Virus record (IMG/VR): IMGVR_UViG_3300046559_000883
Span: 1 to 58,523 of that record
Length of the DNA: 58,523 nucleotides
Source: a virus
Reading direction: 5' to 3' (one strand)
The stretch's first letter is position 1. The number at the start of each line of letters is the position of its first letter. Below the pieces are notes generated by a model that was not told where the DNA came from, ran no database searches, and worked only from the letters and a program-made list of their open reading frames with translations. Below, piece by piece: positions 1 to 58,523 of this stretch. Both the position numbers and the translations under genes were made by a program.

Positions 1-114
1 TGATCCGAGGAGCGGGCGCAAAGAGCACGTCGCTTGGGTCTCGCCGTCCAGCAGCGGGAAAGTGACTTGCTTTAGCGCTCGGGTGCCTTTCGCGATCTGG
101 GAGAACTTGGCCAC
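1..114 (-). CDS. Probable tail assembly protein, 5' part only
   Basis: The first 38 codons of a leftward gene run off the window edge. The GTG start at 114 follows GGAGG at a good distance and sits 20 bases after the tail tube stop. The reading begins V-A-K-F-S-Q-I-A-K-G-T-R-A-L. In Mu-like phages a small tail assembly chaperone (gp41 position) follows the tube gene and precedes the tape measure. The role is inferred from position only; frame and start are well supported. Confidence 0.6.
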   Translation of the reverse strand, partial: MAKFSQIAKGTRALKQVTFPLLDGETQATCSLRPLLGS

Positions 115-133
115 TTGGCCTCCAGGTATTGTT

Positions 134-511
134 TCATCCGACGAGCTTCGGTGCTTCCGTGTTGATGAGCGTGAGCGCCATGGTCGTCTCGCCGGACTTC
201 GACGTGGACTTGACCGACGCTTTCGTTGCCTGCACGCCACACGAGAAGAGCTTGGTTCCGAACAGGAAGGACACCGTGGCCGTCTTGACGTTGATGACGT
301 CTGACGTCATGCCAGCCGCGTCGGTGTCGTCGTTCGTGAACACGAAGTCGCCCGTGACCTGTACGGTCGCAACGCCCTGCGCGATCGCGATGACCTTGCC
401 GTCGCCGATCATCTGCGTCGCGTTGTTGTCGATGTCGACGTTCGAATTCTGGGCGGCTTCGATGCGCTTCAAGTTGTAAATGAACGACATGAAGGTCGTC
501 GTGCTTGCCAT
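134..511 (-). CDS. Tail tube protein (Mu gpM-like)
   Basis: 125 aa. Directly downstream of the sheath gene, the invariant place of the tube gene in contractile phages. The length and the beta-rich, lipid-free soluble sequence fit a tube monomer, which stacks in rings to form the inner tail tube. It contains the patterns G-D-G-K-V-I-A-I-A-Q-G-V-A-T-V-Q-V-T-G-D and V-N-V-K-T-A-T-V-S-F, as in tube beta-sandwiches. Assignment rests on order, size and composition. Confidence 0.75.
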   Translation of the reverse strand: MASTTTFMSFIYNLKRIEAAQNSNVDIDNNATQMIGDGKVIAIAQGVATVQVTGDFVFTNDDTDAAGMTSDVINVKTATVSFLFGTKLFSCGVQATKASVKSTSKSGETTMALTLINTEAPKLVG

Positions 512-574
512 GACTGTGCCTTTCGGAGCCGGGGGCTTCCGTCGTTCTTGAGCGAGTCCGTTTCAGCGAGCGCG

Positions 575-2080
575 TTACGCGTTCAACTGGCTTACGAGCA
601 CTCCAACCTGGTGGTTGATAGGAGTAGGAACCACCGGCGCTGCCGTGAGGATGTGCGGGGTCGGCCCGCTATCGTCGAACGCCGAGACGGGCAGGTTGAG
701 TGCCGTCTCCGTGAGGATGGTTTGGTCCTCGAGCTGCGACAGGATGACCGACACGCGGTCATTCCAGGACTTGGGCGTGGCAACGCCAGCCGGTCGCGGC
801 TTCTCGCCCGCCGCCGTGTTGGGGTTGTCTGCAACCTTCGGGTTGGCGCGGACGAAGCTCGTCGTCCACTCGAGATTCAGCACGTCGCGCACGTAGTCCG
901 GGACGACGGACTGCGCCGTGTCGAGCGTGCGGTAGTCCGGATTGGACCCGTTGAGGCTGTGCGTCGTGACAGCACGCACGACCGAAACCGTGCCGTCGCT
1001 GTTCGTGAGCAGCGGCGTGACGCCTTCGCCGAGCGCCGTCTCCTGGGTGCCACTCGTCGCCACGTCTCCCGGTGCTGCCTGAGGCGCAATGCCCGCGAGG
1101 ACCACGCCGTCGTAGCCGCTGCCCGGATCGGTCTGCTCCTTGAACGTGCGTAGCGCCGCCATGGCCGCGCTGATCTCGCTCGAGTGAGACTCCGAGTTGA
1201 GGAGCCAGCACGCCTGGAAGCGCTCGTTATTGAGCGTCGTCGTCGCGATGGTTGCCAAGGAAGACAGCGCGATGTTCGTCGAGAACACCGCGTGCTCCAT
1301 GCGGCCCTCGGTCGACGCGGCCTTGTTGTTGAGCTGCGTCTTCCAGGCGGCCAGAGACGTCGCGTCGTTCTGCGCGATCGCGATGCGGTGGTAACGCCCG
1401 GGGAAGAGCGTGGCCAGCAAGGTGGTCATCGTCTCGGCGACGGTGCCGTTGTGGAACAGCACGCCACCACCCGTGACCGAGGAGCCGCCTGCCACCGCCG
1501 CGGTGAGGCCCGACGGCGCCGCCGTGAGGTCCTTGAACAGGACGTATTCGTTGCCGCGGATGCCGACTTGCTTGACCGTCAGCGTAACGACGCTAGCGAC
1601 GTCGGCAGCCGTGACCGGCGCAGTCGTGTCCGCGTTGATTGACGCCGCGAGGGCAACGCCCACGTTGTCCGTAGTGTCGTTCGCTGCGACGGGCGCCGTG
1701 TAGAGTTTGCCGCCGACACGAACGCCCACCGTGCCAGCAACGGTCCACGAGCCGCCGATGGTCACCGTTGCAGTCGCAGCGACGCCGCCGCCGCTCGTGG
1801 GCGTGGCAATCCTGAGCTGGACGCCTGGCACCTTGAGGGCCTGGTAGCCCATGCGCGCGAGCTCGGAGCCGGCGCCTGCGTACGTGTTGAGCGTCGTCTG
1901 GTCCGAGACGCTGAGCACGTCCACGTCCGCCACCATCGTCCCTGCCGACGACTTGAGGCCGACGAGCAGACAGATGAGCGGAATCGACCCAATCGAGATC
2001 GGACCCGCGCCGAAGACGGTCTGCCCGAAGAACCCGGGCCGCTTGGTCGACGCGGAGAATCCAGCGATGATGATGGGCAT
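575..2080 (-). CDS. Contractile tail sheath protein (Mu gpL-like)
   Basis: 501 aa, start ATG at 2080, reading M-P-I-I-I-A-G-F. An upstream in-frame extension to 2260 is not used because it overlaps the preceding gene. The N-terminal part has sheath-type phrases (pulling in a shared nozzle or tube-facing domain). The middle has a variable beta domain at about residues 75-180. The C-terminal half has the conserved sheath core, including S-W-N-D-R-V-S-V-I-L near residue 440. Sheath subunits wrap the tail tube and contract to drive it through the host envelope. It is the clearest evidence that this is a myovirus. Confidence 0.88.
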   Translation of the reverse strand: MPIIIAGFSASTKRPGFFGQTVFGAGPISIGSIPLICLLVGLKSSAGTMVADVDVLSVSDQTTLNTYAGAGSELARMGYQALKVPGVQLRIATPTSGGGVAATATVTIGGSWTVAGTVGVRVGGKLYTAPVAANDTTDNVGVALAASINADTTAPVTAADVASVVTLTVKQVGIRGNEYVLFKDLTAAPSGLTAAVAGGSSVTGGGVLFHNGTVAETMTTLLATLFPGRYHRIAIAQNDATSLAAWKTQLNNKAASTEGRMEHAVFSTNIALSSLATIATTTLNNERFQACWLLNSESHSSEISAAMAALRTFKEQTDPGSGYDGVVLAGIAPQAAPGDVATSGTQETALGEGVTPLLTNSDGTVSVVRAVTTHSLNGSNPDYRTLDTAQSVVPDYVRDVLNLEWTTSFVRANPKVADNPNTAAGEKPRPAGVATPKSWNDRVSVILSQLEDQTILTETALNLPVSAFDDSGPTPHILTAAPVVPTPINHQVGVLVSQLNA

Positions 2081-2081
2081 G

Positions 2082-2642
2082 TCAGGTCCCCTTGGCCGAC
2101 GCGACCCGCGCGCTCGACGGAGGTGCCGCGACCTGCGCGGCTGCTTTCGGTTCGGCCTTCGGTTCAGCCTTCGAGGCCGGAGGCGCGTGCAGCGACCCGC
2201 TCTCCTTCTCGTAGGCGACGAACTCGGGCTCCTCGCCGTAGGCGGCTTGCCACTTCGCAACGGCCTCTTTGCGGGCCGCCTCGAGCGCCTGTTCCAGCGG
2301 GAGCACTTCGAGCTTCTGTTCCCCGAGACTCCCGCGCCGCGCGGTGTGCTGGTTGGCCGGGAAGAGGTGCCCGGCGCGAAGGGCCGCGCGGTGGTCGCGC
2401 GTGTCGTCGATCTCGACCTCGGCGCCGGAGAACTCGAACCAGTTGTCCTGGTCCGAGACTTCCTCGACGCCCTTGATCATCTGCGACGCGTTGATGCGCA
2501 CGCATAGCTTCGCCCCGACCCAGCGGCGGATGCGGCGGTCGCCGTCCTCGCGGACAGCGCCGCACGGCATGCCGTTGTGGTCGAGTTGGAAATAGGGGTT
2601 GGCGAACACCACGAGTCGACGCGGCGGGCGAGGTGCGGGCAT
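2082..2642 (-). CDS. Unknown structural-module protein before the sheath
   Basis: 186 aa, one base upstream of the sheath gene. In Mu-like clusters a small DUF2635-type protein sits here, but I cannot match this one to it. Residues 1-90 look globular (V-F-A-N-P-Y-F-Q-L-D near the start). Residues 140-186 are a low-complexity Ala/Pro/Lys/Glu tail with A-E-P-K-A-E-P-K-A repeats. Co-transcribed with tail genes. Function not recognised. Confidence 0.65.
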   Translation of the reverse strand: MPAPRPPRRLVVFANPYFQLDHNGMPCGAVREDGDRRIRRWVGAKLCVRINASQMIKGVEEVSDQDNWFEFSGAEVEIDDTRDHRAALRAGHLFPANQHTARRGSLGEQKLEVLPLEQALEAARKEAVAKWQAAYGEEPEFVAYEKESGSLHAPPASKAEPKAEPKAAAQVAAPPSSARVASAKGT

Positions 2643-2662
2643 GTTGACCTGTGGGGTTGGAG

Positions 2663-3739
2663 CTACGGAATGAACGACTCGATGACCGAGCCATCGGAGC
2701 GCAGTAGCGAGGCCGTCAGAGAGGCGTCTGCGTCGTCGCTGATGTCGCGAACGCGCTGCTCACGAACGACGTAGGAGAACTCAATGGCCGGGTAGGCCAT
2801 CGGCTTCGCGCCCTCGCGTTGGATCTTGAGGTAGCGCCAGGCCGCTTGCTTCAGCGGCCAGATGAGCATGGCGCCGAGAGCCGGCAGTAGGAGCGTCCCA
2901 CGGCCGGCGAAGGCGCCAGTGCCAACGGTGATGGTTCCAGCGGTGCCCGTCTGTGCGTCGATTGCGACGCTGGTTACGGCGGTGTATCCGTTGGCTGACG
3001 CAAACGTCTCGGCGCCCGTCAGGATGACGAAGACTTCGCTCTGCGCGAAGCCGAGAACGTCGAGGCCCGACAGCGTGATGGTCGAGCCGACGGTGAAGCT
3101 GCCGGCCGTGCCGCCGAGCGCGATTGTGATGCCGCGCGAGGGACCGATGACCGCCGGTCCGATGCTGCCGTCGAGGCCAGCACCCGCGTAGGTGTGCTGC
3201 GACGTCAGCGTCGCCTTCGTGAGCAGGATGCTGCTCGGAAGCGCGGCGACGTCTAGCGCCTTCGGGTCCGTGTCGAGCGGCTTCTGATACGCCGGGTGGC
3301 GCGTCAGGTAGACGGCCTCGTCCACGACCTTCGCCAGGCCGTTGATGATCGGCTTATATGGCCCCGAGCGCGCTTGCGGTTGCTCAGGCGGAACCCAGAG
3401 GAAGGTCCACGCGTCTTCCGTGACGCGGAAGCCGTCGGAGTAGTCGTAGCCGGCGACGTTCGGCCTGCGGTAGCCGTAGAGCGCGCCGCCCTTGCGGTCG
3501 TTGAAGAAGCCGCCGCCAGCATCTTCCGGGTTGTACGGGAAGACGAAGCCGATGGGGTCTTGAGCCGGAGCGCGCTTGTGCCACGCGTCCGCTAGCTCGG
3601 CGTTCACGACCGCCTTGAGGAAGGCGAGCATGACGTCGAGACCGGGGTCGGAGACCGCGGAGAGCGCGGCGACGTTCGGGTCGGGGCCGTCGGTTGGCGC
3701 GAGGACCGGCAGCTCAATCGCGCCGTACGTGTCGGCCAT
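2663..3739 (-). CDS. Probable tail terminator/completion protein with inserted beta domain
   Basis: 358 aa. The N-terminal about 165 residues resemble tail completion proteins (F-L-W-V-P-P-E-Q-P-Q-A-R-S-G-P, then N-G-L-A-K-V-V-D). The C-terminal part resumes with A-M-L-I-W-P-L-K-Q-A-A-W and Y-V-V-R-E-Q-R-V-R-D-I. Between them lies a Gly/Thr-rich beta segment (about residues 180-285), G-S-T-I-T-L-S-G-L style, as if an Ig-like module were inserted. Position between gp10-like and sheath genes matches Mu gp37. The family call is tentative; the structural role is likely. Confidence 0.62.
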   Translation of the reverse strand: MADTYGAIELPVLAPTDGPDPNVAALSAVSDPGLDVMLAFLKAVVNAELADAWHKRAPAQDPIGFVFPYNPEDAGGGFFNDRKGGALYGYRRPNVAGYDYSDGFRVTEDAWTFLWVPPEQPQARSGPYKPIINGLAKVVDEAVYLTRHPAYQKPLDTDPKALDVAALPSSILLTKATLTSQHTYAGAGLDGSIGPAVIGPSRGITIALGGTAGSFTVGSTITLSGLDVLGFAQSEVFVILTGAETFASANGYTAVTSVAIDAQTGTAGTITVGTGAFAGRGTLLLPALGAMLIWPLKQAAWRYLKIQREGAKPMAYPAIEFSYVVREQRVRDISDDADASLTASLLRSDGSVIESFIP

Positions 3740-3743
3740 TGGC

Positions 3744-4187
3744 TCAGCCCTTCAGGCGCGCCTGAATGTCACCGACGACCTTGCTCTCAATCGTCGCCGT
3801 CGCAATCTCTTTCGCGTGCTCCGCCGCCGGCTGCATGAACGGCTGCGCCGAGGTGCCGGGGTGCTGCACGCGCTGGGCGAAGCGGTCTTGACCACCTGAG
3901 ACCCAGTGGAGCGTCTTGGCGTTGGTCGCCACGATCTCGTGGGCTGCGGTGGCCTCTTCCACGAAGCTCGCGTAGTCGGCCGTCGCAACCAGCGCGTCGC
4001 CCTCGTGGGCGATTGACGCCGTGAGGTTGCCCGTCTGGTCCTTGTAGGGGTGCTGCGCGCGAGCGAAGCTTGCGCCCGCGTCCAGGCCCGTCGAGATGGC
4101 CTCGGCGGTGCCGGTCTCGAGGATGCTGTCGGCGTCCGACATGGCGGCCTGGAGCTCGGAGAGGTCCCAGTCGACGGAGAAGGACAT
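3744..4187 (-). CDS. HK97 gp10-like / tail-head connector protein
   Basis: 147 aa, ATG at 4187 overlapping the stop of the DUF1320-like gene. Contains the minor tail protein/gp10-like pattern: a helix after the N-terminus, then A-R-A-Q-H-P-Y-K-D-Q-T-G-N-L-T-A-S-I (about residues 55-72), T-A-D-Y-A-S-F-V-E-E-A-T, and a C-terminal P-G-T-S-A-Q-P-F-M-Q-P-A-A helix. In this family Y-A-x-x-V-E-x-G-T and P-x-P-F are typical. It likely works at the head-tail joint or as a tail completion factor. Confidence 0.8.
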   Translation of the reverse strand: MSFSVDWDLSELQAAMSDADSILETGTAEAISTGLDAGASFARAQHPYKDQTGNLTASIAHEGDALVATADYASFVEEATAAHEIVATNAKTLHWVSGGQDRFAQRVQHPGTSAQPFMQPAAEHAKEIATATIESKVVGDIQARLKG

Positions 4188-4654
4188 CAGTAGTCCCCGC
4201 CCGCGTAGCTGCCGTCCGGATTGGTCCACATGAGCGGCGACGGGTCGTAGAGCGCGCCGCCGACGTTCTTCGGCTTGTCGTCCGGATTGTCCGGCAGCAT
4301 CTGGATCGCGTCCTGGATTCGCTGCACCAGGTCATCCGCCCGCTTTATGCGTTCGGGTGCCTGGGCGGAGCGCACCACTTCGGGGTGCCGCTCGTACGAG
4401 TAGCCAACGGCGTACTCGAGCGCGGCGCGCCGAATGAGCCGGTCAGAGCCTACGAGTTGCGAGACGTCGTATTCCGTCGTGAGACGGCTATCGACTTGGC
4501 CCTCGGCATTCTCGAGGATGAGTAGGACCTGCGAGCTCGCCTTGACGGCGGCTAGGTCGTTCGTGTTGTTGTCGTCGAAAATCTCGAGGAGGACTTTCGG
4601 CGACAGCGCGTCCGCGAGGTCGTCCGCCGTGATGTACTTCGGCGAGTACGGCAT
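4187..4654 (-). CDS. DUF1320-like head completion protein (Mu gp36-like)
   Basis: 155 aa. Reads Y-I-T-A-D-D-L-A-D-A-L-S-P near the N-terminus, then A-K-A-type acid-rich helices with V-D-S-R-L-T-T-E-Y-D-V and A-L-E-Y-A-V-G-Y-S-Y-E-R. This is the layout of Mu gp36/DUF1320 head completion adaptors that dock under the portal. Same gene neighbourhood as Mu (capsid upstream, gp10-like and terminator downstream). Confidence 0.82.
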   Translation of the reverse strand: MPYSPKYITADDLADALSPKVLLEIFDDNNTNDLAAVKASSQVLLILENAEGQVDSRLTTEYDVSQLVGSDRLIRRAALEYAVGYSYERHPEVVRSAQAPERIKRADDLVQRIQDAIQMLPDNPDDKPKNVGGALYDPSPLMWTNPDGSYAGGDY

Positions 4655-4669
4655 GGCGAAGCGCCTTGC

Positions 4670-4870
4670 TTACGCGGCTCGGATAGAACCGCGCTTCAGG
4701 AGGTAGGCGGCCTCGGCGTCCGTGAGCTGCACGGTCGTGCCGGGGCGGTGATGAAGGCACCGCGAGTCGAGGATCTTGGTCTTGTCCTCGTGGTCGGGGT
4801 GCGGCGAGGTGATGCCGTGCACGCAGACGTACGCCTTCTTGTTGCTCTGACCGGGCTGTTGATTCGACAT
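4670..4870 (-). CDS. Small capsid-module protein, unknown
   Basis: 66 aa, between capsid and head completion genes, where Mu has the small gp35. It has H-G-I-T-S-P-H-P-D-H-E-D-K and a C-terminal V-Q-L-T-D-A-E-A-A-Y-L-L-K-R-G, the latter typical of small phage proteins ending in a short helix that begins L-T-D-x-E-A. Likely a minor head protein; function not known. Confidence 0.68.
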   Translation of the reverse strand: MSNQQPGQSNKKAYVCVHGITSPHPDHEDKTKILDSRCLHHRPGTTVQLTDAEAAYLLKRGSIRAA

Positions 4871-4884
4871 GGGTTGCTCCAGAA

Positions 4885-5997
4885 TTAGACGATGACGCCG
4901 CTGATGAAACCGCCGACGATGTTGCCGGTCATGGTCTCGGAGTCATTGACCGTCGCGACGACCCAATTGCCGCCACGACCGCCGCGCTTGGGGTCGTAGA
5001 AGGACCGGACGACCCAACCCTGGAAGATCGTTCCCTCACTCGTCGGCGTAATGGCACCGGGGACGGCACCCTGGACACCCGACCAACGGAACGTTTTCGC
5101 CGTCGCGATCGACTCCTGGTCCGCGGGTGCGCCCATCGTCTCCGTCAGGAAGACAACCGAGTCGCCCCACACGTAGTCGTACGTGCCGGAGGTCGTCTTG
5201 CCCTTCATGTCGGACACGTAGATGTTGCCCGGCAGCGAGAGAATCGCCGTGCCGCCACCGATCTGCTCCGGCTTGAAGACGCCGGGCACGTCGCTCTTGA
5301 ACTGAACGAACTTCTGCACCTGGCTATTGCGCGAGAAGGCGTTCCAGACGCGGCGATTCATGCCCCAGCCGGTGACCTTCTGGAGCGAGTGCTCCTGAAT
5401 GTAGTTGACGTTGGCGATGGGGTCCGAGCTTGCGCCGCCGTTCCAGTTCTGCCCCGCGCCGAGCGCGAGCACGACGCTCGAGTCCCAGTTGCCCGAGGTC
5501 TGGAGCAGCGCGGCCACGCGGTCCTCACGAAGGAGCTTGTGGCCCATCATGATGCGCGACATCGCCTTCATCATGGGACGCAGCACGCCGTCGGCGTTCG
5601 CTTCGACCTCCGTCGGCACGAAGCTCGCGAGCACGTATTGCGTGGTCGTGAACTGCGTGGACGAGAGCTTCGTGCTAACCTCGGGGAGCTCACCGCCGGG
5701 GCCCGCGACGGCACTCTGCGGCCGCTGGAAGGCGTTGTCCTTGTCCCAGGTCGGGAAGTAGTCGCTCGCCTTCGGCACGACGACCGCCGGAGCCATCTGG
5801 TCCGCGATCGCGTCCTGAAGCTTGTAGCCCGCCGCGTACATCGGCAGCGTCGTCGGAACGTGGACGTCCGTCGGCGAGAGGTCCATCTTGACGAGCTGTC
5901 CCGTCGACTGGTCCACGAGCGTGATCGTGTGATTGTGGAGGTCGATCGAACCGGTCGTCGGACGGCCGTCGGGACCAACAATAGTTCCGAGAGACAT
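4885..5997 (-). CDS. Major capsid protein (HK97-fold, Mu-like module)
   Basis: 370 aa, ATG at 5997 preceded by GGAG at 11 bases; an earlier in-frame ATG at 6021 lacks this site and lies in a hairpin. Sequence features fit an HK97-fold capsid: a long N-terminal arm, an E-loop/spine region (E-V-E-A-N-A-D-G-V-L-R-P-M-M-K-A), P-domain helices (M-M-G-H-K-L-L-R-E-D-R-V-A-A-L-L) and a beta-rich C-terminus with W-G-D-S-V-V-F-L-T-E. It lies just downstream of the decoration and protease genes. It should form the icosahedral shell. Confidence 0.85.
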   Translation of the reverse strand: MSLGTIVGPDGRPTTGSIDLHNHTITLVDQSTGQLVKMDLSPTDVHVPTTLPMYAAGYKLQDAIADQMAPAVVVPKASDYFPTWDKDNAFQRPQSAVAGPGGELPEVSTKLSSTQFTTTQYVLASFVPTEVEANADGVLRPMMKAMSRIMMGHKLLREDRVAALLQTSGNWDSSVVLALGAGQNWNGGASSDPIANVNYIQEHSLQKVTGWGMNRRVWNAFSRNSQVQKFVQFKSDVPGVFKPEQIGGGTAILSLPGNIYVSDMKGKTTSGTYDYVWGDSVVFLTETMGAPADQESIATAKTFRWSGVQGAVPGAITPTSEGTIFQGWVVRSFYDPKRGGRGGNWVVATVNDSETMTGNIVGGFISGVIV

Positions 5998-6023
5998 GGT
6001 GCTTTCTCCGAGCGCGCACAAGC

Positions 6024-6048
6024 AAAAGGCGCCCAGTGGACGCCCTTT
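6024..6048 (-). terminator. Hairpin with U-run upstream of the capsid gene
   Basis: On the minus strand AAAGGGCG and CGCCTTTT flank a short loop, giving a GC stem with A/U base and a four-U run. It lies in the 97-base gap between the decoration and capsid genes. It could be a weak intrinsic terminator, a processing site or an mRNA stabiliser for the abundant capsid message. No second promoter is obvious. Confidence 0.45.
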
Positions 6049-6094
6049 CTCGCTCGCGCGATAGAATGTGGTGTGTGCGCTCTTTGAGGGAGGG

Positions 6095-6502
6095 TTACGC
6101 GTTCTTTGCGATCGCGATGTTGAACTGGCAGGGGTCGCCGCTAAGGGCCTCGCTCATGGCGAGCCCGATCTGGTAGTGACCGGTCGTCTGGTCGAGCACC
6201 TTGCCGGCGCTGTCCGTCATCAGCACGTCGCCGACGTGGATCGTGCCGCTCGCGATCGCCCAGGTCTCGCCGAGGGTCTGAATCTGACCCTGCTGACCGG
6301 CTTTGATGATCTGCATCGTGACGCCGATCGGGCCGACGTCACTCGACGTGATCACGACCCCCATGGGAGCGGACGTGCTTCCGGTGTTGCCGGTGTCTGC
6401 CTTGACGCAGAGGCCTTCAGCGATGTCAGAGACACCATAGTTCTTGACGGTTTTCGTTCCACCGATGACGGTGTTGCGCGTGGGCTGGTTGTTGTTAGCC
6501 AT
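6095..6502 (-). CDS. Capsid decoration/stabilising protein (DUF2190-like)
   Basis: 135 aa, Gly/Thr/Val-rich beta protein just upstream of the major capsid gene. Phrases such as A-E-G-L-C-V-K, G-V-V-I-T-S-S-D-V-G-P-I-G-V and V-G-D-V-L-M-T-D-S-A-G-K-V, plus I-G-L-A-M-S-E-A-L-S-G-D at the end, are typical of DUF2190/gpD-type head decoration proteins (G-x-A-L-x-A-A-S-A-x-G-D ending). It likely trimerises on the capsid surface. Confidence 0.8.
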   Translation of the reverse strand: MANNNQPTRNTVIGGTKTVKNYGVSDIAEGLCVKADTGNTGSTSAPMGVVITSSDVGPIGVTMQIIKAGQQGQIQTLGETWAIASGTIHVGDVLMTDSAGKVLDQTTGHYQIGLAMSEALSGDPCQFNIAIAKNA

Positions 6503-6524
6503 GACAATACTGTCCCTTCGCGTT

Positions 6525-6556
6525 CCTCAAAGAGGCCGCGTGTGCGTTGTTTGAGG
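6525..6556. repeat. Inverted repeat CCTCAAA/TTTGAGG upstream of decoration gene
   Basis: CCTCAAA at 6525-6531 pairs perfectly with TTTGAGG at 6550-6556 (18-base loop). A related block, GTGTGCG followed by TTTGAGG and a G-run, occurs at about 6072-6092 ahead of the capsid gene, so both highly expressed head genes have a similar leader. Confidence 0.5.
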
Positions 6557-6584
6557 ACGGGCGCTAGGGCCGCGTCTGCGAACT

Positions 6585-7115
6585 TCAGGCAGCGCGGCGA
6601 GCCGCAAGGGCCTTCTGGATCTGCTTCTCGGCCGTGAGGCACGCCTGCTCGAGAGGCATGCCGTCGCGCATGAGTTTCGGAACGAGCTCCTCTGCCGTGG
6701 GAATGTCGACGGGTGCGCCAATAGGACCGGAACCCGACGGGGGGTTGTGCGGCGAGGCCGGGGGCGGCGGAGGCGCGACGTCGCGGAGCAGGTAGCGCTC
6801 ACGCGGCGAGACGCGCGGGTAGAGCTTGTCGAACTCTTCCGGCTTCGTCTCCAGGTAGACGCGCATCATGTCTTTGGACGCGTCCGTGAGCTTGTGCGAG
6901 TCCTTGTAGGTCTCGAACGCCTCGGCAACGCGCGTGTCGCGGTCGGACATGAGGCGCTTCTCGTGTGCCTCCTTGAGGGCCTTGACGTCGGCGGCCAGGG
7001 TCTCGTTCTTCGCCTCGGCGGCGCCCAGTTTGAGGGCAAGCTCGGCGTTCTTCGCCTCGAGGTCCTTGATGCGCGTGTCGTTCATGTTGATCGCCTGAGT
7101 GGTCGCGTCGGACAT
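6585..7115 (-). CDS. Internal-start scaffold protein (Mu gpZ analogue)
   Basis: An in-frame ATG at 7115 inside the protease gene follows GGAG with nine bases of spacing and would give 176 aa, starting M-S-D-A-T-T-Q. This is just before the coiled coil (D-L-E-A-K-N-A-E-L-A-L-K-L-G-A-A-E). Mu and lambda make their scaffold from an internal start in the protease gene. Seen: start, Shine-Dalgarno-like site, coiled coil. Inferred: that it is translated. Confidence 0.55.
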   Translation of the reverse strand: MSDATTQAINMNDTRIKDLEAKNAELALKLGAAEAKNETLAADVKALKEAHEKRLMSDRDTRVAEAFETYKDSHKLTDASKDMMRVYLETKPEEFDKLYPRVSPRERYLLRDVAPPPPPASPHNPPSGSGPIGAPVDIPTAEELVPKLMRDGMPLEQACLTAEKQIQKALAARRAA

Positions 7116-8408
7116 GGCAGTCGTCTCCGGGGTGGTATCCGCCATGTCGGCGGCATCGTCGTCGCCAGCAACGGCACCAAGGCCGTCATGACGCTCGAGA
7201 ACATGTTGTGCGATGGCGGCGTCGATCATCTCTTCGACGCAATCGAGTAGGTCTTGCAGCGTGCCGCTCGGGCCCATGCCCATGAGCGACATGAGCGAAT
7301 CGGTGTAATCACCGAGTCCAACACCCTGGACGCTGGCCCGCGGGTCGTCGGTGAGGTCATAGAGGGCGCGAAGGCGCCCGAGCTCGGCCTTACACTCCGT
7401 AGGCGACGCCAGCGGGCTCATCTTGAGCGCCGACCGCATCGCGGGGAGCATGTCGTCGAAGCGGTAGAGTGCCGTCTTCTTCGGAGCGTCCTTCGCGGCG
7501 AGTGGCGCTAGGGATCGGAGGAAGGGGCGGTTCGTAGCGGCGACCGAAGTGAGTCGCGCACCGATGGGTTGCCCCGTAATAGGGTGGCGCGCGTTGAAGC
7601 GAATGGCCGGGCTCACGCTCGTGTATTTCCCTTCGCGGATATACGAGCGCAGCGGTTCGAACCACTGAACGAGTGCCCAAAGGCCCTCGCCTCCGCGGTT
7701 GTCCAATTCGAGGATGCGGCCCTGCGCTGGTGCCCCGTTGACGGCGATGTTGCCGTTCGCAGGGTCTTCCTCCGAAGCGTGCTCAAAGTCGAAGAAGACC
7801 TTCTTGCCGTCGACCTCGCTGAAGTTCCGAACGATGTCGGTGAACACCTTCGCGTTGAGGTCGAATGGCCCCGCGGGGTGGCCCTCGAAGTGACCGCACT
7901 TGGCGATCTGTACCCAAACCGGGTCGGGCTTGTCGGCGGGGCCGGCGGCGTCGGCGGTCAGTGGCAGGAAGTCGCGACAGAGGCGCTCGCTGCCGTCGTC
8001 ACCCGCATGCATGATGTCGATGGTGTGCCCACCCGGGAATCCAAGACGCATCGACAATCCCTTGCGCTTCGTCTTGAGGCCACCGACGTTGCCGGGCTGG
8101 TGCACGTCGTCAACTCCGAGGTCCAGCTGGGCTTGCTTCGGCATGTTGTATTGCGACTCGATGCCGAACTTCTTGGCAGCGCGCGCAATCGCCTTCTTCG
8201 CCGCCGCGTACTCCGTATCGGAAACGCTGCCGGCCTTTTTCGCCTGCTCGAGTCGAGCAGCGGCGTTGCGGGTTCGCGCCGCCGTGTCGATGGGGTAAGC
8301 GCGCTTGGCCGGCAGGGCAAATTGGCCCTCCGGCAGGTCCTTGCGCTTCTCCGCCGAGATCATCTCAACGGTGAAACCGTCGAGGTCGGCTCCCGTTAGC
8401 TCGGTCAT
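6585..8408 (-). CDS. Mu gpI-like capsid maturation protease fused to scaffold
   Basis: 607 aa. Residues 1-90 form a small Lys/Ala-rich domain with L-P-E-G-Q-F-A-L-P-A-K-R-A-Y-P-I-D, resembling DUF6582-type modules sometimes fused to phage proteases. Residues about 150-300 match phage I-like proteases: F-D-F-E-H-A-S-E-E-D-P-A (catalytic-type D/E-H region), A-Q-G-R-I-L-E-L, and Y-T-S-V-S-P-A-I-R-F with A-A-T-N-R-P-F. Residues 430-607 are coiled coil then a Pro-rich linker and short helices, typical of a scaffold. The protease should process scaffold and itself during capsid maturation. Confidence 0.85.
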   Translation of the reverse strand: MTELTGADLDGFTVEMISAEKRKDLPEGQFALPAKRAYPIDTAARTRNAAARLEQAKKAGSVSDTEYAAAKKAIARAAKKFGIESQYNMPKQAQLDLGVDDVHQPGNVGGLKTKRKGLSMRLGFPGGHTIDIMHAGDDGSERLCRDFLPLTADAAGPADKPDPVWVQIAKCGHFEGHPAGPFDLNAKVFTDIVRNFSEVDGKKVFFDFEHASEEDPANGNIAVNGAPAQGRILELDNRGGEGLWALVQWFEPLRSYIREGKYTSVSPAIRFNARHPITGQPIGARLTSVAATNRPFLRSLAPLAAKDAPKKTALYRFDDMLPAMRSALKMSPLASPTECKAELGRLRALYDLTDDPRASVQGVGLGDYTDSLMSLMGMGPSGTLQDLLDCVEEMIDAAIAQHVLERHDGLGAVAGDDDAADMADTTPETTAMSDATTQAINMNDTRIKDLEAKNAELALKLGAAEAKNETLAADVKALKEAHEKRLMSDRDTRVAEAFETYKDSHKLTDASKDMMRVYLETKPEEFDKLYPRVSPRERYLLRDVAPPPPPASPHNPPSGSGPIGAPVDIPTAEELVPKLMRDGMPLEQACLTAEKQIQKALAARRAA

Positions 8409-8431
8409 GATGGTGTCTTTCGCGTGGGCAG

Positions 8432-10093
8432 CTACGGGAGGGCCACGAACTCGATCCAGGCTCCGCAGAGCAGCACGTCATCCGTGCCGAGAAGGCCATT
8501 CGTCGGCTTGACGCTGATAGAGATGCGTCCAGGCGCAGCGGTGAAGGTCTTGGCCGGGATGGTCATCGTGAGTCGCGAACACGTCTTCGCCGTTGCCGTG
8601 GGCGACGCGATGGCCGAGGTCGAACCCGAGAAGGTGGGGCCGGCGTCTTCGAGACTGCCAGGCACCTGCTCGAACATGGTTACCGTGAACGGCGACGTGT
8701 CGGCAGCCGTCGCGCCCGACTTGCTGACCATGAGGACCAGCGTCGAGGCCTGCGACGTGTCGAACGACAGAGGCAAGTCGCGCTCGGACCACACGGCCAC
8801 CTGGGTGGCTGCGTCGTTCCAGCGAATGCCCACCGCCTTCGAGTTGTTGAGCGTCACCCCAGGCTGGGACGCTGCGTTGTCCGAGAATGCCGCCATCGGC
8901 GTTCCCGCGGCAAGGACGCCGGCCTTGAAGTCGATCGGGAGAATCGGCGTCTGCCCGGCGAGCTTCGTGTACTCGAGCCAAAACCCGTTGCAGATGCAGT
9001 CGTCGGTGCCGAGCGTGCCGTTCGTGGGCTTGATGGTCACAGACACGCGGTGCGGACCCGCCGTGAACTTGTTGGCTGCAAGCCCGAGCGTGAGCTTCGA
9101 AACCGTCTTGGCGGTCGCCGTGCCGACGAGGGCACTCGTGGTGCCGCCGAGGTTCGTGGTCGCGTCCTCGAGCGCACCTGCCACCTGCTCGTAGATGCCG
9201 ACGTCGAACGTCGTTGCGTCGCCACCCGTCGCGCCGCTCTTTGACGCAAGCACGACGATGACGCTCGGCTTCGTGACATCCATGTCCGCCGGGAGCTCGA
9301 ACGAGCTCCAGATGGCGACCTGCGTCGCAGCGTCGTTCCAGCGAATGCCAACGGCGTGCGTGTTGTCCAGCGTCACGCCGGGTTGAGAGGCCGCGTTGTC
9401 TGCAAACGCAGCCATCGGCGTTCCGGCGGCGAGAATCGCTGCGCGCAGATCGATGAACACGCGCGGCACGGCCGGCCGCTTCGTGTACGTCAGATAGGAG
9501 CTGTTGATGATGAGGTCGTCGGTCGCGAGCGTGCCGCTCGGCACCACCGACATCGACAGGCGCGCCGGAGGCGTGGGGGGCAGGTAGAGTTGCGCCTGAA
9601 GAAGCGTGCACGTCTTCGCTGCGGCGCTGGCCTGAGCAGTCGTCAGCGCTGTCGAGACAGACCCGAGGTTCGCGCCAGCGTCTTCGAGCGCCCCCACGGT
9701 CTGCGCGTATGCGACAACCGTAATCGAAGCGACGTCAGTCGCAGTCGCGCCGCTCTTCGATACGACGAAGTTCGCCGTGACCGGATACGTCGGGTCGAGG
9801 TCGAGAGGGAGGTCCACCTCGGTCCAGACCGCCGTAAGCGTGCCGCCCTTCCAGCGCACACCAACTGCTTTGGAGTTGTCCAGCGTGATGCCCGGAGTCG
9901 AGCCGGCGTAGGCACCGAGCACGGTGCCCGCCGCGAGGATGGCACCCTTCAGGTCGATCTCGACGCTTCCGATTCCGGCGACGGCGTTGAGGTCGGCCCT
10001 CGCGGCCGACATGTTGGTGCAATAGTCCAGCGCGAGCGCAGCAGGGTTGTTGCCGAGGATCTCGCGGTTCGGCGCGGTAATGGTCGAGGCCAT
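8432..10093 (-). CDS. Head-module protein of three tandem beta-domains
   Basis: 553 aa built of three copies of a roughly 170-180 residue unit, at about 45-210, 211-385 and 386-553. Each has I-D-(L/F)-(K/R)-A-x-(I/V)-L-A-A-G-T, G-(V/I)-(R)-W, a V-S/A-S-K-S-G-A-T turn, G-(A/S)-L-E-D-A and T-A-K-T-x-S-x-L, ending in a T-L-(G)-T-D-D strand and a Y-T-K-like end. Copies 2 and 3 are closest to each other. It sits between portal and protease, where Mu has the MuF-type gene, which I do not find. Most likely a capsid or portal-vertex decoration protein that is a covalent pseudo-trimer. Confidence 0.75.
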   Translation of the reverse strand: MASTITAPNREILGNNPAALALDYCTNMSAARADLNAVAGIGSVEIDLKGAILAAGTVLGAYAGSTPGITLDNSKAVGVRWKGGTLTAVWTEVDLPLDLDPTYPVTANFVVSKSGATATDVASITVVAYAQTVGALEDAGANLGSVSTALTTAQASAAAKTCTLLQAQLYLPPTPPARLSMSVVPSGTLATDDLIINSSYLTYTKRPAVPRVFIDLRAAILAAGTPMAAFADNAASQPGVTLDNTHAVGIRWNDAATQVAIWSSFELPADMDVTKPSVIVVLASKSGATGGDATTFDVGIYEQVAGALEDATTNLGGTTSALVGTATAKTVSKLTLGLAANKFTAGPHRVSVTIKPTNGTLGTDDCICNGFWLEYTKLAGQTPILPIDFKAGVLAAGTPMAAFSDNAASQPGVTLNNSKAVGIRWNDAATQVAVWSERDLPLSFDTSQASTLVLMVSKSGATAADTSPFTVTMFEQVPGSLEDAGPTFSGSTSAIASPTATAKTCSRLTMTIPAKTFTAAPGRISISVKPTNGLLGTDDVLLCGAWIEFVALP

Positions 10094-10114
10094 GTCTTCG
10101 TTCCTTCGAAGCCG

Positions 10115-11743
10115 CTACTCGGCGGCGAGTGGGTCTTCGGCGCCGTCCTCGTTCGGGTCGGCAGGGTCGTTTGCGGGCGGCGGAGGCTCAGGGCCTGAAC
10201 CGGGAAACTGATGCAGCACCGGAGGCGGTGGAGGCGGCGGCGTCGCGACGTCACCGCCGAGGATGTCGGCAGTGACCTCGACCGGCTTGATCGGTACGAG
10301 GCGCCTAGGCTTTGCCTTCCAATCGGGCGGAGCGTCTTCGGGCGGCTCCTGCTTGATGAGCGGCAGCCCGAGCTCCTGGCCGAGCTCGTCGGCGTCGACC
10401 GGCATGCCGACTGCGGCGGCGGCAGCCGCTAGATCCATGCGCTCGGCAGGATCCGGCTTTTCATCAACGTGGATTGTGACCCGAGGGGTCAGGTCCACCT
10501 CGTCCGGGAAGTTGAGGCGAACGATCCAGGCGATAAGGTCGCGCCGAAGCGTTTCGCTTAGACAGTTAGCGTCGTAGCGAGCAAGCTCCGTCGCGCCCTG
10601 TTTTTGGATCTTCGTGGCGCCCGCGTTGCCGCGTTCGCCCGAATCAGTCGTGAGGGTGGAGCCCTCGACGCACTTGCTAATCTGCCCGTCGCAGTACTTG
10701 AGCAGGGCTTCGTGCGTGAGCGCCGGGCGCCCCGTGAGTCCGGGGCCGACGAGTGTCGTGCTGACGGAATCGGGCAGCACCGCCGAGGCGGCCGCGCCAC
10801 TTCCGAAGGCGGCAGCGGTGTTGTTGGCCGCCGCGATATCGTCCTTGTCGGCCATCCGGGGCGTCCCGGTGGTCGTCGTGGAGTATTGGAGAATCGGCCA
10901 TGGCTTGCCGAACTTCTCGACGTACTGCCCCGCTCCGCGCAGGGTCATTCCCTTCAGCGCGAAGAAGAACGCGAGCTCGCGTCCTAGCCCTTCGCGCGTC
11001 GGGTAGTCGCCGCGAAGCTGCGGCGTGTGAATGATGAACTTGCCCGGGAAGTCGTCGACGACGATGCCGAATCCGGAGGCGTTTGACGTCGGCGACGACG
11101 AATCCCAGAAGGACCGGACAGAGCCCTGGTCCCAAATGTGAGCCTTCCAGCTCGTCGGGTCGGGGTAAGCGACGCGGCGGCTGTGCACGAAGTGCAAGCG
11201 CTTAGGAACCCAGCACTTACCTTCGCGCGCCCACCCAATCTCGGCGGCAGAGACGCCGTAGTACACGGCCCACTGGAGCGCAGCGAGGCTCTGCTCTAGG
11301 TCGGCGATGCCCTCGATGCACTCGTTGACGAACTCGGCGATCTCATTCGCTCGTTCGAAGCGGGGATCGTCGTCCGGGATGTCGGCGTGCGCAATCTCGA
11401 GGCGAGCGCCCGCGACGACGAGAACGCGCTTGCTGAGAACCGCGTAGCCATGTGGCTCCCGCTCGAGTAGCTCGTCAAGCAGGTCGACGTATTCACGACG
11501 GTATCCCGTCGTGCACAGGCGCATGAGCGCCGAGATGGTCTGAAAGGTGAGTGAGCTCCCGAGGACCGATGGATACCGGTCAACGAGAGGATAGGGTGCT
11601 AGCGGCGCATCCTCTGGGGCCGGCGCTTCGTCAGCGGGACGAGCGGGCGGTAGGGCCGGCGGAGCGACCGCGATGGTGCTAGGTGCCGGCGAGGGCTCGA
11701 AGAAGCCGCGGAGCCACACGCTGGCGCGTTCGAAGATCGCCAT
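10115..11743 (-). CDS. Portal protein (Mu gp29-like, DUF935)
   Basis: 542 aa. The portal core shows S-L-T-F-Q-T-I-S-A-L-M-R-L, Y-(R)-R-E-Y-V-D-L-L-D-E-L-L-E-R-E-P-H, A-L-Q-W-A-V-Y-Y-G-V-S-A-A-E-I-G-W, W-V-P-K-R-L-H-F-V-H and Y-V-E-K-F-G-K-P-W-P-I, all typical of DUF935 portals. The C-terminus is a Pro-rich, acidic tail. Twelve copies form the channel at the packaging vertex and dock the terminase. It is preceded by a 232-base gap with a terminator-like hairpin. Confidence 0.88.
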   Translation of the reverse strand: MAIFERASVWLRGFFEPSPAPSTIAVAPPALPPARPADEAPAPEDAPLAPYPLVDRYPSVLGSSLTFQTISALMRLCTTGYRREYVDLLDELLEREPHGYAVLSKRVLVVAGARLEIAHADIPDDDPRFERANEIAEFVNECIEGIADLEQSLAALQWAVYYGVSAAEIGWAREGKCWVPKRLHFVHSRRVAYPDPTSWKAHIWDQGSVRSFWDSSSPTSNASGFGIVVDDFPGKFIIHTPQLRGDYPTREGLGRELAFFFALKGMTLRGAGQYVEKFGKPWPILQYSTTTTGTPRMADKDDIAAANNTAAAFGSGAAASAVLPDSVSTTLVGPGLTGRPALTHEALLKYCDGQISKCVEGSTLTTDSGERGNAGATKIQKQGATELARYDANCLSETLRRDLIAWIVRLNFPDEVDLTPRVTIHVDEKPDPAERMDLAAAAAAVGMPVDADELGQELGLPLIKQEPPEDAPPDWKAKPRRLVPIKPVEVTADILGGDVATPPPPPPPVLHQFPGSGPEPPPPANDPADPNEDGAEDPLAAE

Positions 11744-11853
11744 GCGGTCGGCTCCTGTGAGATTTGCTGCCTGTCGCGAACGAGCGAAGGAGGAGCGCTC
11801 GGCGGCTACGGCCGGCAGCGGGCCGGGTGCGAAGTGAGGCGCTGAAACGCGAA

Positions 11854-11874
11854 AGCCAACCGGGCGGGTTGGCT
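11854..11874 (-). terminator. Terminator-like hairpin before the portal gene
   Basis: AGCCAACC at 11854-11861 pairs perfectly with GGTTGGCT at 11867-11874, loop of five. Read leftward it is followed by TTTCGCGTTTC. It lies in the 11744-11975 non-coding stretch, which holds nothing else I recognise. It may partly terminate transcription from upstream genes, or be a processing hairpin. Confidence 0.5.
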
Positions 11875-11975
11875 ATCAGGTGCGTGCAGACTGCGGGGGC
11901 TCGTCTGGACGCGCGTTGGACAGTAGTTCGGGAGGGCCCGGACATCAACGCCCACGTTCGGGCAAAAAGAGTTTC

Positions 11976-12308
11976 TTACAATCTACGCTTTGCGGGCTTG
12001 TCGAGTGTAGTGCGGTCACTCGGCGGAAGCTCCGGAACGCGACGGGAAGTCCTGAGTCGCTCGACTAGCATGCGCAGACGATCGAGCTCGGCTACATCCT
12101 GTGTTGACCGATCGTGCCGCTGGACCCAGGCCACGAGCGCGGCGTGGTGAATGTACACGATGCCTCGATGGTCGACGCGCGTCGGTAGCGGGTCGACCTC
12201 ACGGTCGGCGTAGCGGCGCGCCGTCTTCTCGTCGACATGCAAGGCGACGCCGATGCCCTTCCAACCCTCGATGACGTCCGGCTGAACGGCGCCCGACTGC
12301 GCAGCCAT
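11976..12308 (-). CDS. Small helix-turn-helix protein
   Basis: 110 aa, ATG at 12308 overlapping the previous stop. Residues 12-60 form an excisionase/MerR-like helix-turn-helix: G-W-K-G-I-G-V-A-L-H-V-D-E-K-T-A-R-R-Y, then P-T-R-V-D-H-R-G-I-V-Y-I with H-H-A-A-L-V-A-W. It probably binds DNA. It lies between large terminase and portal, so a packaging or late-gene regulatory role is possible. Confidence 0.68.
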   Translation of the reverse strand: MAAQSGAVQPDVIEGWKGIGVALHVDEKTARRYADREVDPLPTRVDHRGIVYIHHAALVAWVQRHDRSTQDVAELDRLRMLVERLRTSRRVPELPPSDRTTLDKPAKRRL

Positions 12309-13099
12309 CACGCCCACCGTCCACCGGGCGCACGGACCCGTTCGACGTGGCCCACTGAGATACGCTCACGGGTGCGGCGAACCTTAGACTCCGACGTGGT
12401 GAACGGGTCCTCGCCAACCAAAGACCCGAGCGCAAACAGGGCGCCGCGGGCGCGCGTGTGCACCTCTTCGCGGATGTCTTCGACGGTGCGGTCGCGCTCC
12501 TTGATGCTGATGCCGTTCTTCTCCGTGGCCTTGGTGCAGAGCCAGACGACGTAACCACCAACGCAGTCCTGCCTCCGCAGCGGATCGCCAAGTCGCCTCT
12601 TGGGCTCAAACTTATAGTCCTTCGGGATACAGTACACGCTAAGGCGCCCGCCACGCTGCAACCTATGCTCGACCTCTTTGGGCTCTTCCTGGTGCCGCTC
12701 GCGGTGGCGTTCGAATGCGCGGACGGCTGATGCAGTGAGGAGGGTTACACCAACGAATTCGCCGAAGCGCTGGACGACCCGCTGACCGTCTCCACTTCCG
12801 TAACCCTGGTCGATGCTGTGCACCCAGTCATACGGGCCGAGCCAAGCGGCGAAGGTGTGCTCGTGATCTTCGCCAACGGAGCGCATAAACCCATGTGCTT
12901 CTCGCTCGCGAGAGAAAACCTTGTCAGCGTTAGGACCAACCTCGTGGCGACCGATGGCCGCGCGGTCATGATCGTGCGTCGTGACGTATCCGCCGAACGC
13001 CACGTCGACAAGCGCCCCGAAGCTGGAGCGCCGAGTGTCCGTGGTGTAGTACTCCGTGAGCATCTGCCGCACCCATGGTGCGGGCTGTACCGTTGCCAT
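12308..13099 (-). CDS. Unknown protein between terminase and portal
   Basis: 263 aa, ATG at 13099 with GGAGG upstream. Rich in charged residues, His and Arg, with several aromatic stretches (W-L-G-P-Y-D-W-V-H-S near residue 86; V-Y-C-I-P-K-D-Y-K-F near 155; G-G-Y-V-V-W-L-C-T-K near 180). I do not recognise the family. A gene here is absent from Mu. Confidence 0.65.
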   Translation of the reverse strand: MATVQPAPWVRQMLTEYYTTDTRRSSFGALVDVAFGGYVTTHDHDRAAIGRHEVGPNADKVFSREREAHGFMRSVGEDHEHTFAAWLGPYDWVHSIDQGYGSGDGQRVVQRFGEFVGVTLLTASAVRAFERHRERHQEEPKEVEHRLQRGGRLSVYCIPKDYKFEPKRRLGDPLRRQDCVGGYVVWLCTKATEKNGISIKERDRTVEDIREEVHTRARGALFALGSLVGEDPFTTSESKVRRTRERISVGHVERVRAPGGRWA

Positions 13100-13111
13100 C
13101 CTATCCTCCTC

Positions 13112-13128
13112 GCCGAGACCCGCTCGGC
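13112..13128 (-). promoter_or_regulatory. Hairpin just before a ribosome binding site
   Basis: GCCGAG at 13112-13117 and CTCGGC at 13123-13128 form a perfect six-pair stem with a five-base loop. It abuts the GAGGAGGAT ribosome binding site of the 12308-13099 gene and follows the terminase stop. It could tune translation after the terminase gene. Confidence 0.4.
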
Positions 13129-13135
13129 AAAACCA

Positions 13136-14755
13136 TTACCCCCACCCCAGCGGTTCCGTGTCGGGGTTGAACCAACTCACGCCAGGAACCGCAGCGGGCG
13201 GCCCTCCGATGTGCAGCGCCGCCTGGCAGACAGCGAGCACCAGCGCTGCCAGGATGTCCCCGTGGCTCTGCCCCTGCTTCGGCAGCTGGATCTGAATCGC
13301 CCCGCCAGGCACGGGCCCGCTCTTCACGCCGCGCAGCTGATTGATAAGCCTAGGATCGTCTGGCAGTTCGCACTTGCCCTCGGACATGAGCGTGCGGAGG
13401 ATCGTGAACCACTCGGCCCAGCGTGCTGCCGTCGGCTGCGCCTCGTCGTACTGCATGGCCCACTTCTCACGCTCGGCCCAACGGCGCAGCTCGTCGTGCG
13501 CCGTGTCGGCGTAGTACAAGTCGCCCTTCATGCTGTGGCAGTTGTAGCTCTGGCACGTCGAGGCGAAGCGCTGGACGACCTCGGAGGGCTTCAGCGGAGA
13601 GCCGGAGGGCGGGACGAGCTCGTCGTACATGGCGACGCGGACGCGGCCGTCCTCAACGCGGGCCATGGCGAGGGCGCTGCTGTTCTTGCGGAAGCCGAGG
13701 TCCGCTCCGGCGTAGTGCTGAGCGCCGTTGGGTGCGAGCGCTTGGCGGCCCTTGGCAACGGCAACGGCAATGCAGCTCTCGGGGAAGAACGCCGACGCGT
13801 TTGCGGAGAGCGGGACCGCCGAGTACTCACGGGCCGCGTTGATGGGGTCGCGGCGAAACTCCGCCTCCTCGTCCTCGAGCGAGAGCGTCGGGTTCATGCT
13901 CCGCGTGTCGGAGTGAAATGCCAAGGCCGCCCGGCTCGCCTTGCCGAACGCCGCCGTGAACATCTCGTGGAACGGGCCTTCCTCGGCCCACGGCGACGAG
14001 ACGACCCAGACCTGCGCGCCTCCGAGCATGCGGGTGATGGCCGCGCGGTAGTTGTCGGGCAGGTTGACCGCGCCGTCCTCGGCGTCGTGGAAGTCGGCCT
14101 CGTCGAACACGATGCCGGCGAGCCACGTGCCGCGCAGGTTGCCGCCGCCGCTCGACGCGGCCACGAGCTCAACGGTCACCTCGTTGCCGTCCGGCCGGCG
14201 GATGATGGCTTGCTCGGCGCCCGACTTCACGAGCAGCTTGGAGAGCACAGGACTCCGCTGCGCGATGGTCACGACCCACTTGAACACGGCGCGGGCCTGC
14301 TTCAGGAGCGGCGCAACGATGAGCCCACGCACGAGCTCACCGGGCTGTACGCCCACGAGTCCGTCTGCGTCGGGGCGTTCGTAGTCGAGCGCCGGGCGGC
14401 GGAACTGCGACTTCAGAATCGAGTACATGAGCGCCATCGCCGCGATCATGCTCTTGCCGGCGCGGACACCGGTGCGCAGGACGATGCAGCGCGGCTTGCA
14501 CGGCGGCAGGACGTCGCTGCCGAAGTGGAAGAGCATCTTGGTTGCTGACAGGTGCGTGACAGGCTGCCCGTCCACGGCACGGATGAGCGCAAGCTGCGTT
14601 GGAGACGGCGAGAAGTTGCCGAGCTCCCGATGCGTGACGAGCGTTTCGAAGGTGAGAGAGGGTCCGAGCATGTCGATTGCCTGCTTCGACGATGGCGCCG
14701 TGATGACGTCGAGCGTCTTCTCCAAGATGGCGTCGAGGGCAGAGCGGGAGGTCAC
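13136..14755 (-). CDS. Terminase large subunit (packaging ATPase-nuclease)
   Basis: 539 aa from a GTG at 14755 with GGAG six bases upstream; a longer frame to 14968 overlaps other genes and reads as non-protein. Walker A is G-V-R-A-G-K-S at about residues 96-102, and Walker B with catalytic Glu is I-V-F-D-E-A-D at about 215-221. The C-terminal nuclease half has Y-A-G-A-D-L-G-F and H-G-D-I-L-A-A-L-V. The enzyme pumps DNA into the prohead through the portal and cuts genome units. It lacks long fusion domains and is of normal length for phage terminases. Confidence 0.9.
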   Translation of the reverse strand: MTSRSALDAILEKTLDVITAPSSKQAIDMLGPSLTFETLVTHRELGNFSPSPTQLALIRAVDGQPVTHLSATKMLFHFGSDVLPPCKPRCIVLRTGVRAGKSMIAAMALMYSILKSQFRRPALDYERPDADGLVGVQPGELVRGLIVAPLLKQARAVFKWVVTIAQRSPVLSKLLVKSGAEQAIIRRPDGNEVTVELVAASSGGGNLRGTWLAGIVFDEADFHDAEDGAVNLPDNYRAAITRMLGGAQVWVVSSPWAEEGPFHEMFTAAFGKASRAALAFHSDTRSMNPTLSLEDEEAEFRRDPINAAREYSAVPLSANASAFFPESCIAVAVAKGRQALAPNGAQHYAGADLGFRKNSSALAMARVEDGRVRVAMYDELVPPSGSPLKPSEVVQRFASTCQSYNCHSMKGDLYYADTAHDELRRWAEREKWAMQYDEAQPTAARWAEWFTILRTLMSEGKCELPDDPRLINQLRGVKSGPVPGGAIQIQLPKQGQSHGDILAALVLAVCQAALHIGGPPAAVPGVSWFNPDTEPLGWG

Positions 14756-14756
14756 G

Positions 14757-14972
14757 TCATTCTCCACGCATCCAAGCGAGCATTGATGCCCCGATGTCGA
14801 GCTCGGCGTCGTCATCGCCCCACGGCAGAGGCAAGCTCGGCCCAGGCTCGCAGCTCTGCGACTTCTCTGCCCAGCCAAGCACGGCGTCCACCTCCGCATC
14901 GTCCTCGTCGAGGCAGTAGACGAGCCAGAGGCGTTCCTCGCGAAAGCGGGACTCGAAGTCACGGTCAATCAC
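14757..14972 (-). CDS. Small acidic protein, unknown
   Basis: 71 aa from a GTG at 14972 that overlaps the previous stop (GTGA). Strongly acidic (C-L-D-E-D-D-A-E-V-D-A-V-L and W-G-D-D-D-A-E-L-D-I). Ends one base before the terminase start. Not recognised; may be a terminase-linked accessory. Confidence 0.6.
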   Translation of the reverse strand: MIDRDFESRFREERLWLVYCLDEDDAEVDAVLGWAEKSQSCEPGPSLPLPWGDDDAELDIGASMLAWMRGE

Positions 14973-15265
14973 TTCGACACCTTCTCGAGCGGAGGCGCGG
15001 CCGGCATACGCGTCGGGAAGTGCAGCCGCACATCGCGCCACATGGGCAGCGTGAACTCCGACGGCAATACGAAGGTCGGCAGCCTAAGGTGGCCCGCCCA
15101 CTTTCGAAGGAGTGCGTTTAGCACGCGTCTACGCGGACGGTCGCGCCAAAGGGCAAATACGGCTCCGCGCATGAGCCACGCTTTCGCCAGGCGCCACATC
15201 GACGCCTTCGGCGCGCAGTGCGGCCAGGGTAGGCCGACGGGCTTGGCTGAGCGGTAGGGGTTCAT
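14969..15265 (-). CDS. Unknown basic protein
   Basis: 98 aa, ATG at 15265 overlapping the stop of a tiny upstream reading frame. Arg- and Trp-rich (M-W-R-L-A-K-A-W-L-M-R, W-R-D-R-P-R-R-R). Two stretches are hydrophobic enough to be amphipathic helices. No family recognised. Sits in the packaging cluster. Confidence 0.6.
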   Translation of the reverse strand: MNPYRSAKPVGLPWPHCAPKASMWRLAKAWLMRGAVFALWRDRPRRRVLNALLRKWAGHLRLPTFVLPSEFTLPMWRDVRLHFPTRMPAAPPLEKVSK

Positions 15266-15309
15266 CGCTTGAACCCATCCTCGATGGGGACCATGGCAAG
15301 GAGCTTCAT
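15262..15309 (-). CDS. Possible 15-residue reading frame fitted between two genes
   Basis: ATG at 15309 overlaps the stop of the gene upstream (ATGA), and its TGA at 15262-15264 overlaps the ATG of the gene downstream. It would encode MKLLAMVPIEDGFKR. Four-base overlaps on both sides in an operon that uses this spacing almost everywhere suggest it is translated, perhaps only to carry ribosomes across the gap. It could equally be chance. Confidence 0.4.
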   Translation of the reverse strand: MKLLAMVPIEDGFKR

Positions 15310-15626
15310 TCGTACTTCCTGCGCAGCGCTTCATATTGCGCCCGCTCGGCAGCCTCATCCGCCGCTTTCCTCTTCGCCTCTCTGGCTGCATCCCGCTCTG
15401 CAATCACCGCGTCGAGCAGCGGCCCAATGTCGTGCTCGGCATCGACGGCGTAGAGCGTCGCGCGATTAATCCAATCATCGTGACGGCCGTCCTTCCACGT
15501 CTCGCGGAGTGCATCAACAGCCTTCGCACGCGCGTCGTCAAGCGTGGTTGCGGCAATGTCGAAGCACCGCACGCCGTATCTACCATCGTCCGACTGAACC
15601 AAAAGGTACCTCTTTGCCTCGCCCAC
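15306..15626 (-). CDS. Unknown protein with C-terminal coiled coil
   Basis: 106 aa, GTG at 15626. The N-terminal half is beta-like (R-Y-L-L-V-Q-S-D-D-G-R-Y-G-V-R-C-F-D). From residue 75 it becomes a long charged helix with A-E-R-D-A-A-R-E-A-K-R-K-A-A-D-E-A. No family recognised. Confidence 0.62.
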   Translation of the reverse strand: MGEAKRYLLVQSDDGRYGVRCFDIAATTLDDARAKAVDALRETWKDGRHDDWINRATLYAVDAEHDIGPLLDAVIAERDAAREAKRKAADEAAERAQYEALRRKYE

Positions 15627-15628
15627 GG

Positions 15629-16495
15629 TTACCTCTTCCCTCCGAGCGCCTTGACGCCCACGTTCTCGTTCTTGAGAGCCTGAATCCTCATCGCGAAATC
15701 CGCCAGTAGGTCCGGGTGGTCTTGCAGCACCTCGCGGAAGATGGCGAGCACGCGCGACAGGTTCGGGTCGTTGATGATGTTGTTGATGATGTTCGTCCCC
15801 GGCTGCACGACGCCCGTTACCCGGTCCAGGCTCTTTTGCGCCTCGACGGCGAGGGCGAGGTACTTGGGCCCGTTCTGGGAGACCATGGCCGCCAGCGGGG
15901 CCGGGAGCCCGTCGGGGATGTCCGCCTTCGCGGTCGCCTCGGCGTCGTCCCGGCAGTGCCGCCACCAGGTCCGGCTCTCGAGGCGGGCCTGCTCCACGTC
16001 ACCCATGTTCTCGGTCACGAGGTCTGCCGCCCGCTTCACGTATCCGCGGACAGCACGCTCGGACACCCCCCAAGCAGACGCCAGGGCGGGCACGTCGTGG
16101 CCCGATTCCCACTCGTGGCCAGACAGGAGCCGCTTGGTAATGAAGCGCACGCGGGCGCGTTCGTCGATGATGCCAAAGGCTTCTTTTGCCCAGCCGGCGA
16201 GAGGATCGCGCGCGCGCGTTGGTGCTTCGTCCTCGGGGTTGGAACTTGGACGCTCCTCCCCGGTGTCCTCGTCCTGTCCACCGCTGTCCACGGACACCAG
16301 CTCTGCGACCACCGCTTCGGGCTCCTGGACGTCCTCGGGCGGGGGCTGTCCAAGGTGCTGCCGGTGGTTGTTTACGGCGCTCTTGGACACCCCGAAAACC
16401 TTGGCTACCTGCCGGACGCTCTGCCCCTCCCCGAGGGCCGCCGCGATGGCCTGGGCTTGGGCGTGGGCGCCGAGGGAGCAGCAAGGGCGGGTCAA
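15629..16495 (-). CDS. Probable terminase small subunit (HTH DNA-binding protein)
   Basis: 288 aa from a TTG at 16495 that overlaps the previous stop (TTGA). Two helix-turn-helix motifs are visible: S-V-R-Q-V-A-K-V-F-G-V-S-K-S-A-V-N-N-H (about residues 26-44) and L-A-S-A-W-G-V-S-E-R-A-V-R-G-Y (about 143-157). The C-terminal part has N-I-I-N-N-I-I-N-D-P-N-L then helices that could oligomerise. This layout, upstream of the large terminase, fits a small terminase that recognises the packaging site. A transcription regulator is the alternative. Confidence 0.65.
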   Translation of the reverse strand: MTRPCCSLGAHAQAQAIAAALGEGQSVRQVAKVFGVSKSAVNNHRQHLGQPPPEDVQEPEAVVAELVSVDSGGQDEDTGEERPSSNPEDEAPTRARDPLAGWAKEAFGIIDERARVRFITKRLLSGHEWESGHDVPALASAWGVSERAVRGYVKRAADLVTENMGDVEQARLESRTWWRHCRDDAEATAKADIPDGLPAPLAAMVSQNGPKYLALAVEAQKSLDRVTGVVQPGTNIINNIINDPNLSRVLAIFREVLQDHPDLLADFAMRIQALKNENVGVKALGGKR

Positions 16496-16707
16496 TTGGC
16501 CTTCGCCTCCAAGATGTCCAGGAGCACCGTGAAGCTCTCGAGGGTCCGGGCCTTGTCGCACCCCGCTGCCACCAGAAGCAGGACCGCTGCCTGCATCGTT
16601 GCGTAGGCCCTGGTGACTGGCGTGTGGCCCGGAAGCACCGTCTCGACGGCGAGCACGACCTTGGCCGTGGCCGCCCCAAGTTGTTGGGCCGTGGGCATGG
16701 TGCTCAC
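16492..16707 (-). CDS. Small hydrophobic-helix protein
   Basis: 71 aa from GTG at 16707 (an internal ATG three codons later is possible). It contains Q-L-G-A-A-T-A-K-V-V-L-A-V and A-A-V-L-L-L-V-A-A-G-C. Mildly hydrophobic helices, no clear membrane segment. Overlaps both neighbours by four bases. Unknown. Confidence 0.58.
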   Translation of the reverse strand: MSTMPTAQQLGAATAKVVLAVETVLPGHTPVTRAYATMQAAVLLLVAAGCDKARTLESFTVLLDILEAKAN

Positions 16708-16985
16708 GGCTGCCCTCCCAGCGCCCACAGGATGGCGAACAGCCCGCCGGGCACCCCGACGAGCACAAGAACCATGGCGGCCGTCCACCAGGCTTCACGC
16801 CGCGCCACGGGGCACCGGTGCTCCTCGTCGTCGGGGCACGGCGCCTGACAGAGCGAGCAGACTAGCGGCGGCCCGAACGGCATGGGTGGCGGCTTCGGCC
16901 GGAGCGACCGTCTCTCCTCGGGCGAGGCGTTCTCCCAGCGGATGCGCTGCTGAAGGGCCACGTCGGGATTGGAGTCGAAGTTCAC
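16704..16985 (-). CDS. Membrane protein with Cys-rich cytoplasmic part
   Basis: 93 aa. A Pro-rich segment is followed by C-S-L-C-Q-A-P-C-P and H-R-C (about residues 43-58), a likely zinc site. One transmembrane helix follows at about 66-88 (A-A-M-V-L-V-L-V-G-V-P-G-G-L-F-A-I-L). Likely N-in with the zinc site in the cytoplasm. Function not known. Confidence 0.65.
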   Translation of the reverse strand: MNFDSNPDVALQQRIRWENASPEERRSLRPKPPPMPFGPPLVCSLCQAPCPDDEEHRCPVARREAWWTAAMVLVLVGVPGGLFAILWALGGQP

Positions 16986-17215
16986 GGTACACTCCGCTTG
17001 GCCCAGGCAACCATCTCGTCCACGTCCTTCGGGCTAACGACGTGGTTGCACTGCCGGCACTCCCAGACGCCCCAGTTGCCCCGGATCGGGTTGAACCGCA
17101 TCGGCTCGCCGTGGTGCTCCGGGAGGTACTCAAAAATACCTGAGCCGTTTTGGCCGCCTGCGGGCACCGCGTCTGCTTTAAGCGTGAGATCCGCCGGTTC
17201 TCGCTTGCTGTTCAT
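16982..17215 (-). CDS. Small zinc-ribbon protein
   Basis: 77 aa. The C-terminal half has H-H-G-E-P-M-R-F-N and W-E-C-R-Q-C-N-H-V-V-S, a CxxC knuckle. Ends in a helix with V-D-E-M-V-A-W-A-K. Overlaps both neighbours by four bases. Unknown role; one of many small zinc proteins in the operon. Confidence 0.6.
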   Translation of the reverse strand: MNSKREPADLTLKADAVPAGGQNGSGIFEYLPEHHGEPMRFNPIRGNWGVWECRQCNHVVSPKDVDEMVAWAKRSVP

Positions 17216-17451
17216 GCTTTCGCCTCCCACTCGGCCGCCAGCTTCTGCTTCATGGCCTCCCGCTTCGTCGGGTCCGGATCGCACCGCGGCTTGTGACGCG
17301 AGAAGATGCCGCCTGGTGGCCGATAGCCGAACGCCCACCTCCCGACGCCCCAGCTCGGAAGGTGCCGGCGCTCGGCTCCGCAAAGCTGGCAGCGGTGGGT
17401 GCCGTGCGGGTCGCCCTCGACCAGGCGGAAGAAGTGCCGGCTCTTGGTCAT
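17212..17451 (-). CDS. Small zinc-binding protein
   Basis: 79 aa (GTG at 17454 is an alternative start one codon earlier). C-Q-L-C-G near residue 22 with a later H and C (R-H-K-P-R-C) may bind zinc. The C-terminus is a basic helix. Unknown function. Confidence 0.6.
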   Translation of the reverse strand: MTKSRHFFRLVEGDPHGTHRCQLCGAERRHLPSWGVGRWAFGYRPPGGIFSRHKPRCDPDPTKREAMKQKLAAEWEAKA

Positions 17452-17663
17452 CACGCCTTAGCCCTCGGGCACCCGCAGCACGGAAACGTCTGGCCGCACC
17501 TCCCGCACCACGGCGGAACCGGCTTCTCCGCCTCGTCGTTGCATGTCCCGCAGAGTGCCCACCCGGGGCCGAAGCGGATCCAGCCGCCGGCGTCGCCGCA
17601 GCTCGTGCAGGCGGTGACCTCGAGGTGGGCGGCGTGGCCGATGATGGCGAGGCGGCCGATCAT
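17451..17663 (-). CDS. Small protein with two zinc knuckles
   Basis: 70 aa. C-T-S-C-G-D-A-G, C-G-T-C-N, C-G-R-C-G and C-C-G-C form two CxxC pairs (residues about 19-67). Probably structural zinc sites used in nucleic acid or protein binding. Not recognised. Confidence 0.62.
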   Translation of the reverse strand: MIGRLAIIGHAAHLEVTACTSCGDAGGWIRFGPGWALCGTCNDEAEKPVPPWCGRCGQTFPCCGCPRAKA

Positions 17664-18019
17664 GGTGCCTCTGCCAGCGCCTTCTCGACGTCCGCCAGTT
17701 CGATCGCGTGCCGCTTGGCAAGCTCCGCCTTCGTGGCACCAGCGGCGTGCTCCTGCCGGATGACGCTCTCCCAGCCGGGCTTGAACGACACTTCGACGCC
17801 GCCGGGGGCCGGGACCGCGATTGCCACCCGGCTTGAGGCGTTGAAGAAGGCGGCCACTTGCGAGGGGCTGAACGCGCCGTGCCGGATGTCGGCGGGGCCG
17901 ATGAGGTGCACGTCGCTGCCCTGGCCCCGGTGACGGGGGGACTGGAACACCAGGAGGCCACGGGCGGCGAAGTCTTCGCGGCGGCGCTGGCGGCGGGCCT
18001 TCTGGGCTCGAAGGCTCAT
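17660..18019 (-). CDS. Unknown protein, basic N-terminus
   Basis: 119 aa. Residues 1-20 are strongly basic (R-A-Q-K-A-R-R-Q-R-R-R-E). The middle is beta-rich (V-A-I-A-V-P-A-P-G-G-V-E-V-S-F) and the C-terminus looks helix-turn-helix-like (G-A-T-K-A-E-L-A-K-R-H-A-I). It could bind DNA. Family not recognised. Confidence 0.6.
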   Translation of the reverse strand: MSLRAQKARRQRRREDFAARGLLVFQSPRHRGQGSDVHLIGPADIRHGAFSPSQVAAFFNASSRVAIAVPAPGGVEVSFKPGWESVIRQEHAAGATKAELAKRHAIELADVEKALAEAP

Positions 18020-18279
18020 CGCTTGCCTCGAATGGTAACCGTGAGCCGGCCCGACCTGCTGTCAGAACTGACGGTCATGGTCTTTGGCAACTCGAACGTG
18101 TCGGCGAAGAGGTCCACGTCCTTGGCGTCCACTTCGAGCCAGACGGCCAGTTCGACGGTGTACTTGCCAGGCCGGTGGCCGGTGGCCTCGTAGTCCAGCT
18201 TGAACGGGATCGCCGGCCACGTTTTCGTGCGCCTCTTGGCGCGGTCGGCCTTCACCTTGGCCCACGGCGTGGTTTTCAC
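18016..18279 (-). CDS. Unknown small protein
   Basis: 87 aa from GTG at 18279 (GTGA overlap). Basic N-terminus, then beta strands: Y-T-V-E-L-A-V-W-L-E-V, T-M-T-V-S-S-D, L-T-V-T-I-R-G. Looks like a small beta protein. No family recognised. Confidence 0.6.
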   Translation of the reverse strand: MKTTPWAKVKADRAKRRTKTWPAIPFKLDYEATGHRPGKYTVELAVWLEVDAKDVDLFADTFELPKTMTVSSDSRSGRLTVTIRGKR

Positions 18280-18602
18280 TCGGTCCTCGTGGTCACGATG
18301 GGCGCCGGCAGTCCGTGCTGCTCGGCGAACTCCCGGGCAGTGCGCTGCATGTGCTCCGCGTAGGTCTCCTGGCCTGCGACGAGCATCGCGCGGCGCTGCT
18401 CTTGGTGCACGGCGGACGCGGCGCCTGGGTTGTACCCAAAGCACCGCGGCGTGAAGCCGAACGCCTTGCTGACGGCCCGCTGGTACGGCGACAGAGCGGC
18501 CCACATGAGAAGCCCTCGGCGCAGGGCCCTCTCGGCTGCGGCCTTCCGCTGGCGCCTGGTTCGGCCTTGGCGGCGGCGCTTGAGGAGATCGTGGTAGGTC
18601 AC
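18276..18602 (-). CDS. Unknown basic helical protein
   Basis: 108 aa. Residues 1-30 are very Arg-rich. A W-A-A-L-S-P-Y-Q-R-A-V-S-K-A-F-G-F segment follows, and the second half is helical. It may bind nucleic acid. No family recognised. Confidence 0.6.
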   Translation of the reverse strand: MTYHDLLKRRRQGRTRRQRKAAAERALRRGLLMWAALSPYQRAVSKAFGFTPRCFGYNPGAASAVHQEQRRAMLVAGQETYAEHMQRTAREFAEQHGLPAPIVTTRTE

Positions 18603-18946
18603 GTGCCGGGCCTTTGGCTGGGCTGCTCACGTTGGCGTCGTTGCCGCTCCAAGACGTCAGCCGCGAACGTCGACATGGGCCCCAGCGTTTCTAGCTTTGC
18701 ATGCAACACACGACGGCGACAGTAGAGAGCCGACCCAGCGTCGCTGTATTCCGCGTGCGCGTTCTCCTCGAGCGCCATTCGCAACTCCCACAGGGTATCC
18801 CTCACCTTCCTGGCCGCTTTCGCGGCGCGAGACTTAACCGGGAAGTTGCACGACACGTCGAGCAGTAGATCGCTCTGATGAAGGCCCGCCAACCACGCCG
18901 CCAGCCGGTCGTGTTCCTCCAGCGTGTATCCAGGCCGAACCTTCAT
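18599..18946 (-). CDS. Unknown helical protein
   Basis: 115 aa, ATG at 18946. Begins M-K-V-R-P-G-Y-T-L-E-E-H-D-R-L-A. Mostly helical, with a basic patch K-S-R-A-A-K-A-A-R-K-V. Unknown. Confidence 0.6.
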   Translation of the reverse strand: MKVRPGYTLEEHDRLAAWLAGLHQSDLLLDVSCNFPVKSRAAKAARKVRDTLWELRMALEENAHAEYSDAGSALYCRRRVLHAKLETLGPMSTFAADVLERQRRQREQPSQRPGT

Positions 18947-20319
18947 GCTGCCTCCCCGTGCGCCCTCTTGACCGCCCGACGTGCCGCAGCGAAAGCGAGA
19001 TCCCACGACTTGTCAGCTGCCCTCGCTTCGTGGATCGCGGCGTTTGCCGCCTTAACGTCGCCGGTCACAAGCCCGAGGACGGCCCGGTCGTAGTGCCACT
19101 GCTCCCTCATCATGGGCGCGCGCTCGGCCGTCGTCGGAATCGGGAGAGGCAGCGCCTTGGCGTGGGCCGGGTTTTTGTGCAGTTCATTCGACACCAGAAT
19201 CAGCTTCATCAGGTGGACGCTTTTGCCCATCTCATTGTCGCTGGCTGGGAACCCGGCTTCACGGGCGAGGGCGTTCATGCTGAGCCGGCCCTCTGCGCTC
19301 GGCCGGTTGATGTGGACTACGGAGCCCTCGACGGCGTGTGTGCCAGGCGGCGGGGCGGTGGCTACAACCGGTGCGGGGATGATCTGCTCGAGCTTGTCGA
19401 GCCGAGCGACGATGAGGGCGCGGTCGGCGCGCATCTCTTGGACCATGGCCGCACGGTCGGCGCGGATCTCCTGAACCAGCAAGGCGACTTCGCCACGCTC
19501 GACCAGCGGAGCGGCGTGCTTCTGTTCGACGATGCGCGCGAAGCCGTCGTTGATCTGGATCGACGCCTCGACGGCCTTCTGGGTCTTCATCGCGTGGGCG
19601 ATGCAGAGTGCGGCGCGGAAGTCGTAGTAGCGGACCGTGCGTTTCTGCTTGCCGCCCTTGCCGTTCGTGTACGTCTCCTCGCGCTCAAAATAGCGACCTG
19701 GATTACCGCCAGCGTCGCCGGCGGTAATAACCAGGCCGATTTTGACGATCTTCCCGAGGGCGATGGCCGTGTCCGCCGGGTCGTTCACGATGTGCGGCTT
19801 GAGCGCCCCATACTTCACAGCGAGGTCCGAATCCTTGACGAAGAACCCGCTGTCATCAGCCGCGCCAGCGACGACGGCGAGCTTCCACCCGGCGCGCTCG
19901 TCGGTTCGGATGACCTCGGTGGCCGCCTCGCGCTCGCGCTTCATGTCAAGCTTGACCTTCTCAAGAGCCCTATCAAAAATCGCCCTTGGATCGGAGAGCG
20001 GAGTCACGGTGCTGGACCCGGACCGATCGACCTGGACAGCGACATTACGCGGCTGACGCGCTGCGCACACGTTGCACCTTGTCCGACGCATCCGGCCCCA
20101 CGCGTCACGCGGAAGCCTCCGTCGACAGCGCCCGTCCGGCGTCACCTGAGTGCAGTTACGGTCCAGTAGGCCATTCCGATCAGCTTCGCGAATCGCGCCG
20201 TATACCTCGTGATATCGCAGACCAAGTGACGCAGCGATCTCGTCCACTCGGGGAGACCCATATTGCGCAGTCTGGTTCTTGGCGGAAGAGATGACGGCTT
20301 CGTATTGCTCTGGGGTCAT
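18943..20319 (-). CDS. Putative DNA-binding regulatory protein with zinc site
   Basis: 458 aa, ATG at 20319. Residues 18-52 look like a winged helix-turn-helix (R-V-D-E-I-A-A-S-L-G-L-R-Y-H-E-V-Y-G-A-I). A Cys-rich site follows (C-T-Q ... C-R-R-R ... C-N-V-C-A). The middle has R-Y-Y-D-F-R-A-A-L-C-I-A-H-A-M-K-T-Q-K, somewhat like phage antirepressors, then a short coiled coil with repeated R-A-D-R-A. The C-terminal domain is helical (L-S-M-N-A-L-A-R-E-A-G-F). It may be an antirepressor or late regulator; I cannot name the family. Confidence 0.6.
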   Translation of the reverse strand: MTPEQYEAVISSAKNQTAQYGSPRVDEIAASLGLRYHEVYGAIREADRNGLLDRNCTQVTPDGRCRRRLPRDAWGRMRRTRCNVCAARQPRNVAVQVDRSGSSTVTPLSDPRAIFDRALEKVKLDMKREREAATEVIRTDERAGWKLAVVAGAADDSGFFVKDSDLAVKYGALKPHIVNDPADTAIALGKIVKIGLVITAGDAGGNPGRYFEREETYTNGKGGKQKRTVRYYDFRAALCIAHAMKTQKAVEASIQINDGFARIVEQKHAAPLVERGEVALLVQEIRADRAAMVQEMRADRALIVARLDKLEQIIPAPVVATAPPPGTHAVEGSVVHINRPSAEGRLSMNALAREAGFPASDNEMGKSVHLMKLILVSNELHKNPAHAKALPLPIPTTAERAPMMREQWHYDRAVLGLVTGDVKAANAAIHEARAADKSWDLAFAAARRAVKRAHGEAA

Positions 20320-20321
20320 TG

Positions 20322-21098
20322 TTACTCCAACATCTTGGCGATCGCGTCGAAGTTGACGAGCCCCTTGCTCGCCCACTCTTTCAGCAGCTCGGCCTTATCG
20401 AACTTCGACGCGCCGTTCAGTTTTGGCCGCGCCGACAACATCTCTTGCAGCGCCTCGACTTCGCTCTCGAGCTCCGCGATGCGCTCCTCGGCGTCGTCAT
20501 TCGGTGCAGCCTGACGCTCGCCCATGAGCAGCTCGGCCGCCTTCAGGTCTTCGCGAAGCGACTTGATCTGGTCTTCCAACCGCCGCCGCTCGGCAATCTG
20601 CGCGTTGGTTGCCTCGCGCAACATAACGCGATCCTGATTGGCGTGCGCGCACTCGGTATCCATCGCGTCGAGCTTCGCCTTCTGCTTCTTAACGAAGTCG
20701 CGAGACGCTTCCAGGTTGGCGAGCGCTTCGTCCCGCGCTCGGATCGCCTCGTCGCGTTCACGCGTAATCTGCTCCAGTCCAGCGGTATCCGCTGGCTCCG
20801 CCTTCGCTTGCTGGTGCTTGGCGATCTGCGTCTTCAGCGCTTCCTGTTTCACATAGTGCCCCCACCATGTGCAAAAGTCGTTCGGTGCCCTTCCGCTCTC
20901 CACGAGCGCGACGATGTACTCGCGGAGTTCGGTTCCGTTGGGCCGGCCCCTGAAGCTGCCTTCGAAGAGACCGACCGAGCCGAGCCGGTTCGGAAGAGCC
21001 GCCATCTTGCAGTTCGCTGACTCGACCGCCTTGCGAACTTCGACGAAGAGCCGCGGCAGATTCTTAGGCTTCACCCAATGTTCGATATCGCCTCTCAT
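20322..21098 (-). CDS. Coiled-coil protein
   Basis: 258 aa. Residues 1-70 form a small domain (H-W-V-K-P-K-N-L-P-R-L-F-V-E-V-R). Residues about 95-235 are a long coiled coil with E-R-D-E-A-I-R-A-R-D-E-A-L and R-I-A-E-L-E-S-E-V-E-A-L. Possible structural or scaffolding role in replication. Not recognised. Confidence 0.6.
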   Translation of the reverse strand: MRGDIEHWVKPKNLPRLFVEVRKAVESANCKMAALPNRLGSVGLFEGSFRGRPNGTELREYIVALVESGRAPNDFCTWWGHYVKQEALKTQIAKHQQAKAEPADTAGLEQITRERDEAIRARDEALANLEASRDFVKKQKAKLDAMDTECAHANQDRVMLREATNAQIAERRRLEDQIKSLREDLKAAELLMGERQAAPNDDAEERIAELESEVEALQEMLSARPKLNGASKFDKAELLKEWASKGLVNFDAIAKMLE

Positions 21099-21382
21099 CG
21101 TGCCGCCCTCGGGTGAAGCTTCAGGTGCGCCCGCTGGTAGATGGTGCTGAACGTGCGCTCGGCGAGAATGATCCTGGCCGATGCCATGAACTCGCGCTGA
21201 AGGTCGCGAATGTCGTTGGCCTCGGCATCGCACTCGGGTTCGCCGCGAAGACGTTCCACCTCGGTCACGAGCTCTTCGTTGTCGGCGCGCAGTTGCGCGT
21301 TCTCGCGCTCGAGACGATCCATTCGTGCGACCTTCTCTTTCGCGGTCTTGAGCTGCTCGCGGAATGTGGGCTTCGCGCTCAA
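21095..21382 (-). CDS. Small coiled-coil protein (TTG start)
   Basis: 95 aa from TTG at 21382, which overlaps the previous stop. An L-E-R-E-N-A-Q-L-R-A-D-N-E-E-L leucine-zipper-like helix at about residues 24-50 suggests a dimer. Unknown function. Confidence 0.6.
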   Translation of the reverse strand: MSAKPTFREQLKTAKEKVARMDRLERENAQLRADNEELVTEVERLRGEPECDAEANDIRDLQREFMASARIILAERTFSTIYQRAHLKLHPRAAR

Positions 21383-21666
21383 TTCATCATCTCCCGCGCC
21401 GCCTCGACACTCTCCTCGTCCCGCTCTCCCACCTCGCTCACCGCCTCCGTCCCTCTCAGGTCCACCTTCCAGCCGCCCCTGCCACCGCCCCAGCGGGCGT
21501 CGAGCTGCTGCCAGCCGGAGGCCCGCTCGAAAGTCATCGTGACCTTCCGGCGAGGGTCCTGCCGGAACCAGCACGCCAGTGTGACCAGCGGGCCGTCGGT
21601 CGACAGGACGGTGCCGAACATCTCGCCGCCGCTGTTCGAGTGTCTAATCCGGAAGGCGAGCGTCAT
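21379..21666 (-). CDS. Unknown small protein
   Basis: 95 aa, ATG at 21666. Beta-like N-terminal part (T-L-A-F-R-I-R-H-S-N-S-G-G-E-M-F) and a Trp/Gly-rich middle (W-G-G-G-R-G-G-W-K-V), ending in an acidic helix. No family recognised. Confidence 0.58.
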   Translation of the reverse strand: MTLAFRIRHSNSGGEMFGTVLSTDGPLVTLACWFRQDPRRKVTMTFERASGWQQLDARWGGGRGGWKVDLRGTEAVSEVGERDEESVEAAREMMN

Positions 21667-21968
21667 GTGTCGAACCTCGACGCCCAGACCTTCGATCCGA
21701 ACATGAGCACCGACGCGGCCACGACGATGACGCGCCACCACCATGGAGCGGTCTCGAGACCCCAGGCGAGGAAGAACCAGGCACCGGTGCCGAGCATTGC
21801 GGTCATCACAAGCAGGCCAATGAGATGACCGACGACAACGGCCGGCGGTGGCCGACCGTTGGCCCAACCGGTACCGTGGCAGTATGGGCATGCGCGCTCG
21901 CCGTACTTGTCCCGGCCCCTGCCCTTGCAGAGACTACACTTCTCGTAGCCTTTCAGAACCACGGTCAT
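21663..21968 (-). CDS. Membrane protein with DnaJ-type zinc module
   Basis: 101 aa, ATG at 21968. N-terminal C-S-L-C-K-G-R-G and C-P-Y-C-H-G-T-G-W are a complete DnaJ-like CxxCxGxG pair (residues 12-38). Two transmembrane helices follow (L-I-G-L-L-V-M-T-A-M-L-G, V-I-V-V-A-A-S-V-L). Unusual to find this zinc module on a small membrane protein. Confidence 0.68.
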   Translation of the reverse strand: MTVVLKGYEKCSLCKGRGRDKYGERACPYCHGTGWANGRPPPAVVVGHLIGLLVMTAMLGTGAWFFLAWGLETAPWWWRVIVVAASVLMFGSKVWASRFDT

Positions 21969-22318
21969 GGCGCCTGATTGACCCCGCTGCCGTCGCAGGC
22001 CTCGCACTGCCCAATCCTCTGCGGCGCCTCGGGCGTCGGAGCCGGCACGTGGCACTTGCCGCCACAGGCCGGGCACGGGTTGGCCTCGATGGCCGCCTGG
22101 CGGGCGAGATGGGCTTCCCGCTGCTTGCGGCGCTCCTGGCCGAGCCCGAGCTCGGGGTAGCCGAACTCCACCTCGTGCGCGGTCGAGAGGCCAGACCCGT
22201 CACGGCGGCGTACGACGATCTTGATGTAAGCCACGTCGTCGAGCGCGAGGCCGTCGAGCGTGGCGAACGTGTTCTCCGCGGAGCCGTCGGTGTGGACGGT
22301 GAGAAGGGCCATGGTCAC
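21965..22318 (-). CDS. Protein with DnaJ-like zinc module
   Basis: 117 aa from GTG at 22318 (ATG at 22312 possible). N-terminal beta region, then C-P-A-C-G-G-K-C and C-E-A-C-D-G-S-G at about residues 84-112. This again is the CxxCxGxG type. Function not known. Confidence 0.62.
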   Translation of the reverse strand: MTMALLTVHTDGSAENTFATLDGLALDDVAYIKIVVRRRDGSGLSTAHEVEFGYPELGLGQERRKQREAHLARQAAIEANPCPACGGKCHVPAPTPEAPQRIGQCEACDGSGVNQAP

Positions 22319-22632
22319 TCCGCCGCCGCCGACTTGACGCGCTCTTCGCCGTCGTCGTCGGGCATGTCGTAGATCAGCCCGCGCGACTCGAGCTCCGCGG
22401 CGAGCGCCTGCGCTACGTCGCACGCACGTTTCGCGAGCTCCTCCGGCGTGACGAGGCGGTGCTTCTGCCTCCCGCTGGAGTCCTCGCCATCTGGCACTGC
22501 CGCAATGAGCGCGAAGTGCGTTGCGATCTTCTCCGCCATGCTCGCGACGGGCCCGAGGGCGGTCGTTGGGCGCAACTCATACTTCGAGCTGTACTTGTCG
22601 CGCATGAACTTGATGTCGTTCGATCCGTTCAT
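22315..22632 (-). CDS. Unknown helical protein
   Basis: 105 aa. H-R-L-V-T-P-E-E-L-A-K-R-A-C-D-V-A-Q-A-L is an amphipathic helix. Acidic end (P-D-D-D-G-E-E). Not recognised. Confidence 0.6.
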   Translation of the reverse strand: MNGSNDIKFMRDKYSSKYELRPTTALGPVASMAEKIATHFALIAAVPDGEDSSGRQKHRLVTPEELAKRACDVAQALAAELESRGLIYDMPDDDGEERVKSAAAE

Positions 22633-22635
22633 GGC

Positions 22636-23187
22636 CTACTCCGCCGCGGCTGCGACGCCGTTGGTGGCCTTCACCTTCGCGCCCGTCGCGTAGTAGACGG
22701 TCGAACGCTTGTTGCCCTTCGAAAACACGAAGTCCTCGCCCTTAAGCTTCCGGATGGGCAACGCGAGATCCTTCGTCGTTGTACCCATCGTTTTCGCGAT
22801 CGTCTCGATGCGCTCACCAGGATGACCCTTGATGCACGCGTGTAGCGCGTTCGTCAGAGCCGCCAGCTTCTCCGGGTCACGCTTGGTCCCAGTCTTGCCC
22901 GCCTTCGCGGCCTTCGCCTTCGGCGCCCTGGCCACCTTCGCCTTCGCCGCGGGCTTGTAGCCGGCCGCAAACGACGGCAGCGGCGAGCGAGTATGGTCGC
23001 CAGCGACCGCCTTGGCGCGACCGCGGGCCTTGCGGACCGGCTTGATGTCCGGCGGCGAGAAGGTCCGCAGCGTCGTGGCGGCGATGGGCTCGGCCAGAAG
23101 CGTTTGGATGATGCTGGCGATGCCGTTGGCGTCGACGCCGGCACCGTTCAGCGCCGAGACAACCATGGTGAGCTGAGAGACGTTCAT
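22636..23187 (-). CDS. Putative DNA-binding protein, H1-like linker plus winged helix
   Basis: 183 aa, ATG at 23187 with AAAGG upstream and a rare 22-base gap before it. Residues 1-55 form helices, 56-100 are a Lys/Ala-rich linker (K-A-K-V-A-R-A-P-K-A-K-A), and 105-170 look like a winged helix (E-R-I-E-T-I-A-K-T-M-G-T-T-T-K, then F-V-F-S-K-G-N-K-R-S-T-V-Y-Y). The composition is histone-like. It may condense or regulate DNA. Confidence 0.62.
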   Translation of the reverse strand: MNVSQLTMVVSALNGAGVDANGIASIIQTLLAEPIAATTLRTFSPPDIKPVRKARGRAKAVAGDHTRSPLPSFAAGYKPAAKAKVARAPKAKAAKAGKTGTKRDPEKLAALTNALHACIKGHPGERIETIAKTMGTTTKDLALPIRKLKGEDFVFSKGNKRSTVYYATGAKVKATNGVAAAAE

Positions 23188-23209
23188 GTGAATACCTTTC
23201 GGGCCGGCG

Positions 23210-23524
23210 CTACTGCGCGGCCACCGTTTCGACAGACTTGGATCGAGCTTTCGAACTTGGCAGCACAATTCGACCGGTCGCCTGTCGAATTTTCTGGAGG
23301 GCATAGGCGCCAGCGCGACCCGACGCGCTCCGGCGTTGCTTGTTGACGGCAATCGGATCCTCGTCGCGGAGCTCCACCCGAAGGCGCCGGCGCCATTCGT
23401 GGCGAGGCGGATAGGGCATGAGCAGGTCTGCCAGTTCGGCGGCCGCTTCCTCGGCGGTGTCCCAGCCTCGGGGGATGTAAACGGTTGAGCGCCCCGCGTT
23501 CTTGTCGCAAATGAAGTGTTTCAT
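23210..23524 (-). CDS. Unknown basic protein
   Basis: 104 aa, ATG at 23524. Beta-like start (K-H-F-I-C-D-K-N-A-G-R-S-T-V-Y-I) and Arg-rich second half. Followed by the only gap over 20 bases between 14757 and 46185 other than at the ends. Unknown. Confidence 0.6.
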   Translation of the reverse strand: MKHFICDKNAGRSTVYIPRGWDTAEEAAAELADLLMPYPPRHEWRRRLRVELRDEDPIAVNKQRRSASGRAGAYALQKIRQATGRIVLPSSKARSKSVETVAAQ

Positions 23525-23739
23525 GGGCACACCCTGAGCGCGAGGAGGCCCCGAGCCGTGATGCTAAAAATATCCTCGATTGGCCCATGCTCATCGCTGA
23601 CGGTTCGAATCGACACGCAGCCACGCTCGAGCAGTTCCGGCATCACGTCCTCCTCCCAGTCCAAAATCTCTTCGGTGCTGTCGATGGGGTTCGACATGTC
23701 GGCCAGGAGCGCACGTTCCCATGGGGACAGAGCTCTCAC
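23521..23739 (-). CDS. Unknown small acidic protein
   Basis: 72 aa from GTG at 23739 (GTGA overlap). W-E-R-A-L-L-A-D-M-S-N-P and I-L-D-W-E-E-D-V-M-P-E-L-L-E resemble a small DNA-binding-mimic-like acidic helix, but no family is recognised. Confidence 0.58.
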   Translation of the reverse strand: MRALSPWERALLADMSNPIDSTEEILDWEEDVMPELLERGCVSIRTVSDEHGPIEDIFSITARGLLALRVCP

Positions 23740-24041
23740 GGCTTGCCTCCGCTCGCTGCCTCGACGCTCGGGTAATACGCCCAGCCGCCGCGCTGCGCCG
23801 CTGCCTGAACGGGATCTCTCGGCGCGCGCAGCCATGCCGTCTCGAGCTCCGTTTGGCCCACCAGCACCTCGCGGAGGTCCTCAGGGTCGACGCCGCGCAG
23901 CCGGACGAGGACCAGGCCGAACATCTGCGGCTCGAAGCCGACCACTTCGCCGCACCAGCCGGATGGGACCAGCTTGGTGGACTTCGGGGCGATGAGGCCG
24001 TCGCCGATGAGGAGTTTGCCGAGGCCTGCGATGGCGGTCAC
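23736..24041 (-). CDS. Unknown beta-rich protein
   Basis: 101 aa from GTG at 24041. Contains F-G-L-V-L-V-R-L-R-G-V-D-P-E-D-L and W-C-G-E-V-V-G-F-E-P. Probably an all-beta small fold. No family recognised. Confidence 0.58.
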   Translation of the reverse strand: MTAIAGLGKLLIGDGLIAPKSTKLVPSGWCGEVVGFEPQMFGLVLVRLRGVDPEDLREVLVGQTELETAWLRAPRDPVQAAAQRGGWAYYPSVEAASGGKP

Positions 24042-24208
24042 TTGGGTTTGGCTTTCTGCGCCTTCTGGCGCTTTGCTTCGGCGGCTGCGTCTGCCTGTTG
24101 CTGCGGGGTGCCTGGGCAGCGGTGGACGGACCAGACCATGACCTTGCCGGGCGGGGGTTCGGGGAAGCGGGTGCCGCAAGTCGGGCAAGTGCCGAGTTTG
24201 CGGTTCAT
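24038..24208 (-). CDS. Small zinc-ribbon protein
   Basis: 56 aa, ATG at 24208. C-P-T-C-G-T-R-F-P then H-R-C gives a plausible zinc site; the second half is a basic Ala/Lys helix. Unknown. Confidence 0.6.
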   Translation of the reverse strand: MNRKLGTCPTCGTRFPEPPPGKVMVWSVHRCPGTPQQQADAAAEAKRQKAQKAKPK

Positions 24209-24357
24209 CGGCTCGCCCCTACGCGCACCGGCGATCCGAGGCAGTAGCAGCGCGACGGCGTTGGGCCCCAGCTCCAACCGCAGCGCTTGCAGGTTGCGGT
24301 GCCGCTCTTCCAGCGGACGGCGCGAGCGAGGCGGGCGAGTAGGTCGGCGAGGCTCAC
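24205..24357 (-). CDS. Small Cys-rich protein (50 aa)
   Basis: GTG at 24357 overlaps the HNH gene stop, and its TGA overlaps the next ATG. Contains C-K-R-C-G-W-S-W-G and C-Y-C-L-G, a rubredoxin-like knuckle pair. Both junctions fit the operon pattern, which supports a real gene. Unknown function. Confidence 0.6.
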   Translation of the reverse strand: MSLADLLARLARAVRWKSGTATCKRCGWSWGPTPSRCYCLGSPVRVGASR

Positions 24358-24851
24358 TTGCTTCTCCCATTCACCTCAAGTTCGATCTTCATGGCAACCA
24401 TGAGCAGCGCAATCTCGTCTGCACGCCAGGACCTGGAACCGCGACCCAGGTTGCACGCGTCACATGTCGTCACGAGGTTCGAGTCGCTAAACAGCAAGTC
24501 GTCCGGGACACCGAAGCGCTTGCCCTGGTCCACGCTCACCAAATGGCCAACGTGCAGCACGCCGTCGTTAGGTCCGCCTCCGCATTCACGGCAACGATGG
24601 TGGTCGCGTTCAAGAATGCGTGAGCGCTGGCTCGGCTTGATATCAGGGCGCGTCTTGACGTGAGTCTGTGGCTCGCCTGTCTCCGCCTTCGGCGCGTTGT
24701 AGACGAGCACCTCCTCCGTGCTCTCACGCGTGCACGGGATGCAAAAGATGCATGCCTGTCCGTTGCGGTCGTCACGCACCCCGTCTAGACCACCGCAGCG
24801 CTTACACGGACGACTCATGCGATATACGGGCACACCATCAAGCTGCAACAT
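24354..24851 (-). CDS. HNH endonuclease
   Basis: 165 aa, ATG at 24851 sharing a base with the helicase stop. N-terminal C-K-R-C-G-G and C-I-F-C-I-P-C form one zinc site. The HNH domain spans about residues 85-150: R-S-R-I-L-E-R-D-H-H-R-C-R-E-C-G, L-H-V-G-H-L-V-S-V, N-L-V-T-T-C-D-A-C-N. It likely nicks or cuts DNA, either in packaging/recombination or as a mobile nuclease. Its place in the replication cluster is noted. Confidence 0.82.
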   Translation of the reverse strand: MLQLDGVPVYRMSRPCKRCGGLDGVRDDRNGQACIFCIPCTRESTEEVLVYNAPKAETGEPQTHVKTRPDIKPSQRSRILERDHHRCRECGGGPNDGVLHVGHLVSVDQGKRFGVPDDLLFSDSNLVTTCDACNLGRGSRSWRADEIALLMVAMKIELEVNGRSK

Positions 24852-26695
24852 CAGTACTTCCTTCCGTTGTAGACCGTCATCCCCGTGAAGCTCGCCGTGG
24901 CCGCTTCGAACTCCAGCTCCAGTGGACTCGACAGGCGAGGGCCGTCCTTGTTTTTCTCGACGGCGATGAACCGGCGCCACTCGTCGATCTTCGTGTCCGC
25001 GTCTTCCTTCGGGCGCTGAATCGATCCGATGATGACGTGCTCGGCCATGTTCTCGAGATCGCCAGACTCCTTCAGGTCGTGCATGTCGGGACGCTTGTTG
25101 TCCTCCATGCGTTTCAATTGCGACAGGATCAGGCCGCTCGAGCCGGAGACCTTGATCGCCTCGATGAACGTGCGGGCGATGTGCGTCACCTCGACGCGAC
25201 GGTCAGGGCAACGCCGCGTGCACGAGAAGGCTTGCAGGTAGTCGACGATTACGAGGTCAAGATCGCGCTTCGCGCAGATGAGCCGGATCGCCTCGCCCAT
25301 CTTCTCCGCTGGCTTGCCGATGCCGTTCACGAAGAACGGGTCCGCCTCGGCGTCGTTCAGCGACGCCATCATGCGATGCACGTCGTCGGGCGTGACCTTG
25401 TTGTCGCGAATGGCCACGGCGTTCACGCGGGCGCGGCGCGACATAATCCTGGCGCCGTAGGTGTCGTCCGTGTCCTCGCCGCTCACGAGTAGGACGCGCT
25501 TGCCGGCAGCGAGGCAAGCTTCGGCCGCCAGGATTGCCAGGGAACTCTTGCCCCAGGACGTGGGTGCCCCGAGAACCGTGACCATGCCCCGTCGGAACCC
25601 GCCGATGATCTGGTCGATGAGCTCGATGCCCGACGGGGCGCCGCCGCGAGGCTTCTCGGTTGTGCACCTGGCGAGGACCCCGTTCAGGAGCTCGGCAACG
25701 CTCCGGACCCCGAAGGCTTGGATTGGGTCCGCGGAGGCGTCTGGCTGCCCCGTGGACGCGTCTTCCTCGCCGGGGTGGGCCGGACGTGGTTCGACCGGCT
25801 GAGCGTCGGGGTCGGGCCGCGGAACGCTCGCAGGGGTCCGACGCCAGTCCCGGTCCTCGTCGAGCTTGTACCCGAAGGGCACCTTGGCCGCGTTCGCCGC
25901 GTCGCGGACCTTGTGCACGAGCTCCCGCTCGCGCCACGGGGGCTGGCACCGAGGGTTGTACTCGGACATCAGCATCGCGAACGCGGTGGTCTCATTCAGT
26001 CCGAAGCCACGGACGAGCGCGAGGGCGGCTTGCCAAAGCGCTGTGTGCCCGCCCGAGCCCGAGATCGCCGGCGGCATCTTCGCGAGGTACGCACTGGCCC
26101 GCTCTTCGGCTCCGACTTCGCGGGGAGGCGGGCGGTAGACCGGAGCAGTGGCTGGCGCGACCGTCTTCGCCTGGGCCAGGATGGCGTCGGGGTCGAGCGG
26201 GTCGCCCTGCATCCAGCGCGCCTCGAACGTGTGCTCACTCGGGGAACCCGGCATGAACCAGAACCGCGACGGGTCCTTCGGAGCCTGGTCGACGTCGTTC
26301 GGCGCGAGCGCCGCCCAGATCGCCTGATACTCCTCGGGTGTCACGAGTCGCGAGAACGGCAGGATCACGCGACAGCGAGGCTCCGCCGGCTTGTGCTTCC
26401 GCGTGGTGTGCACGAGGCCATAGTTGTTGTCCCAGAGTTTCAGGACGTCCGCGGTGGGTGGGCCGTTGTCGTAGTCCAGCACGAGCGCGCTCATGGCCTT
26501 GACGTTCCGCAGTTCGCGCTTCGCCGGATCGAACACCCCGGCGGACCAGCCGGAATGCTCCTGGTCGCCACGAAACTCGGTCCAGTGCGAGAAGTGCATG
26601 AACAGCCGCCCCCATGGCATCTTGCGCGGCACACCGTCGGTGCGGACAAGCGAGGGCCAAAACGTGATCTCGGCTTCCGGAATATTGCGGCTCAT
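24851..26695 (-). CDS. Primase-helicase fusion (AEP-like primase plus DnaB/RecA helicase)
   Basis: 614 aa, ATG at 26695. N-terminal part resembles archaeo-eukaryotic primase modules: V-L-D-Y-D-N-G (about 72-78) and H-T-T-R-K-H-K-P-A-E-P-R-C-R-V (about 96-110), followed by a PriCT-like helical region (about 200-275). Pro-rich linker at about 285-320. The C-terminal helicase has Walker A G-A-P-T-S-W-G-K-S-S (about 376-385) and Walker B L-V-I-V-D-Y-L-Q (about 481-488). It should synthesise primers and unwind DNA at the fork. Confidence 0.85.
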   Translation of the reverse strand: MSRNIPEAEITFWPSLVRTDGVPRKMPWGRLFMHFSHWTEFRGDQEHSGWSAGVFDPAKRELRNVKAMSALVLDYDNGPPTADVLKLWDNNYGLVHTTRKHKPAEPRCRVILPFSRLVTPEEYQAIWAALAPNDVDQAPKDPSRFWFMPGSPSEHTFEARWMQGDPLDPDAILAQAKTVAPATAPVYRPPPREVGAEERASAYLAKMPPAISGSGGHTALWQAALALVRGFGLNETTAFAMLMSEYNPRCQPPWRERELVHKVRDAANAAKVPFGYKLDEDRDWRRTPASVPRPDPDAQPVEPRPAHPGEEDASTGQPDASADPIQAFGVRSVAELLNGVLARCTTEKPRGGAPSGIELIDQIIGGFRRGMVTVLGAPTSWGKSSLAILAAEACLAAGKRVLLVSGEDTDDTYGARIMSRRARVNAVAIRDNKVTPDDVHRMMASLNDAEADPFFVNGIGKPAEKMGEAIRLICAKRDLDLVIVDYLQAFSCTRRCPDRRVEVTHIARTFIEAIKVSGSSGLILSQLKRMEDNKRPDMHDLKESGDLENMAEHVIIGSIQRPKEDADTKIDEWRRFIAVEKNKDGPRLSSPLELEFEAATASFTGMTVYNGRKY

Positions 26696-27624
26696 CGCAT
26701 GCCCAGCCTTTCCATTTCGGCAATCATGTCTCCGACCCCGACGTCTGGGTTCGCGCCGACCGCCGCCTCGGCGACGCGCATGAACTTCTCGATGTGCCCC
26801 GCGTCCCGAAGCGCGAGCTCGATGGTCGTCTGGCGGTTCTCGACGTGCCACCGGTCGAGCCAGATCCCGGTGCAGGCGAGCACGAGGTGCTCCGGCTTGA
26901 ACTCTTTCAGCCTTGCCCCGATGAGTTTACGTCGCGCGGCGGTCAGGACGGGGGGATGGCCGCTCCGGTTCTTGGTCCGCCACCCCGAGACGTAGGCGTC
27001 GAACACCTCGGCAGCTGGTCCACGGCGCTCGGGCTCCGGATCTGGGGCGACCAGCACGAGTTGCGGCGGGTTGCGTGGAAGCTCAGGATCTCGAGCCTCC
27101 GGACCGCCGCCGAAAGAATCCGGGCCTGACGGCCCGGGAGGCCCGTCAGGGCCGTTCTTTTCTTTCTTATGGACAGGGGCAGGGGCAGGGGTTGGATTTT
27201 GCTGCTCGTTTGCTCTATGGGTTGAACTTTGCTGCTCGTTTGCTGTAGCAATTGCTTGCCCGTTTGCTTGATTCGTTTCCTCCTTTTGCTTGCGTTTCTG
27301 TGCGGCCTTGCTGCCACCTCTAGCGCCAGCGGCAGACCGGACGGCGCTCTTTGCGTCGAGTTCCTCGGCCGAGAGGTTCCACTCGAGGTAGTCGTGGATC
27401 TGGTACTCGTCGACCGATACGACCTCAAGAAGCCCGGCGGTGATGAGCCGTGTCCACAGCCGGTGCGGTCCGATGGTGAGCGCGATGTCGACGGGAACGA
27501 GCCCGTTCTGCCGGTGGCATGCGGACCACTGGCCTGCGCGGCACCAGGCACCATAGGCTTCGTTGCCCGCCTTCACCACCTTGCGGTGGAAGGCGCCTTG
27601 ATCGTCGAGACGGAACCAGCTCAT
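26692..27624 (-). CDS. Replisome organiser / replication initiation protein
   Basis: 310 aa. Residues 1-90 are a winged-helix domain like phage initiators (W-F-R-L-D-D-Q-G-A-F-H-R-K-V, I-G-P-H-R-L-W-T-R-L-I, I-H-D-Y-L-E-W-N). A low-complexity linker (about 95-190) contains A-N-E-Q-Q twice, encoded by DNA iterons. The C-terminal domain (about 200-300) is DnaD/organiser-like and probably loads the helicase encoded just downstream. Lambda O has the same arrangement of initiator with origin inside its gene. Confidence 0.78.
   Translation of the reverse strand: MSWFRLDDQGAFHRKVVKAGNEAYGAWCRAGQWSACHRQNGLVPVDIALTIGPHRLWTRLITAGLLEVVSVDEYQIHDYLEWNLSAEELDAKSAVRSAAGARGGSKAAQKRKQKEETNQANGQAIATANEQQSSTHRANEQQNPTPAPAPVHKKEKNGPDGPPGPSGPDSFGGGPEARDPELPRNPPQLVLVAPDPEPERRGPAAEVFDAYVSGWRTKNRSGHPPVLTAARRKLIGARLKEFKPEHLVLACTGIWLDRWHVENRQTTIELALRDAGHIEKFMRVAEAAVGANPDVGVGDMIAEMERLGMR
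27125..27300. other. Probable replication origin with iterons
   Basis: Inside the initiator gene linker. TTTGCTGCTCGTTTGCT is exactly repeated at 27198-27214 and 27228-27244; the repeat extends to 26 bp (27189-27214 and 27219-27244) with two mismatches. Degenerate copies follow at 27252-27268 and about 27284-27300. Next to them are three CAGGGG repeats (27174-27191), a pyrimidine-rich AT-richer patch (27155-27170), a DnaA-box-like TTATGGACA (27167-27175, seven of nine) and a stem CCTGACGG/CCGTCAGG (27125-27132, 27143-27150). This resembles lambda ori within gene O. Confidence 0.6.
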
Positions 27625-27974
27625 GCACTCACCTTCGCCAATGCCGGCCTGATTCTAGCAACTACGGCCATGCGCACATTCTCTCGTGACACCTCGGTCC
27701 GGTGCGTGCGAATGCACCGAAGCACAGTCGCGTGATGACGACCAAATGAGTCCCCGATCTCGAATAGGGAGTAGTAGTGCGGCAGCGAATGAAGTTCATG
27801 CCAGACATGCCGGCGAGCTCGAATAGCACTCAATCGTTTGGAATCGCCCAGCACCTCGCCCAACATCGCCCCCCGCCTGGCGCACACCTCCTCGGCAAGC
27901 TGAAGCCACGTCCTGCCATCCGGCAGCCGCCGCACTGCCAGGTTGCACTCCACGTCGTCCGCCGTGAGCTTCAT
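27621..27974 (-). CDS. DnaA domain IV-like DNA-binding protein
   Basis: 117 aa. Residues about 48-100 match the C-terminal DNA-binding domain of DnaA: A-I-R-A-R-R-H-V-W-H-E-L, Y-S-L-F-E-I-G-D-S-F-G-R-H-H-A-T-V-L. The last part is the DnaA signature (F-G-x-x-D/H-x-T-V-L). No AAA+ ATPase domain is present. It sits directly upstream of the replisome organiser and probably helps bind the origin or competes with host DnaA. Confidence 0.78.
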   Translation of the reverse strand: MKLTADDVECNLAVRRLPDGRTWLQLAEEVCARRGAMLGEVLGDSKRLSAIRARRHVWHELHSLPHYYSLFEIGDSFGRHHATVLRCIRTHRTEVSRENVRMAVVARIRPALAKVSA

Positions 27975-29224
27975 CGGATCTCCTCCCCCCGCCGCCTGAC
28001 CCGCGCACTCGGCGCCGTGGCCCGGCGGTAGGCCTCCTGCGCCGCAACGTCCGCGGTATCCAGCTCGTCGCCCGGTACGTAGTCGAGAAGGACCACCTCA
28101 AGGTCGCAGGTGTCCGGATCGAGGCGATTGGCCTTCACTTTCTGTTGAACGTCCGCGTACGCCAGCACCGCCGCCCGCCACCCCACCGGGTCGAGGTCCT
28201 CCGGGCACGCGGCAATCGCGTTGTCGACGGCCACGCGGCGGAGGTGCACGGCCATGCGCTCCTCGGCGAGGAAGGCGAAGGCCGCTGCGCTACATGCCAA
28301 GCGCTTCGCGGCAGCCGGCCACGTCTCAACGTCGATGACGACCCAGGCCGGCACGACGTCGCTCAAGGTGACTCGCACCGCCTGCTCGTCAATGGCGTCC
28401 GTGTAGACGCAGACGCGGCCATGCGACACGAAGATCGGCGCGGTTGCAAATCCGGTCTGGGCGAGCACCAGGCGCAAGTCGCCGACGGTCGAGCGCTGCC
28501 CGCCGGACAAGTCAAGCGGCTTGTCGATCGTGAGCGTCTCGCCGACCTTTGGTCGCAGCAGCGGCTCCGCCTCGCCCACGTACTCCCACGGCTCTGGCAT
28601 CGTGCCGTCGACGAGCGTCACCCACCCGTGGTACGGCGCGCCCATCTTCGCCTCGGATGGCGTCTCTTCACCGGTCGACAACGCGAAGACGACGGTTTGA
28701 ACGCCGCCGGCCCAGGCGGCGCATCGCCACCGCTGCCCCACCGCCGCCTTCGGCCGAGCGGCGAGGACGAGGGTCCACAGCTCGGGGTCGGCAGTCCCGT
28801 CGACGCGGAGCAGCATGTCCGCGCCCCGTTCGCATTGCGCAAACGGGTTGTGGGGGAAACCTCCGAGCCGGAGGACGCGCCGCGGCGCGCGGTCGTAACC
28901 AGCGACGTCACCCCGCACCTGCCAGACGTCGCCCACCTGGACTCGCCTCGGCTCCGCCGCCTTCGGGGAGATACACTCGCGCTCGTAGTCTGGAACGTGC
29001 TGGTCGCGCAGTTCAAGGCCGAATGGTCTCACGAGGCCGTCTGCACCGATGGCAACGAGCTGGCCTGCCGCAACAGCAGCTCCCGCCTTCCAGGTTACGA
29101 GCGGGTGACGAATGCGCTCTTGCTCCTCCGCCTCGCCGCGGTCGCAGCACGCCGCCTTGTCCGTGCAAGCCGGCTCGTGGGGGCACCAACCGGATCCAAT
29201 CCACCTCGGGTTCTCTCGGCTCAT
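27971..29224 (-). CDS. Large unknown protein in replication cluster
   Basis: 417 aa, ATG at 29224. N-terminal C-P-H-E-P-A-C, C-C-D-R may bind metal. The rest looks all-beta with repeated V-G-D-V-W-Q-V-R-G-style strands, followed from about residue 330 by helices (R-L-A-C-S-A-A-A-F-A-F-L-A-E-E-R). Composition is suggestive of a multi-domain protein. I do not recognise a catalytic motif. Confidence 0.6.
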   Translation of the reverse strand: MSRENPRWIGSGWCPHEPACTDKAACCDRGEAEEQERIRHPLVTWKAGAAVAAGQLVAIGADGLVRPFGLELRDQHVPDYERECISPKAAEPRRVQVGDVWQVRGDVAGYDRAPRRVLRLGGFPHNPFAQCERGADMLLRVDGTADPELWTLVLAARPKAAVGQRWRCAAWAGGVQTVVFALSTGEETPSEAKMGAPYHGWVTLVDGTMPEPWEYVGEAEPLLRPKVGETLTIDKPLDLSGGQRSTVGDLRLVLAQTGFATAPIFVSHGRVCVYTDAIDEQAVRVTLSDVVPAWVVIDVETWPAAAKRLACSAAAFAFLAEERMAVHLRRVAVDNAIAACPEDLDPVGWRAAVLAYADVQQKVKANRLDPDTCDLEVVLLDYVPGDELDTADVAAQEAYRRATAPSARVRRRGEEIR

Positions 29225-29703
29225 CGTCCTGCTCCTTCCGCCTGCCACCGTTTCACCTGCCGCAGCCTCCGCGCCCTCGAACGCTTCGCCGTCTCCACGT
29301 CTTCGTCTCCGAGCATGGCGACGACGACGCGCGCGCCGACCGGCCACGGCTCGCCGTTGACATCGAGACCCTCTTCGCAATCGACGAACTCAGCCGAGAG
29401 CGAGACGACTGCGGTGTCGTTGTCGAAGAGCACGCCCTGGCAGGCGTCGAGCAGGCCCTTCGCAGCGTTGTCGACGTCAAAGCCATGCTCGTCGCGGTAG
29501 ACAATTAGGTCCACGAGATATCGCGCCCAGTCGAGCCGCCACCCCTCGAGACGATTGCGCGCGTTCAGCGCGTGCAGCGCGACGTGGCGCTTGTAGGCCT
29601 GGGACCTGCTCGGGGTGAACGCGATGACGCGGGAACCCTTGCGGACGACGCGGGGGCGGGCGAGCGCCACGCAGGGGCCGGGGACGAAGAAGGACAGAGT
29701 CAC
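29221..29703 (-). CDS. RusA-like Holliday junction resolvase
   Basis: 160 aa from GTG at 29703 (GTGA overlap). The RusA signature is clear: P-G-P at the start, R-P-R-V-V-R-K-G, then H-G-F-D-V-D-N-A-A-K-G-L-L-D-A and G-V-L-F-D-N-D-T-A-V, with the conserved Asp residues that bind metal. It resolves Holliday junctions from recombination and replication intermediates before packaging. The C-terminal basic tail is longer than in E. coli RusA. Confidence 0.85.
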   Translation of the reverse strand: MTLSFFVPGPCVALARPRVVRKGSRVIAFTPSRSQAYKRHVALHALNARNRLEGWRLDWARYLVDLIVYRDEHGFDVDNAAKGLLDACQGVLFDNDTAVVSLSAEFVDCEEGLDVNGEPWPVGARVVVAMLGDEDVETAKRSRARRLRQVKRWQAEGAGR

Positions 29704-30095
29704 TTCTTCCTCGCCTTCGTGACGTCCCCGAACACCTCGACGCGCTCCCCGCGGTCGTCCCCGTCCCGCTGAATGCTGATTCGCGCCCTGCCGTCCTTGC
29801 CGATCGTGACGTTCACATGCAGCGGCCCAATCGCCATCCAGTAGTGGCGCGCGCTCATCTGCTCCAGGTGGAGCCAGTCGTCGAGGCAGAGCTCGTCGAA
29901 GACGCTGGGCGTGACGAGCTCCCGGCAGATGACATGCAGTTGCCTGGCCGCCGTCATGTGCTTCAGCTGCGCGGGTGAGTGCCACTGCTGCGAGTAGAGC
30001 TCGACGGGATCGCCGTGGCCGAGCACCCCGCGGTGGGCGAGGATGCGCCAGCGGGAGCCGACGATCTTGCGGGTGGCCTTCTTGGGCTTCTTCAC
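29700..30095 (-). CDS. Unknown protein
   Basis: 131 aa from GTG at 30095. Lys-rich start (K-K-P-K-K-A-T-R-K). It has a middle helical part around L-H-V-I-C-R-E-L-V-T-P and a beta C-terminus (L-H-V-N-V-T-I-G-K-D-G-R-A-R-I-S-I). Not recognised. Confidence 0.58.
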   Translation of the reverse strand: MKKPKKATRKIVGSRWRILAHRGVLGHGDPVELYSQQWHSPAQLKHMTAARQLHVICRELVTPSVFDELCLDDWLHLEQMSARHYWMAIGPLHVNVTIGKDGRARISIQRDGDDRGERVEVFGDVTKARKK

Positions 30096-30760
30096 GTCCA
30101 CTCCCTCCAATCCCGCGCCCGGCAGAACGCCAGCGCTCTCTCGTCCACGAACCGATCGAACGCCGCCCGCGACTCGTGCCTCAGGCTCGACGTCGCACGC
30201 TTCGCCTCCCACGGCGCATCCTCACCGAGCCGCTCCTCGGCCTCTTCAGCCTCGCGCAGGTGGACCGCGAGCGCCTGCCCTTCCTGCGACGCCTTGGCCG
30301 CCTCTACGGCCGCAGCCCACCTCTTGGCCCCCGGCGGCACGATGCCCCGCTCTCCGGCCGCCCAGCGCGCCAGGAGCCCCTCGGCAGCCACCACGAAGTC
30401 GGCGCCTTCGCAAGCGGCCCCGTCGCGCGTCGCGAAGTTCCTGCACTCGCTCCACGTGGTGCGTCGGTCGGGGAGCTCGACGTAGCAGTCGACCTGAAAC
30501 GTGTGCGGCTTCGTGCCGTGGTACTCGTTCACCCGGACGTCGACGCCGCACCAGAGATGCTCGGCGCCGATGCCGCTCTCGTTCGGCACGCAGCGCGTGT
30601 AGTGCGCGAGGGTGATACCGCGGTCCGGCTGCTCGAGGGTGGCGGCGGGGTGGCCGAGCCAGCCGAGGGACACGTTGTCCGGCTTGACGTCGCGCTGGAC
30701 GAGGGGCGACCTCTTCGCGCGCTTCGGGCGCGGCTCGGCGAGCAAGGCGAGCTGCTTCAC
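30092..30760 (-). CDS. Unknown protein
   Basis: 222 aa from GTG at 30760. N-terminus is basic, the middle has C-G-V-D-V-R-V-N-E-Y-H-G-T-K-P-H-T-F-Q-V-D (possible enzyme strand), and the C-terminus is helical. No family assigned. Confidence 0.58.
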   Translation of the reverse strand: MKQLALLAEPRPKRAKRSPLVQRDVKPDNVSLGWLGHPAATLEQPDRGITLAHYTRCVPNESGIGAEHLWCGVDVRVNEYHGTKPHTFQVDCYVELPDRRTTWSECRNFATRDGAACEGADFVVAAEGLLARWAAGERGIVPPGAKRWAAAVEAAKASQEGQALAVHLREAEEAEERLGEDAPWEAKRATSSLRHESRAAFDRFVDERALAFCRARDWREWT

Positions 30761-31248
30761 GACCGCACCTCCGGACATCCCGCGTTGATCCAACACGCGT
30801 CAGAGCAGTAGTCCCCGACCACGCACGCGCTCGGGTAGCCGCACGACGGGCAGCGCTGGTCCGGCGGCACATAGACACCCTCCCGCGTCAGCGCCTCGAC
30901 GAGCTTCCTGTGCGGCTCCGCGTTGTCATGCTCGGGCACCTCTTCGAGCCCCTGCCGAGTGCTGCCCTCGGCTTGCGCGGGTACAGGCCGCGGATCGTCG
31001 CTGGACGCAGGGGCGAGTGATGCTTGCGCCATCATGGATAACGGCGGGGGGCCGACGCGCCGTGCGAATTCGCGGAAACCGAACCCACGTTGCGCAATGT
31101 CCAACACCCTGGCGAACCCGTGCAGGTAGACAGCGGCGACGCCAACGTTGCGCAGCGTGAAGATCGCCGCGTCGTTGCAGCCGTTGCAGACGTCGTACAT
31201 GGCGTAGACGCCAGGTCGCCCGCATTCGACACAGTGGAGCGTTCTCAC
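30757..31248 (-). CDS. Zinc-finger protein
   Basis: 163 aa from GTG at 31248. Starts with C-V-E-C-G and C-N-G-C-N (residues about 6-28); ends with C-P-S-C-G-Y-P-S-A-C-V-V-G-D-Y-C and C-W-I-N-A-G-C. Two zinc modules flank a helical middle. Unknown role. Confidence 0.6.
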   Translation of the reverse strand: MRTLHCVECGRPGVYAMYDVCNGCNDAAIFTLRNVGVAAVYLHGFARVLDIAQRGFGFREFARRVGPPPLSMMAQASLAPASSDDPRPVPAQAEGSTRQGLEEVPEHDNAEPHRKLVEALTREGVYVPPDQRCPSCGYPSACVVGDYCSDACWINAGCPEVRS

Positions 31249-31445
31249 TTCGCCTCCTTCGCCGCGGCCTCGGCGGCGAGGCACTCGGGGAGGCGACGTT
31301 CTTCCCCCTTGGGAAGTTCCGCAACCGCCTTGCCTCCGAAGAAGAAGCACCGAAGCCGTGGATCGGAGCCGGTCCATCCGAGGTGCTCGCACTCCCCGCA
31401 CGCGCGCTCCCCGGCCTCGACCTCGACAAGCAGAAGGCGCTTCAC
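31245..31445 (-). CDS. Small zinc-binding protein
   Basis: 66 aa. C-G-E-C-E-H-L-G-W near residue 17 and a later C (R-C-F-F-F-G) suggest a zinc ribbon; the tail is Glu/Ala/Lys-rich. Unknown. Confidence 0.6.
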   Translation of the reverse strand: MKRLLLVEVEAGERACGECEHLGWTGSDPRLRCFFFGGKAVAELPKGEERRLPECLAAEAAAKEAK

Positions 31446-31663
31446 TTCGACCTCCGAACCGCGTCAGTCACGAAGTCGAGCAGCAAGAACGCCAGCACCC
31501 CGGGCCAGCCCGCTGCGAGGAGGCCGCACAGAACCGCGCTCGCAAACAAGGTCCATGGGGGCCTAGGCTCGCCCTGCGGGCTGAAGAGCTCGGTGGCCAA
31601 GAGAGCGCCGGTCGCGCCGACGCCGAGCGCGTAGAGGGCGATGGCGAAGGACAGCGGGGTCAT
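31442..31663 (-). CDS. Two-helix membrane protein
   Basis: 73 aa. Transmembrane helices at about residues 4-24 (L-S-F-A-I-A-L-Y-A-L-G-V-G-A) and 38-63 (F-A-S-A-V-L-C-G-L-L-A-A-G and L-A-F-L-L-L-D). It could be a holin, but it lies far from any lysis genes. Function unknown. Confidence 0.6.
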   Translation of the reverse strand: MTPLSFAIALYALGVGATGALLATELFSPQGEPRPPWTLFASAVLCGLLAAGWPGVLAFLLLDFVTDAVRRSK

Positions 31664-32157
31664 GCGCGACTCCTTGCCAACATGCCCAGCGCGACGGCCA
31701 ACGCCTCGCCTTCAGAGCTGAGGCCGTAGCCGATGAACGGGCGCCCATGGTCATCCTCGAGCGGCTGCACGCAAAGGAGTCCGCGCTCAAACAGTGTCGC
31801 GCACGTCTCTCGTCGCGGACCGACAGCGCGCAGGTACAGTGGGCCAGCGTCGTCGTTCAAGTGGTGGAGATCGGCAATCGCTTGCAGCGTGGCGCGCTCA
31901 CGTTTCGTCAGAGGCGGCGGGGCGGGCGGAGCGAGTACATGGCCCCCGAGCAGCTCCCGCAGGGCTTCCGGGTGGCGGCGGAGGATGGCGGTGAGCTTCT
32001 CTCGGAGAGCGGCGGCAACTGCCTGACTGTCCACACCCGACTGGATCGCGGGCAAGGTGTCGACCACGGCGCTTCCGGCGATAGAGATGTAGAAATCGCC
32101 GGTGAAGCTCGGCTCAACCTTGACGAGCTCGGCGAGCAGCTTGTCCAAATCACTCAT
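31660..32157 (-). CDS. Unknown protein with helix-turn-helix-like segment
   Basis: 165 aa. Near residue 84, L-T-K-R-E-R-A-T-L-Q-A-I-A-D-L-H-H begins a winged-helix-like region with C-A-T-L-F-E-R-G-L-L and S-S-E-G-E-A-L-A. Such phage proteins often regulate or bind DNA. Overlaps the upstream gene by eight bases. Confidence 0.6.
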   Translation of the reverse strand: MSDLDKLLAELVKVEPSFTGDFYISIAGSAVVDTLPAIQSGVDSQAVAAALREKLTAILRRHPEALRELLGGHVLAPPAPPPLTKRERATLQAIADLHHLNDDAGPLYLRAVGPRRETCATLFERGLLCVQPLEDDHGRPFIGYGLSSEGEALAVALGMLARSRA

Positions 32158-33220
32158 GCGTAGCGCCTCTGCGTTCTAGATGTCGCCACGTGTTGCCACG
32201 CCGAATGTTCTTGATGCAGGTGAAGCCGACGCCATACCGACGCGCCAGGTCGGTGATCCGTTCGGCCGAACCGATGATCTCAATGACTTGAGCCTCCGTC
32301 AGCTTGGTGTTGGCATTCCGGACGCCAGCATTTAGTCCGGACAGTCGTCCTTTGCGTTGAGCATCCTTTAGGTTATCGGTATTCGTACCCCAGAAGAGGT
32401 GGGCTGGGTTGACGCAGGATGGGTTGTCGCAACGGTGGCATGCCTGCCGCTCCGGCGGTGGCCTTTCACCGGTTGCGATCGCTAAAGACACGCGATGGGC
32501 GAGCGCCATCCGGCCATCAATGCGGAACTTCCCGTATCCAGAGTGCTCCTTGAAACCAGTCCAGATCCAGCAATGGCCCAATTCTGAACAGTGCTCCGGT
32601 ACTGCACCATCCTTGTTGACCTTCAACCAAAAGCGATCGATTGCCACACGATCGGTGCGTAGGTCGGTAAGTGTCACGGGCTTGGGCGCAAGCGTCGGAG
32701 TCCACCGTCGGCCATTCGCGAGACCTTCAGCGACCATCTTCCGGGCCTGATCGTGGTTCAGCGTCGCGACGACATCAGCGCACCACATAGGTGCGTAGAC
32801 GTGTTTCGGGCAAATCGGTGTCTTATCTTCACGACGACGAGATGGGCGATCCTGCGAACCACCGCGCGTCGTGTAGACATGAACCCATCCAGCCGCTCGA
32901 AGGCTCACACCAAGCTCCGTTTCGAGGATCGAGGTGAAGATCGAGCGAAAGCCAAGTTCACGCGCGACGCGAGACGCTTTCGAGTACAGGAACGAGCAGA
33001 CGTTGGGCGTACCAGTCGTGCACAGGCGCGACACCTCGACATGTGCGTACTGGTCGATCAGCCGCGCGCGCGGCCTGCCGACGGTGCAGACACCAGCGAG
33101 TGCGCCACCGGTTTCACAGCCGAACGCGAAGCGGTAGCCGGTCAGCGTTTTGTTGTGCCGATGGTGCCGCAGGAATGCGCGCGCCTGATCGCGGGTGAGG
33201 GGACAGGCAACAAGACTCAC
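32150..33220 (-). CDS. XF1762-like domain fused to HNH endonuclease and HTH
   Basis: 356 aa from GTG at 33220. Residues 1-150 match XF1762-type proteins (A-F-L-R-H-H-R-H-N-K, G-R-P-R-A-R, E-V-S-R-L-C-T-T-G-T-P-N, G-V-S-L-R-A-A-G-W). Residues 190-300 are a phage HNH nuclease: F-W-L-K-V, C-W-I-W-T-G, R-I-D-G-R-M-A-L-A-H-R-V-S, C-H-R-C-D-N-P-S-C-V-N-P-A-H-L-F. Residues 305-350 are a helix-turn-helix (T-K-L-T-E-A-Q-V, I-T-D-L-A-R-R-Y-G-V). XF1762 proteins are often stand-alone, so this looks like a homing-type nuclease joined to a host gene. Confidence 0.78.
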   Translation of the reverse strand: MSLVACPLTRDQARAFLRHHRHNKTLTGYRFAFGCETGGALAGVCTVGRPRARLIDQYAHVEVSRLCTTGTPNVCSFLYSKASRVARELGFRSIFTSILETELGVSLRAAGWVHVYTTRGGSQDRPSRRREDKTPICPKHVYAPMWCADVVATLNHDQARKMVAEGLANGRRWTPTLAPKPVTLTDLRTDRVAIDRFWLKVNKDGAVPEHCSELGHCWIWTGFKEHSGYGKFRIDGRMALAHRVSLAIATGERPPPERQACHRCDNPSCVNPAHLFWGTNTDNLKDAQRKGRLSGLNAGVRNANTKLTEAQVIEIIGSAERITDLARRYGVGFTCIKNIRRGNTWRHLERRGATHE

Positions 33221-33765
33221 GTTCCACCTCCCCGTTCCCGCTCAGCCCAAGCCGCCGCGACCGCCTCGCCGTCCTCGGGGGAGAGCCCGAGGAGAGCCGC
33301 GCGGGCGCGGCTCAGGCCGAGCGCGTCGACGAACCCGGCGCCGTGCTGGTAGGTGCCTTGGTAGTGGCCCGCGTCGGCGAACCACTCGAGGGCCGCGCGG
33401 AGGCGGGCGAGCTCGACACAAGAGCAGGGCCATGGGCAGTCGCAAGCGCTCGTGGCAACGAACCCAGCTCGCAGCGTCCCATCAGGGTTGTGCACGCCGG
33501 CACGCACAGATATCGCCACAATCTCTTCGGGCGTCATCTTCGCGAGCGCGCGTTTCAGCGCAGCGTGTGGACCCGCATTGTCGTGTGGCGGAACAGGGTC
33601 GGCCTCGGCCAAGAGCCGCCGGCAGTCCTCGCAGCTCACCTCGGCTTCGTTCCGTGTCATGCGCAGGCGCGACTTCCGCCAGAAGCCGCAGATCGGCGTG
33701 TCGGCGCCGACGTCGAGGATCCCCAGGTGGAACGGCCCCGAGAAGTGGACGGCGGCGAGGCTCAC
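33217..33765 (-). CDS. Unknown protein, Cys-rich
   Basis: 182 aa from GTG at 33765. C-E-D-C-R-R-L-L-A-E near residue 60 and C-D-C-P-W-P-C-S-C near residue 118. The C-terminus is helical (L-E-W-F-A-D-A-G-H-Y). Similar in layout to other small proteins here. Not recognised. Confidence 0.58.
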   Translation of the reverse strand: MSLAAVHFSGPFHLGILDVGADTPICGFWRKSRLRMTRNEAEVSCEDCRRLLAEADPVPPHDNAGPHAALKRALAKMTPEEIVAISVRAGVHNPDGTLRAGFVATSACDCPWPCSCVELARLRAALEWFADAGHYQGTYQHGAGFVDALGLSRARAALLGLSPEDGEAVAAAWAERERGGGT

Positions 33766-33896
33766 GTCGACCTCCGGCTCAGCCCCAGCACGACGAGCGC
33801 GGCGGCCGAGAGCAGGAGCGCGGCACCCGCGAGGGCGGCGCCTTGAAGGACGTAGCCGACGGCGAGGAAGCTCCAAGAGGAAGGGCGGCGGGTCAC
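33762..33896 (-). CDS. Small membrane protein
   Basis: 44 aa from GTG at 33896. One or two hydrophobic stretches (W-S-F-L-A-V-G-Y-V-L, A-L-A-G-A-A-L-L-L-S-A-A-A-L-V-V-L-G-L). Overlaps both neighbours by four bases. Unknown. Confidence 0.6.
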   Translation of the reverse strand: MTRRPSSWSFLAVGYVLQGAALAGAALLLSAAALVVLGLSRRST

Positions 33897-34369
33897 GGGG
33901 CACCGCCTTTCTCGACCGGCACAAGCCCGCGCCTCTGAAGCGCCTCGCGCCACGGCGTGAAGACCCCGGTGTCGCGGTCGCGAAAGCCCCAGGACTGCGC
34001 CTTCGGTCCGGTGGAGAAGAGCGTCCAGCAACCGCGTTCCGGCTCGATGAGGTCGACGCGATGGAACGTGTCTGGCTCCAGGATGTTCGTTTCACCCGGC
34101 AGGAACTTGTGGCGCGCGATCGACCCGTCGCTCCTGAGCCGCTCCTCCCAATATCCGCCTGCCAGGACGAAGCTCCGGCCGGGCCACGGGTGATTGTGCA
34201 GATCGCGGTCGGCGTCGCCGCGGTGGAAGAAGTGCAGGTAGATGTGCCCGCCGTCGGGCGACTCGCGGAGCGTGAACCTGGAGATATAGGGCCCGAGCTC
34301 TCCGTGAATCACGCGGCACGGCAGACCGACGGAAAGAGCCTCAGCGAAGCGGAAGGCGGCGGCGCTCAC
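33893..34369 (-). CDS. Cupin-like protein
   Basis: 158 aa from GTG at 34369. The central motif D-L-H-N-H-P-W-P-G-R-S-F-V-L-A-G-G-Y-W-E-E followed by H-R-V-D-L is a cupin metal-binding pattern (two His, Glu, later His). Phage cupins with L-H-D/N-H-P-W appear as unknown small-molecule or cell-wall-modifying enzymes. Metal-binding is inferred; substrate is unknown. Confidence 0.68.
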   Translation of the reverse strand: MSAAAFRFAEALSVGLPCRVIHGELGPYISRFTLRESPDGGHIYLHFFHRGDADRDLHNHPWPGRSFVLAGGYWEERLRSDGSIARHKFLPGETNILEPDTFHRVDLIEPERGCWTLFSTGPKAQSWGFRDRDTGVFTPWREALQRRGLVPVEKGGAP

Positions 34370-34695
34370 GCGGCACCTGGCTTCCCGTCGACAACGACCT
34401 CGGTCTCGTCGGGGCAATCGACCTCGACGCAGAGCGAGTAGCCGACGTCCGAGAGCTCAACCGTGATGGTCCCCGGCAATGGGTCGTCGTCCTCGAAGTC
34501 AGGTCCGAAGCGGAGGGTCGTCTCCCAGCCGTGCTTGGTGTGCTGGTTGACGACGACGATGCCCTTGCGTCCACCGATCGCGACCTCGACCGGACGCTCC
34601 CAGCAATCGACCTCCTCGGAGCGCGGGCGGTGCCCAACGGCCAGTCCTTCGACCTCCACGAGGTCGTCGCTCGCGCCGTAGATGCGGAGCTTCAC
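34366..34695 (-). CDS. Unknown beta-rich protein
   Basis: 109 aa from GTG at 34695. Acidic, all-beta look: L-R-I-Y-G-A-S-D-D-L-V-E-V-E-G, I-T-V-E-L-S-D-V-G-Y-S-L-C-V-E-V. No family recognised. Overlaps both neighbours by four bases. Confidence 0.6.
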   Translation of the reverse strand: MKLRIYGASDDLVEVEGLAVGHRPRSEEVDCWERPVEVAIGGRKGIVVVNQHTKHGWETTLRFGPDFEDDDPLPGTITVELSDVGYSLCVEVDCPDETEVVVDGKPGAA

Positions 34696-35201
34696 GACGC
34701 CCTCCCGGTCAGGCGGGCGTGAGCGGCGCGGCGAAGAATCGCCTCGGGCGCGAGCCCGCGCTTCAGACGGCGGGCGATGACGCTGTGGTGCAACCCCGTG
34801 CGGCGCGCCCACTCTCGGATCGGAAGCGTCTCACCCTCGAACGTGATCGCGACCGTCTTGCGGGTGTTCGCTTGCTGCTCGTGCCGCGTTGCCCACCCGC
34901 AGTTGTTGGCGGAGTAGGGCCCGTCGTTGTCCCGACGGTCGAGCGTAAGGCCCGGCGCGTATCCGGGCAGCACGTCGACCAGGAAGTTTGCGAAGACGAG
35001 CCAGGGCTCGTCGACAGCGATGCCTCGGCCGCCATACCGCGCGAAGGCAGGGTCGCTCGGCGAAGTGCAGCGGGCGACCATCTTCCGCCAAACGAAGTAG
35101 AGACGACGGCGAATCGGAGGCGGGATGGTGCCAATTCCTCGAGCATGTTCAGGCATGCCGAAGTGTGGTTCCGAATAAGACGGATGCAACGCTTTTCTCA
35201 T
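34692..35201 (-). CDS. Probable homing-type HNH/His-Me nuclease with HTH
   Basis: 169 aa, ATG at 35201 overlapping the integrase stop. Pattern Y-F-V-W-R-K-M-V-A-R-C, F-A-R-Y-G-G-R-G-I-A-V, F-A-N-F-L-V-D-V-L-P-G-Y, L-D-R-R-D-N-D-G-P-Y-S-A-N-N-C-G-W-A-T is the phage family of small HNH-like nucleases often called homing endonucleases. A helix-turn-helix (I-R-E-W-A-R-R-T-G-L-H-H-S-V-I) ends it. Lies just after the integrase gene. Confidence 0.76.
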   Translation of the reverse strand: MRKALHPSYSEPHFGMPEHARGIGTIPPPIRRRLYFVWRKMVARCTSPSDPAFARYGGRGIAVDEPWLVFANFLVDVLPGYAPGLTLDRRDNDGPYSANNCGWATRHEQQANTRKTVAITFEGETLPIREWARRTGLHHSVIARRLKRGLAPEAILRRAAHARLTGRAS

Positions 35202-36664
35202 CCTTTCTTCCACTTAAGCGAGAGCTTGCCGGCGCCGTCGATCGTTGCCTTCGAGAGGTGCATGCGGAGCACCTCGCGCTTCTCCTCGACCGTCATGCCG
35301 CCCCAGCTCTTCGCGATGGCGCGCAGGGCCCTGAGATGCTCGGGGCCGAAGGCGTGCGACGCGTCGGCCTGCGCTTGCTCGTGCACTGCGCGCTCGCGTT
35401 CCAACCGGTCGAGCCGCTGGCCGATGTCCTCGAGCTTCTCCTTCGCCTCGTTCCTGGCGATGACGCCTTCGGCGATGGCGTCGACCACGTTCTTCTGGAG
35501 CCGCACGAGCCGCGTCTTCCTCGCCTCGAACGTGAGGGCCATGTCGGACTTCGGGGCCCCCTTCGTCGGTGATGCGAGAAGGTGAATTAGTCGGTTGAGG
35601 TGCTCGACAGCGAGCTCCGATGCGCGCTCGTCGATCTCGCGATAGCGCGCGATGGGTCCCGTGCACTTCGGCGTCCTCTCGCGGCGGCTCTCCGTGCGGT
35701 TGCGGCAGAGATACCAGCCGCCGTGCTTCACGCTCGCCTTGGGACCCGGGTCGTGGGCGGCGAGGGTCGCGCCGCAGACGCCGCAGCGGACGATGCCGCG
35801 CAGGAGAAAGTTCACGTTGCGGGCCGTCGCGCTGTTCGGCCGACCGGACATCTTGCGACGCTCAAGGGCGAGCTGGGCACGACGCCAGGTGGACGGGTCG
35901 ACGAGCGGCGGCCAGCGCTTGATCCACTGCTCGCCCGGCTTCGCCGGCTCGTTCTTCGAGGCGCGCGGCCGCATCTCGCCGAGCATCGTGCGGCTGCGGA
36001 TCTTGCGAGCGATGGCCGCGTGGTCAAGACCGCCGACGCCGGGGAACTTCTCCCGCAGCGCGTCCGAGATTTCGCGCAGCGACTCGCCCGCCACGCACCG
36101 TGCGAACATCTCGTGCACGATGTGCTCGCGCTCGGGATCCTTCACCAGCGACCGCGCCTTGCGGTCCGCCTTGTACCCGAACGGCACGTCGCCCTCGACG
36201 AAGTTACCCATGGCGCGGAGCCTCCGTCGGTTGCCGACCGTGCGCTCCTTGATGCGCGCGTGCTCGAGCTCGGCCGTACTCGCCATGATCGACGCCGCCC
36301 ACTTGCCCTCGGGCGTGGACGGGTCGAAGCGCTCGCCAATCGAAAAGAAGCGCGCCCCCGCTGCGAGGATGCGTTCCGTCGATTGGAGATAGAAGAGCGT
36401 GTGCCGTGACCATCGATCCTGTTTCGTGCAGAGCACCAAGTCTCCCTCGCGGACATCGCGAAGGAGGCGCGCCATCTCTAGGCGCTTTTCAAGTTTCTCC
36501 GCGCCGCCTCCCTCGACTTCGACGTAGACGATCGGCGCGGGGTAGCCGTTGGCCGAGCAGAAGCGGGCGAACTCCTCTTGCTGCGCGTCGAGGCTCGTGC
36601 CTCGCTCTTCCTGGGCGTTGGAGCTGACGCGGGCGTAGGCGAGGACTCGGGTGGGCTTTTGCAT
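35198..36664 (-). CDS. Large serine integrase
   Basis: 488 aa, ATG at 36664. Catalytic domain: V-L-A-Y-A-R-V-S-S with Ser14 as nucleophile, then C-T-K-Q-D-R-W-S-R and E-R-T-V-G-N-R-R-R-L. A recombinase domain follows (about 150-280, with V-P-F-G-Y-K-A-D). A zinc ribbon at about 285-335 has I-V-R-C-G-V-C-G and a later C-T-G-P. A coiled-coil motif at about 370-430 has L-V-R-L-Q-K-N-V-V-D. It integrates and (with a directionality factor) excises the phage at attP/attB. The gene is tightly embedded in the operon, so attP must lie in or near coding sequence. Confidence 0.9.
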   Translation of the reverse strand: MQKPTRVLAYARVSSNAQEERGTSLDAQQEEFARFCSANGYPAPIVYVEVEGGGAEKLEKRLEMARLLRDVREGDLVLCTKQDRWSRHTLFYLQSTERILAAGARFFSIGERFDPSTPEGKWAASIMASTAELEHARIKERTVGNRRRLRAMGNFVEGDVPFGYKADRKARSLVKDPEREHIVHEMFARCVAGESLREISDALREKFPGVGGLDHAAIARKIRSRTMLGEMRPRASKNEPAKPGEQWIKRWPPLVDPSTWRRAQLALERRKMSGRPNSATARNVNFLLRGIVRCGVCGATLAAHDPGPKASVKHGGWYLCRNRTESRRERTPKCTGPIARYREIDERASELAVEHLNRLIHLLASPTKGAPKSDMALTFEARKTRLVRLQKNVVDAIAEGVIARNEAKEKLEDIGQRLDRLERERAVHEQAQADASHAFGPEHLRALRAIAKSWGGMTVEEKREVLRMHLSKATIDGAGKLSLKWKKG

Positions 36665-36789
36665 GCGTGGTACCTGTTGTACCCACGCAACAGCAGCTCC
36701 CGCGTGCGATCAATGTCCTCGGGCGTGAGGCGATCGTCGTCCATGTCCGTCTGTTCCTCGGCGCAAACGTTCGGGATTGACTTGCTCAT
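36478..36789 (-). CDS. Short gene overlapping the integrase start
   Basis: 103 aa, ATG at 36789 overlapping the previous stop. Residues 1-42 look real: M-D-D-D-R-L-T-P-E-D-I-D-R-T-R-E-L-L. The remaining about 60 codons run inside the integrase gene in another frame and look like a shadow. Either the protein is really this long, or the first part is a leader that couples or frameshifts into the integrase. Low certainty about the end. Confidence 0.42.
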   Translation of the reverse strand: MSKSIPNVCAEEQTDMDDDRLTPEDIDRTRELLLRGYNRYHACKSPPESSPTPASAPTPRKSEARASTRSKRSSPASARPTATPRRSSTSKSREAARRNLKSA

Positions 36790-37127
36790 TTCTCGCACCC
36801 CCACCGCTCGACCTCGACCTTCGGCACCGACGTCGCCACAACCCGCAGCACGTGCCCGGCCCTGCCCTTCGCGCGCAGGCACACGTCGCACACGCTGATC
36901 TGGAGCTCGCCGCCCTGCGGCCGGTCGAACGCCGTCGAGCCAAAATGGCCGGCCGTGTGGAAGCACAGCCCCTCGATCGGCTGGTTCGTGCCGCGGTTGT
37001 GCACGTTCACGAGCTGCTTGCCGCAGACGATGCAGGGCAGCGCCAGGGGCTCGCCCGGAGCCGGCTCGTCGTCGGGGCACACGCACACGGGCTCGTGGCA
37101 GCGGCCGCAGGCCTCGAAGTGGTTCAT
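36786..37127 (-). CDS. Zinc-finger protein
   Basis: 113 aa, ATG at 37127. C-G-R-C-H-E-P-V-C-V-C, C-I-V-C-G-K-Q and C-D-V-C-L-R-A form a three-knuckle Cys arrangement. Includes H-N-R-G-T-N-Q-P-I-E-G-L-C-F-H. Probably zinc-stabilised. Unknown function; just upstream of the integrase. Confidence 0.62.
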   Translation of the reverse strand: MNHFEACGRCHEPVCVCPDDEPAPGEPLALPCIVCGKQLVNVHNRGTNQPIEGLCFHTAGHFGSTAFDRPQGGELQISVCDVCLRAKGRAGHVLRVVATSVPKVEVERWGCEK

Positions 37128-37129
37128 CT

Positions 37130-37456
37130 TCACTTCGCGCCCCCCGTCCCGCCCGGGCAGACGCACACCACCGGTCGCGAGAACCCGCGCTGCGGCATGC
37201 ACGTCAGCCATCCGGGCAAGAGGTTCGCCTTGCACTCCTTCGGCATGATATCTTTCGGCAAGATGCGACAAATCGGATGCGTGTTGGCGAGCACCACGTC
37301 GCCGCAGTCTGGGCAGCGCAGTTCGATGTGCAGCACGTTCCCGACCCAGCGCGACTCGCAGAGACGTGGCGCCATGCCGAGCGCATGTCGGAGCCGGTGA
37401 GCAAGACCGGAGCGCTTCCGCTCCTCGCGCTCTGCGGGGTGGCGGTACGCGTTCAC
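37130..37456 (-). CDS. Cys-rich unknown protein
   Basis: 108 aa. Basic N-terminus, C-P-D-C-G-D-V-V near residue 50 and C-V-C-P near the end; A-N-T-H-P-I-C in between. Likely a zinc-binding small protein. Unknown. Confidence 0.6.
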   Translation of the reverse strand: MNAYRHPAEREERKRSGLAHRLRHALGMAPRLCESRWVGNVLHIELRCPDCGDVVLANTHPICRILPKDIMPKECKANLLPGWLTCMPQRGFSRPVVCVCPGGTGGAK

Positions 37457-37632
37457 GGCAACCCCCTGAGGTCGAGGCGTTGGGAGAGCACGTCGCTCCG
37501 AGCGGACATGTGATCCATTCGCTCCGACATTGCCCGAATCTGTTTCGCCAACTCGTCAGCGCGTCGACTCAGTAGGTACAAGTGAAGGTCGGTGAGTAAA
37601 AGCCACACCACGAGCCCGATTGATAGGATCAC
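37453..37632 (-). CDS. Membrane-anchored coiled-coil protein
   Basis: 59 aa from GTG at 37632 (GTGA overlap). Transmembrane helix at residues 2-22 (V-I-L-S-I-G-L-V-V-W-L-L-L), then a short coiled coil (A-D-E-L-A-K-Q-I-R-A-M-S-E-R). Spanin-like in layout but not in position. Unknown. Confidence 0.6.
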   Translation of the reverse strand: MILSIGLVVWLLLTDLHLYLLSRRADELAKQIRAMSERMDHMSARSDVLSQRLDLRGLP

Positions 37633-37808
37633 GACCACCTCCACAAGACCTTGACGTGGTGCCACCCGACACGCAGCCCGCCGGTGCGCTGCGACCACAG
37701 GAGCCCGCCAGTACGGGTGTCGTGGTACTGGAGCACGACGGGGCCGATCGACAGATTCCAGCCGGAGGCGAGTCCGCCGAGGCGCGGAATGCTTTGGAAT
37801 CGGATCAC
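37629..37808 (-). CDS. Unknown beta-like small protein
   Basis: 59 aa from GTG at 37808, TGA overlapping the next GTG. Shows repeat-like strands L-G-G-L-A-S-G-W-N-L, T-G-G-L-L-W-S-Q-R, T-G-G-L-R-V-G-W. The G-L-x-x-G-W beta pattern is unusual for a small phage gene. Unknown. Confidence 0.58.
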   Translation of the reverse strand: MIRFQSIPRLGGLASGWNLSIGPVVLQYHDTRTGGLLWSQRTGGLRVGWHHVKVLWRWS

Positions 37809-38092
37809 GACACCACCTTCGCGCCTACGTGCAGCATCACATAGTCCGGAAACCCACTCACGATAGACGTGCGCGCGGCTCGGCCCACGCGTTTGCAGAC
37901 CGAGATTAGCCGGCTCGCGTTCGTCTCTCGGATCTGAATCGACAGTTCAGCCGGTCGCCCGAGAATCTGATCGCGCACCATGGCCCATTCTACCCCCATG
38001 GCGAAGGCAACCTTCGGGTCGATCCCCTCAAGCTCACCGTCATCAATCCCGAAGGGGTCCACCGGTTCGTACTTGATATAAGCGCCGCTCAC
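37805..38092 (-). CDS. Unknown protein
   Basis: 95 aa from GTG at 38092. Acidic start (K-Y-E-P-V-D-P-F-G-I-D-D-G-E-L), central F-A-M-G-V-E-W-A-M-V-R, C-terminal V-S-G-F-P-D-Y-V-M-L-H-V-G-A. No family recognised. Confidence 0.58.
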   Translation of the reverse strand: MSGAYIKYEPVDPFGIDDGELEGIDPKVAFAMGVEWAMVRDQILGRPAELSIQIRETNASRLISVCKRVGRAARTSIVSGFPDYVMLHVGAKVVS

Positions 38093-38370
38093 TCCGCACC
38101 TCCCGTCCCGTCCAGCATCCCCGCGTCGACCGCCATGAGCGCGATCTCTACCGGCGGCCGCGCCCCGCAGGTGCACTCCCCCTGAATGCCCACCCGGTGC
38201 TGCCCGTAGTTCGGGCACCAGCCCGCCCACAGCGCCTCTCGAGCGCGCTGCACGGCCTCCGCCTTCCGGCGCTGGACGACGCACGTCGTGCACGGCGAGG
38301 CCCCGCAGTCGGCCAGGCAGGTCGAGCAGGTGAGCCAGTCCTGGTCGTGGGCGCAGCGGATGCCGCTCAT
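38089..38370 (-). CDS. Cys-rich zinc protein
   Basis: 93 aa. C-A-H-D-Q-D-W-L-T-C-S-T-C-L-A-D-C and C-T-T-C-V-V near the N-terminus, then C-P-N-Y-G-Q-H and C-T-C-G. Rich zinc-binding potential. Unknown. Confidence 0.62.
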   Translation of the reverse strand: MSGIRCAHDQDWLTCSTCLADCGASPCTTCVVQRRKAEAVQRAREALWAGWCPNYGQHRVGIQGECTCGARPPVEIALMAVDAGMLDGTGGAE

Positions 38371-38603
38371 GCGCGCCCCACGGCGGGAGCCTGGACGATC
38401 TCGGCCTTCCCCTCGTCGAGCACCTTGTCCACGTCTCGGTTTGGATCGTAACTAGGGCATGTAGGAGCAAGGCAGTTGTTCCAGTCCACGGCTTCGGGGA
38501 AGGCGGCGGGGCACACCGTGAATTCACTCCCGCAGGCATCGCAGCGATGCTGCGAAACACGGGTGCCGTACTCGTTTGTCGTGTAACCGAGATGCATGTT
38601 CAC
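38367..38603 (-). CDS. Small zinc-ribbon protein
   Basis: 78 aa from GTG at 38603 (ATG at 38597 possible). H-R-C-D-A-C-G-S-E-F-T-V-C-P and later C-L-A-P-T-C form two Cys pairs. Unknown; overlaps neighbours by four bases. Confidence 0.6.
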   Translation of the reverse strand: MNMHLGYTTNEYGTRVSQHRCDACGSEFTVCPAAFPEAVDWNNCLAPTCPSYDPNRDVDKVLDEGKAEIVQAPAVGRA

Positions 38604-39031
38604 GTGTCTTCCGAGGCCGCCCGCGCGGCCTCTCGTTGCCGAACAACAGCCGCCACGCCTTCCAAGAAGAACCCCATCGCGCAGCGCGGGTGCTCCGGCG
38701 CCGGGTAGTCTCGATTGGCTTCGGTCTGCGACTGGATCTGGAAGTCGACGGGCAGCGCGCTCGCCTGCGACAGGTACAACGCGATCGACGAGCACGTGAG
38801 CGACCACCGCGCGTGAAGCCACCCGTTGCTTCCGATGCCCGGGAACATGCCCGCGAAGTCGTCGTCGGAGACGATGAGCCGCAGGTCCACGTCCCGGAAG
38901 TCGCGTCGCGCGAGCGCGGAGCCGACGAGGTAGACACCGAAGGCCTCGGGGAAGGCCTCCACAACCATTCGGCACGCCTGGTTCAGAAGGAAGAAGCCGG
39001 GAGCGCCGATGTAGTTCGCGCGCTTGTTCAC
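38600..39031 (-). CDS. Minimal nucleotidyltransferase (MNT-like)
   Basis: 143 aa from GTG at 39031. The motif V-Y-L-V-G-S-A-L-A-R-R-D-F-R-D-V-D-L-R-L (about residues 29-48) is the nucleotidyltransferase G-S ... D-x-D core, followed by V-S-D-D-D-F-A. In this fold the Asp pair binds metal and nucleotide. Such small enzymes modify tRNA, RNA or proteins and occur in toxin-antitoxin and phage contexts; no HEPN partner is evident next to it. Substrate unknown. Confidence 0.68.
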   Translation of the reverse strand: MNKRANYIGAPGFFLLNQACRMVVEAFPEAFGVYLVGSALARRDFRDVDLRLIVSDDDFAGMFPGIGSNGWLHARWSLTCSSIALYLSQASALPVDFQIQSQTEANRDYPAPEHPRCAMGFFLEGVAAVVRQREAARAASEDT

Positions 39032-40119
39032 GTGCCCTCCAAGACCGCACGGGCGGCTTCGGCGTCGATCCCGGTGCCCCAGCACAGCGCGCACTTCTCG
39101 GTCCCATCGCCGGAACAGTTCTGGCACCGCATCCCCCGCACGCGCTCCCTCAGGGCCTCATGCGCGGCGTGACCGGCGGCGAGGGCCTGCTCCGCGGCAA
39201 GGGCTCGTGCGGCGTATTCGTCGACCGCCCTGCAATGGTCCTCGGAATTCGTGCGGATGGCGCGAATCTCTGCGACTAGCGTGTCAGTCTCCGCCGGCTC
39301 GTCGTTGTGTCCGTCAGCCTCGTAGACGCAGCCGATCGCCCGAGCAACGGTGAGCATGTCGGCCTTGAGGCCCACCACGCGGGCGCGGGCGGCGTCGTAC
39401 ATTTCCTGCCACGTGTCGGACGATACCTCCCAATCACGCCGCGCCTTGCGCAGCTCCGCCACCTGGGCGAAGGCGGCGTCGCGCTCCTCTTCGCGCCACT
39501 TCTCGCGTTGCATCGACGCTTCGACGCCACGGGTCAAAGCAGCCATCGCGTCGAGCGCGGCGTCGCGCTCGGTCGTCGTGCGGTTGTATTCCTCTTCCCA
39601 GTAATCACCCTCCTCATAAAGCCGTCGCACCGCCCGCACCGCCGGGTGGTCCGGCAGCGGGTCGGGCGACTCACCGCGGCACAGGGCCGAGATCGCGGCG
39701 AGGGCTTGCGCGCCGTCGATGAGCTCGCGAAGCCTATGCATGCGTTTCGAGGTCTCTTCGGGGCTGCTGGACACGGACAGAAGCGCGACGTTCCGTTCCT
39801 CGGTCGTAGCGATCAGCGTCCGTGTGAGCGTGGCGTTATCGCCCCGCAGGCGTTCGAGCTCGGCTCTCACACCCGTCGCGCAGACGCCGCACACGACCGC
39901 TCGTGATTCGTCGCCGTGCTGGCACTCGGCAGCTACGTCCAGACACACCACCGGGCCCCGATAGGCCTCCGCCCGCAGGCGTTCGAGTTCGTCCAGGAGG
40001 GCGGGCAGCGCGGTGCGCAGTCGCGCGTCCCACGTCCGCTGCACGTTGTCTGTCGCGGCAAGGTGCTCACGCACATCCAGGAGCGCGCGGAGCTGTTCGA
40101 TGTCGGTCACGTCGGTCAC
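39028..40119 (-). CDS. Long coiled-coil protein with C-terminal DnaJ-like zinc module
   Basis: 363 aa from GTG at 40119. Residues about 50-310 are coiled coil with breaks (C-L-D-V-A-A-E-C, C-G-V-C-A in one). The C-terminus has C-Q-N-C-S-G-D-G and C-A-L-C-W-G-T-G, a DnaJ-type module. Possible assembly or chaperone-like role. Not recognised. Confidence 0.6.
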   Translation of the reverse strand: MTDVTDIEQLRALLDVREHLAATDNVQRTWDARLRTALPALLDELERLRAEAYRGPVVCLDVAAECQHGDESRAVVCGVCATGVRAELERLRGDNATLTRTLIATTEERNVALLSVSSSPEETSKRMHRLRELIDGAQALAAISALCRGESPDPLPDHPAVRAVRRLYEEGDYWEEEYNRTTTERDAALDAMAALTRGVEASMQREKWREEERDAAFAQVAELRKARRDWEVSSDTWQEMYDAARARVVGLKADMLTVARAIGCVYEADGHNDEPAETDTLVAEIRAIRTNSEDHCRAVDEYAARALAAEQALAAGHAAHEALRERVRGMRCQNCSGDGTEKCALCWGTGIDAEAARAVLEGT

Positions 40120-40436
40120 GGTGCACCTCGCGGTCGTGGCCCGCGGCCGCGCGCCGGCGGCGCTCGCCAGAACCGCTCCGGTTCCGGCGGCACAACGATC
40201 GCTCCCTCAGGCGCCGCGTCAAACGCCGAGAACGCGGCATCCTCGTCGCGGGTGGCCGCAATGAATCGATCTTGATACAGGACCACGAATTCCTCCGGGT
40301 GCCACGACAACAAGAGCCGTTGCCTTTCCAGCACCAGCGCATGAGCTCGCGCGACGGCAGACGCGATATCGGCGTCACGGTCAGCGACGATCGCGGCGGC
40401 GAGCAGTGCCGCGGCGCGCGTTGCCTGGTCGGTCAC
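40116..40436 (-). CDS. Unknown helical protein
   Basis: 106 aa from GTG at 40436. Ala-rich helices (A-A-A-L-L-A-A-A-I-V-A) and a Pro/Arg tail (P-P-E-P-E-R-F-W-R-A-P-P). Unknown. Confidence 0.56.
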   Translation of the reverse strand: MTDQATRAAALLAAAIVADRDADIASAVARAHALVLERQRLLLSWHPEEFVVLYQDRFIAATRDEDAAFSAFDAAPEGAIVVPPEPERFWRAPPARGRGPRPRGAP

Positions 40437-41032
40437 TTGCCCGCCTTTCCCACGACTCCGGCCCACGGGAGCGGCGTCGCTTCGGGGGGCGCGTGGGCGT
40501 CGCAGTACCGCCGGAAGGTGATTTGTTGCGCACCCTTCCACAAGTCGCTCGCATGCGGCTCGCTCTGCACGACCTGCGTCGCCATCGCACTGCAAGAGGC
40601 GCAGCCAACGTGACCGAGGTGGCGCACGTCGGCGAGTAGCGCGCGCAGCCCCGCGAGCTCGGCCGCGGCGTCCGCGGGGGTGGTGATGGGCTGACCGCCG
40701 TCTGGCTCGAACCGGTATTCCAGGCGCTTGTCATGGTCGACGGCGAGCTGAACCAACCAACCCGGGCCAAGCATGAGAGACACCGCGCGCGTGTGCGCGT
40801 CGCTCCTGGGCAGGCCCGTCGTGTCAAGCTCGATGCGCTCACCCGTTGCAGCGATGGCAACGAGCCAGTGGCGCCGAGGTGTGGAGGTCATTCCGCCCAA
40901 GCGAACGCTCTTGAGCGGAACGATCTCGCCCGAGTCGGCGACGAAGCGCGCCGGTCCGTTGTCGTAGACAACCTCGCCCTCACCGAGGGTCGGATGCTTG
41001 CATCGGTCATGCGATTGACGGTCGATGTTCAT
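40433..41032 (-). CDS. Unknown protein
   Basis: 199 aa, ATG at 41032. Begins with an S-A3-like beta part (L-G-E-G-E-V-V-Y-D-N-G), then W-L-V-Q-L-A-V-D-H-D-K-R-L-E-Y-R-F. Cys motif C-A-S-C-S-A-M near residue 148. No family assigned. Confidence 0.58.
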   Translation of the reverse strand: MNIDRQSHDRCKHPTLGEGEVVYDNGPARFVADSGEIVPLKSVRLGGMTSTPRRHWLVAIAATGERIELDTTGLPRSDAHTRAVSLMLGPGWLVQLAVDHDKRLEYRFEPDGGQPITTPADAAAELAGLRALLADVRHLGHVGCASCSAMATQVVQSEPHASDLWKGAQQITFRRYCDAHAPPEATPLPWAGVVGKAGK

Positions 41033-41472
41033 CACGCCTCACCTACACAGGCTTCGCCCGCCACCGGCGCCAGCGACTCGTACGCCGCTCGACACGCACA
41101 CACGTCGGGACAGCGGTCCAATGTGTCTCCGCAGACTCGGCAAAAGCCGCGCTGCCGCACCGCCGCGAGCAGCACCTTGAGCGCCGCCGCCCTGCCCTCG
41201 GCCGCCTCGCGCCAGTTGTCGCGCTCGCCGCAGAGCTCGTCCAAATCGGCGCCAAGCTGTGCGCGCTCGACCCGACGCTCGACAACGGCTCGCGCCTCGC
41301 TCCGCCGGGCGGCATCCCGCTGCTCGGTCAAGAGGGCGGTGTAGACGCGGTAGTTTGCGAGGGCCATGTCCTTGCCGGCGTCGTCCTCGGCGGAGACGAC
41401 CAGGAGGCCGAAGAGCTGGCAGAAGGCCTTGCCGTCGGCGATCCAGCGGGAGAAGCGTTGGCGGAGGGTCAT
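41032..41472 (-). CDS. Coiled-coil and Cys-rich protein
   Basis: 146 aa, ATG at 41472. W-I-A-D-G-K-A-F-C-Q-L-F-G near the start, an Arg/Glu/Ala helix (E-Q-R-D-A-A-R-R-S-E-A-R), and C-R-V-C-G-D-T-L-D-R-C-P-D-V-C-A-C at about residue 115. Unknown. Confidence 0.6.
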   Translation of the reverse strand: MTLRQRFSRWIADGKAFCQLFGLLVVSAEDDAGKDMALANYRVYTALLTEQRDAARRSEARAVVERRVERAQLGADLDELCGERDNWREAAEGRAAALKVLLAAVRQRGFCRVCGDTLDRCPDVCACRAAYESLAPVAGEACVGEA

Positions 41473-41474
41473 GG

Positions 41475-42227
41475 CTACTCCTCCGCGTCGTTCATCGTCG
41501 CGCCGCTCGCGCTTGGCGCGTTCGGCTTGATGTCTACGACCTCGGCGTCCGCGCCAGGCTCGTCTCCCTTGCTGCGGATGGCTTCGCGGCTCCACTCGAT
41601 TTGGCGGCGGTTGCACTCCGCGTCGTTGAGCTTCATGTCGATCGCGTAGCGGTTGAAGTACTCGTAGTCGCTGCGCATGAACGGGAAGACGCACTGCGCG
41701 GCGACGGTGATGTCGAGCGACACGCCCACCTCGCCCACGTTCGGAAACACGATGCGCTCGGAGAAGAACCGCTCGTGCACCTCGTGACGCGCTCGCCCCG
41801 ACGGCTTGGTGCCGCGGAACGCCTGAACGGCATCGTGCACAGCGCCGAGACTTGCGCCGATGACCCTCGACAGTTCTCGCTTCGTGAACGCGCGCGGAAC
41901 GGTCATGGCGCCGTCGCCGCCGTTCGCCGCCGCATCGAAGGTCGGCATCCACGTCTTCACCATCGGTGGCTTTGCGCGGTCGTTCCCGTGGTTGTGCGCC
42001 GTCCTGCCGAAGAGGTGAACGAGTTTGATCATCGTGGGACTCAGTTCAAGCTTGTCGCAGATGGGCTCGTCGTCGCGAGTGAGGTGCAGAATGAAACGCC
42101 AGGGCGCCGCGAGCTTGTTCTCGACGTACTGCTCCGCCTTGCGCACGTTCTTGTAGTAGCCGGACGTCGCGAGCTCAGAGAGCTCCGCATTTCGACGCGC
42201 CGCGATTTCCTTGAGCTCTTTCCTCAC
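41475..42227 (-). CDS. Unknown protein paired with ParB-like gene
   Basis: 250 aa from GTG at 42227. Contains helical patches K-L-E-L-S-P-T-M-I-K-L-V and E-L-S-R-V-I-G-A-S-L-G-A-V-H-D-A (helix-turn-helix-like). Followed by F-S-E-R-I-V-F-P-N-V-G-E-V-G-V-S-L-D-I. Downstream of the ParB-like gene, so possibly a partner. Not recognised. Confidence 0.58.
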   Translation of the reverse strand: MRKELKEIAARRNAELSELATSGYYKNVRKAEQYVENKLAAPWRFILHLTRDDEPICDKLELSPTMIKLVHLFGRTAHNHGNDRAKPPMVKTWMPTFDAAANGGDGAMTVPRAFTKRELSRVIGASLGAVHDAVQAFRGTKPSGRARHEVHERFFSERIVFPNVGEVGVSLDITVAAQCVFPFMRSDYEYFNRYAIDMKLNDAECNRRQIEWSREAIRSKGDEPGADAEVVDIKPNAPSASGATMNDAEE

Positions 42228-43195
42228 GACTTCTTCCCTCCGTCGATCACGGACAGCATCATCTGCCGCCCGGCATTCGTTTGGCCTTGGATCGCTTCGA
42301 CCTCGCGCCACGCGCGCAGGGCCACGTCGCGCACAAGCTGGCCGTACTCGTGATGCTCAGTCGGTCCGATTACCGACTTGAGCGGACGCCGCGAAAGGAT
42401 GGCGTCTAGGTTCTTGTAGACGTCGAACAGCTCGCGGTAGTCGCGCTGGTACTTCTCGGCCCCATCCTGCATCCGCTGTTCGTGGTCGCCCTTCTCGGCC
42501 CTCGGCTTCGGAGTGGCGACGGCCTTCAGCGCAGACCCGTCCGTGATGGTGCCGCCCTGGCGTTTCACCTCGGCGCGAACAGCCTTCGCGGCCGGGGTTG
42601 CCTTCACGGCTCCGGAGTTGACCGCGGCCTTGAGTTCATCGGGAACGCCTGGCGTCGTGAACACGTCCTCAAGCGCTTCCGCCTGATCGCGGCCGACGTG
42701 GAGCATCTCGGCGGCTTCGTCGCGCGCTTCAATTCCGCGGCTAGCCGCGGAATTGACTTCCTTATTCTTCAGAATCTTGGAGTTCGTATTCCCCTTCGGC
42801 GCGCCCTTCTTGCCCTTGACGCCGCCGGCTTCCTTCGGCGTTTCCTTCAGCCGCTTGTAGGCCAGCGCGACCTCGCCCGGCTTGAGCTGTCGTCGATCCG
42901 TGTTGCAGCGAATGAGCAGTTCAAGCTCCGAACGGTATGTGTCGAGCCCGTGGATGATGTGCACCGGGACCTTCGCCATCTTCAGTTCGACCGCGATGGC
43001 GTGCCGGATGTGGCCGGAGAGGATGGTCCCGTCCGGCTTCACCGCGAGCGGCTCGATGATGCCGAGCTTCCTGATCGAAGCGCGGATCTCGTCCCACTGA
43101 TCGCACTCGTGCGGGTCGCCGAAGATCGTCGCGTTCTCGGGGTGTGGCCGAAGCTGCGACGGGGCCCAATACTGAATCGCCACGCTGCTTGTCAT
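42224..43195 (-). CDS. ParB/Srx-domain protein
   Basis: 323 aa, ATG at 43195 overlapping the previous stop. Residues 5-95 are a ParB domain: L-R-P-H-P-E-N-A-T, I-R-K-L-G-I-I-E-P-L-A-V-K, G-T-I-L-S-G-H-I-R-H-A-I-A (motif G-H-x-R). The middle has a helix-turn-helix-like E-A-A-E-M-L-H-V-G-R-D-Q-A-E-A. C-terminal helical tail. Phage ParB-like proteins may be nucleases, methylation modifiers or partition factors; here no parA is seen. Confidence 0.82.
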   Translation of the reverse strand: MTSSVAIQYWAPSQLRPHPENATIFGDPHECDQWDEIRASIRKLGIIEPLAVKPDGTILSGHIRHAIAVELKMAKVPVHIIHGLDTYRSELELLIRCNTDRRQLKPGEVALAYKRLKETPKEAGGVKGKKGAPKGNTNSKILKNKEVNSAASRGIEARDEAAEMLHVGRDQAEALEDVFTTPGVPDELKAAVNSGAVKATPAAKAVRAEVKRQGGTITDGSALKAVATPKPRAEKGDHEQRMQDGAEKYQRDYRELFDVYKNLDAILSRRPLKSVIGPTEHHEYGQLVRDVALRAWREVEAIQGQTNAGRQMMLSVIDGGKKS

Positions 43196-43794
43196 ACGGT
43201 CCACCCCTGCTCGCGAAGCACATCCGCAATATCCGGCGGCGAGTACCCCGCTCCCTTCCGCGCCTTGCCGCTCTCATCCCGCCCCGCCCCGGCCTTCGTG
43301 AGGTTGCTTCTCGTCACCTCGGCAACAACCGCGTCGCCGTCGATCCCGGCATCGATGAACGCGCCTGCGGCGACGAACAGCACGTCGGCCGCTGCGTCCG
43401 CGTACTCGACAAGATCCACATTGAGCGGCGCCGTGTCGGCGATGCCCATCAGCGTGGTCTCGGCACGTTGGAGCGCCTTGGTGGTGGACTCGTTGCCGAG
43501 GTCGACGACGGACGCGATAAACTCGAGCGCCTCTTCCACGATGAGCTTCGCGCGAAGGCGCACCACGGGTCCTGGCGGCACGCCGGGCGCCTCCGGCTGG
43601 CGTTGACCTACGGCGGCGAAGAACGAGCGAACCTGGGATTGCAGCGTGGCGCGGCGCTCCTGGACGAGGCGCGTGTTTGCTGCCTGCAACTCGTCACGCT
43701 GCCGACGCAGGTGGTCCCGCTCGCAGAGAACCCGCGCGAGCGCATCGGCCACCGTCTCGCCCGGCTGCTCGGCCCCGAGGTAGGCGTTACTCAC
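43192..43794 (-). CDS. MazG-like NTP pyrophosphohydrolase
   Basis: 200 aa from GTG at 43794. Leader coiled coil (R-D-H-L-R-R-Q-R-D-E-L), then a MazG/PRA-PH helical core: L-R-A-K-L-I-V-E-E-A-L-E-F (E-E-x-x-E) and Y-A-D-A-A-A-D-V-L-F-V (D motif), then N-L-T-K-A-G, K-G-A-G-Y-S-P-P-D. It probably hydrolyses (deoxy)nucleotide triphosphates or alarmones. It is upstream of the ParB gene, overlap four bases. Confidence 0.78.
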   Translation of the reverse strand: MSNAYLGAEQPGETVADALARVLCERDHLRRQRDELQAANTRLVQERRATLQSQVRSFFAAVGQRQPEAPGVPPGPVVRLRAKLIVEEALEFIASVVDLGNESTTKALQRAETTLMGIADTAPLNVDLVEYADAAADVLFVAAGAFIDAGIDGDAVVAEVTRSNLTKAGAGRDESGKARKGAGYSPPDIADVLREQGWTV

Positions 43795-44260
43795 GGCAGC
43801 CCCCAAGCGCGAGCACGTCCTCGCGGAGGCGCTCAATCGTACGCTTCAGGTTTTCGTTTTCGGCCCTTGCCGAATCGCGCAGCTGCAAAGCTTCCGCCGC
43901 CTGCACCGTTAGCTCGACGTCCCGGGCGCGCAGAAACTTGTTCTCCACGCGCGTTCGCTCGTGGGCGTCCTGCTCAAGGCGGAGCGACTCCTCGTATTGA
44001 AGGCAAAGACCTTGCAGTCGAGCGCCCTCGTTCTCGGCGCGCATCTGCTCGGCCTCGGCCTTTTCGGCGCGACCTTCCACGTTGGCCAGCTCCTCAGGGT
44101 CTGGCAGCGTGGGCTGCGGAGTGCGCGCCTTGGAGCGTGGCGGATACCCCAACTGACGCAGCGCCTTGTCCTCGTCGCTCTCAGGCGGGGGACAGGCGCC
44201 GGGGTCGGGAAGCGCATTGGCACCCAAGCCGGCAGCCCACATGTAGGCGTCGTCAGACAT
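43787..44260 (-). CDS. Coiled-coil protein
   Basis: 157 aa. N-terminus Pro-rich, then long charged coiled coil (E-E-L-A-N-V-E-G-R-A-E-K-A-E-A-E, R-A-E-N-E-N-L-K-R-T-I-E-R). Overlaps neighbours by eight bases on both sides. Unknown. Confidence 0.58.
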   Translation of the reverse strand: MSDDAYMWAAGLGANALPDPGACPPPESDEDKALRQLGYPPRSKARTPQPTLPDPEELANVEGRAEKAEAEQMRAENEGARLQGLCLQYEESLRLEQDAHERTRVENKFLRARDVELTVQAAEALQLRDSARAENENLKRTIERLREDVLALGGCRE

Positions 44261-44549
44261 TGCGCTTCCTCCCAGGCGGCAGAATCTTCTTCGGGTCGAC
44301 CCTCAATACGTCGGGCATGTCGACCGGGCGCCCACGTGGAATCGCGCCGCTCGCAAACGCGGGCCCCGTCAACTCGGCGGTGTCGAGCTCGAGACGAGCG
44401 GCGACGCCGCGCGCCCATGAGGACTGTTTAACCGTGAGCGGTCGGCGAGTCCTCGAAGCGAAGTCCTGCATCGACTCGAACGCTTCGCGCTCGTCATCGG
44501 TCAGGCGGTCGTCGGCGAGGAGAGCGCGAAGATACTCGACGTCCGTCAT
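44253..44549 (-). CDS. Unknown protein
   Basis: 98 aa. L-L-A-D-D-R-L-T-D-D-E-R-E-A-F-E-S-M and R-R-P-L-T-V-K-Q-S-S-W-A-R resemble a short helix protein. Not recognised. Confidence 0.58.
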   Translation of the reverse strand: MTDVEYLRALLADDRLTDDEREAFESMQDFASRTRRPLTVKQSSWARGVAARLELDTAELTGPAFASGAIPRGRPVDMPDVLRVDPKKILPPGRKRNV

Positions 44550-45082
44550 CGCCCCAACTCCCCGCCGCGCTGCACTGCGGCCATCACGGCCTGGACGCCG
44601 AACACGTCGAGACAGAGCGCGAGTACCAGGTCACGGCCAATGCACGCGCTCATCTTCTCGAGCAACGCTCGCCCTAGCGCGATCCGCACTCCGTCGATCC
44701 GACCAAGCACGAGGAATGTGTCGCCAAGGTCGAACGGCTCTTTGCCACGGACGGCCTGATAGGCCGCGTCCTTGTCGCAGTTCAGCGCGGCACCCACCTC
44801 GGCGTACGACACGTGTGCGGCAACCGCGACGAGAAGCATGCGCGCGCGCTCCTGTCGGGCTCGGCCTCGCACCTCGTTACGCCACGGCCCGCTGAACACG
44901 TTTTCACCCGACGCGACGACGCTGGCACGCGGATTAGCCGGGCCCATGCTCGTTGCATGAACAGCCGTACGCACTCCGCTTTCGCGCATGCCGATGGTCT
45001 TGGGCCTGAGCCGCTTCGCCTCGTGGGAAAGCGCGTCGAACCTAGCGACGTCGTTGGGGTCGATCTTCCGAATGGCACTCAC
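44546..45082 (-). CDS. Unknown protein, possible helix-turn-helix
   Basis: 178 aa from GTG at 45082. The middle A-H-V-S-Y-A-E-V-G-A-A-L-N-C-D-K-D-A-A-Y looks like a helix-turn-helix near residue 92. C-terminus helical with C-L-D-V-F-G-V-Q-A. Unknown; near the switch, so an early regulator is possible. Confidence 0.58.
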   Translation of the reverse strand: MSAIRKIDPNDVARFDALSHEAKRLRPKTIGMRESGVRTAVHATSMGPANPRASVVASGENVFSGPWRNEVRGRARQERARMLLVAVAAHVSYAEVGAALNCDKDAAYQAVRGKEPFDLGDTFLVLGRIDGVRIALGRALLEKMSACIGRDLVLALCLDVFGVQAVMAAVQRGGELGR

Positions 45083-45085
45083 GGG

Positions 45086-45262
45086 TCAGCCTCCAGTCCG
45101 GAGCCAATTGCCACGATTATCGATCGTGCCCGTCGCGCGCTGTCCCGCCTGGTCGTCCACGATCCGCTGCCCGCGAACGACAACGACGCGCCACGAGGCG
45201 GCCCGAGAGGCGCGAATCCGAGTCGCGAGGACGCGGCGGAACCACGGCAGACGCGGAGCCAC
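45086..45262 (-). CDS. Small unknown protein (58 aa)
   Basis: GTG at 45262 directly follows the previous TAA, and the TGA ends three bases before the next GTG. Beta-like (W-R-V-V-V-V-R-G-Q-R-I-V-D-D-Q-A-G, I-D-N-R-G-N-W-L-R-T-G-G). I prefer this frame over an overlapping one (45079-45282) because the sequence looks folded and the junctions fit. Confidence 0.5.
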   Translation of the reverse strand: MAPRLPWFRRVLATRIRASRAASWRVVVVRGQRIVDDQAGQRATGTIDNRGNWLRTGG

Positions 45263-45529
45263 TTACTGAGCCTCGGCGGCAACGCCGCACGTCGCCGTGG
45301 ACTGCTGATCCTCGAACGCCATGCGCGAGATCGCGGCCATCACCTTCTCGCCCGCTTGCCGCTCCGCTCCCTCGGGAAGCGAATCCACGGCCCGGTATCC
45401 GGCGCTCATCAGGATGAGCTTGTGCTCGTCGGAGGCGCCGACGATTCGGCGAATGAGGCGGACGCGGACGGCCTCGACGAACCCGAAGTCGGCGACGATC
45501 CGCTGGGCGCGCTTGTGGACGGTGCTCAC
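45263..45529 (-). CDS. Small helical unknown protein
   Basis: 88 aa from GTG at 45529, directly after the previous TAG. Helical: R-A-Q-R-I-V-A-D-F-G-F, S-A-G-Y-R-A-V-D-S-L-P, S-R-M-A-F-E-D-Q-Q-S. Unknown early protein. Confidence 0.6.
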   Translation of the reverse strand: MSTVHKRAQRIVADFGFVEAVRVRLIRRIVGASDEHKLILMSAGYRAVDSLPEGAERQAGEKVMAAISRMAFEDQQSTATCGVAAEAQ

Positions 45530-45907
45530 CTAGGCCGCCTTCCCTGCGGGCTCGGCGTCAGCCAGCGCCGTCAGCTCGCGCTCGAGGGCCGCATACAGCG
45601 CCCGGGCCCGCCGAAGCCTCTCATGGTCGCCCTCGGTCACGAGCGCGGCAACGAGCGTCGTGGTCGCCGCGAGTTGCTCCCCGAGGCGTTCGACGGAGGC
45701 GTCCTGCGACTCGTTTGGGATGGGGTCGCCTGGTGCAAGCCAGGCCGCCCGCACGAGGTACTGCGCGATGGCGGTGCGGAGCGCTTCGGCGGCAGACTCG
45801 GCCCATGCGCGGGAGCCCTGAGCGAGGGCAACGGCAGAGCCGAGGACCGTCAGGGTGCAGCGGTCGCCGGTGCCGTGAACGACGATGAGGTCGCGGAGGG
45901 AGGGCAT
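45530..45907 (-). CDS. Unknown early helical protein
   Basis: 125 aa, ATG at 45907. Ala-rich helices with S-A-V-A-L-A-Q-G, A-W-A-E-S-A-A-E-A-L-R, R-R-A-R-A-L-Y-A-A-L-E-R. No family recognised. Second gene of the leftward early operon. Confidence 0.6.
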   Translation of the reverse strand: MPSLRDLIVVHGTGDRCTLTVLGSAVALAQGSRAWAESAAEALRTAIAQYLVRAAWLAPGDPIPNESQDASVERLGEQLAATTTLVAALVTEGDHERLRRARALYAALERELTALADAEPAGKAA

Positions 45908-45909
45908 GG

Positions 45910-46185
45910 CTATCGGCCCGCCGCCTTCGCGAACGCCGCAAGCTCGTCGCGCTCGTCCTGCGACTCCCACGACGCATCCGGCACGTCGCCACCCGACCAA
46001 ATCCTAATCCTTGTCCGCAGCTTCGCCCGTGGCCTGCTGACGCGATTCAGCCAGTCGGACATCGTGGCGTCCGACACCTGGAGCGCCTCCGCCGCGTCGT
46101 GCGCCGAGAAGTCCAGCGCCTTGATGTGTGCGCGAAGTAGATCCGCGCCGGAGTCAGCGGAGGGAACCGGGGCCGTTCGAGCCAT
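45910..46185 (-). CDS. Cro-like helix-turn-helix regulator
   Basis: 91 aa, ATG at 46185. Helix-turn-helix F-S-A-H-D-A-A-E-A-L-Q-V-S-D-A-T-M-S-D-W-L (about residues 22-42), with basic R-V-S-R-P-R-A-K after it. It is first in the leftward operon and divergent from the repressor, the classical cro place. No clear Shine-Dalgarno precedes it; a 15-bp dyad begins three bases upstream of the start, so the message may be leaderless or autoregulated. Confidence 0.72.
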   Translation of the reverse strand: MARTAPVPSADSGADLLRAHIKALDFSAHDAAEALQVSDATMSDWLNRVSRPRAKLRTRIRIWSGGDVPDASWESQDERDELAAFAKAAGR

Positions 46186-46278
46186 GGCAGTTAAGCTAAC
46201 TGAAGCGACACGAAACCGCAAGGGCGAACCCGAAAAAAAGTTAGGTTGCCTAAATTCGGCGCCTTTTACGGTGGCGCC
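46186..46278. promoter_or_regulatory. Repressor-cro intergenic switch with operators
   Basis: The 93-base gap contains CAGTTAAGCTAACTG (46188-46202), a perfect 6+3+6 dyad touching the cro start, and TTAGGTTGCCTAA (46241-46253), a perfect 5+3+5 dyad next to an A-tract (46233-46239). A GGCGCC hairpin (46258-46278) abuts the repressor ATG. Divergent promoters here would be controlled by these sites. Confidence 0.65.
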
Positions 46279-46860
46279 ATGCCGAAGCAAGCCGAGCTGA
46301 CCGTGGGCCGGTACCTACAGCACCTCGCCCTCGAGTGGATGCGGGCGAACGACACCACCGCGAAGGACTTGGCGAAGCGCGTCGGAGTGAGCGGGGCTCA
46401 GATGCATGCCGTCGTGACCTTCGGGCGCGGAGCCGGCCCCAAGACCGTTCGCGGCTTCGCCAAGCTGCTCGGGCTCGAGAAGTGGGACCTTGAGCGCGAC
46501 GCCGAGCAGTGGGAACGTGCGCACCCCGTTCCGCTCGACGGACCCGTCGACCTTGACGAGCTTGGGCCTGCATTCCGCGAGGCGGTCGAGCGCAACCCGA
46601 GCCGCTGGACACACGACGACATTCGAGCCGCGGTCGCTGCGCGTGGGTCGGATGGCTTCGTGAGCATGACGCCCGAAGGCGTCGCCGACTTCATCGACAG
46701 CATCGCGCAGGCGAACAAGCGGGCAACCCGCGAAGCTGCACTCGTTCAAGCGACTCCCCGGGGGCGTGTGCTTGCGCTGCCGCCCAAGTCTGAGCCGGAC
46801 GAAGTGGAAGAGCGGAGGCGGAAGAGCGGGAAGAAGCCCCGCAAGAGCCGGCCCAACTAA
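46279..46860 (+). CDS. CI-like repressor (XRE helix-turn-helix)
   Basis: 193 aa; ATG at 46279, not the earlier ATG at 46246 inside an operator. Helix-turn-helix T-T-A-K-D-L-A-K-R-V-G-V-S-G-A-Q-M-H at about residues 26-43. The middle has helices, and the C-terminus is basic (R-R-R-K-S-G-K-K-P-R-K-S). No LexA-type self-cleavage domain is visible. Divergent from cro; an ImmA/IrrE peptidase lies 774 bases downstream, suggesting removal by proteolysis. Confidence 0.7.
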   Translation: MPKQAELTVGRYLQHLALEWMRANDTTAKDLAKRVGVSGAQMHAVVTFGRGAGPKTVRGFAKLLGLEKWDLERDAEQWERAHPVPLDGPVDLDELGPAFREAVERNPSRWTHDDIRAAVAARGSDGFVSMTPEGVADFIDSIAQANKRATREAALVQATPRGRVLALPPKSEPDEVEERRRKSGKKPRKSRPN

Positions 46861-47498
46861 TCGTGCGCTTGGGTGCCGGCCGCGAACGCGTTTAGAAGCA
46901 CGGCCTGATCAACCTGGAAGCAGGCGCCCGCAATCGGCGAGCACACGGTGCCGTTTTGCTGGTAGCAGGTCGGCACGCTCTTCACGCTGTAGATGTTCGA
47001 CACGCACTGCGTCGCATCGGTCTCGACGTAGTAACGCGGCGCCGCCGTCGCGCCGCATGCCGCCGTCGCGTCGAACGGTGGGATGCGCTGGAACTTCTGG
47101 CTCTGGATGCAGTTGGAGTCAGGGTACGCGTAGTAGAACATGTCCGCTACCCCAACGGTCGGCAGGCATAGGAACGACCCGTCGCTCATGACCTGGAAGT
47201 CGCAGTCTTCCGCCCTCTGCGAGTCGTAGAACGTGCCGAGGTAGTGGCGCGAGCCGTCCGCACCCGTCACGTAATTCGCCTTGAGCCGCGTCCCGCTCTC
47301 GTCGGCGTACGCCTCCGGCATGCCCGCGCCAACGCCTGCGCCCTTGCCGCTGCTCACCTTCGAAGACGACCCAGCGCCGCCGGCTCCGCCGGCTCCGACA
47401 TGGTGAGCGAGATGTTCGGCCGCCCCGCCGCAAGTCGCCACCGCAAGGAACACGGCTACCGAGCCGCCGACCAACTTTGCAACCTCTAGGATTCGCAT
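46857..47498 (-). CDS. Secreted Cys-rich protein, likely lysogenic conversion gene
   Basis: 213 aa. N-terminal signal (L-V-G-G-S-V-A-V-F-L-A-V-A-T-C) followed by a Gly/Ser-rich linker, then a Cys-rich domain: H-Y-L-G-T-F-Y-D-S-Q, C-D-F-Q-V-M-S-D-G-S-F-L-C-L-P, then C-I, C-G, C-V, C-Y, C-S, C-F. I associate this type of domain with Myxococcota surface proteins. Stop overlaps the repressor stop, tail to tail. Probably expressed from the prophage and exported. Confidence 0.68.
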   Translation of the reverse strand: MRILEVAKLVGGSVAVFLAVATCGGAAEHLAHHVGAGGAGGAGSSSKVSSGKGAGVGAGMPEAYADESGTRLKANYVTGADGSRHYLGTFYDSQRAEDCDFQVMSDGSFLCLPTVGVADMFYYAYPDSNCIQSQKFQRIPPFDATAACGATAAPRYYVETDATQCVSNIYSVKSVPTCYQQNGTVCSPIAGACFQVDQAVLLNAFAAGTQAHD

Positions 47499-47634
47499 GT
47501 CGACATGGTAAGCCGCACCGCACGGGCGTCGAGCGGGAACGGGTGAGCAGCGCGCCGGACTTCGCCCGCGCTGTAACGCGCCGCCTCGGACGATTACCCC
47601 TTCCGCCGCAGCCGCAGCGGAGCGATCCTACGAC

Positions 47635-48267
47635 ATGGATCTGGGGGACCTTGAGGCGCTCGCAGTGGACGCGATCGAATCGGTCAATGAAGACCCGGAA
47701 CGCCCGCCGTCGGCGTTCCGGCTGGCTCGTGCGCACCTCGGCGCGGGCTCAGTCGATCGGCCGCGAATGATGGCCGGGCCACCCGCCGTCACGTTCGAGG
47801 TGGCAGGGCAACAGCGCATCGCGATCAAGGCGTCGGTGCCGCTCGAATATGCGCACTTCTATTGCGCGCACGAACTTGGACACGTGCTCCTCGCTCGCGG
47901 TGGCTACCGCGGTCCTCGCGACGAGGAAGAGGTCTTCGCCAACTATCTCGGCGCCGCGTTGCTCATGCCACGCCCGGCGGTGCGCTCGTTCTATCGGGCC
48001 GAGGGCCTTTCGCCGAGGCGGCTCGCGAAGGCCATCGTCTGCACGCAGACTGCGGCAGCGCTCCGCTTCGGCGAGGTACTCCTTTCACCGCTGGCCGTCG
48101 TCGCTCCCGCCAGCGTGCGCGTCCGTGGGCCCGAGGCGTGGGTCTGGCCCGACGAGCGCACCATCCGCCGTTGGGCCGCCGGTCGCCCAGGGCCCGGCGT
48201 CACGAAGGTCAAACTGACCGACCAGAAGCGCGTCGCGCTCATCGGCAGCGACGACGACGCGGCGTAG
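47635..48267 (+). CDS. ImmA/IrrE-family metallopeptidase
   Basis: 210 aa. Zinc-peptidase motif H-E-L-G-H at about residues 79-83 (C-A-H-E-L-G-H-V-L-L) and downstream acid D-E-E-E-V-F-A-N-Y (E-x-x-A-N-Y) near 96-104 as third ligand, typical of ImmA/IrrE. These enzymes cleave phage or ICE repressors to start induction. Located in the immunity region downstream of the repressor; transcribed toward the lipoprotein gene and away from the 46857 gene. Confidence 0.82.
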   Translation: MDLGDLEALAVDAIESVNEDPERPPSAFRLARAHLGAGSVDRPRMMAGPPAVTFEVAGQQRIAIKASVPLEYAHFYCAHELGHVLLARGGYRGPRDEEEVFANYLGAALLMPRPAVRSFYRAEGLSPRRLAKAIVCTQTAAALRFGEVLLSPLAVVAPASVRVRGPEAWVWPDERTIRRWAAGRPGPGVTKVKLTDQKRVALIGSDDDAA

Positions 48268-48996
48268 CTACTTCTCGCCAGGCTGCTCGGCCCAGTCGGT
48301 CGACACGAGGCGGACAATGCGCACGCCGTCGGACGACGGGCTGCGGGTCTTCTCAGGGAACGCGAGCTCGACCATGGCGCGGTGTTCGCGGCCGTCCTTC
48401 GTCAACTCGAAAAGCTTCTGGCCGTCGCCCGTCGTGCGCTCGATGTATCCGGGCAGGTCGTCGTTGTTCGAGTCGCGGACCCGCACGGACAAGTGCGACT
48501 CTTTCGCCCTGGCAAACTCGAAGTTGTAATAGTCGGAGAGCTTAACGCCCACGCGGAACGTGGTCGGTGTCGTGGCGCGTAGCGACTTGAACGCCGCGAT
48601 CGACGTCGGGTTGTACGTGTTCGTGCAACGCCAGTCGACCTTGAAGCCGGCCGTCGTGTTCGTCAGGCAGAACGGCGTATCGCTTTCGTGGACGCTTGCG
48701 CGACAGAGGCCGCCGAGGGCGAGCCCTTCGCATGCCGCGACGTCCGTCGCACTGTGCTTGAAGACGCAGGACGCCTTGCCCTTGTACTTCTCGGCTAGAA
48801 GCGGCGCGTTGCCCGTTGGGTTGACGATGAGCGCCAGCCGGTCCGTGCACTTTGCTGCCGAAAGATAGGCCTCAAGAACCGCGAGGGCCGTGCCGCCCGC
48901 CGCGGGCGTACTCGGAGCGCCGCCGTCGGCGTCGCCAGTGCCCGACTTGCCGCACCCGATCAGCACAAGCGCTACCGCCAACAAGCTCCGCATCAT
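48268..48996 (-). CDS. Lipoprotein, likely lysogenic conversion gene
   Basis: 242 aa, ATG at 48996 with GGAGGT seven bases upstream (a second ATG follows). Signal peptide with lipobox L-I-G-C-G (Cys15), then Gly/Ala/Ser-rich linker. Domain has several Cys (C-T-D, C-V-F, C-E-G, C-R-A, C-L-T, C-T-N). Probably outer-membrane anchored. Stop meets the ImmA/IrrE stop. Function unknown; possible superinfection or cell-surface role. Confidence 0.75.
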   Translation of the reverse strand: MMRSLLAVALVLIGCGKSGTGDADGGAPSTPAAGGTALAVLEAYLSAAKCTDRLALIVNPTGNAPLLAEKYKGKASCVFKHSATDVAACEGLALGGLCRASVHESDTPFCLTNTTAGFKVDWRCTNTYNPTSIAAFKSLRATTPTTFRVGVKLSDYYNFEFARAKESHLSVRVRDSNNDDLPGYIERTTGDGQKLFELTKDGREHRAMVELAFPEKTRSPSSDGVRIVRLVSTDWAEQPGEK

Positions 48997-49082
48997 CCGC
49001 GCACCTCCCTCTGTTGCCGAGGGTAGCGAGCGCCCTTGGCCGACAGGCGAACTTTTTTGGCGCGACCTTGACGATTTTCTCT

Positions 49083-49114
49083 TGCACTTCGGTTCGGTTC
49101 GGTTAACCTATCTG
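49083..49114 (+). promoter_or_regulatory. Early rightward promoter and operator
   Basis: TTGCAC (49083-49088) and ACCTAT (49106-49111) are spaced 17 bases and would start transcription near the ATG at 49119, giving a leaderless message. CGGTTAACCTATCTG (49100-49114) matches the cro operator dyad CAGTTAAGCTAACTG at 12 of 15 bases. TTCGG is repeated three times at 49088-49102. Confidence 0.55.
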
Positions 49115-49118
49115 AACG

Positions 49119-49433
49119 ATGGCAACGCGATTCGAGCCCCTCTTCACCGTCGACCGCGACGGCGACCCCTGCTCCCTCCCGCTCTCCCGCCTGACCGAGG
49201 AAGAGCGCGACCAGCACCTTCGCGGCGAGTACAGCGGCCTCACGGACGAGGCAGCTGCCGAGCTCGCGGCGACCATCACGCCCGACGAGTTTCGTCGACA
49301 CTGCGGGAGCTGGGACGGCAACCTGCTCGCGGCGTACTACCGGCTGCACTCGACGCCGGCGACGGTGGCGATCGTGGCGCTGACCGTGAGCCCCGAGGCG
49401 GCGGCGCTGCTTGCCAGCTTGGAGGCAGCGTGA
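49119..49433 (+). CDS. First gene of rightward operon, unknown
   Basis: 104 aa, ATG at 49119 with no Shine-Dalgarno, possibly leaderless. Sequence: beta start (F-E-P-L-F-T-V-D-R-D-G-D-P), then L-T-E-E-E-R-D-Q-H-L and a helical C-terminus. Not recognised. Confidence 0.65.
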   Translation: MATRFEPLFTVDRDGDPCSLPLSRLTEEERDQHLRGEYSGLTDEAAAELAATITPDEFRRHCGSWDGNLLAAYYRLHSTPATVAIVALTVSPEAAALLASLEAA

Positions 49434-49726
49434 AGGCCACGAACGGCTACGACAAGGGCTTCCGCACGCAGCGCATGCACGACGTCCGCGCCATCTCGCT
49501 GGCCGAGTGCCGTCGCGGCCCGTTCGTGGTCACGAGCGACAAGCAGGCGAGCGCGGCCATCGCAACGATCTCGGCGGCGCGACTCGGCGACAACGCGGAG
49601 CTGCTCGCGCTGCATCAGGCGGCCGTGTTCGCGCTGGAGCGCGGGACGGCGGACGTCATCCGCGCTCGGATTGAGGAGTACCGCGTGGCCGTGGTGGCCT
49701 CGCGAGAGACGAAGGGAGCAGCGTAA
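49430..49726 (+). CDS. Unknown early protein
   Basis: 98 aa from GTG at 49430 with GGAGG upstream and overlapping TGA. R-T-Q-R-M-H-D-V-R-A-I-S-L-A-E-C-R, then helices. Unknown. Confidence 0.64.
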   Translation: MKATNGYDKGFRTQRMHDVRAISLAECRRGPFVVTSDKQASAAIATISAARLGDNAELLALHQAAVFALERGTADVIRARIEEYRVAVVASRETKGAA

Positions 49727-49729
49727 CTG

Positions 49730-50524
49730 ATGAAACGGTGGACGTGTCCGAAGTGCAGCAGCGGAGCACTCGCGCCCCGCGCACCGCGCCGCGACGACGT
49801 GCGCCGCTACTGCCTCGCGTGCTCGAAGAAGACCGGGCACTTGGTCGAACGAAAGTGCCTCGCCGCGGAGAAGGCCGTCGCGGTGACTCGCGAGAAGATG
49901 GCCGCTCTGCGCTCCGAGCGAACGCGGAGGGTGCGGGAGAAGGCCTCGACTCGCTGGACAGCCGGTGGCCATGATGTGCGTGCCCTGGCGCGTCGATGCT
50001 GGACGGCGCTCGTGGACGTCGCCTTCCCGAAGACCACGTTCCTCGGCGATGCGGCGAGCCTGCTCGACATCCCAGAGATCGTGCTCCGGCGCTCGAAGCT
50101 CCACCCGCGGCAGGCGTCGGGACGGGGCGGGAGGAGGCGCATTACGCTCCGCATCGGTTTCGAGGCCACGCGTGCGGCAGTAGAGATGCTCGTCCTCCAC
50201 GAGCTCGCGCACTCCGCCAACGCGCGGAACGGCGGGCGCCGAGATGGACCGCACGGGCCGTCGTTCAACCGGATCCTCTCCGGCGCGAGCGTGAAGCTTT
50301 TCGAGCTCGGCTTACCGATCCAGTCCGGCTATGGCCCATCGAGGTTCCTCGAGCGCACGCTTGCGAAGCGATACGGGGAGGCGACCATCTACCCGCGACT
50401 CCGGCGCGGCGACAACCGCATCGACGTCACGCTCGAAGACGCCAAGCGTCGGATGGGCATCGTGCCGGACGACGCAACCGGCGCCCCGCAGCAGCTCATG
50501 CCAGCAACCGAAGGAGTCGAGTAA
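49730..50524 (+). CDS. SprT-like zinc metallopeptidase
   Basis: 264 aa. N-terminal zinc finger C-P-K-C-S and C-L-A-C-S. Catalytic motif H-E-L-A-H at about 157-161 and downstream H-G-P-S-F (about 175-179), the third His of the HExxH...H SprT type. Related enzymes (SprT/Spartan) cleave DNA-protein crosslinks or act on phage DNA-bound proteins. In phages, SprT-like proteins often sit in recombination clusters as here. Confidence 0.72.
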   Translation: MKRWTCPKCSSGALAPRAPRRDDVRRYCLACSKKTGHLVERKCLAAEKAVAVTREKMAALRSERTRRVREKASTRWTAGGHDVRALARRCWTALVDVAFPKTTFLGDAASLLDIPEIVLRRSKLHPRQASGRGGRRRITLRIGFEATRAAVEMLVLHELAHSANARNGGRRDGPHGPSFNRILSGASVKLFELGLPIQSGYGPSRFLERTLAKRYGEATIYPRLRRGDNRIDVTLEDAKRRMGIVPDDATGAPQQLMPATEGVE

Positions 50525-50706
50525 TGGCCTGCTTCTTCTGCGGCGACCCGGCGGCTCATCCGTCCACGGGTTGTCAATACTCCCCGACCTGTCTGGCTTG
50601 CCACGCCTGCGTGGCCTCGTTCTGGGCTTGGGTTCGACGCCATCAGGCCAAGCGGTGGGCCGGCGCGGACTTCTTTGCCGCCGCAGGAAAGGTGTTTCCG
50701 TCGTGA
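50524..50706 (+). CDS. Small zinc-finger protein
   Basis: 60 aa. M-A-C-F-F-C-G-D-P, C-Q-Y, C-L-A-C-H-A-C: enough Cys/His for one zinc site. ATG overlaps the previous stop. Unknown. Confidence 0.62.
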   Translation: MACFFCGDPAAHPSTGCQYSPTCLACHACVASFWAWVRRHQAKRWAGADFFAAAGKVFPS

Positions 50707-50792
50707 ATCGCGTTTTCGCAGACCTGCTCTGCTTTCTGTTCATCTTCGGCGCCGGCTGCGGCGTTGGCCTCTGGCTGCGGTCGGGCCGATGA
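50703..50792 (+). CDS. Tiny membrane protein (29 aa)
   Basis: GTG at 50703 overlapping the prior stop. Single hydrophobic helix L-L-C-F-L-F-I-F-G-A-G-C-G-V-G-L-W. Both junctions are overlaps, supporting expression. Unknown role. Confidence 0.58.
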   Translation: MNRVFADLLCFLFIFGAGCGVGLWLRSGR

Positions 50793-50932
50793 GCAGTCGC
50801 GCTGTAGAGGCCCTGTCTGTCGAGCTCACGCCCGAGGAGCGGGCCCTCGTGAACATGAGCCTCCGAGACCTGCTCGCGCGGGCTGCCCGCGGAGAGCAGT
50901 CGACGGTTCCGCCACCCAGGAGAGAGCCGTGA
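50789..50932 (+). CDS. Small protein, unknown
   Basis: 47 aa. E-L-T-P-E-E-R-A-L-V-N-M-S-L-R-D-L-L is a short amphipathic helix. Overlaps neighbours by four bases. Confidence 0.58.
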   Translation: MSSRAVEALSVELTPEERALVNMSLRDLLARAARGEQSTVPPPRREP

Positions 50933-51084
50933 AGGCGAGGCGGTGCACCCGCTGCGGCAAGACTGGCGCGACCGAGCGTCATGACGACTGCGCTGAGGTG
51001 GAGCACTGGTTTCACAAGGCGTGCTGGCTGGACTTCAAATGGTGGCTGAGCGGCCATGATGGGCCGCGGAGGAAGAGGGACTGA
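50929..51084 (+). CDS. Small zinc protein
   Basis: 51 aa from GTG at 50929. C-T-R-C-G-K-T-G and C-A-E-V-E-H-W-F-H-K-A-C-W form a CxxC...C...H...C site like a treble-clef or PHD-type finger. Unknown. Confidence 0.6.
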   Translation: MKARRCTRCGKTGATERHDDCAEVEHWFHKACWLDFKWWLSGHDGPRRKRD

Positions 51085-51087
51085 CAC

Positions 51088-51465
51088 GTGGACATCCTTG
51101 AAGCCATTCGCCGGGCAGAAAACGCGCGGGCCAAGCGCCTTATTAAGGCGCTCGTCACTTCTCACGGCGACTTGCGCGCGGCACTGCGGCGCACTTCGGA
51201 GGCCGAGCAACAGAGCAAGGACCTGAGTGCCAGGGTAACCGAGCTCCATGCGGAAGCCACCGAGCTCCGCAAGAGAATCGCGGACAGGCGCGACGCCTCG
51301 GCGGCCATCGTGTCGTTCGCGACGCGCGTCGAGTCGTCCGCGCCCTTCGACGCCCCCGTAAGCGGCTGTCCGACGTGTTGCCCCACCGCGCCGGAGCCAG
51401 GACCGATGTGTTTGCGTCATGAGGCGCGCCGTCTGATCAACGAGTACGAGGAGATCCCTTTCTGA
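51088..51465 (+). CDS. Coiled-coil protein with Cys-rich tail
   Basis: 125 aa from GTG at 51088. Helical half with E-A-E-Q-Q-S-K-D-L-S-A-R-V, then C-P-T-C-C-P-T-A and C-L-R-H at about residue 92-112. Unknown. Confidence 0.6.
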   Translation: MDILEAIRRAENARAKRLIKALVTSHGDLRAALRRTSEAEQQSKDLSARVTELHAEATELRKRIADRRDASAAIVSFATRVESSAPFDAPVSGCPTCCPTAPEPGPMCLRHEARRLINEYEEIPF

Positions 51466-51674
51466 TGCGTCACGACCCTCTCCTCTCCGACCTCGGCGGC
51501 TCCCTCGCCTTCGTGGCCCGCGGACGGCGCCCGTTGCGCATGATGTTCGCCGCGCTCCGTTTCGGGCTCGCCCCGCGCGAGGCCGCCAGGGTGGCGCGCG
51601 AGGCCGAATGGCTCGGCGAGGACGCGCTGGCCGATGACGACGTGTTCGAGCGGTGGCGGGAGGTGCGGTCGTGA
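51465..51674 (+). CDS. Small unknown protein
   Basis: 69 aa, ATG at 51465. Helical, W-L-G-E-D-A-L-A-D-D-D-V-F-E-R-W near the end. Unknown. Confidence 0.58.
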   Translation: MRHDPLLSDLGGSLAFVARGRRPLRMMFAALRFGLAPREAARVAREAEWLGEDALADDDVFERWREVRS

Positions 51675-51952
51675 GCGCCACCGTCGACACTCAGCGCCGG
51701 CAACCACGGCGAGGCGCGAAGCCCGATGTGGAAGACGCGCGCGTTCTCGAGTTCTGTGGCCTGCTCGGTCACACCGTAATCGTGGTGTGCAGTCGCTGCT
51801 GTTCGGGCTGCGACAAGCAGGGGCGCGGGCGCTCCTCGACGCTGCACACGACGAGCGTGGCGAATGCCCGCACGTTCGCCGCCGAGAACGCTGGCATTGA
51901 CCCCGTTATCTATCGGCTGACGCGCCACGGCTGGCGGGCGGTGGGGCCGTGA
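51671..51952 (+). CDS. Small Cys-rich protein
   Basis: 93 aa from GTG at 51671. C-S-R-C-C-S-G-C-D-K-Q near residue 40. Beta strands after it. Possibly zinc-binding. Unknown. Confidence 0.58.
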   Translation: MSATVDTQRRQPRRGAKPDVEDARVLEFCGLLGHTVIVVCSRCCSGCDKQGRGRSSTLHTTSVANARTFAAENAGIDPVIYRLTRHGWRAVGP

Positions 51953-52122
51953 AGCGCGACGAGACCGCCCGCAAGGCGCTCAAGGCGCTGCGCGAGGAGA
52001 CGGAGCACGCGCTGCATGAGCTGTGCTGCTGCGATGAGCCGAGCCCGGCGGACGTGGCCACGTGGCGCGTGCTCGAGGTGCTCGACGCCAGGCTCCGACT
52101 CTTGGAGGACGACAATGGCTGA
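51949..52122 (+). CDS. Small helical protein with Cys cluster
   Basis: 57 aa from GTG at 51949. L-R-E-E-T-E-H-A-L-H-E-L-C-C-C-D-E and V-L-E-V-L-D-A-R-L-R-L-L. Unknown; overlaps the next gene by eight bases. Confidence 0.56.
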   Translation: MKRDETARKALKALREETEHALHELCCCDEPSPADVATWRVLEVLDARLRLLEDDNG

Positions 52123-52417
52123 GCGCTGCCACACGTGCGACCAGCTCACGCCAACCACTGAGAAATGGGAACGTGGGCGCGATGTAGAAAACATGCACCT
52201 CTGTTGGCAACCGGAAGGCTCCGACTGCTGGGCGCACAAGGTCGACTGGCGGGCTCGGGCGCTCGTGGCGGAAGCGGTGGCTGAGGCGGCAGTGTATCGA
52301 CGCGACCCCGACGTCGAATGCGCGATTTGCGGAGCATGGCAGCCGGGGTGCAAAGCCGATTGCCCGCTGTTGGTATACCAGCATTCGCCCGAGAGGGCGG
52401 CAAGGAAGGAGGCATAA
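52115..52417 (+). CDS. Zinc-binding protein before YqaJ
   Basis: 100 aa, ATG at 52115. C-H-T-C-D-Q near the start, C-W-Q-P ... D-C-W-A-H, and C-A-I-C-G-A-W-Q-P-G-C-K-A-D-C-P near the end. A multi-Cys small protein. Unknown. Confidence 0.6.
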   Translation: MAERCHTCDQLTPTTEKWERGRDVENMHLCWQPEGSDCWAHKVDWRARALVAEAVAEAAVYRRDPDVECAICGAWQPGCKADCPLLVYQHSPERAARKEA

Positions 52418-53283
52418 TGCCCCCGCTAAGCGAAGCAGACATCGCGCTCCGGCTCGAAGGAATCGGAAGCTCTGATATCTCCGCCATCGCCGGCGTGAAC
52501 CCGTACCGCGGCCCGCACGACGTGTGGCTCCGCAAGATGGGCATTGCCGATGACGACGTGAACGAGGACTCGACGTGGCTCGGCCACGAGCTCGAGCCCG
52601 TCTGCGGACGTCGCTACGAGCGCGAGATGGGAGCCGCGCTCAAGCCCGGTCCCGGAACGCAGCGCGACGCCGTGCGGCCCTGGATGGTCGCGACGACGGA
52701 CTACGAGCGCGCCGACGGTTCCCGCATCTGCGAGTGTAAATATGTGGGTCAGCGAGTTGCCTGGTCGTGGAGTTTGGACCAAGCCGACGGCGCTCCGTAC
52801 TACGTGCTCACGCAAGCACAGTGGCAGATGCACGTCCGCGGGATTCACCGGTGCGACGTGGCCGTCATCTTCGGCGGAACGGCCGAGTTTCGGATCTACG
52901 AATTGGAGTACAACGAAACGCTCGCAAAGCGCCTGATTGATATTGCGGACACCTTCTATCGTGCGCATATTCTCACGCGCGCGCCGCCACCGATCGACGG
53001 GACGGAGGGGGCGACGAAGACGCTCCTGGCGCTCTACCCGAAGAACCGACTCGACATGAGGCCGGCTCCCGAAGGCGCAGAGCAGTGGGTCGCCAAGCGG
53101 GAGGCGGCCGACGCAGAGCTCGAACGGTGGGGAACGGAGCACTTACTCGCGTCGAACAAGCTGCGAGAGGCTATCGGCGAAGCGGACGGAATCGTGGGGC
53201 AGTGGGGGCGAGTCACTTGGAAGGCTAATAAAAACGGGGTCCGGTCACTCCGGATTCACAAGGCGAAGGAGAACGCAGCATGA
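52417..53283 (+). CDS. YqaJ-family exonuclease (viral recombinase)
   Basis: 288 aa, ATG at 52417. Motifs: R-L-E-G-I-G-S-S-D-I-S-A-I-A-G-V-N-P-Y (glycine-Ser-Asp start typical of YqaJ), L-G-H-E-L-E-P-V, I-C-E-C-K-Y-V-G (the catalytic E-x-K), and Q-A-Q-W-Q-M-H-V. This is a RecE/lambda exo-type nuclease that makes 3' single strands for the annealing protein RecT encoded next. Overlaps both neighbours. Confidence 0.88.
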   Translation: MPPLSEADIALRLEGIGSSDISAIAGVNPYRGPHDVWLRKMGIADDDVNEDSTWLGHELEPVCGRRYEREMGAALKPGPGTQRDAVRPWMVATTDYERADGSRICECKYVGQRVAWSWSLDQADGAPYYVLTQAQWQMHVRGIHRCDVAVIFGGTAEFRIYELEYNETLAKRLIDIADTFYRAHILTRAPPPIDGTEGATKTLLALYPKNRLDMRPAPEGAEQWVAKREAADAELERWGTEHLLASNKLREAIGEADGIVGQWGRVTWKANKNGVRSLRIHKAKENAA

Positions 53284-54158
53284 CCACGAATGCACCGCAG
53301 AACGGAAACGGCCAGAGCAAGGCCATTGTGAAGAAGCCGGCCGAGCGCCTCGCCGACGTCAAGGCGGAGTTGACCAAGGCCACGCCGCTCTTGAAGATGA
53401 TGCTGCCCAAGCACGTCACGATCGACCGGATGATCCGGGTCGCCACGGCGTGCATCAGCCGAACGCCGGCTCTTCTCGCCTGTACGCCGAGGTCGATCGT
53501 CCTCGCGATGACGCAGGCTTGCGCTCTCGGCTTGGAGCCTGGCACGCCGCTCCAGTTGTCCTACCTGGTCCCCTTCGGCCGGGAGGCGCAGTTCATCCCC
53601 GGCGTACGCGGCCTGATTCGTCTCGCCATTCAGAGCGGCGAGGTGCAGTGGATCCAGTCCCGAATCGTGCGAGCCGGCGAAGACTTCGAGGTTCACTACG
53701 GGACCGAGCAGAAGATCGTGCACCGGCCGAGCGCGAGCGCGGGTGATGACGAGGTAATCAAGCCTGAGGACATGATCGGCGTCTACGCCGTGGCCGAGAT
53801 GAAGAACGGCGCGCGCCTGTTCGAGTTCATGTCGAAGGCCGACGTGCTTGCGATCCGGTCGCGTTCGCAATCTGCAAACAATGGCCCATGGGTGACCGAC
53901 TTCGGCGAGATGGCTCGCAAGACCGTGATCCGTCGCCTCTGCAAGGTTCTCCCTCTCTCCGAGGAGAAGCTTGCTCGAGCCCTCGACCACCAAGCGCGTG
54001 CGGAGTCCGGCGAGGGCCCGGACCTAACCGACGTCATCGACGTCATGGGCGAGTCGGTCGACGCCGAGACGGGCGAGATGGTGCCGAACACGGCGCCCGC
54101 GTCGCGCACGGAGGCGCTCGACGCCGAGCTTGCCAAGAAGCAGGGCGGTGCGGCGTGA
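53280..54158 (+). CDS. recT: RecT-family single-strand annealing protein
   Basis: 292 aa. RecT core: P-L-L-K-M-M-L-P-K-H-V-T, C-T-P-R-S-I-V-L-A-M-T-Q-A-C-A-L-G-L-E-P, P-F-G-R-E-A-Q-F-I-P-G-V-R-G-L and E-V-I-K-P-E-D-M-I-G-V-Y-A-V-A. It pairs single strands made by the adjacent YqaJ nuclease. Standard length. The C-terminal tail is acidic and Ala-rich. Confidence 0.9.
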   Translation: MTTNAPQNGNGQSKAIVKKPAERLADVKAELTKATPLLKMMLPKHVTIDRMIRVATACISRTPALLACTPRSIVLAMTQACALGLEPGTPLQLSYLVPFGREAQFIPGVRGLIRLAIQSGEVQWIQSRIVRAGEDFEVHYGTEQKIVHRPSASAGDDEVIKPEDMIGVYAVAEMKNGARLFEFMSKADVLAIRSRSQSANNGPWVTDFGEMARKTVIRRLCKVLPLSEEKLARALDHQARAESGEGPDLTDVIDVMGESVDAETGEMVPNTAPASRTEALDAELAKKQGGAA

Positions 54159-54637
54159 CGCCGAGCGAGGAGCTTCTCAAGACGGCAAACCGTTGCGCCA
54201 CCGCTCTCGAGCGCATCGCCAAGGCGCTCGAAGCTGGCTCCAGCCCGACGAAGGCCGCGGCCGGGAAGGGCAACGGTACCGGTAAGAGCGTCGAGGTCGC
54301 CGCGGACTCGGACCTGGACAGCCAGTGGGGCGACCCGACGATCAACAAGGACCCGCCCAGGTGGAAGGGTGAGAGCTACGTCGGGTGCTCGTTCTCCCAG
54401 ACGTCGCCCGAATATCTAGACGATCTTGCCTCGTTCAAGGACTGGAGCGCCGCCAAGAGCGACGAGAAGGGCGAGGTCGACAAGAACAATCGGCCCAAGA
54501 GCTTCTACGCCAAGAAGGACGCGGCGAGGGCGCGAGGCTGGGCCGCGAGGCTGCGAAACGGGTGGGGCGCTGGAGCAAACGCGCAGGCGGCAAGGTCCGC
54601 CGTCGAGGCGGTCGAGGACGAGGGGCTGCCGTTCTGA
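54155..54637 (+). CDS. Recombination-associated protein with SSB-like C-terminal tail
   Basis: 160 aa from GTG at 54155. N-terminal helix (E-E-L-L-K-T-A-N-R-C-A-T-A-L-E-R-I), middle with W-G-D-P-T-I-N-K and W-K-G-E-S-Y-V-G-C, and a final E-D-E-G-L-P-F that mimics the acidic D-D-D-I-P-F tail by which SSB recruits partners. There is no clear OB fold. Follows RecT directly. Confidence 0.6.
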   Translation: MTPSEELLKTANRCATALERIAKALEAGSSPTKAAAGKGNGTGKSVEVAADSDLDSQWGDPTINKDPPRWKGESYVGCSFSQTSPEYLDDLASFKDWSAAKSDEKGEVDKNNRPKSFYAKKDAARARGWAARLRNGWGAGANAQAARSAVEAVEDEGLPF

Positions 54638-54759
54638 TGAACTTCGTTGACCGACTCCGCTGGCTCCTCGTCAGCTATCACCTCCACCGCGCGGCTCAGG
54701 AGTCGCGGTGGCGCTCCGCCAAGATGGCCTGGCGGGCATGGCGAAGGGGCGGCCGATGA
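54637..54759 (+). CDS. Tiny basic protein (40 aa)
   Basis: ATG at 54637 overlapping the prior stop. Trp- and Arg-rich (L-R-W-L-L-V-S-Y-H-L-H-R, R-W-R-S-A-K-M-A-W-R-A-W-R-R). May bind DNA or membrane. Unknown. Confidence 0.55.
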   Translation: MNFVDRLRWLLVSYHLHRAAQESRWRSAKMAWRAWRRGGR

Positions 54760-55388
54760 GCACCGTCAACGTCGCCTGCGGCTCCGCTCGCCGCGTCCTC
54801 GGAGAGGCGCCCGTCGTCTGCAACCGCGAGCGCGGTCATGCGGGAGAGCACTGCTGCGACGCCGTGGGTAATCGCACGTGGTGGCCGCAAGACGTCAGGG
54901 CCGAAGAGGCTGTCGTCGATGAGCGAGCGCGACACGCGCCCCCAGTGGCGCCCATCCGCCGCGACCTTGACGCCATGGCGGTCCGCGTTGCCGCGCTGGA
55001 AGCCGCTCGGCCTGCCATCGATGAGCCGAGCGTGGCGGCGCTCGTGGCGCGCGTCAAGAACCTGAGCGCCGACAACAACGGCCTCGCCGCGGCGCTCGCT
55101 GAGCTTGAGCGCCAACGCGACGGCGCCCTGGTCGAACGCGACCAGTACCTGAAGCACAGCGAGTATCTGGGTGGCGAGCTCGCGAAGGCTCTTGCGCGCA
55201 TTCGCGCCCTCGAGGGTTCTGCGGCCGAGCGCTGCCGGGCGGAGGCCGAGCTGCGGCGGGTGCGGCCTGTCCTTGAAGCGCTGCAGGGGTGGCTACGATT
55301 CGAGGTCTGCCGCGAGCGCCTATTCGACCACACGCGCGTTGCGGTCCTCTACGACGCGGCGAGCGCCTACTTCGACGGTGGTCTTTAG
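54756..55388 (+). CDS. Coiled-coil protein, end of rightward operon
   Basis: 210 aa, ATG at 54756. C-N-R-E-R-G-H-A-G-E-H-C-C near residue 22 could bind metal; residues 70-170 form a coiled coil (A-A-A-L-A-E-L-E-R-Q-R-D-G-A). Followed by a terminator at 55413. Unknown. Confidence 0.6.
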   Translation: MSTVNVACGSARRVLGEAPVVCNRERGHAGEHCCDAVGNRTWWPQDVRAEEAVVDERARHAPPVAPIRRDLDAMAVRVAALEAARPAIDEPSVAALVARVKNLSADNNGLAAALAELERQRDGALVERDQYLKHSEYLGGELAKALARIRALEGSAAERCRAEAELRRVRPVLEALQGWLRFEVCRERLFDHTRVAVLYDAASAYFDGGL

Positions 55389-55412
55389 ATATTGGCGCTT
55401 CATGACGCCCAA

Positions 55413-55440
55413 AGCCCCCGAACCTTGCGGCGCGGGGGCT
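55413..55440 (+). terminator. Terminator hairpin, end of rightward operon
   Basis: AGCCCCCG (55413-55420) pairs with CGGGGGCT (55433-55440), eight perfect pairs and a 12-base loop. No strong U-run follows. Lies between convergent genes, so it may act in both directions. Confidence 0.6.
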
Positions 55441-55460
55441 GGAGCGGCGGGCCTACCCGC

Positions 55461-55814
55461 CTACGCGGCGAGGTGCCGGCGGAGGAAGTCGAGGTCGAGT
55501 GCGTCAACCGTCGTGCGCCTACAGGCCGCCGCGATGGCGCGCTCGCCTACGTCACGCGGAGCGTTCTTGATGGCGTAGGCGAGATCGCGGATGTAGTCCG
55601 GGTCCGTCGCGTCGGCGTCGAGCCACGACTTCACGACGACGATGGCCTTCGCCCGCGAGGCAGCCGCCGCGGGGGCGTCGACATTGACCGTGCCGCAGCC
55701 GCCGCACGTGAAGCAACGGCCACTTTCGATGTTGGTCCAGTTGAGGCGGCCCTTGCCGCTGCACTTGGGGCACTGCACCGTCACGGTCTTGCTGCTCTTG
55801 GTCGTCGTCGTCAT
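55461..55814 (-). CDS. DnaJ-like zinc-module protein
   Basis: 117 aa. C-P-K-C-S-G-K-G and C-F-T-C-G-G-C-G at about residues 15-43 are DnaJ-type CxxCxGxG repeats. The rest is Ala-rich with D-P-D-Y-I-R-D-L-A-Y-A-I-K. Divergent from the XRE regulator gene; a regulator site lies just upstream (55835-55850). Confidence 0.65.
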   Translation of the reverse strand: MTTTTKSSKTVTVQCPKCSGKGRLNWTNIESGRCFTCGGCGTVNVDAPAAAASRAKAIVVVKSWLDADATDPDYIRDLAYAIKNAPRDVGERAIAAACRRTTVDALDLDFLRRHLAA

Positions 55815-55834
55815 GCCTTCCCTCTAGCGAAGAG

Positions 55835-55850
55835 TATGCCACGCGTGTCA
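55835..55850. promoter_or_regulatory. Regulator dyad site 1
   Basis: TATGCCACGCGTGTCA is one of four related 16-base sites (others at 56110, 56201 and 56273). It lies between the divergent starts at 55814 and 55882, so it can control both. Consensus TATGMCNNRCGTGTCA, core dyad TGACA-N4-TGTCA. Confidence 0.6.
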
Positions 55851-55881
55851 CTTGGCGCGCGCTCTGCTACGGTGTCGAACT

Positions 55882-56112
55882 ATGTCCAAACCCGCCCCCA
55901 TTCATCAGCAGATCCGAGCCATGCGGGAGGCCGCTGGGCTCTCTCAGGCCGAAGTTTCGCGGCGAATCAAGGTCAGCCAGAGCGTCGTGGTCCGCATCGA
56001 GAGCGGCAACCACGAGCCGCGCATCGGGACCCTCAAGAGGATTGCGAAGGTGTGCGGGTATACCGTTCTCGTCCAATTCGTTCCCGACTCCGCACTTAGT
56101 TCAAGGTCTTGA
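55882..56112 (+). CDS. XRE-family regulator
   Basis: 76 aa, ATG at 55882; an upstream TTG at 55852 is less likely. Helix-turn-helix: L-S-Q-A-E-V-S-R-R-I-K-V-S-Q-S-V-V-V-R-I-E (about residues 20-40). The short form lacks any other domain. Likely an autoregulator of its own cassette via the four repeated dyads around it. Not part of the rightward recombination operon because a terminator intervenes. Confidence 0.78.
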   Translation: MSKPAPIHQQIRAMREAAGLSQAEVSRRIKVSQSVVVRIESGNHEPRIGTLKRIAKVCGYTVLVQFVPDSALSSRS

Positions 56113-56126
56113 CACGTATGTCATAC
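56110..56126. promoter_or_regulatory. Regulator dyad site 2
   Basis: TGACACGTATGTCATAC contains TGACA-CGTA-TGTCA, the cleanest form of the dyad. Exact reverse complement of 56201-56217. TTGACA of this site could be a -35 element. Confidence 0.65.
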
Positions 56127-56200
56127 CCAGGCAAGACAGCGCGTATGTATCGGTAATCGCAGCAGATTGCGGCGTTGAGGCCTCATCCGAGTGAGCGCGC

Positions 56201-56217
56201 GTATGACATACGTGTCA
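56201..56217. promoter_or_regulatory. Regulator dyad site 3
   Basis: GTATGACATACGTGTCA, a perfect 17-base inverted copy of 56110-56126, with 74 bases between them. A regulator could loop DNA between the two. Confidence 0.65.
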
Positions 56218-56272
56218 CGGTTCAAGTGTGATGCTAGCGGAATTCGAAACGACGCCGCTCGTTTCTCTCGCA

Positions 56273-56288
56273 TATGACTCACGTGTCA
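56273..56288. promoter_or_regulatory. Regulator dyad site 4
   Basis: TATGACTCACGTGTCA, differing from site 3 at two central bases. Placed 34 bases before the 56322 gene, where a repressor could block the cassette promoter. Confidence 0.62.
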
Positions 56289-56321
56289 ACGCTGGCACAA
56301 CCCATGCAATGAGTCTCTGGC

Positions 56322-56534
56322 ATGAAGACGACGACGACCCAGGCGACCTCGACGAAGCTCTTCCACCTCTTCCGCCGCCCCGAGCAGTGCCTCCCGGCGA
56401 ACAGCAACTCCGTGCCGGCGTTCTGCTCGGTCGAGTCGATCCCAGGCTGGCTCTACACCCAGGCGGCTGCCCGCGTCGTCGCACGTCGCGCCCGCTTCTC
56501 GCCCGTGGCCTTCAACGAGAAGGTGACGTCGTGA
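56322..56534 (+). CDS. Small protein, first gene of XRE-linked cassette
   Basis: 70 aa, ATG at 56322. F-H-L-F-R-R-P-E-Q-C-L-P, C-S-V, I-P-G-W-L-Y-T-Q-A-A-A-R-V-V, F-S-P-V-A-F. No family. Preceded by 209 bases of non-coding DNA holding dyad sites 2-4. A longer alternative frame (56228) has low-complexity Pro content and is rejected. Confidence 0.6.
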   Translation: MKTTTTQATSTKLFHLFRRPEQCLPANSNSVPAFCSVESIPGWLYTQAAARVVARRARFSPVAFNEKVTS

Positions 56535-56677
56535 GCCGCGCGGCCCGCATCGCCACGCTCGTGCTCATCGAGGCAGAGCTTGCGGCCTGCGACGACATGC
56601 CGGAAGAAGACTACGCCGCGGCACGTGCGTTGCTAAAGGATTTGGAAGAGACGAGCGAGACGGAGGAAGAGCGATGA
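56531..56677 (+). CDS. Small acidic helical protein
   Basis: 48 aa from GTG at 56531 (GTGA overlap). Helical with A-C-D-D-M-P-E-E-D-Y-A-A-A-R-A-L-L and an E-E-T-S-E-T-E-E-E tail. Unknown. Confidence 0.55.
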   Translation: MSRAARIATLVLIEAELAACDDMPEEDYAAARALLKDLEETSETEEER

Positions 56678-56850
56678 ACCCCGATGCGATTCTGCGGATG
56701 ACCGACGACGGCGACACGTTCGAGTGTACGTGGGCGAGCTTTGCTGAAGCGAACGCGGATACGCCGGGCGTGGTTGCCGAGGTTGCTGCGCTGGCAGCTG
56801 GCGACTCCGTTACGCTCGGCTTCGACGTGAAGGTGGAGCGCGTGTCATGA
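56674..56850 (+). CDS. Small unknown protein
   Basis: 58 aa, ATG at 56674 overlapping the previous stop. F-E-C-T-W-A-S-F-A-E-A-N and a beta end (D-S-V-T-L-G-F-D-V-K-V-E-R). Unknown. Confidence 0.58.
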   Translation: MNPDAILRMTDDGDTFECTWASFAEANADTPGVVAEVAALAAGDSVTLGFDVKVERVS

Positions 56851-56957
56851 CCAAGACCAACCGAACCCCCGCCCGCCTCACCCAGGAAGAAGCCGCCGCC
56901 TGCACGCATCCCGACCTCGCGCCCCACGTCGAGAATGACCTCGGATGGTTTCGGTGA
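56847..56957 (+). CDS. N-terminal part of a split zinc-ribbon protein
   Basis: 36 aa, ATG at 56847. Has C-T-H-P-D-L (residues 19-24) and ends G-W-F-R then TGA. The next gene begins with ATG directly after this TGA and in the same frame. Together they look like one C-x-H...CxxC zinc protein interrupted by a stop. Either readthrough, a split gene or a recent nonsense change. Confidence 0.5.
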   Translation: MTKTNRTPARLTQEEAAACTHPDLAPHVENDLGWFR

Positions 56958-57107
56958 ATGGGCTACGTGTGCCCGCGGTGCGGGTTCGAGTGGGCCCAGA
57001 ACGTGGGCGGCACGCTGGCCGAGGCGATGGCCGAGTGGCCTGCGTACGTGATGGGGGAGCCGCTACCGGAGCGCGTGCGGCGTCGAGATGACGATCCCGA
57101 TTTCTGA
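56958..57107 (+). CDS. C-terminal zinc-ribbon protein (or second half of split gene)
   Basis: 49 aa. M-G-Y-V-C-P-R-C-G-F-E-W then helices (A-E-A-M-A-E-W-P-A-Y-V-M-G-E). The CxxC would pair with C-T-H of the preceding frame. No separate ribosome binding site is seen. Confidence 0.5.
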   Translation: MGYVCPRCGFEWAQNVGGTLAEAMAEWPAYVMGEPLPERVRRRDDDPDF

Positions 57108-57125
57108 ACGACAGGAGACCGACCG

Positions 57126-57326
57126 ATGAAGCCGAACAAGACACCCGCCAGCCTCGACGCGGACCGGACCGCGAAGCCGAGGACGCGGCTCGTTTGCCGC
57201 CTCTGCCGCTCCTGTCGCGGCTACGGCCACATGAACGACATGACCGGGCCGAGCGTCGACAAGCGCGACCGGAAGTGCCTCGACTGCGGTGGCTCGGGCA
57301 GGGTGCCGTTTACGCAAGAACCGTGA
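57126..57326 (+). CDS. DnaJ-like zinc-module protein
   Basis: 66 aa, ATG at 57126 with AGGAG nine bases upstream. C-R-L-C-R-S-C-R-G-Y-G and C-L-D-C-G-G-S-G-R are a DnaJ-like zinc module. Starts M-K-P-N-K-T-P-A, similar to the M-T-K-T-N-R-T-P-A of the 56847 gene. Unknown. Confidence 0.65.
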   Translation: MKPNKTPASLDADRTAKPRTRLVCRLCRSCRGYGHMNDMTGPSVDKRDRKCLDCGGSGRVPFTQEP

Positions 57327-57371
57327 AGCGGTAGAATGAACGCCCCGGCGCGGCGAGGACCGCGGGGGCCA

Positions 57372-57388
57372 TGCCGGCACGACCGGCA
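57372..57388 (+). promoter_or_regulatory. Hairpin ahead of ribosome binding site
   Basis: TGCCGG (57372-57377) and CCGGCA (57383-57388), six perfect pairs, loop of five, just before AAGGGA and the ATG at 57404. May modulate translation of that gene. Confidence 0.4.
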
Positions 57389-57403
57389 GAAAGGGACCGA
57401 GAA

Positions 57404-57841
57404 ATGACGACTCCGATCGACCGACTCGAACATCTCGCCGCGCAGCGAACCGCGCGGACCGACCGACTGCATGAGGCCACGTGTGCTCTGCTCACCGTGC
57501 TGGAGAAGCACGTGGAACGCGGCGCATCCGTGCGCGTCGAGGGCCACGCGCTTCAACGCGTCAGGATCCGCAGCAACGTCGGCTACTCCGATCTGTGGGC
57601 ATTCGGGGACGACGACCGGAGCTGCTACCTGGACCGCGCCATCGGCGAGGACAGCTACCTCCACGGCGATTTCAACTGCCAGATCAATGGCCCGGACCGT
57701 GGCGACCTGCTCGCGTTCGCCACGCGCGCGCCGCGCTTCGTGGCGGCGTTCATCGAGCGCGAGGAGAAGACCGCCGTCGCGATGGACAACGCGGAGAAGC
57801 AGCTTGCCGTCGCGTCCGACGCGCTCAGGGGCGCGTCGTGA
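57404..57841 (+). CDS. Unknown protein
   Basis: 145 aa, ATG at 57404 with AAGGGA upstream; the ATG at 57371 sits in a hairpin and is rejected. N-terminal helices, then beta region (G-Y-S-D-L-W-A-F-G-D-D-D-R-S-C-Y), then helix at the end. Not recognised. Confidence 0.62.
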   Translation: MTTPIDRLEHLAAQRTARTDRLHEATCALLTVLEKHVERGASVRVEGHALQRVRIRSNVGYSDLWAFGDDDRSCYLDRAIGEDSYLHGDFNCQINGPDRGDLLAFATRAPRFVAAFIEREEKTAVAMDNAEKQLAVASDALRGAS

Positions 57842-58083
57842 GCGAATACTTTTTCGGGCTCGGCCGGGGCCGCGTTTCCGACGATCGCATCAAGGCGCTG
57901 GACGAGATCGGCGCGGAGTACGGCGCCGTGTTCTGCAACCCCAGCCTCCCGGGCGATGGCCCACGCTACTGGTTCGCGGGCCCGAATCAAGGCCATCCGT
58001 TCGATCAAGCGATGGCCAAGGCTGTGATCGGCGCCGCAGAAGCGGCGGGGCTCTGGCCGCCCACACGCGCAAACAAAAAATAG
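57838..58083 (+). CDS. Unknown protein, end of cassette
   Basis: 81 aa from GTG at 57838 (GTGA overlap). Y-F-F-G-L-G-R-G-R-V, R-Y-W-F-A-G-P-N-Q-G-H-P-F. Likely a small alpha/beta protein. No family. Confidence 0.6.
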   Translation: MSEYFFGLGRGRVSDDRIKALDEIGAEYGAVFCNPSLPGDGPRYWFAGPNQGHPFDQAMAKAVIGAAEAAGLWPPTRANKK

Positions 58084-58105
58084 ACGTAGCCCAGAAACGA
58101 CGAAA

Positions 58106-58132
58106 GCCCGCCGACCACGAAGGCCAGCGGGC
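58106..58132. terminator. Hairpin between convergent genes
   Basis: GCCCGC (58106-58111) pairs with GCGGGC (58127-58132) with a 15-base loop. Lies between the plus-strand cassette and the minus-strand late gene; no U-run. Possibly a two-way terminator. Confidence 0.4.
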
Positions 58133-58153
58133 GAGAAGCGGGGGCGGGAACAG

Positions 58154-58441
58154 TCAGAACGACGTGGCAGTCACCTGGAACGTGGCCTCGTCAATGGCGA
58201 CGACGGTGCCGGACGCCACCCACTTGACGTGCCACGCGCCCGCCGCATCTGGCGTGACGTCGTAGTGATACGCCCCCGCACTGTCCTTGACCATGTTGCT
58301 GGCCCCGTAGGTCCACGATTCGACCGTCCCGCCAGGCGCCTTGATCTGAACCACCACCGTCGTCGGGTCCGCTGCGCCAACCGAGTCCGCGAACGTGCAC
58401 GAGGACCGCACGCGGCTACCGAGCTTGACGCTTAGGGACAT
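58154..58441 (-). CDS. Probable virion-related protein, Ig-like
   Basis: 95 aa, ATG at 58441. All-beta with V-V-V-Q-I-K-A-P-G-G-T-V, Y-H-Y-D-V-T-P-D-A-A-G-A-W-H-V-K-W and V-V-A-I-D-E-A-T-F-Q-V. This resembles Ig-like or fibre-type domains added to phage tails. Last gene of a minus-strand late operon entering from beyond the right edge. Confidence 0.6.
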   Translation of the reverse strand: MSLSVKLGSRVRSSCTFADSVGAADPTTVVVQIKAPGGTVESWTYGASNMVKDSAGAYHYDVTPDAAGAWHVKWVASGTVVAIDEATFQVTATSF

Positions 58442-58442
58442 A

Positions 58443-58523
58443 TTAGCTCACGGCAGACAGGGACGAGGTTGCGCGGCCGACTTGGGAGAGCGAGGCGTGT
58501 GCGGAGCCGATGGCGGACGTGTG
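58443..58523 (-). CDS. 3' end of a gene cut by the right edge
   Basis: Last 26 codons and TAA of a leftward gene. Reads A-S-L-S-Q-V-G-R-A-T-S-S-L-S-A-V-S, an amphipathic Ser/Ala helix. Product unknown. Its stop is one base before the next ATG. Confidence 0.55.
   Translation of the reverse strand, partial: HTSAIGSAHASLSQVGRATSSLSAVS

Follow-up and report, generated by a model that had tools for sequence, protein, structure and literature searches.

Why would a temperate phage carry genes for two exported proteins inside its lysogeny-control region, each on the strand opposite to its neighbors? The question is raised by an IMG/VR virus record (IMGVR_UViG_3300046559_000883), of which positions 1 to 58,523 were analyzed as one stretch of DNA, hereafter the window. 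Its gene content is that of a temperate contractile-tailed phage of 58.5 kb: the tail sheath, capsid, portal, and terminase genes lie on the minus strand, RecE and RecT are encoded on the plus strand, a serine integrase gene occupies 35198-36664, and a ParB-like gene is present. Because relatives of two of its proteins, the Cys-rich exported protein and the ImmA/IrrE-type protein described below, sit in Myxococcota genomes, we infer that the host belongs to this phylum. To our knowledge, phages of the Myxococcota are few and poorly known. Elsewhere in the window (32150-33220, minus strand), residues 6-127 of a 356-aa ORF match a family of Mom-like DNA modification proteins and residues 211-350 match HNH endonucleases, so that a DNA-modification domain and a nuclease are apparently fused. 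A 21-kb contig from another sample, IMGVR_UViG_3300047319_001025, encodes a terminase identical to that of the window, which indicates that this phage or one very close to it occurs elsewhere; judging by its position and length, the contig should not extend to the immunity region.

The original prediction placed a signal-peptide Cys-rich protein and a lipoprotein antisense beside an ImmA/IrrE gene, between the repressor and the early operon. Both coordinates and strands were confirmed. The ImmA protein scores 38.6 bits for Peptidase_M78 (PF06114), whose cut-off is 22, and its HEXXH motif is intact as HELGH; the placement within the lysogeny-control region is borne out by the HTH repressor and Cro genes on one side and the start of the early operon on the other. 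The region is laid out as follows, slots A and B being the positions of the two minus-strand genes and G289 a sister phage introduced below.

45910-46185, minus strand: Cro-like HTH protein leading the leftward operon (phrog_2328 transcriptional repressor, E 5e-4; weak HTH_31 and Phage_CI_repr matches)
46188-46202: candidate operator CAGTTAAGCTAACTG, a perfect palindrome in the cro/repressor intergenic region
46241-46253: candidate operator TTAGGTTGCCTAA, conserved in the sister phage as TTAGGTCGCCTAA
46279-46860, plus strand: HTH repressor-like protein, 193 aa (weak HTH_31 and PHROG repressor matches)
46857-47498, minus strand: slot A, Cys-rich exported protein, putative divergent DUF7481 member, 213 aa, 9 Cys
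47499-47634: divergent intergenic region between the slot A gene and ImmA, kept in the sister phage despite its unrelated slot A gene
47635-48267, plus strand: ImmA/IrrE-type metallopeptidase (PF06114, E 1.1e-9; PADLOC CapP model, 1.9e-10)
48268-48996, minus strand: slot B, predicted lipoprotein, 242 aa, 7 Cys, missing from G289 at that position
49100-49118: candidate operator CGGTTAACCTATCTGAACG just 5′ of the early operon, a TAGGTT/AACCTA element found at the same place in G289
49119-49433, plus strand: gene 1 of the rightward early operon, 104 aa, product without assignment

The two HTH genes stand on either side of a divergent junction at 46186-46278, and the early operon runs from 49119 on the plus strand, with RecE and RecT farther along it. 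Between repressor and early operon, the minus-strand slot genes flank the ImmA/IrrE gene. Third-position GC (GC3) is 0.83 and 0.86 in the two slot ORFs, comparable to phage core genes, and both ORFs are therefore coding. Each overlaps or abuts its sense neighbor stop to stop, with CTAA shared by the repressor and Cys-rich genes and TAGCTA at the junction of the ImmA and lipoprotein genes.

The Cys-rich protein consists of a signal peptide, a Gly/Ser linker, and a beta-rich domain. It matches DUF7481 (PF24297) at E 1.2e-4 with 21.2 bits, under the family cut-off of 26.1, and two of its homologs (L012 and L018) score 45.2 and 38.0 bits, above that cut-off. Judged by these matches, it is a divergent DUF7481 protein, a family that Pfam gives without a function. 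With the Cys-rich protein as the only query, an initial scan of genomes returned no match. A second, alignment-guided scan of bacterial genomes, whose query joined the window protein to three hand-written motif variants to broaden the pattern, returned five loci, all Myxococcota or deltaproteobacterial. Since the variants are not real sequences, every match was re-scored using the window protein alone; the homolog of Minicystis rosea then aligned over residues 3-213 with 34% identity (E 4.8e-15) and that of a Myxococcales MAG over residues 3-192 (E 4.2e-15). The family is patchy across the Myxococcota, with matches to the Cys-rich protein at E 1e-3 in 10 of 284 genomes and DUF7481 above its cut-off in 3 of 141. 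No relatives were detected in 50,697 phage records or, with either a single query or a small alignment, in IMG/VR. The resemblance to host-lineage proteins that had been proposed for this protein therefore stands: the full-length homologs found in Myxococcota chromosomes, together with none found in the viral collections, fit acquisition of the gene from the host lineage. The G288 homolog (L047:10973-12625) has a serine recombinase gene roughly 3 kb away and may itself be on a mobile element.

The homologs are lipoproteins, with a lipobox (MAAC, VAAC, or VVAC) aligned to Cys23 of the window protein. The box of the window protein is VATC, with Thr at −1 in place of Gly, Ala, or Ser, and because this box is atypical its lipidation is uncertain; the protein may be lipid-anchored or soluble in the periplasm. 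An AlphaFold model is all beta (pLDDT 62.6), and fold searches with it returned nothing significant.

The slot B protein has a signal sequence (MMRSLLAVALVLIGC) with a lipobox, LIGC, that agrees with the pattern [LVI][ASTVI][GAS]C. Single-protein scans of viral and phage collections gave no match. Myxococcota matches were weak and partial (best E 6e-4), several of them falling in the N-terminal signal and linker or in broken frames, and were rejected. Hence the viral, phage, and Myxococcota searches yielded no convincing relative of this second protein, for which the suggested search of Myxococcota genomes leaves acquisition from the host unsupported. Its AlphaFold model from the single sequence was useless (pLDDT 33.6).

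Scanning with ImmA identified one close relative, IMGVR_UViG_3300046791_000454 (G289; 81.5 kb), which is collinear with the window over most of the window's length and shares 92% identity in ImmA, 66% in the repressor, and 61% in early operon gene 1. Slot A of G289 encodes an antisense Cys-rich lipoprotein (L002:7181 to about 7843) without recognizable similarity to that of the window. The divergent intergenic region on the ImmA side is conserved between the two phages, and the unrelated slot A genes share an aligned start position. Slot B is vacant in G289, where the early promoter region comes directly after ImmA. One mark of a moron is that a close relative has it missing or replaced at the same place, and here slot A is replaced and slot B empty. 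This comparison of two genomes suggests that slot content is exchangeable between sister phages, and a variable slot is what lysogenic-conversion cargo would show. Right after its repressor gene, G289 also has a gene (L002:6977-7180, plus strand) for a 67-aa protein with a zinc ribbon and a membrane segment, without counterpart in the window and probably cotranscribed with the repressor; its stop abuts that of the antisense lipoprotein gene in TAGCTA, the same junction as between ImmA and the lipoprotein in the window.

Lipoprotein genes were counted with a crude, home-made predictor and a rough gene caller, so that the odds derived from them are rough. The window has two credible lipoproteins in 78 called genes, both in the slots, and G289 has one in 103, the slot A gene; in host chromosomal DNA, 16 of 168 called genes score as lipoproteins with the same predictor. 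A third call in the window, inside RecT, came from an internal start and was dismissed. Under random placement, both window genes would fall in the two slots 1 time in 2926, and the G289 gene in its slot 1 time in 102. Placement by chance is unlikely, and we rated it low given that lipoproteins are confined to the slots in both phages.

The TAGGTT/AACCTA element occurs at the cro/repressor and early-operon intergenic regions of both phages, which account for two of its six occurrences in the window and three of its four in G289, and is absent from the ImmA/slot A intergenic region of both. The candidate operator motif is short and was derived from two phages; its distribution suggests that repressor control extends to the lytic promoters but not to slot A, which would stay open in the lysogen, and expression of slot A in the lysogen is consistent with the lack of a candidate operator in the ImmA/slot A intergenic region. 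A promoter scan found no sigma-70-like promoter, the consensus scan performing no better than on shuffled sequence, and a terminator scan found no more terminators than by chance. Conservation of the divergent ImmA/slot A intergenic region suggests that it contains a promoter.

We propose that the slot genes are exchangeable lysogenic-conversion cargo ("morons") for surface lipoproteins, most likely serving superinfection exclusion, a reading to which we give an even chance. We infer what the operators are, that the slot genes are expressed in the lysogen, that their products reach the outer membrane, and that they act in exclusion, along the following lines. In a lysogen, the repressor would shut both lytic promoters via operators beside Cro and the early operon, and the divergent promoter region of ImmA and slot A, lying outside operator control, would allow ImmA and the exported protein to be made. 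The slot proteins would be exported by the Sec pathway, most likely as outer-membrane lipoproteins, and would alter the lysogen surface. The most likely benefit would be superinfection exclusion, with related or competing phages hindered in adsorption or in DNA entry, from which unrelated versions in sister phages would follow. For myxobacterial lipoproteins, a rule based on the +2 and +7 residues distinguishes outer-membrane sorting from inner-membrane retention (PMC5562445). None of the three slot proteins, two in the window and one in G289, has Lys at +2 or Ala at +7, so that under this rule they would be without inner-membrane retention signals. Domain, PADLOC, and fold searches gave no sequence or fold match of the slot proteins to known exclusion proteins.

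ImmA relatives were found at 41 viral loci, few of them close. At L051, a more distant relative, an antisense membrane protein, weakly DUF6232-like, abuts ImmA in slot B; on a Myxococcota chromosome (L044), an antisense gene for a Cys-rich exported protein comes after a Cro/repressor/ImmA cassette and abuts ImmA; at L045, repressor and ImmA are separated by a gene, on their own strand, for a HIRAN-like protein with a membrane segment; and at L052 a Cys-rich lipoprotein is encoded a few genes away. We regard these loci as parallels, not proof, L044 and L052 being the looser. The L044 cassette (L044:8464-10190) is flanked by genes of housekeeping type (UvrD-like helicase, aquaporin), phage genes not being evident nearby, and is proposed to be a control cassette that stands alone or has been domesticated. 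Three of seven ImmA relatives (L044, L045, and L052) have HELAE in place of HELGH or HELAH, the second zinc-binding His being absent; these homologs may lack activity or rely on Glu instead. Terminase-related prophages in two Myxococcota genomes were too distant for use and had no comparable immunity region. A broader version of the proposal, which we consider rather doubtful, is that temperate phages of the Myxococcota share a dedicated, swappable two-slot lipoprotein cassette within the Cro-repressor-ImmA region; its divergent promoter would be constant and free of operators, its stops would meet tail to tail, and it would be stocked from host lipoprotein families and diversify the lysogen surface against competing phages.

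The slot evidence would serve equally for surface cargo that is expressed in the lysogen and benefits the host through adhesion, social or predatory behavior, or envelope stress, with no superinfection exclusion. The DUF7481-like family occurs in Myxococcota genomes that bear no sign of the window phage, and there it presumably serves something other than phage exclusion. Yet close relatives carry unrelated cargo, as phage-phage competition would predict more readily than a fixed host benefit, and we see such a benefit as possible rather than probable. Neutral or recently captured host DNA, without selected function, would be tolerated in an immunity region that accepts insertions between transcription units: the insertions lie precisely between sense genes with abutting stops, where they would be harmless, and one slot is vacant in the sister phage. 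Moreover, because lipoproteins are common in Myxococcota (the 16 of 168 genes above), accidental acquisition of a host lipoprotein gene would be easy, which counts against the cargo reading. Yet both frames are intact with phage-like GC3, and slot A of G289 holds an unrelated gene of the same kind, an outcome that random capture rarely gives, making capture without function unlikely.

Spanins are small phage lipoproteins, and the start of the slot B gene shares its intergenic region with a candidate operator, as would suit a lytic-cycle envelope factor required for lysis, for example an outer-membrane spanin. The immunity region is far from the structural genes, though, the strand is wrong relative to the early operon, the slot proteins are large for a spanin, and in a near relative they are absent or swapped for an unrelated protein; we judge a lysis role very unlikely. 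Least probable of all is a SitA-like lipoprotein toxin delivered by contact. SitA proteins are lipoproteins on myxobacterial prophage-like (Mx-alpha) elements that are transferred by outer-membrane exchange (PMC5562445), whereas each slot gene stands alone on its strand between opposite genes, with no SitB or SitI partner, and no toxin domain was found in the slot proteins.

Phage-coded surface proteins could matter for phage competition and also for interactions between cells in these bacteria, which are social and share outer membranes. The slot offers a concrete place for seeking exclusion genes in myxobacterial prophages, and the locus gives a first hint of a role for the DUF7481-like family.

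The arrangement can be set beside four known systems. The Cys-rich protein is homologous to exported, chromosomally encoded DUF7481 proteins of Minicystis and other Myxococcota in its domain, and likewise in its signal sequence, its linker, and a C-terminal block; the phage copy differs in its divergence (21.2 versus 26.1 bits) and its location in an immunity region. The likeness to SitA on Mx-alpha lies in being lipoproteins of myxobacterial prophage-like elements and ends at the SitBAI cassette, which the slot genes, with neither partners nor a detected toxin domain, do not form. Ltp of the Streptococcus thermophilus phage TP-J34, the closest precedent in function, is a surface-anchored lipoprotein encoded in the lysogeny module, a moron that is transcribed from the prophage and blocks DNA injection (PMC3952083). 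Location in the lysogeny module is common to Ltp and the slot lipoproteins, but there is no sequence relation, the genes here are antisense singletons, and in a presumed Gram-negative host anchoring would be expected in the outer rather than the cytoplasmic membrane. Neither slot protein matches the Lipoprotein_Ltp repeat (PF07553) at E≤1, and because a further 32 viral records with ImmA yielded no PF07553 gene, the comparison rests on the literature. In Sbash and other actinobacteriophages, variable defense genes expressed in lysogens, including those for membrane proteins, lie near the repressor and an IrrE-like gene and differ among relatives, and the Sbash lysogen expresses the repressor, the IrrE-like gene, and a membrane protein (PMC6426596). 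Genes 30/31 of Sbash are proposed to be RexAB-like and to act by membrane depolarization, whereas the window has single exported proteins. The observation is real and well placed, is strengthened by the differing slot content of the sister phage, and represents a known kind of system in a little-studied host group with few known examples.
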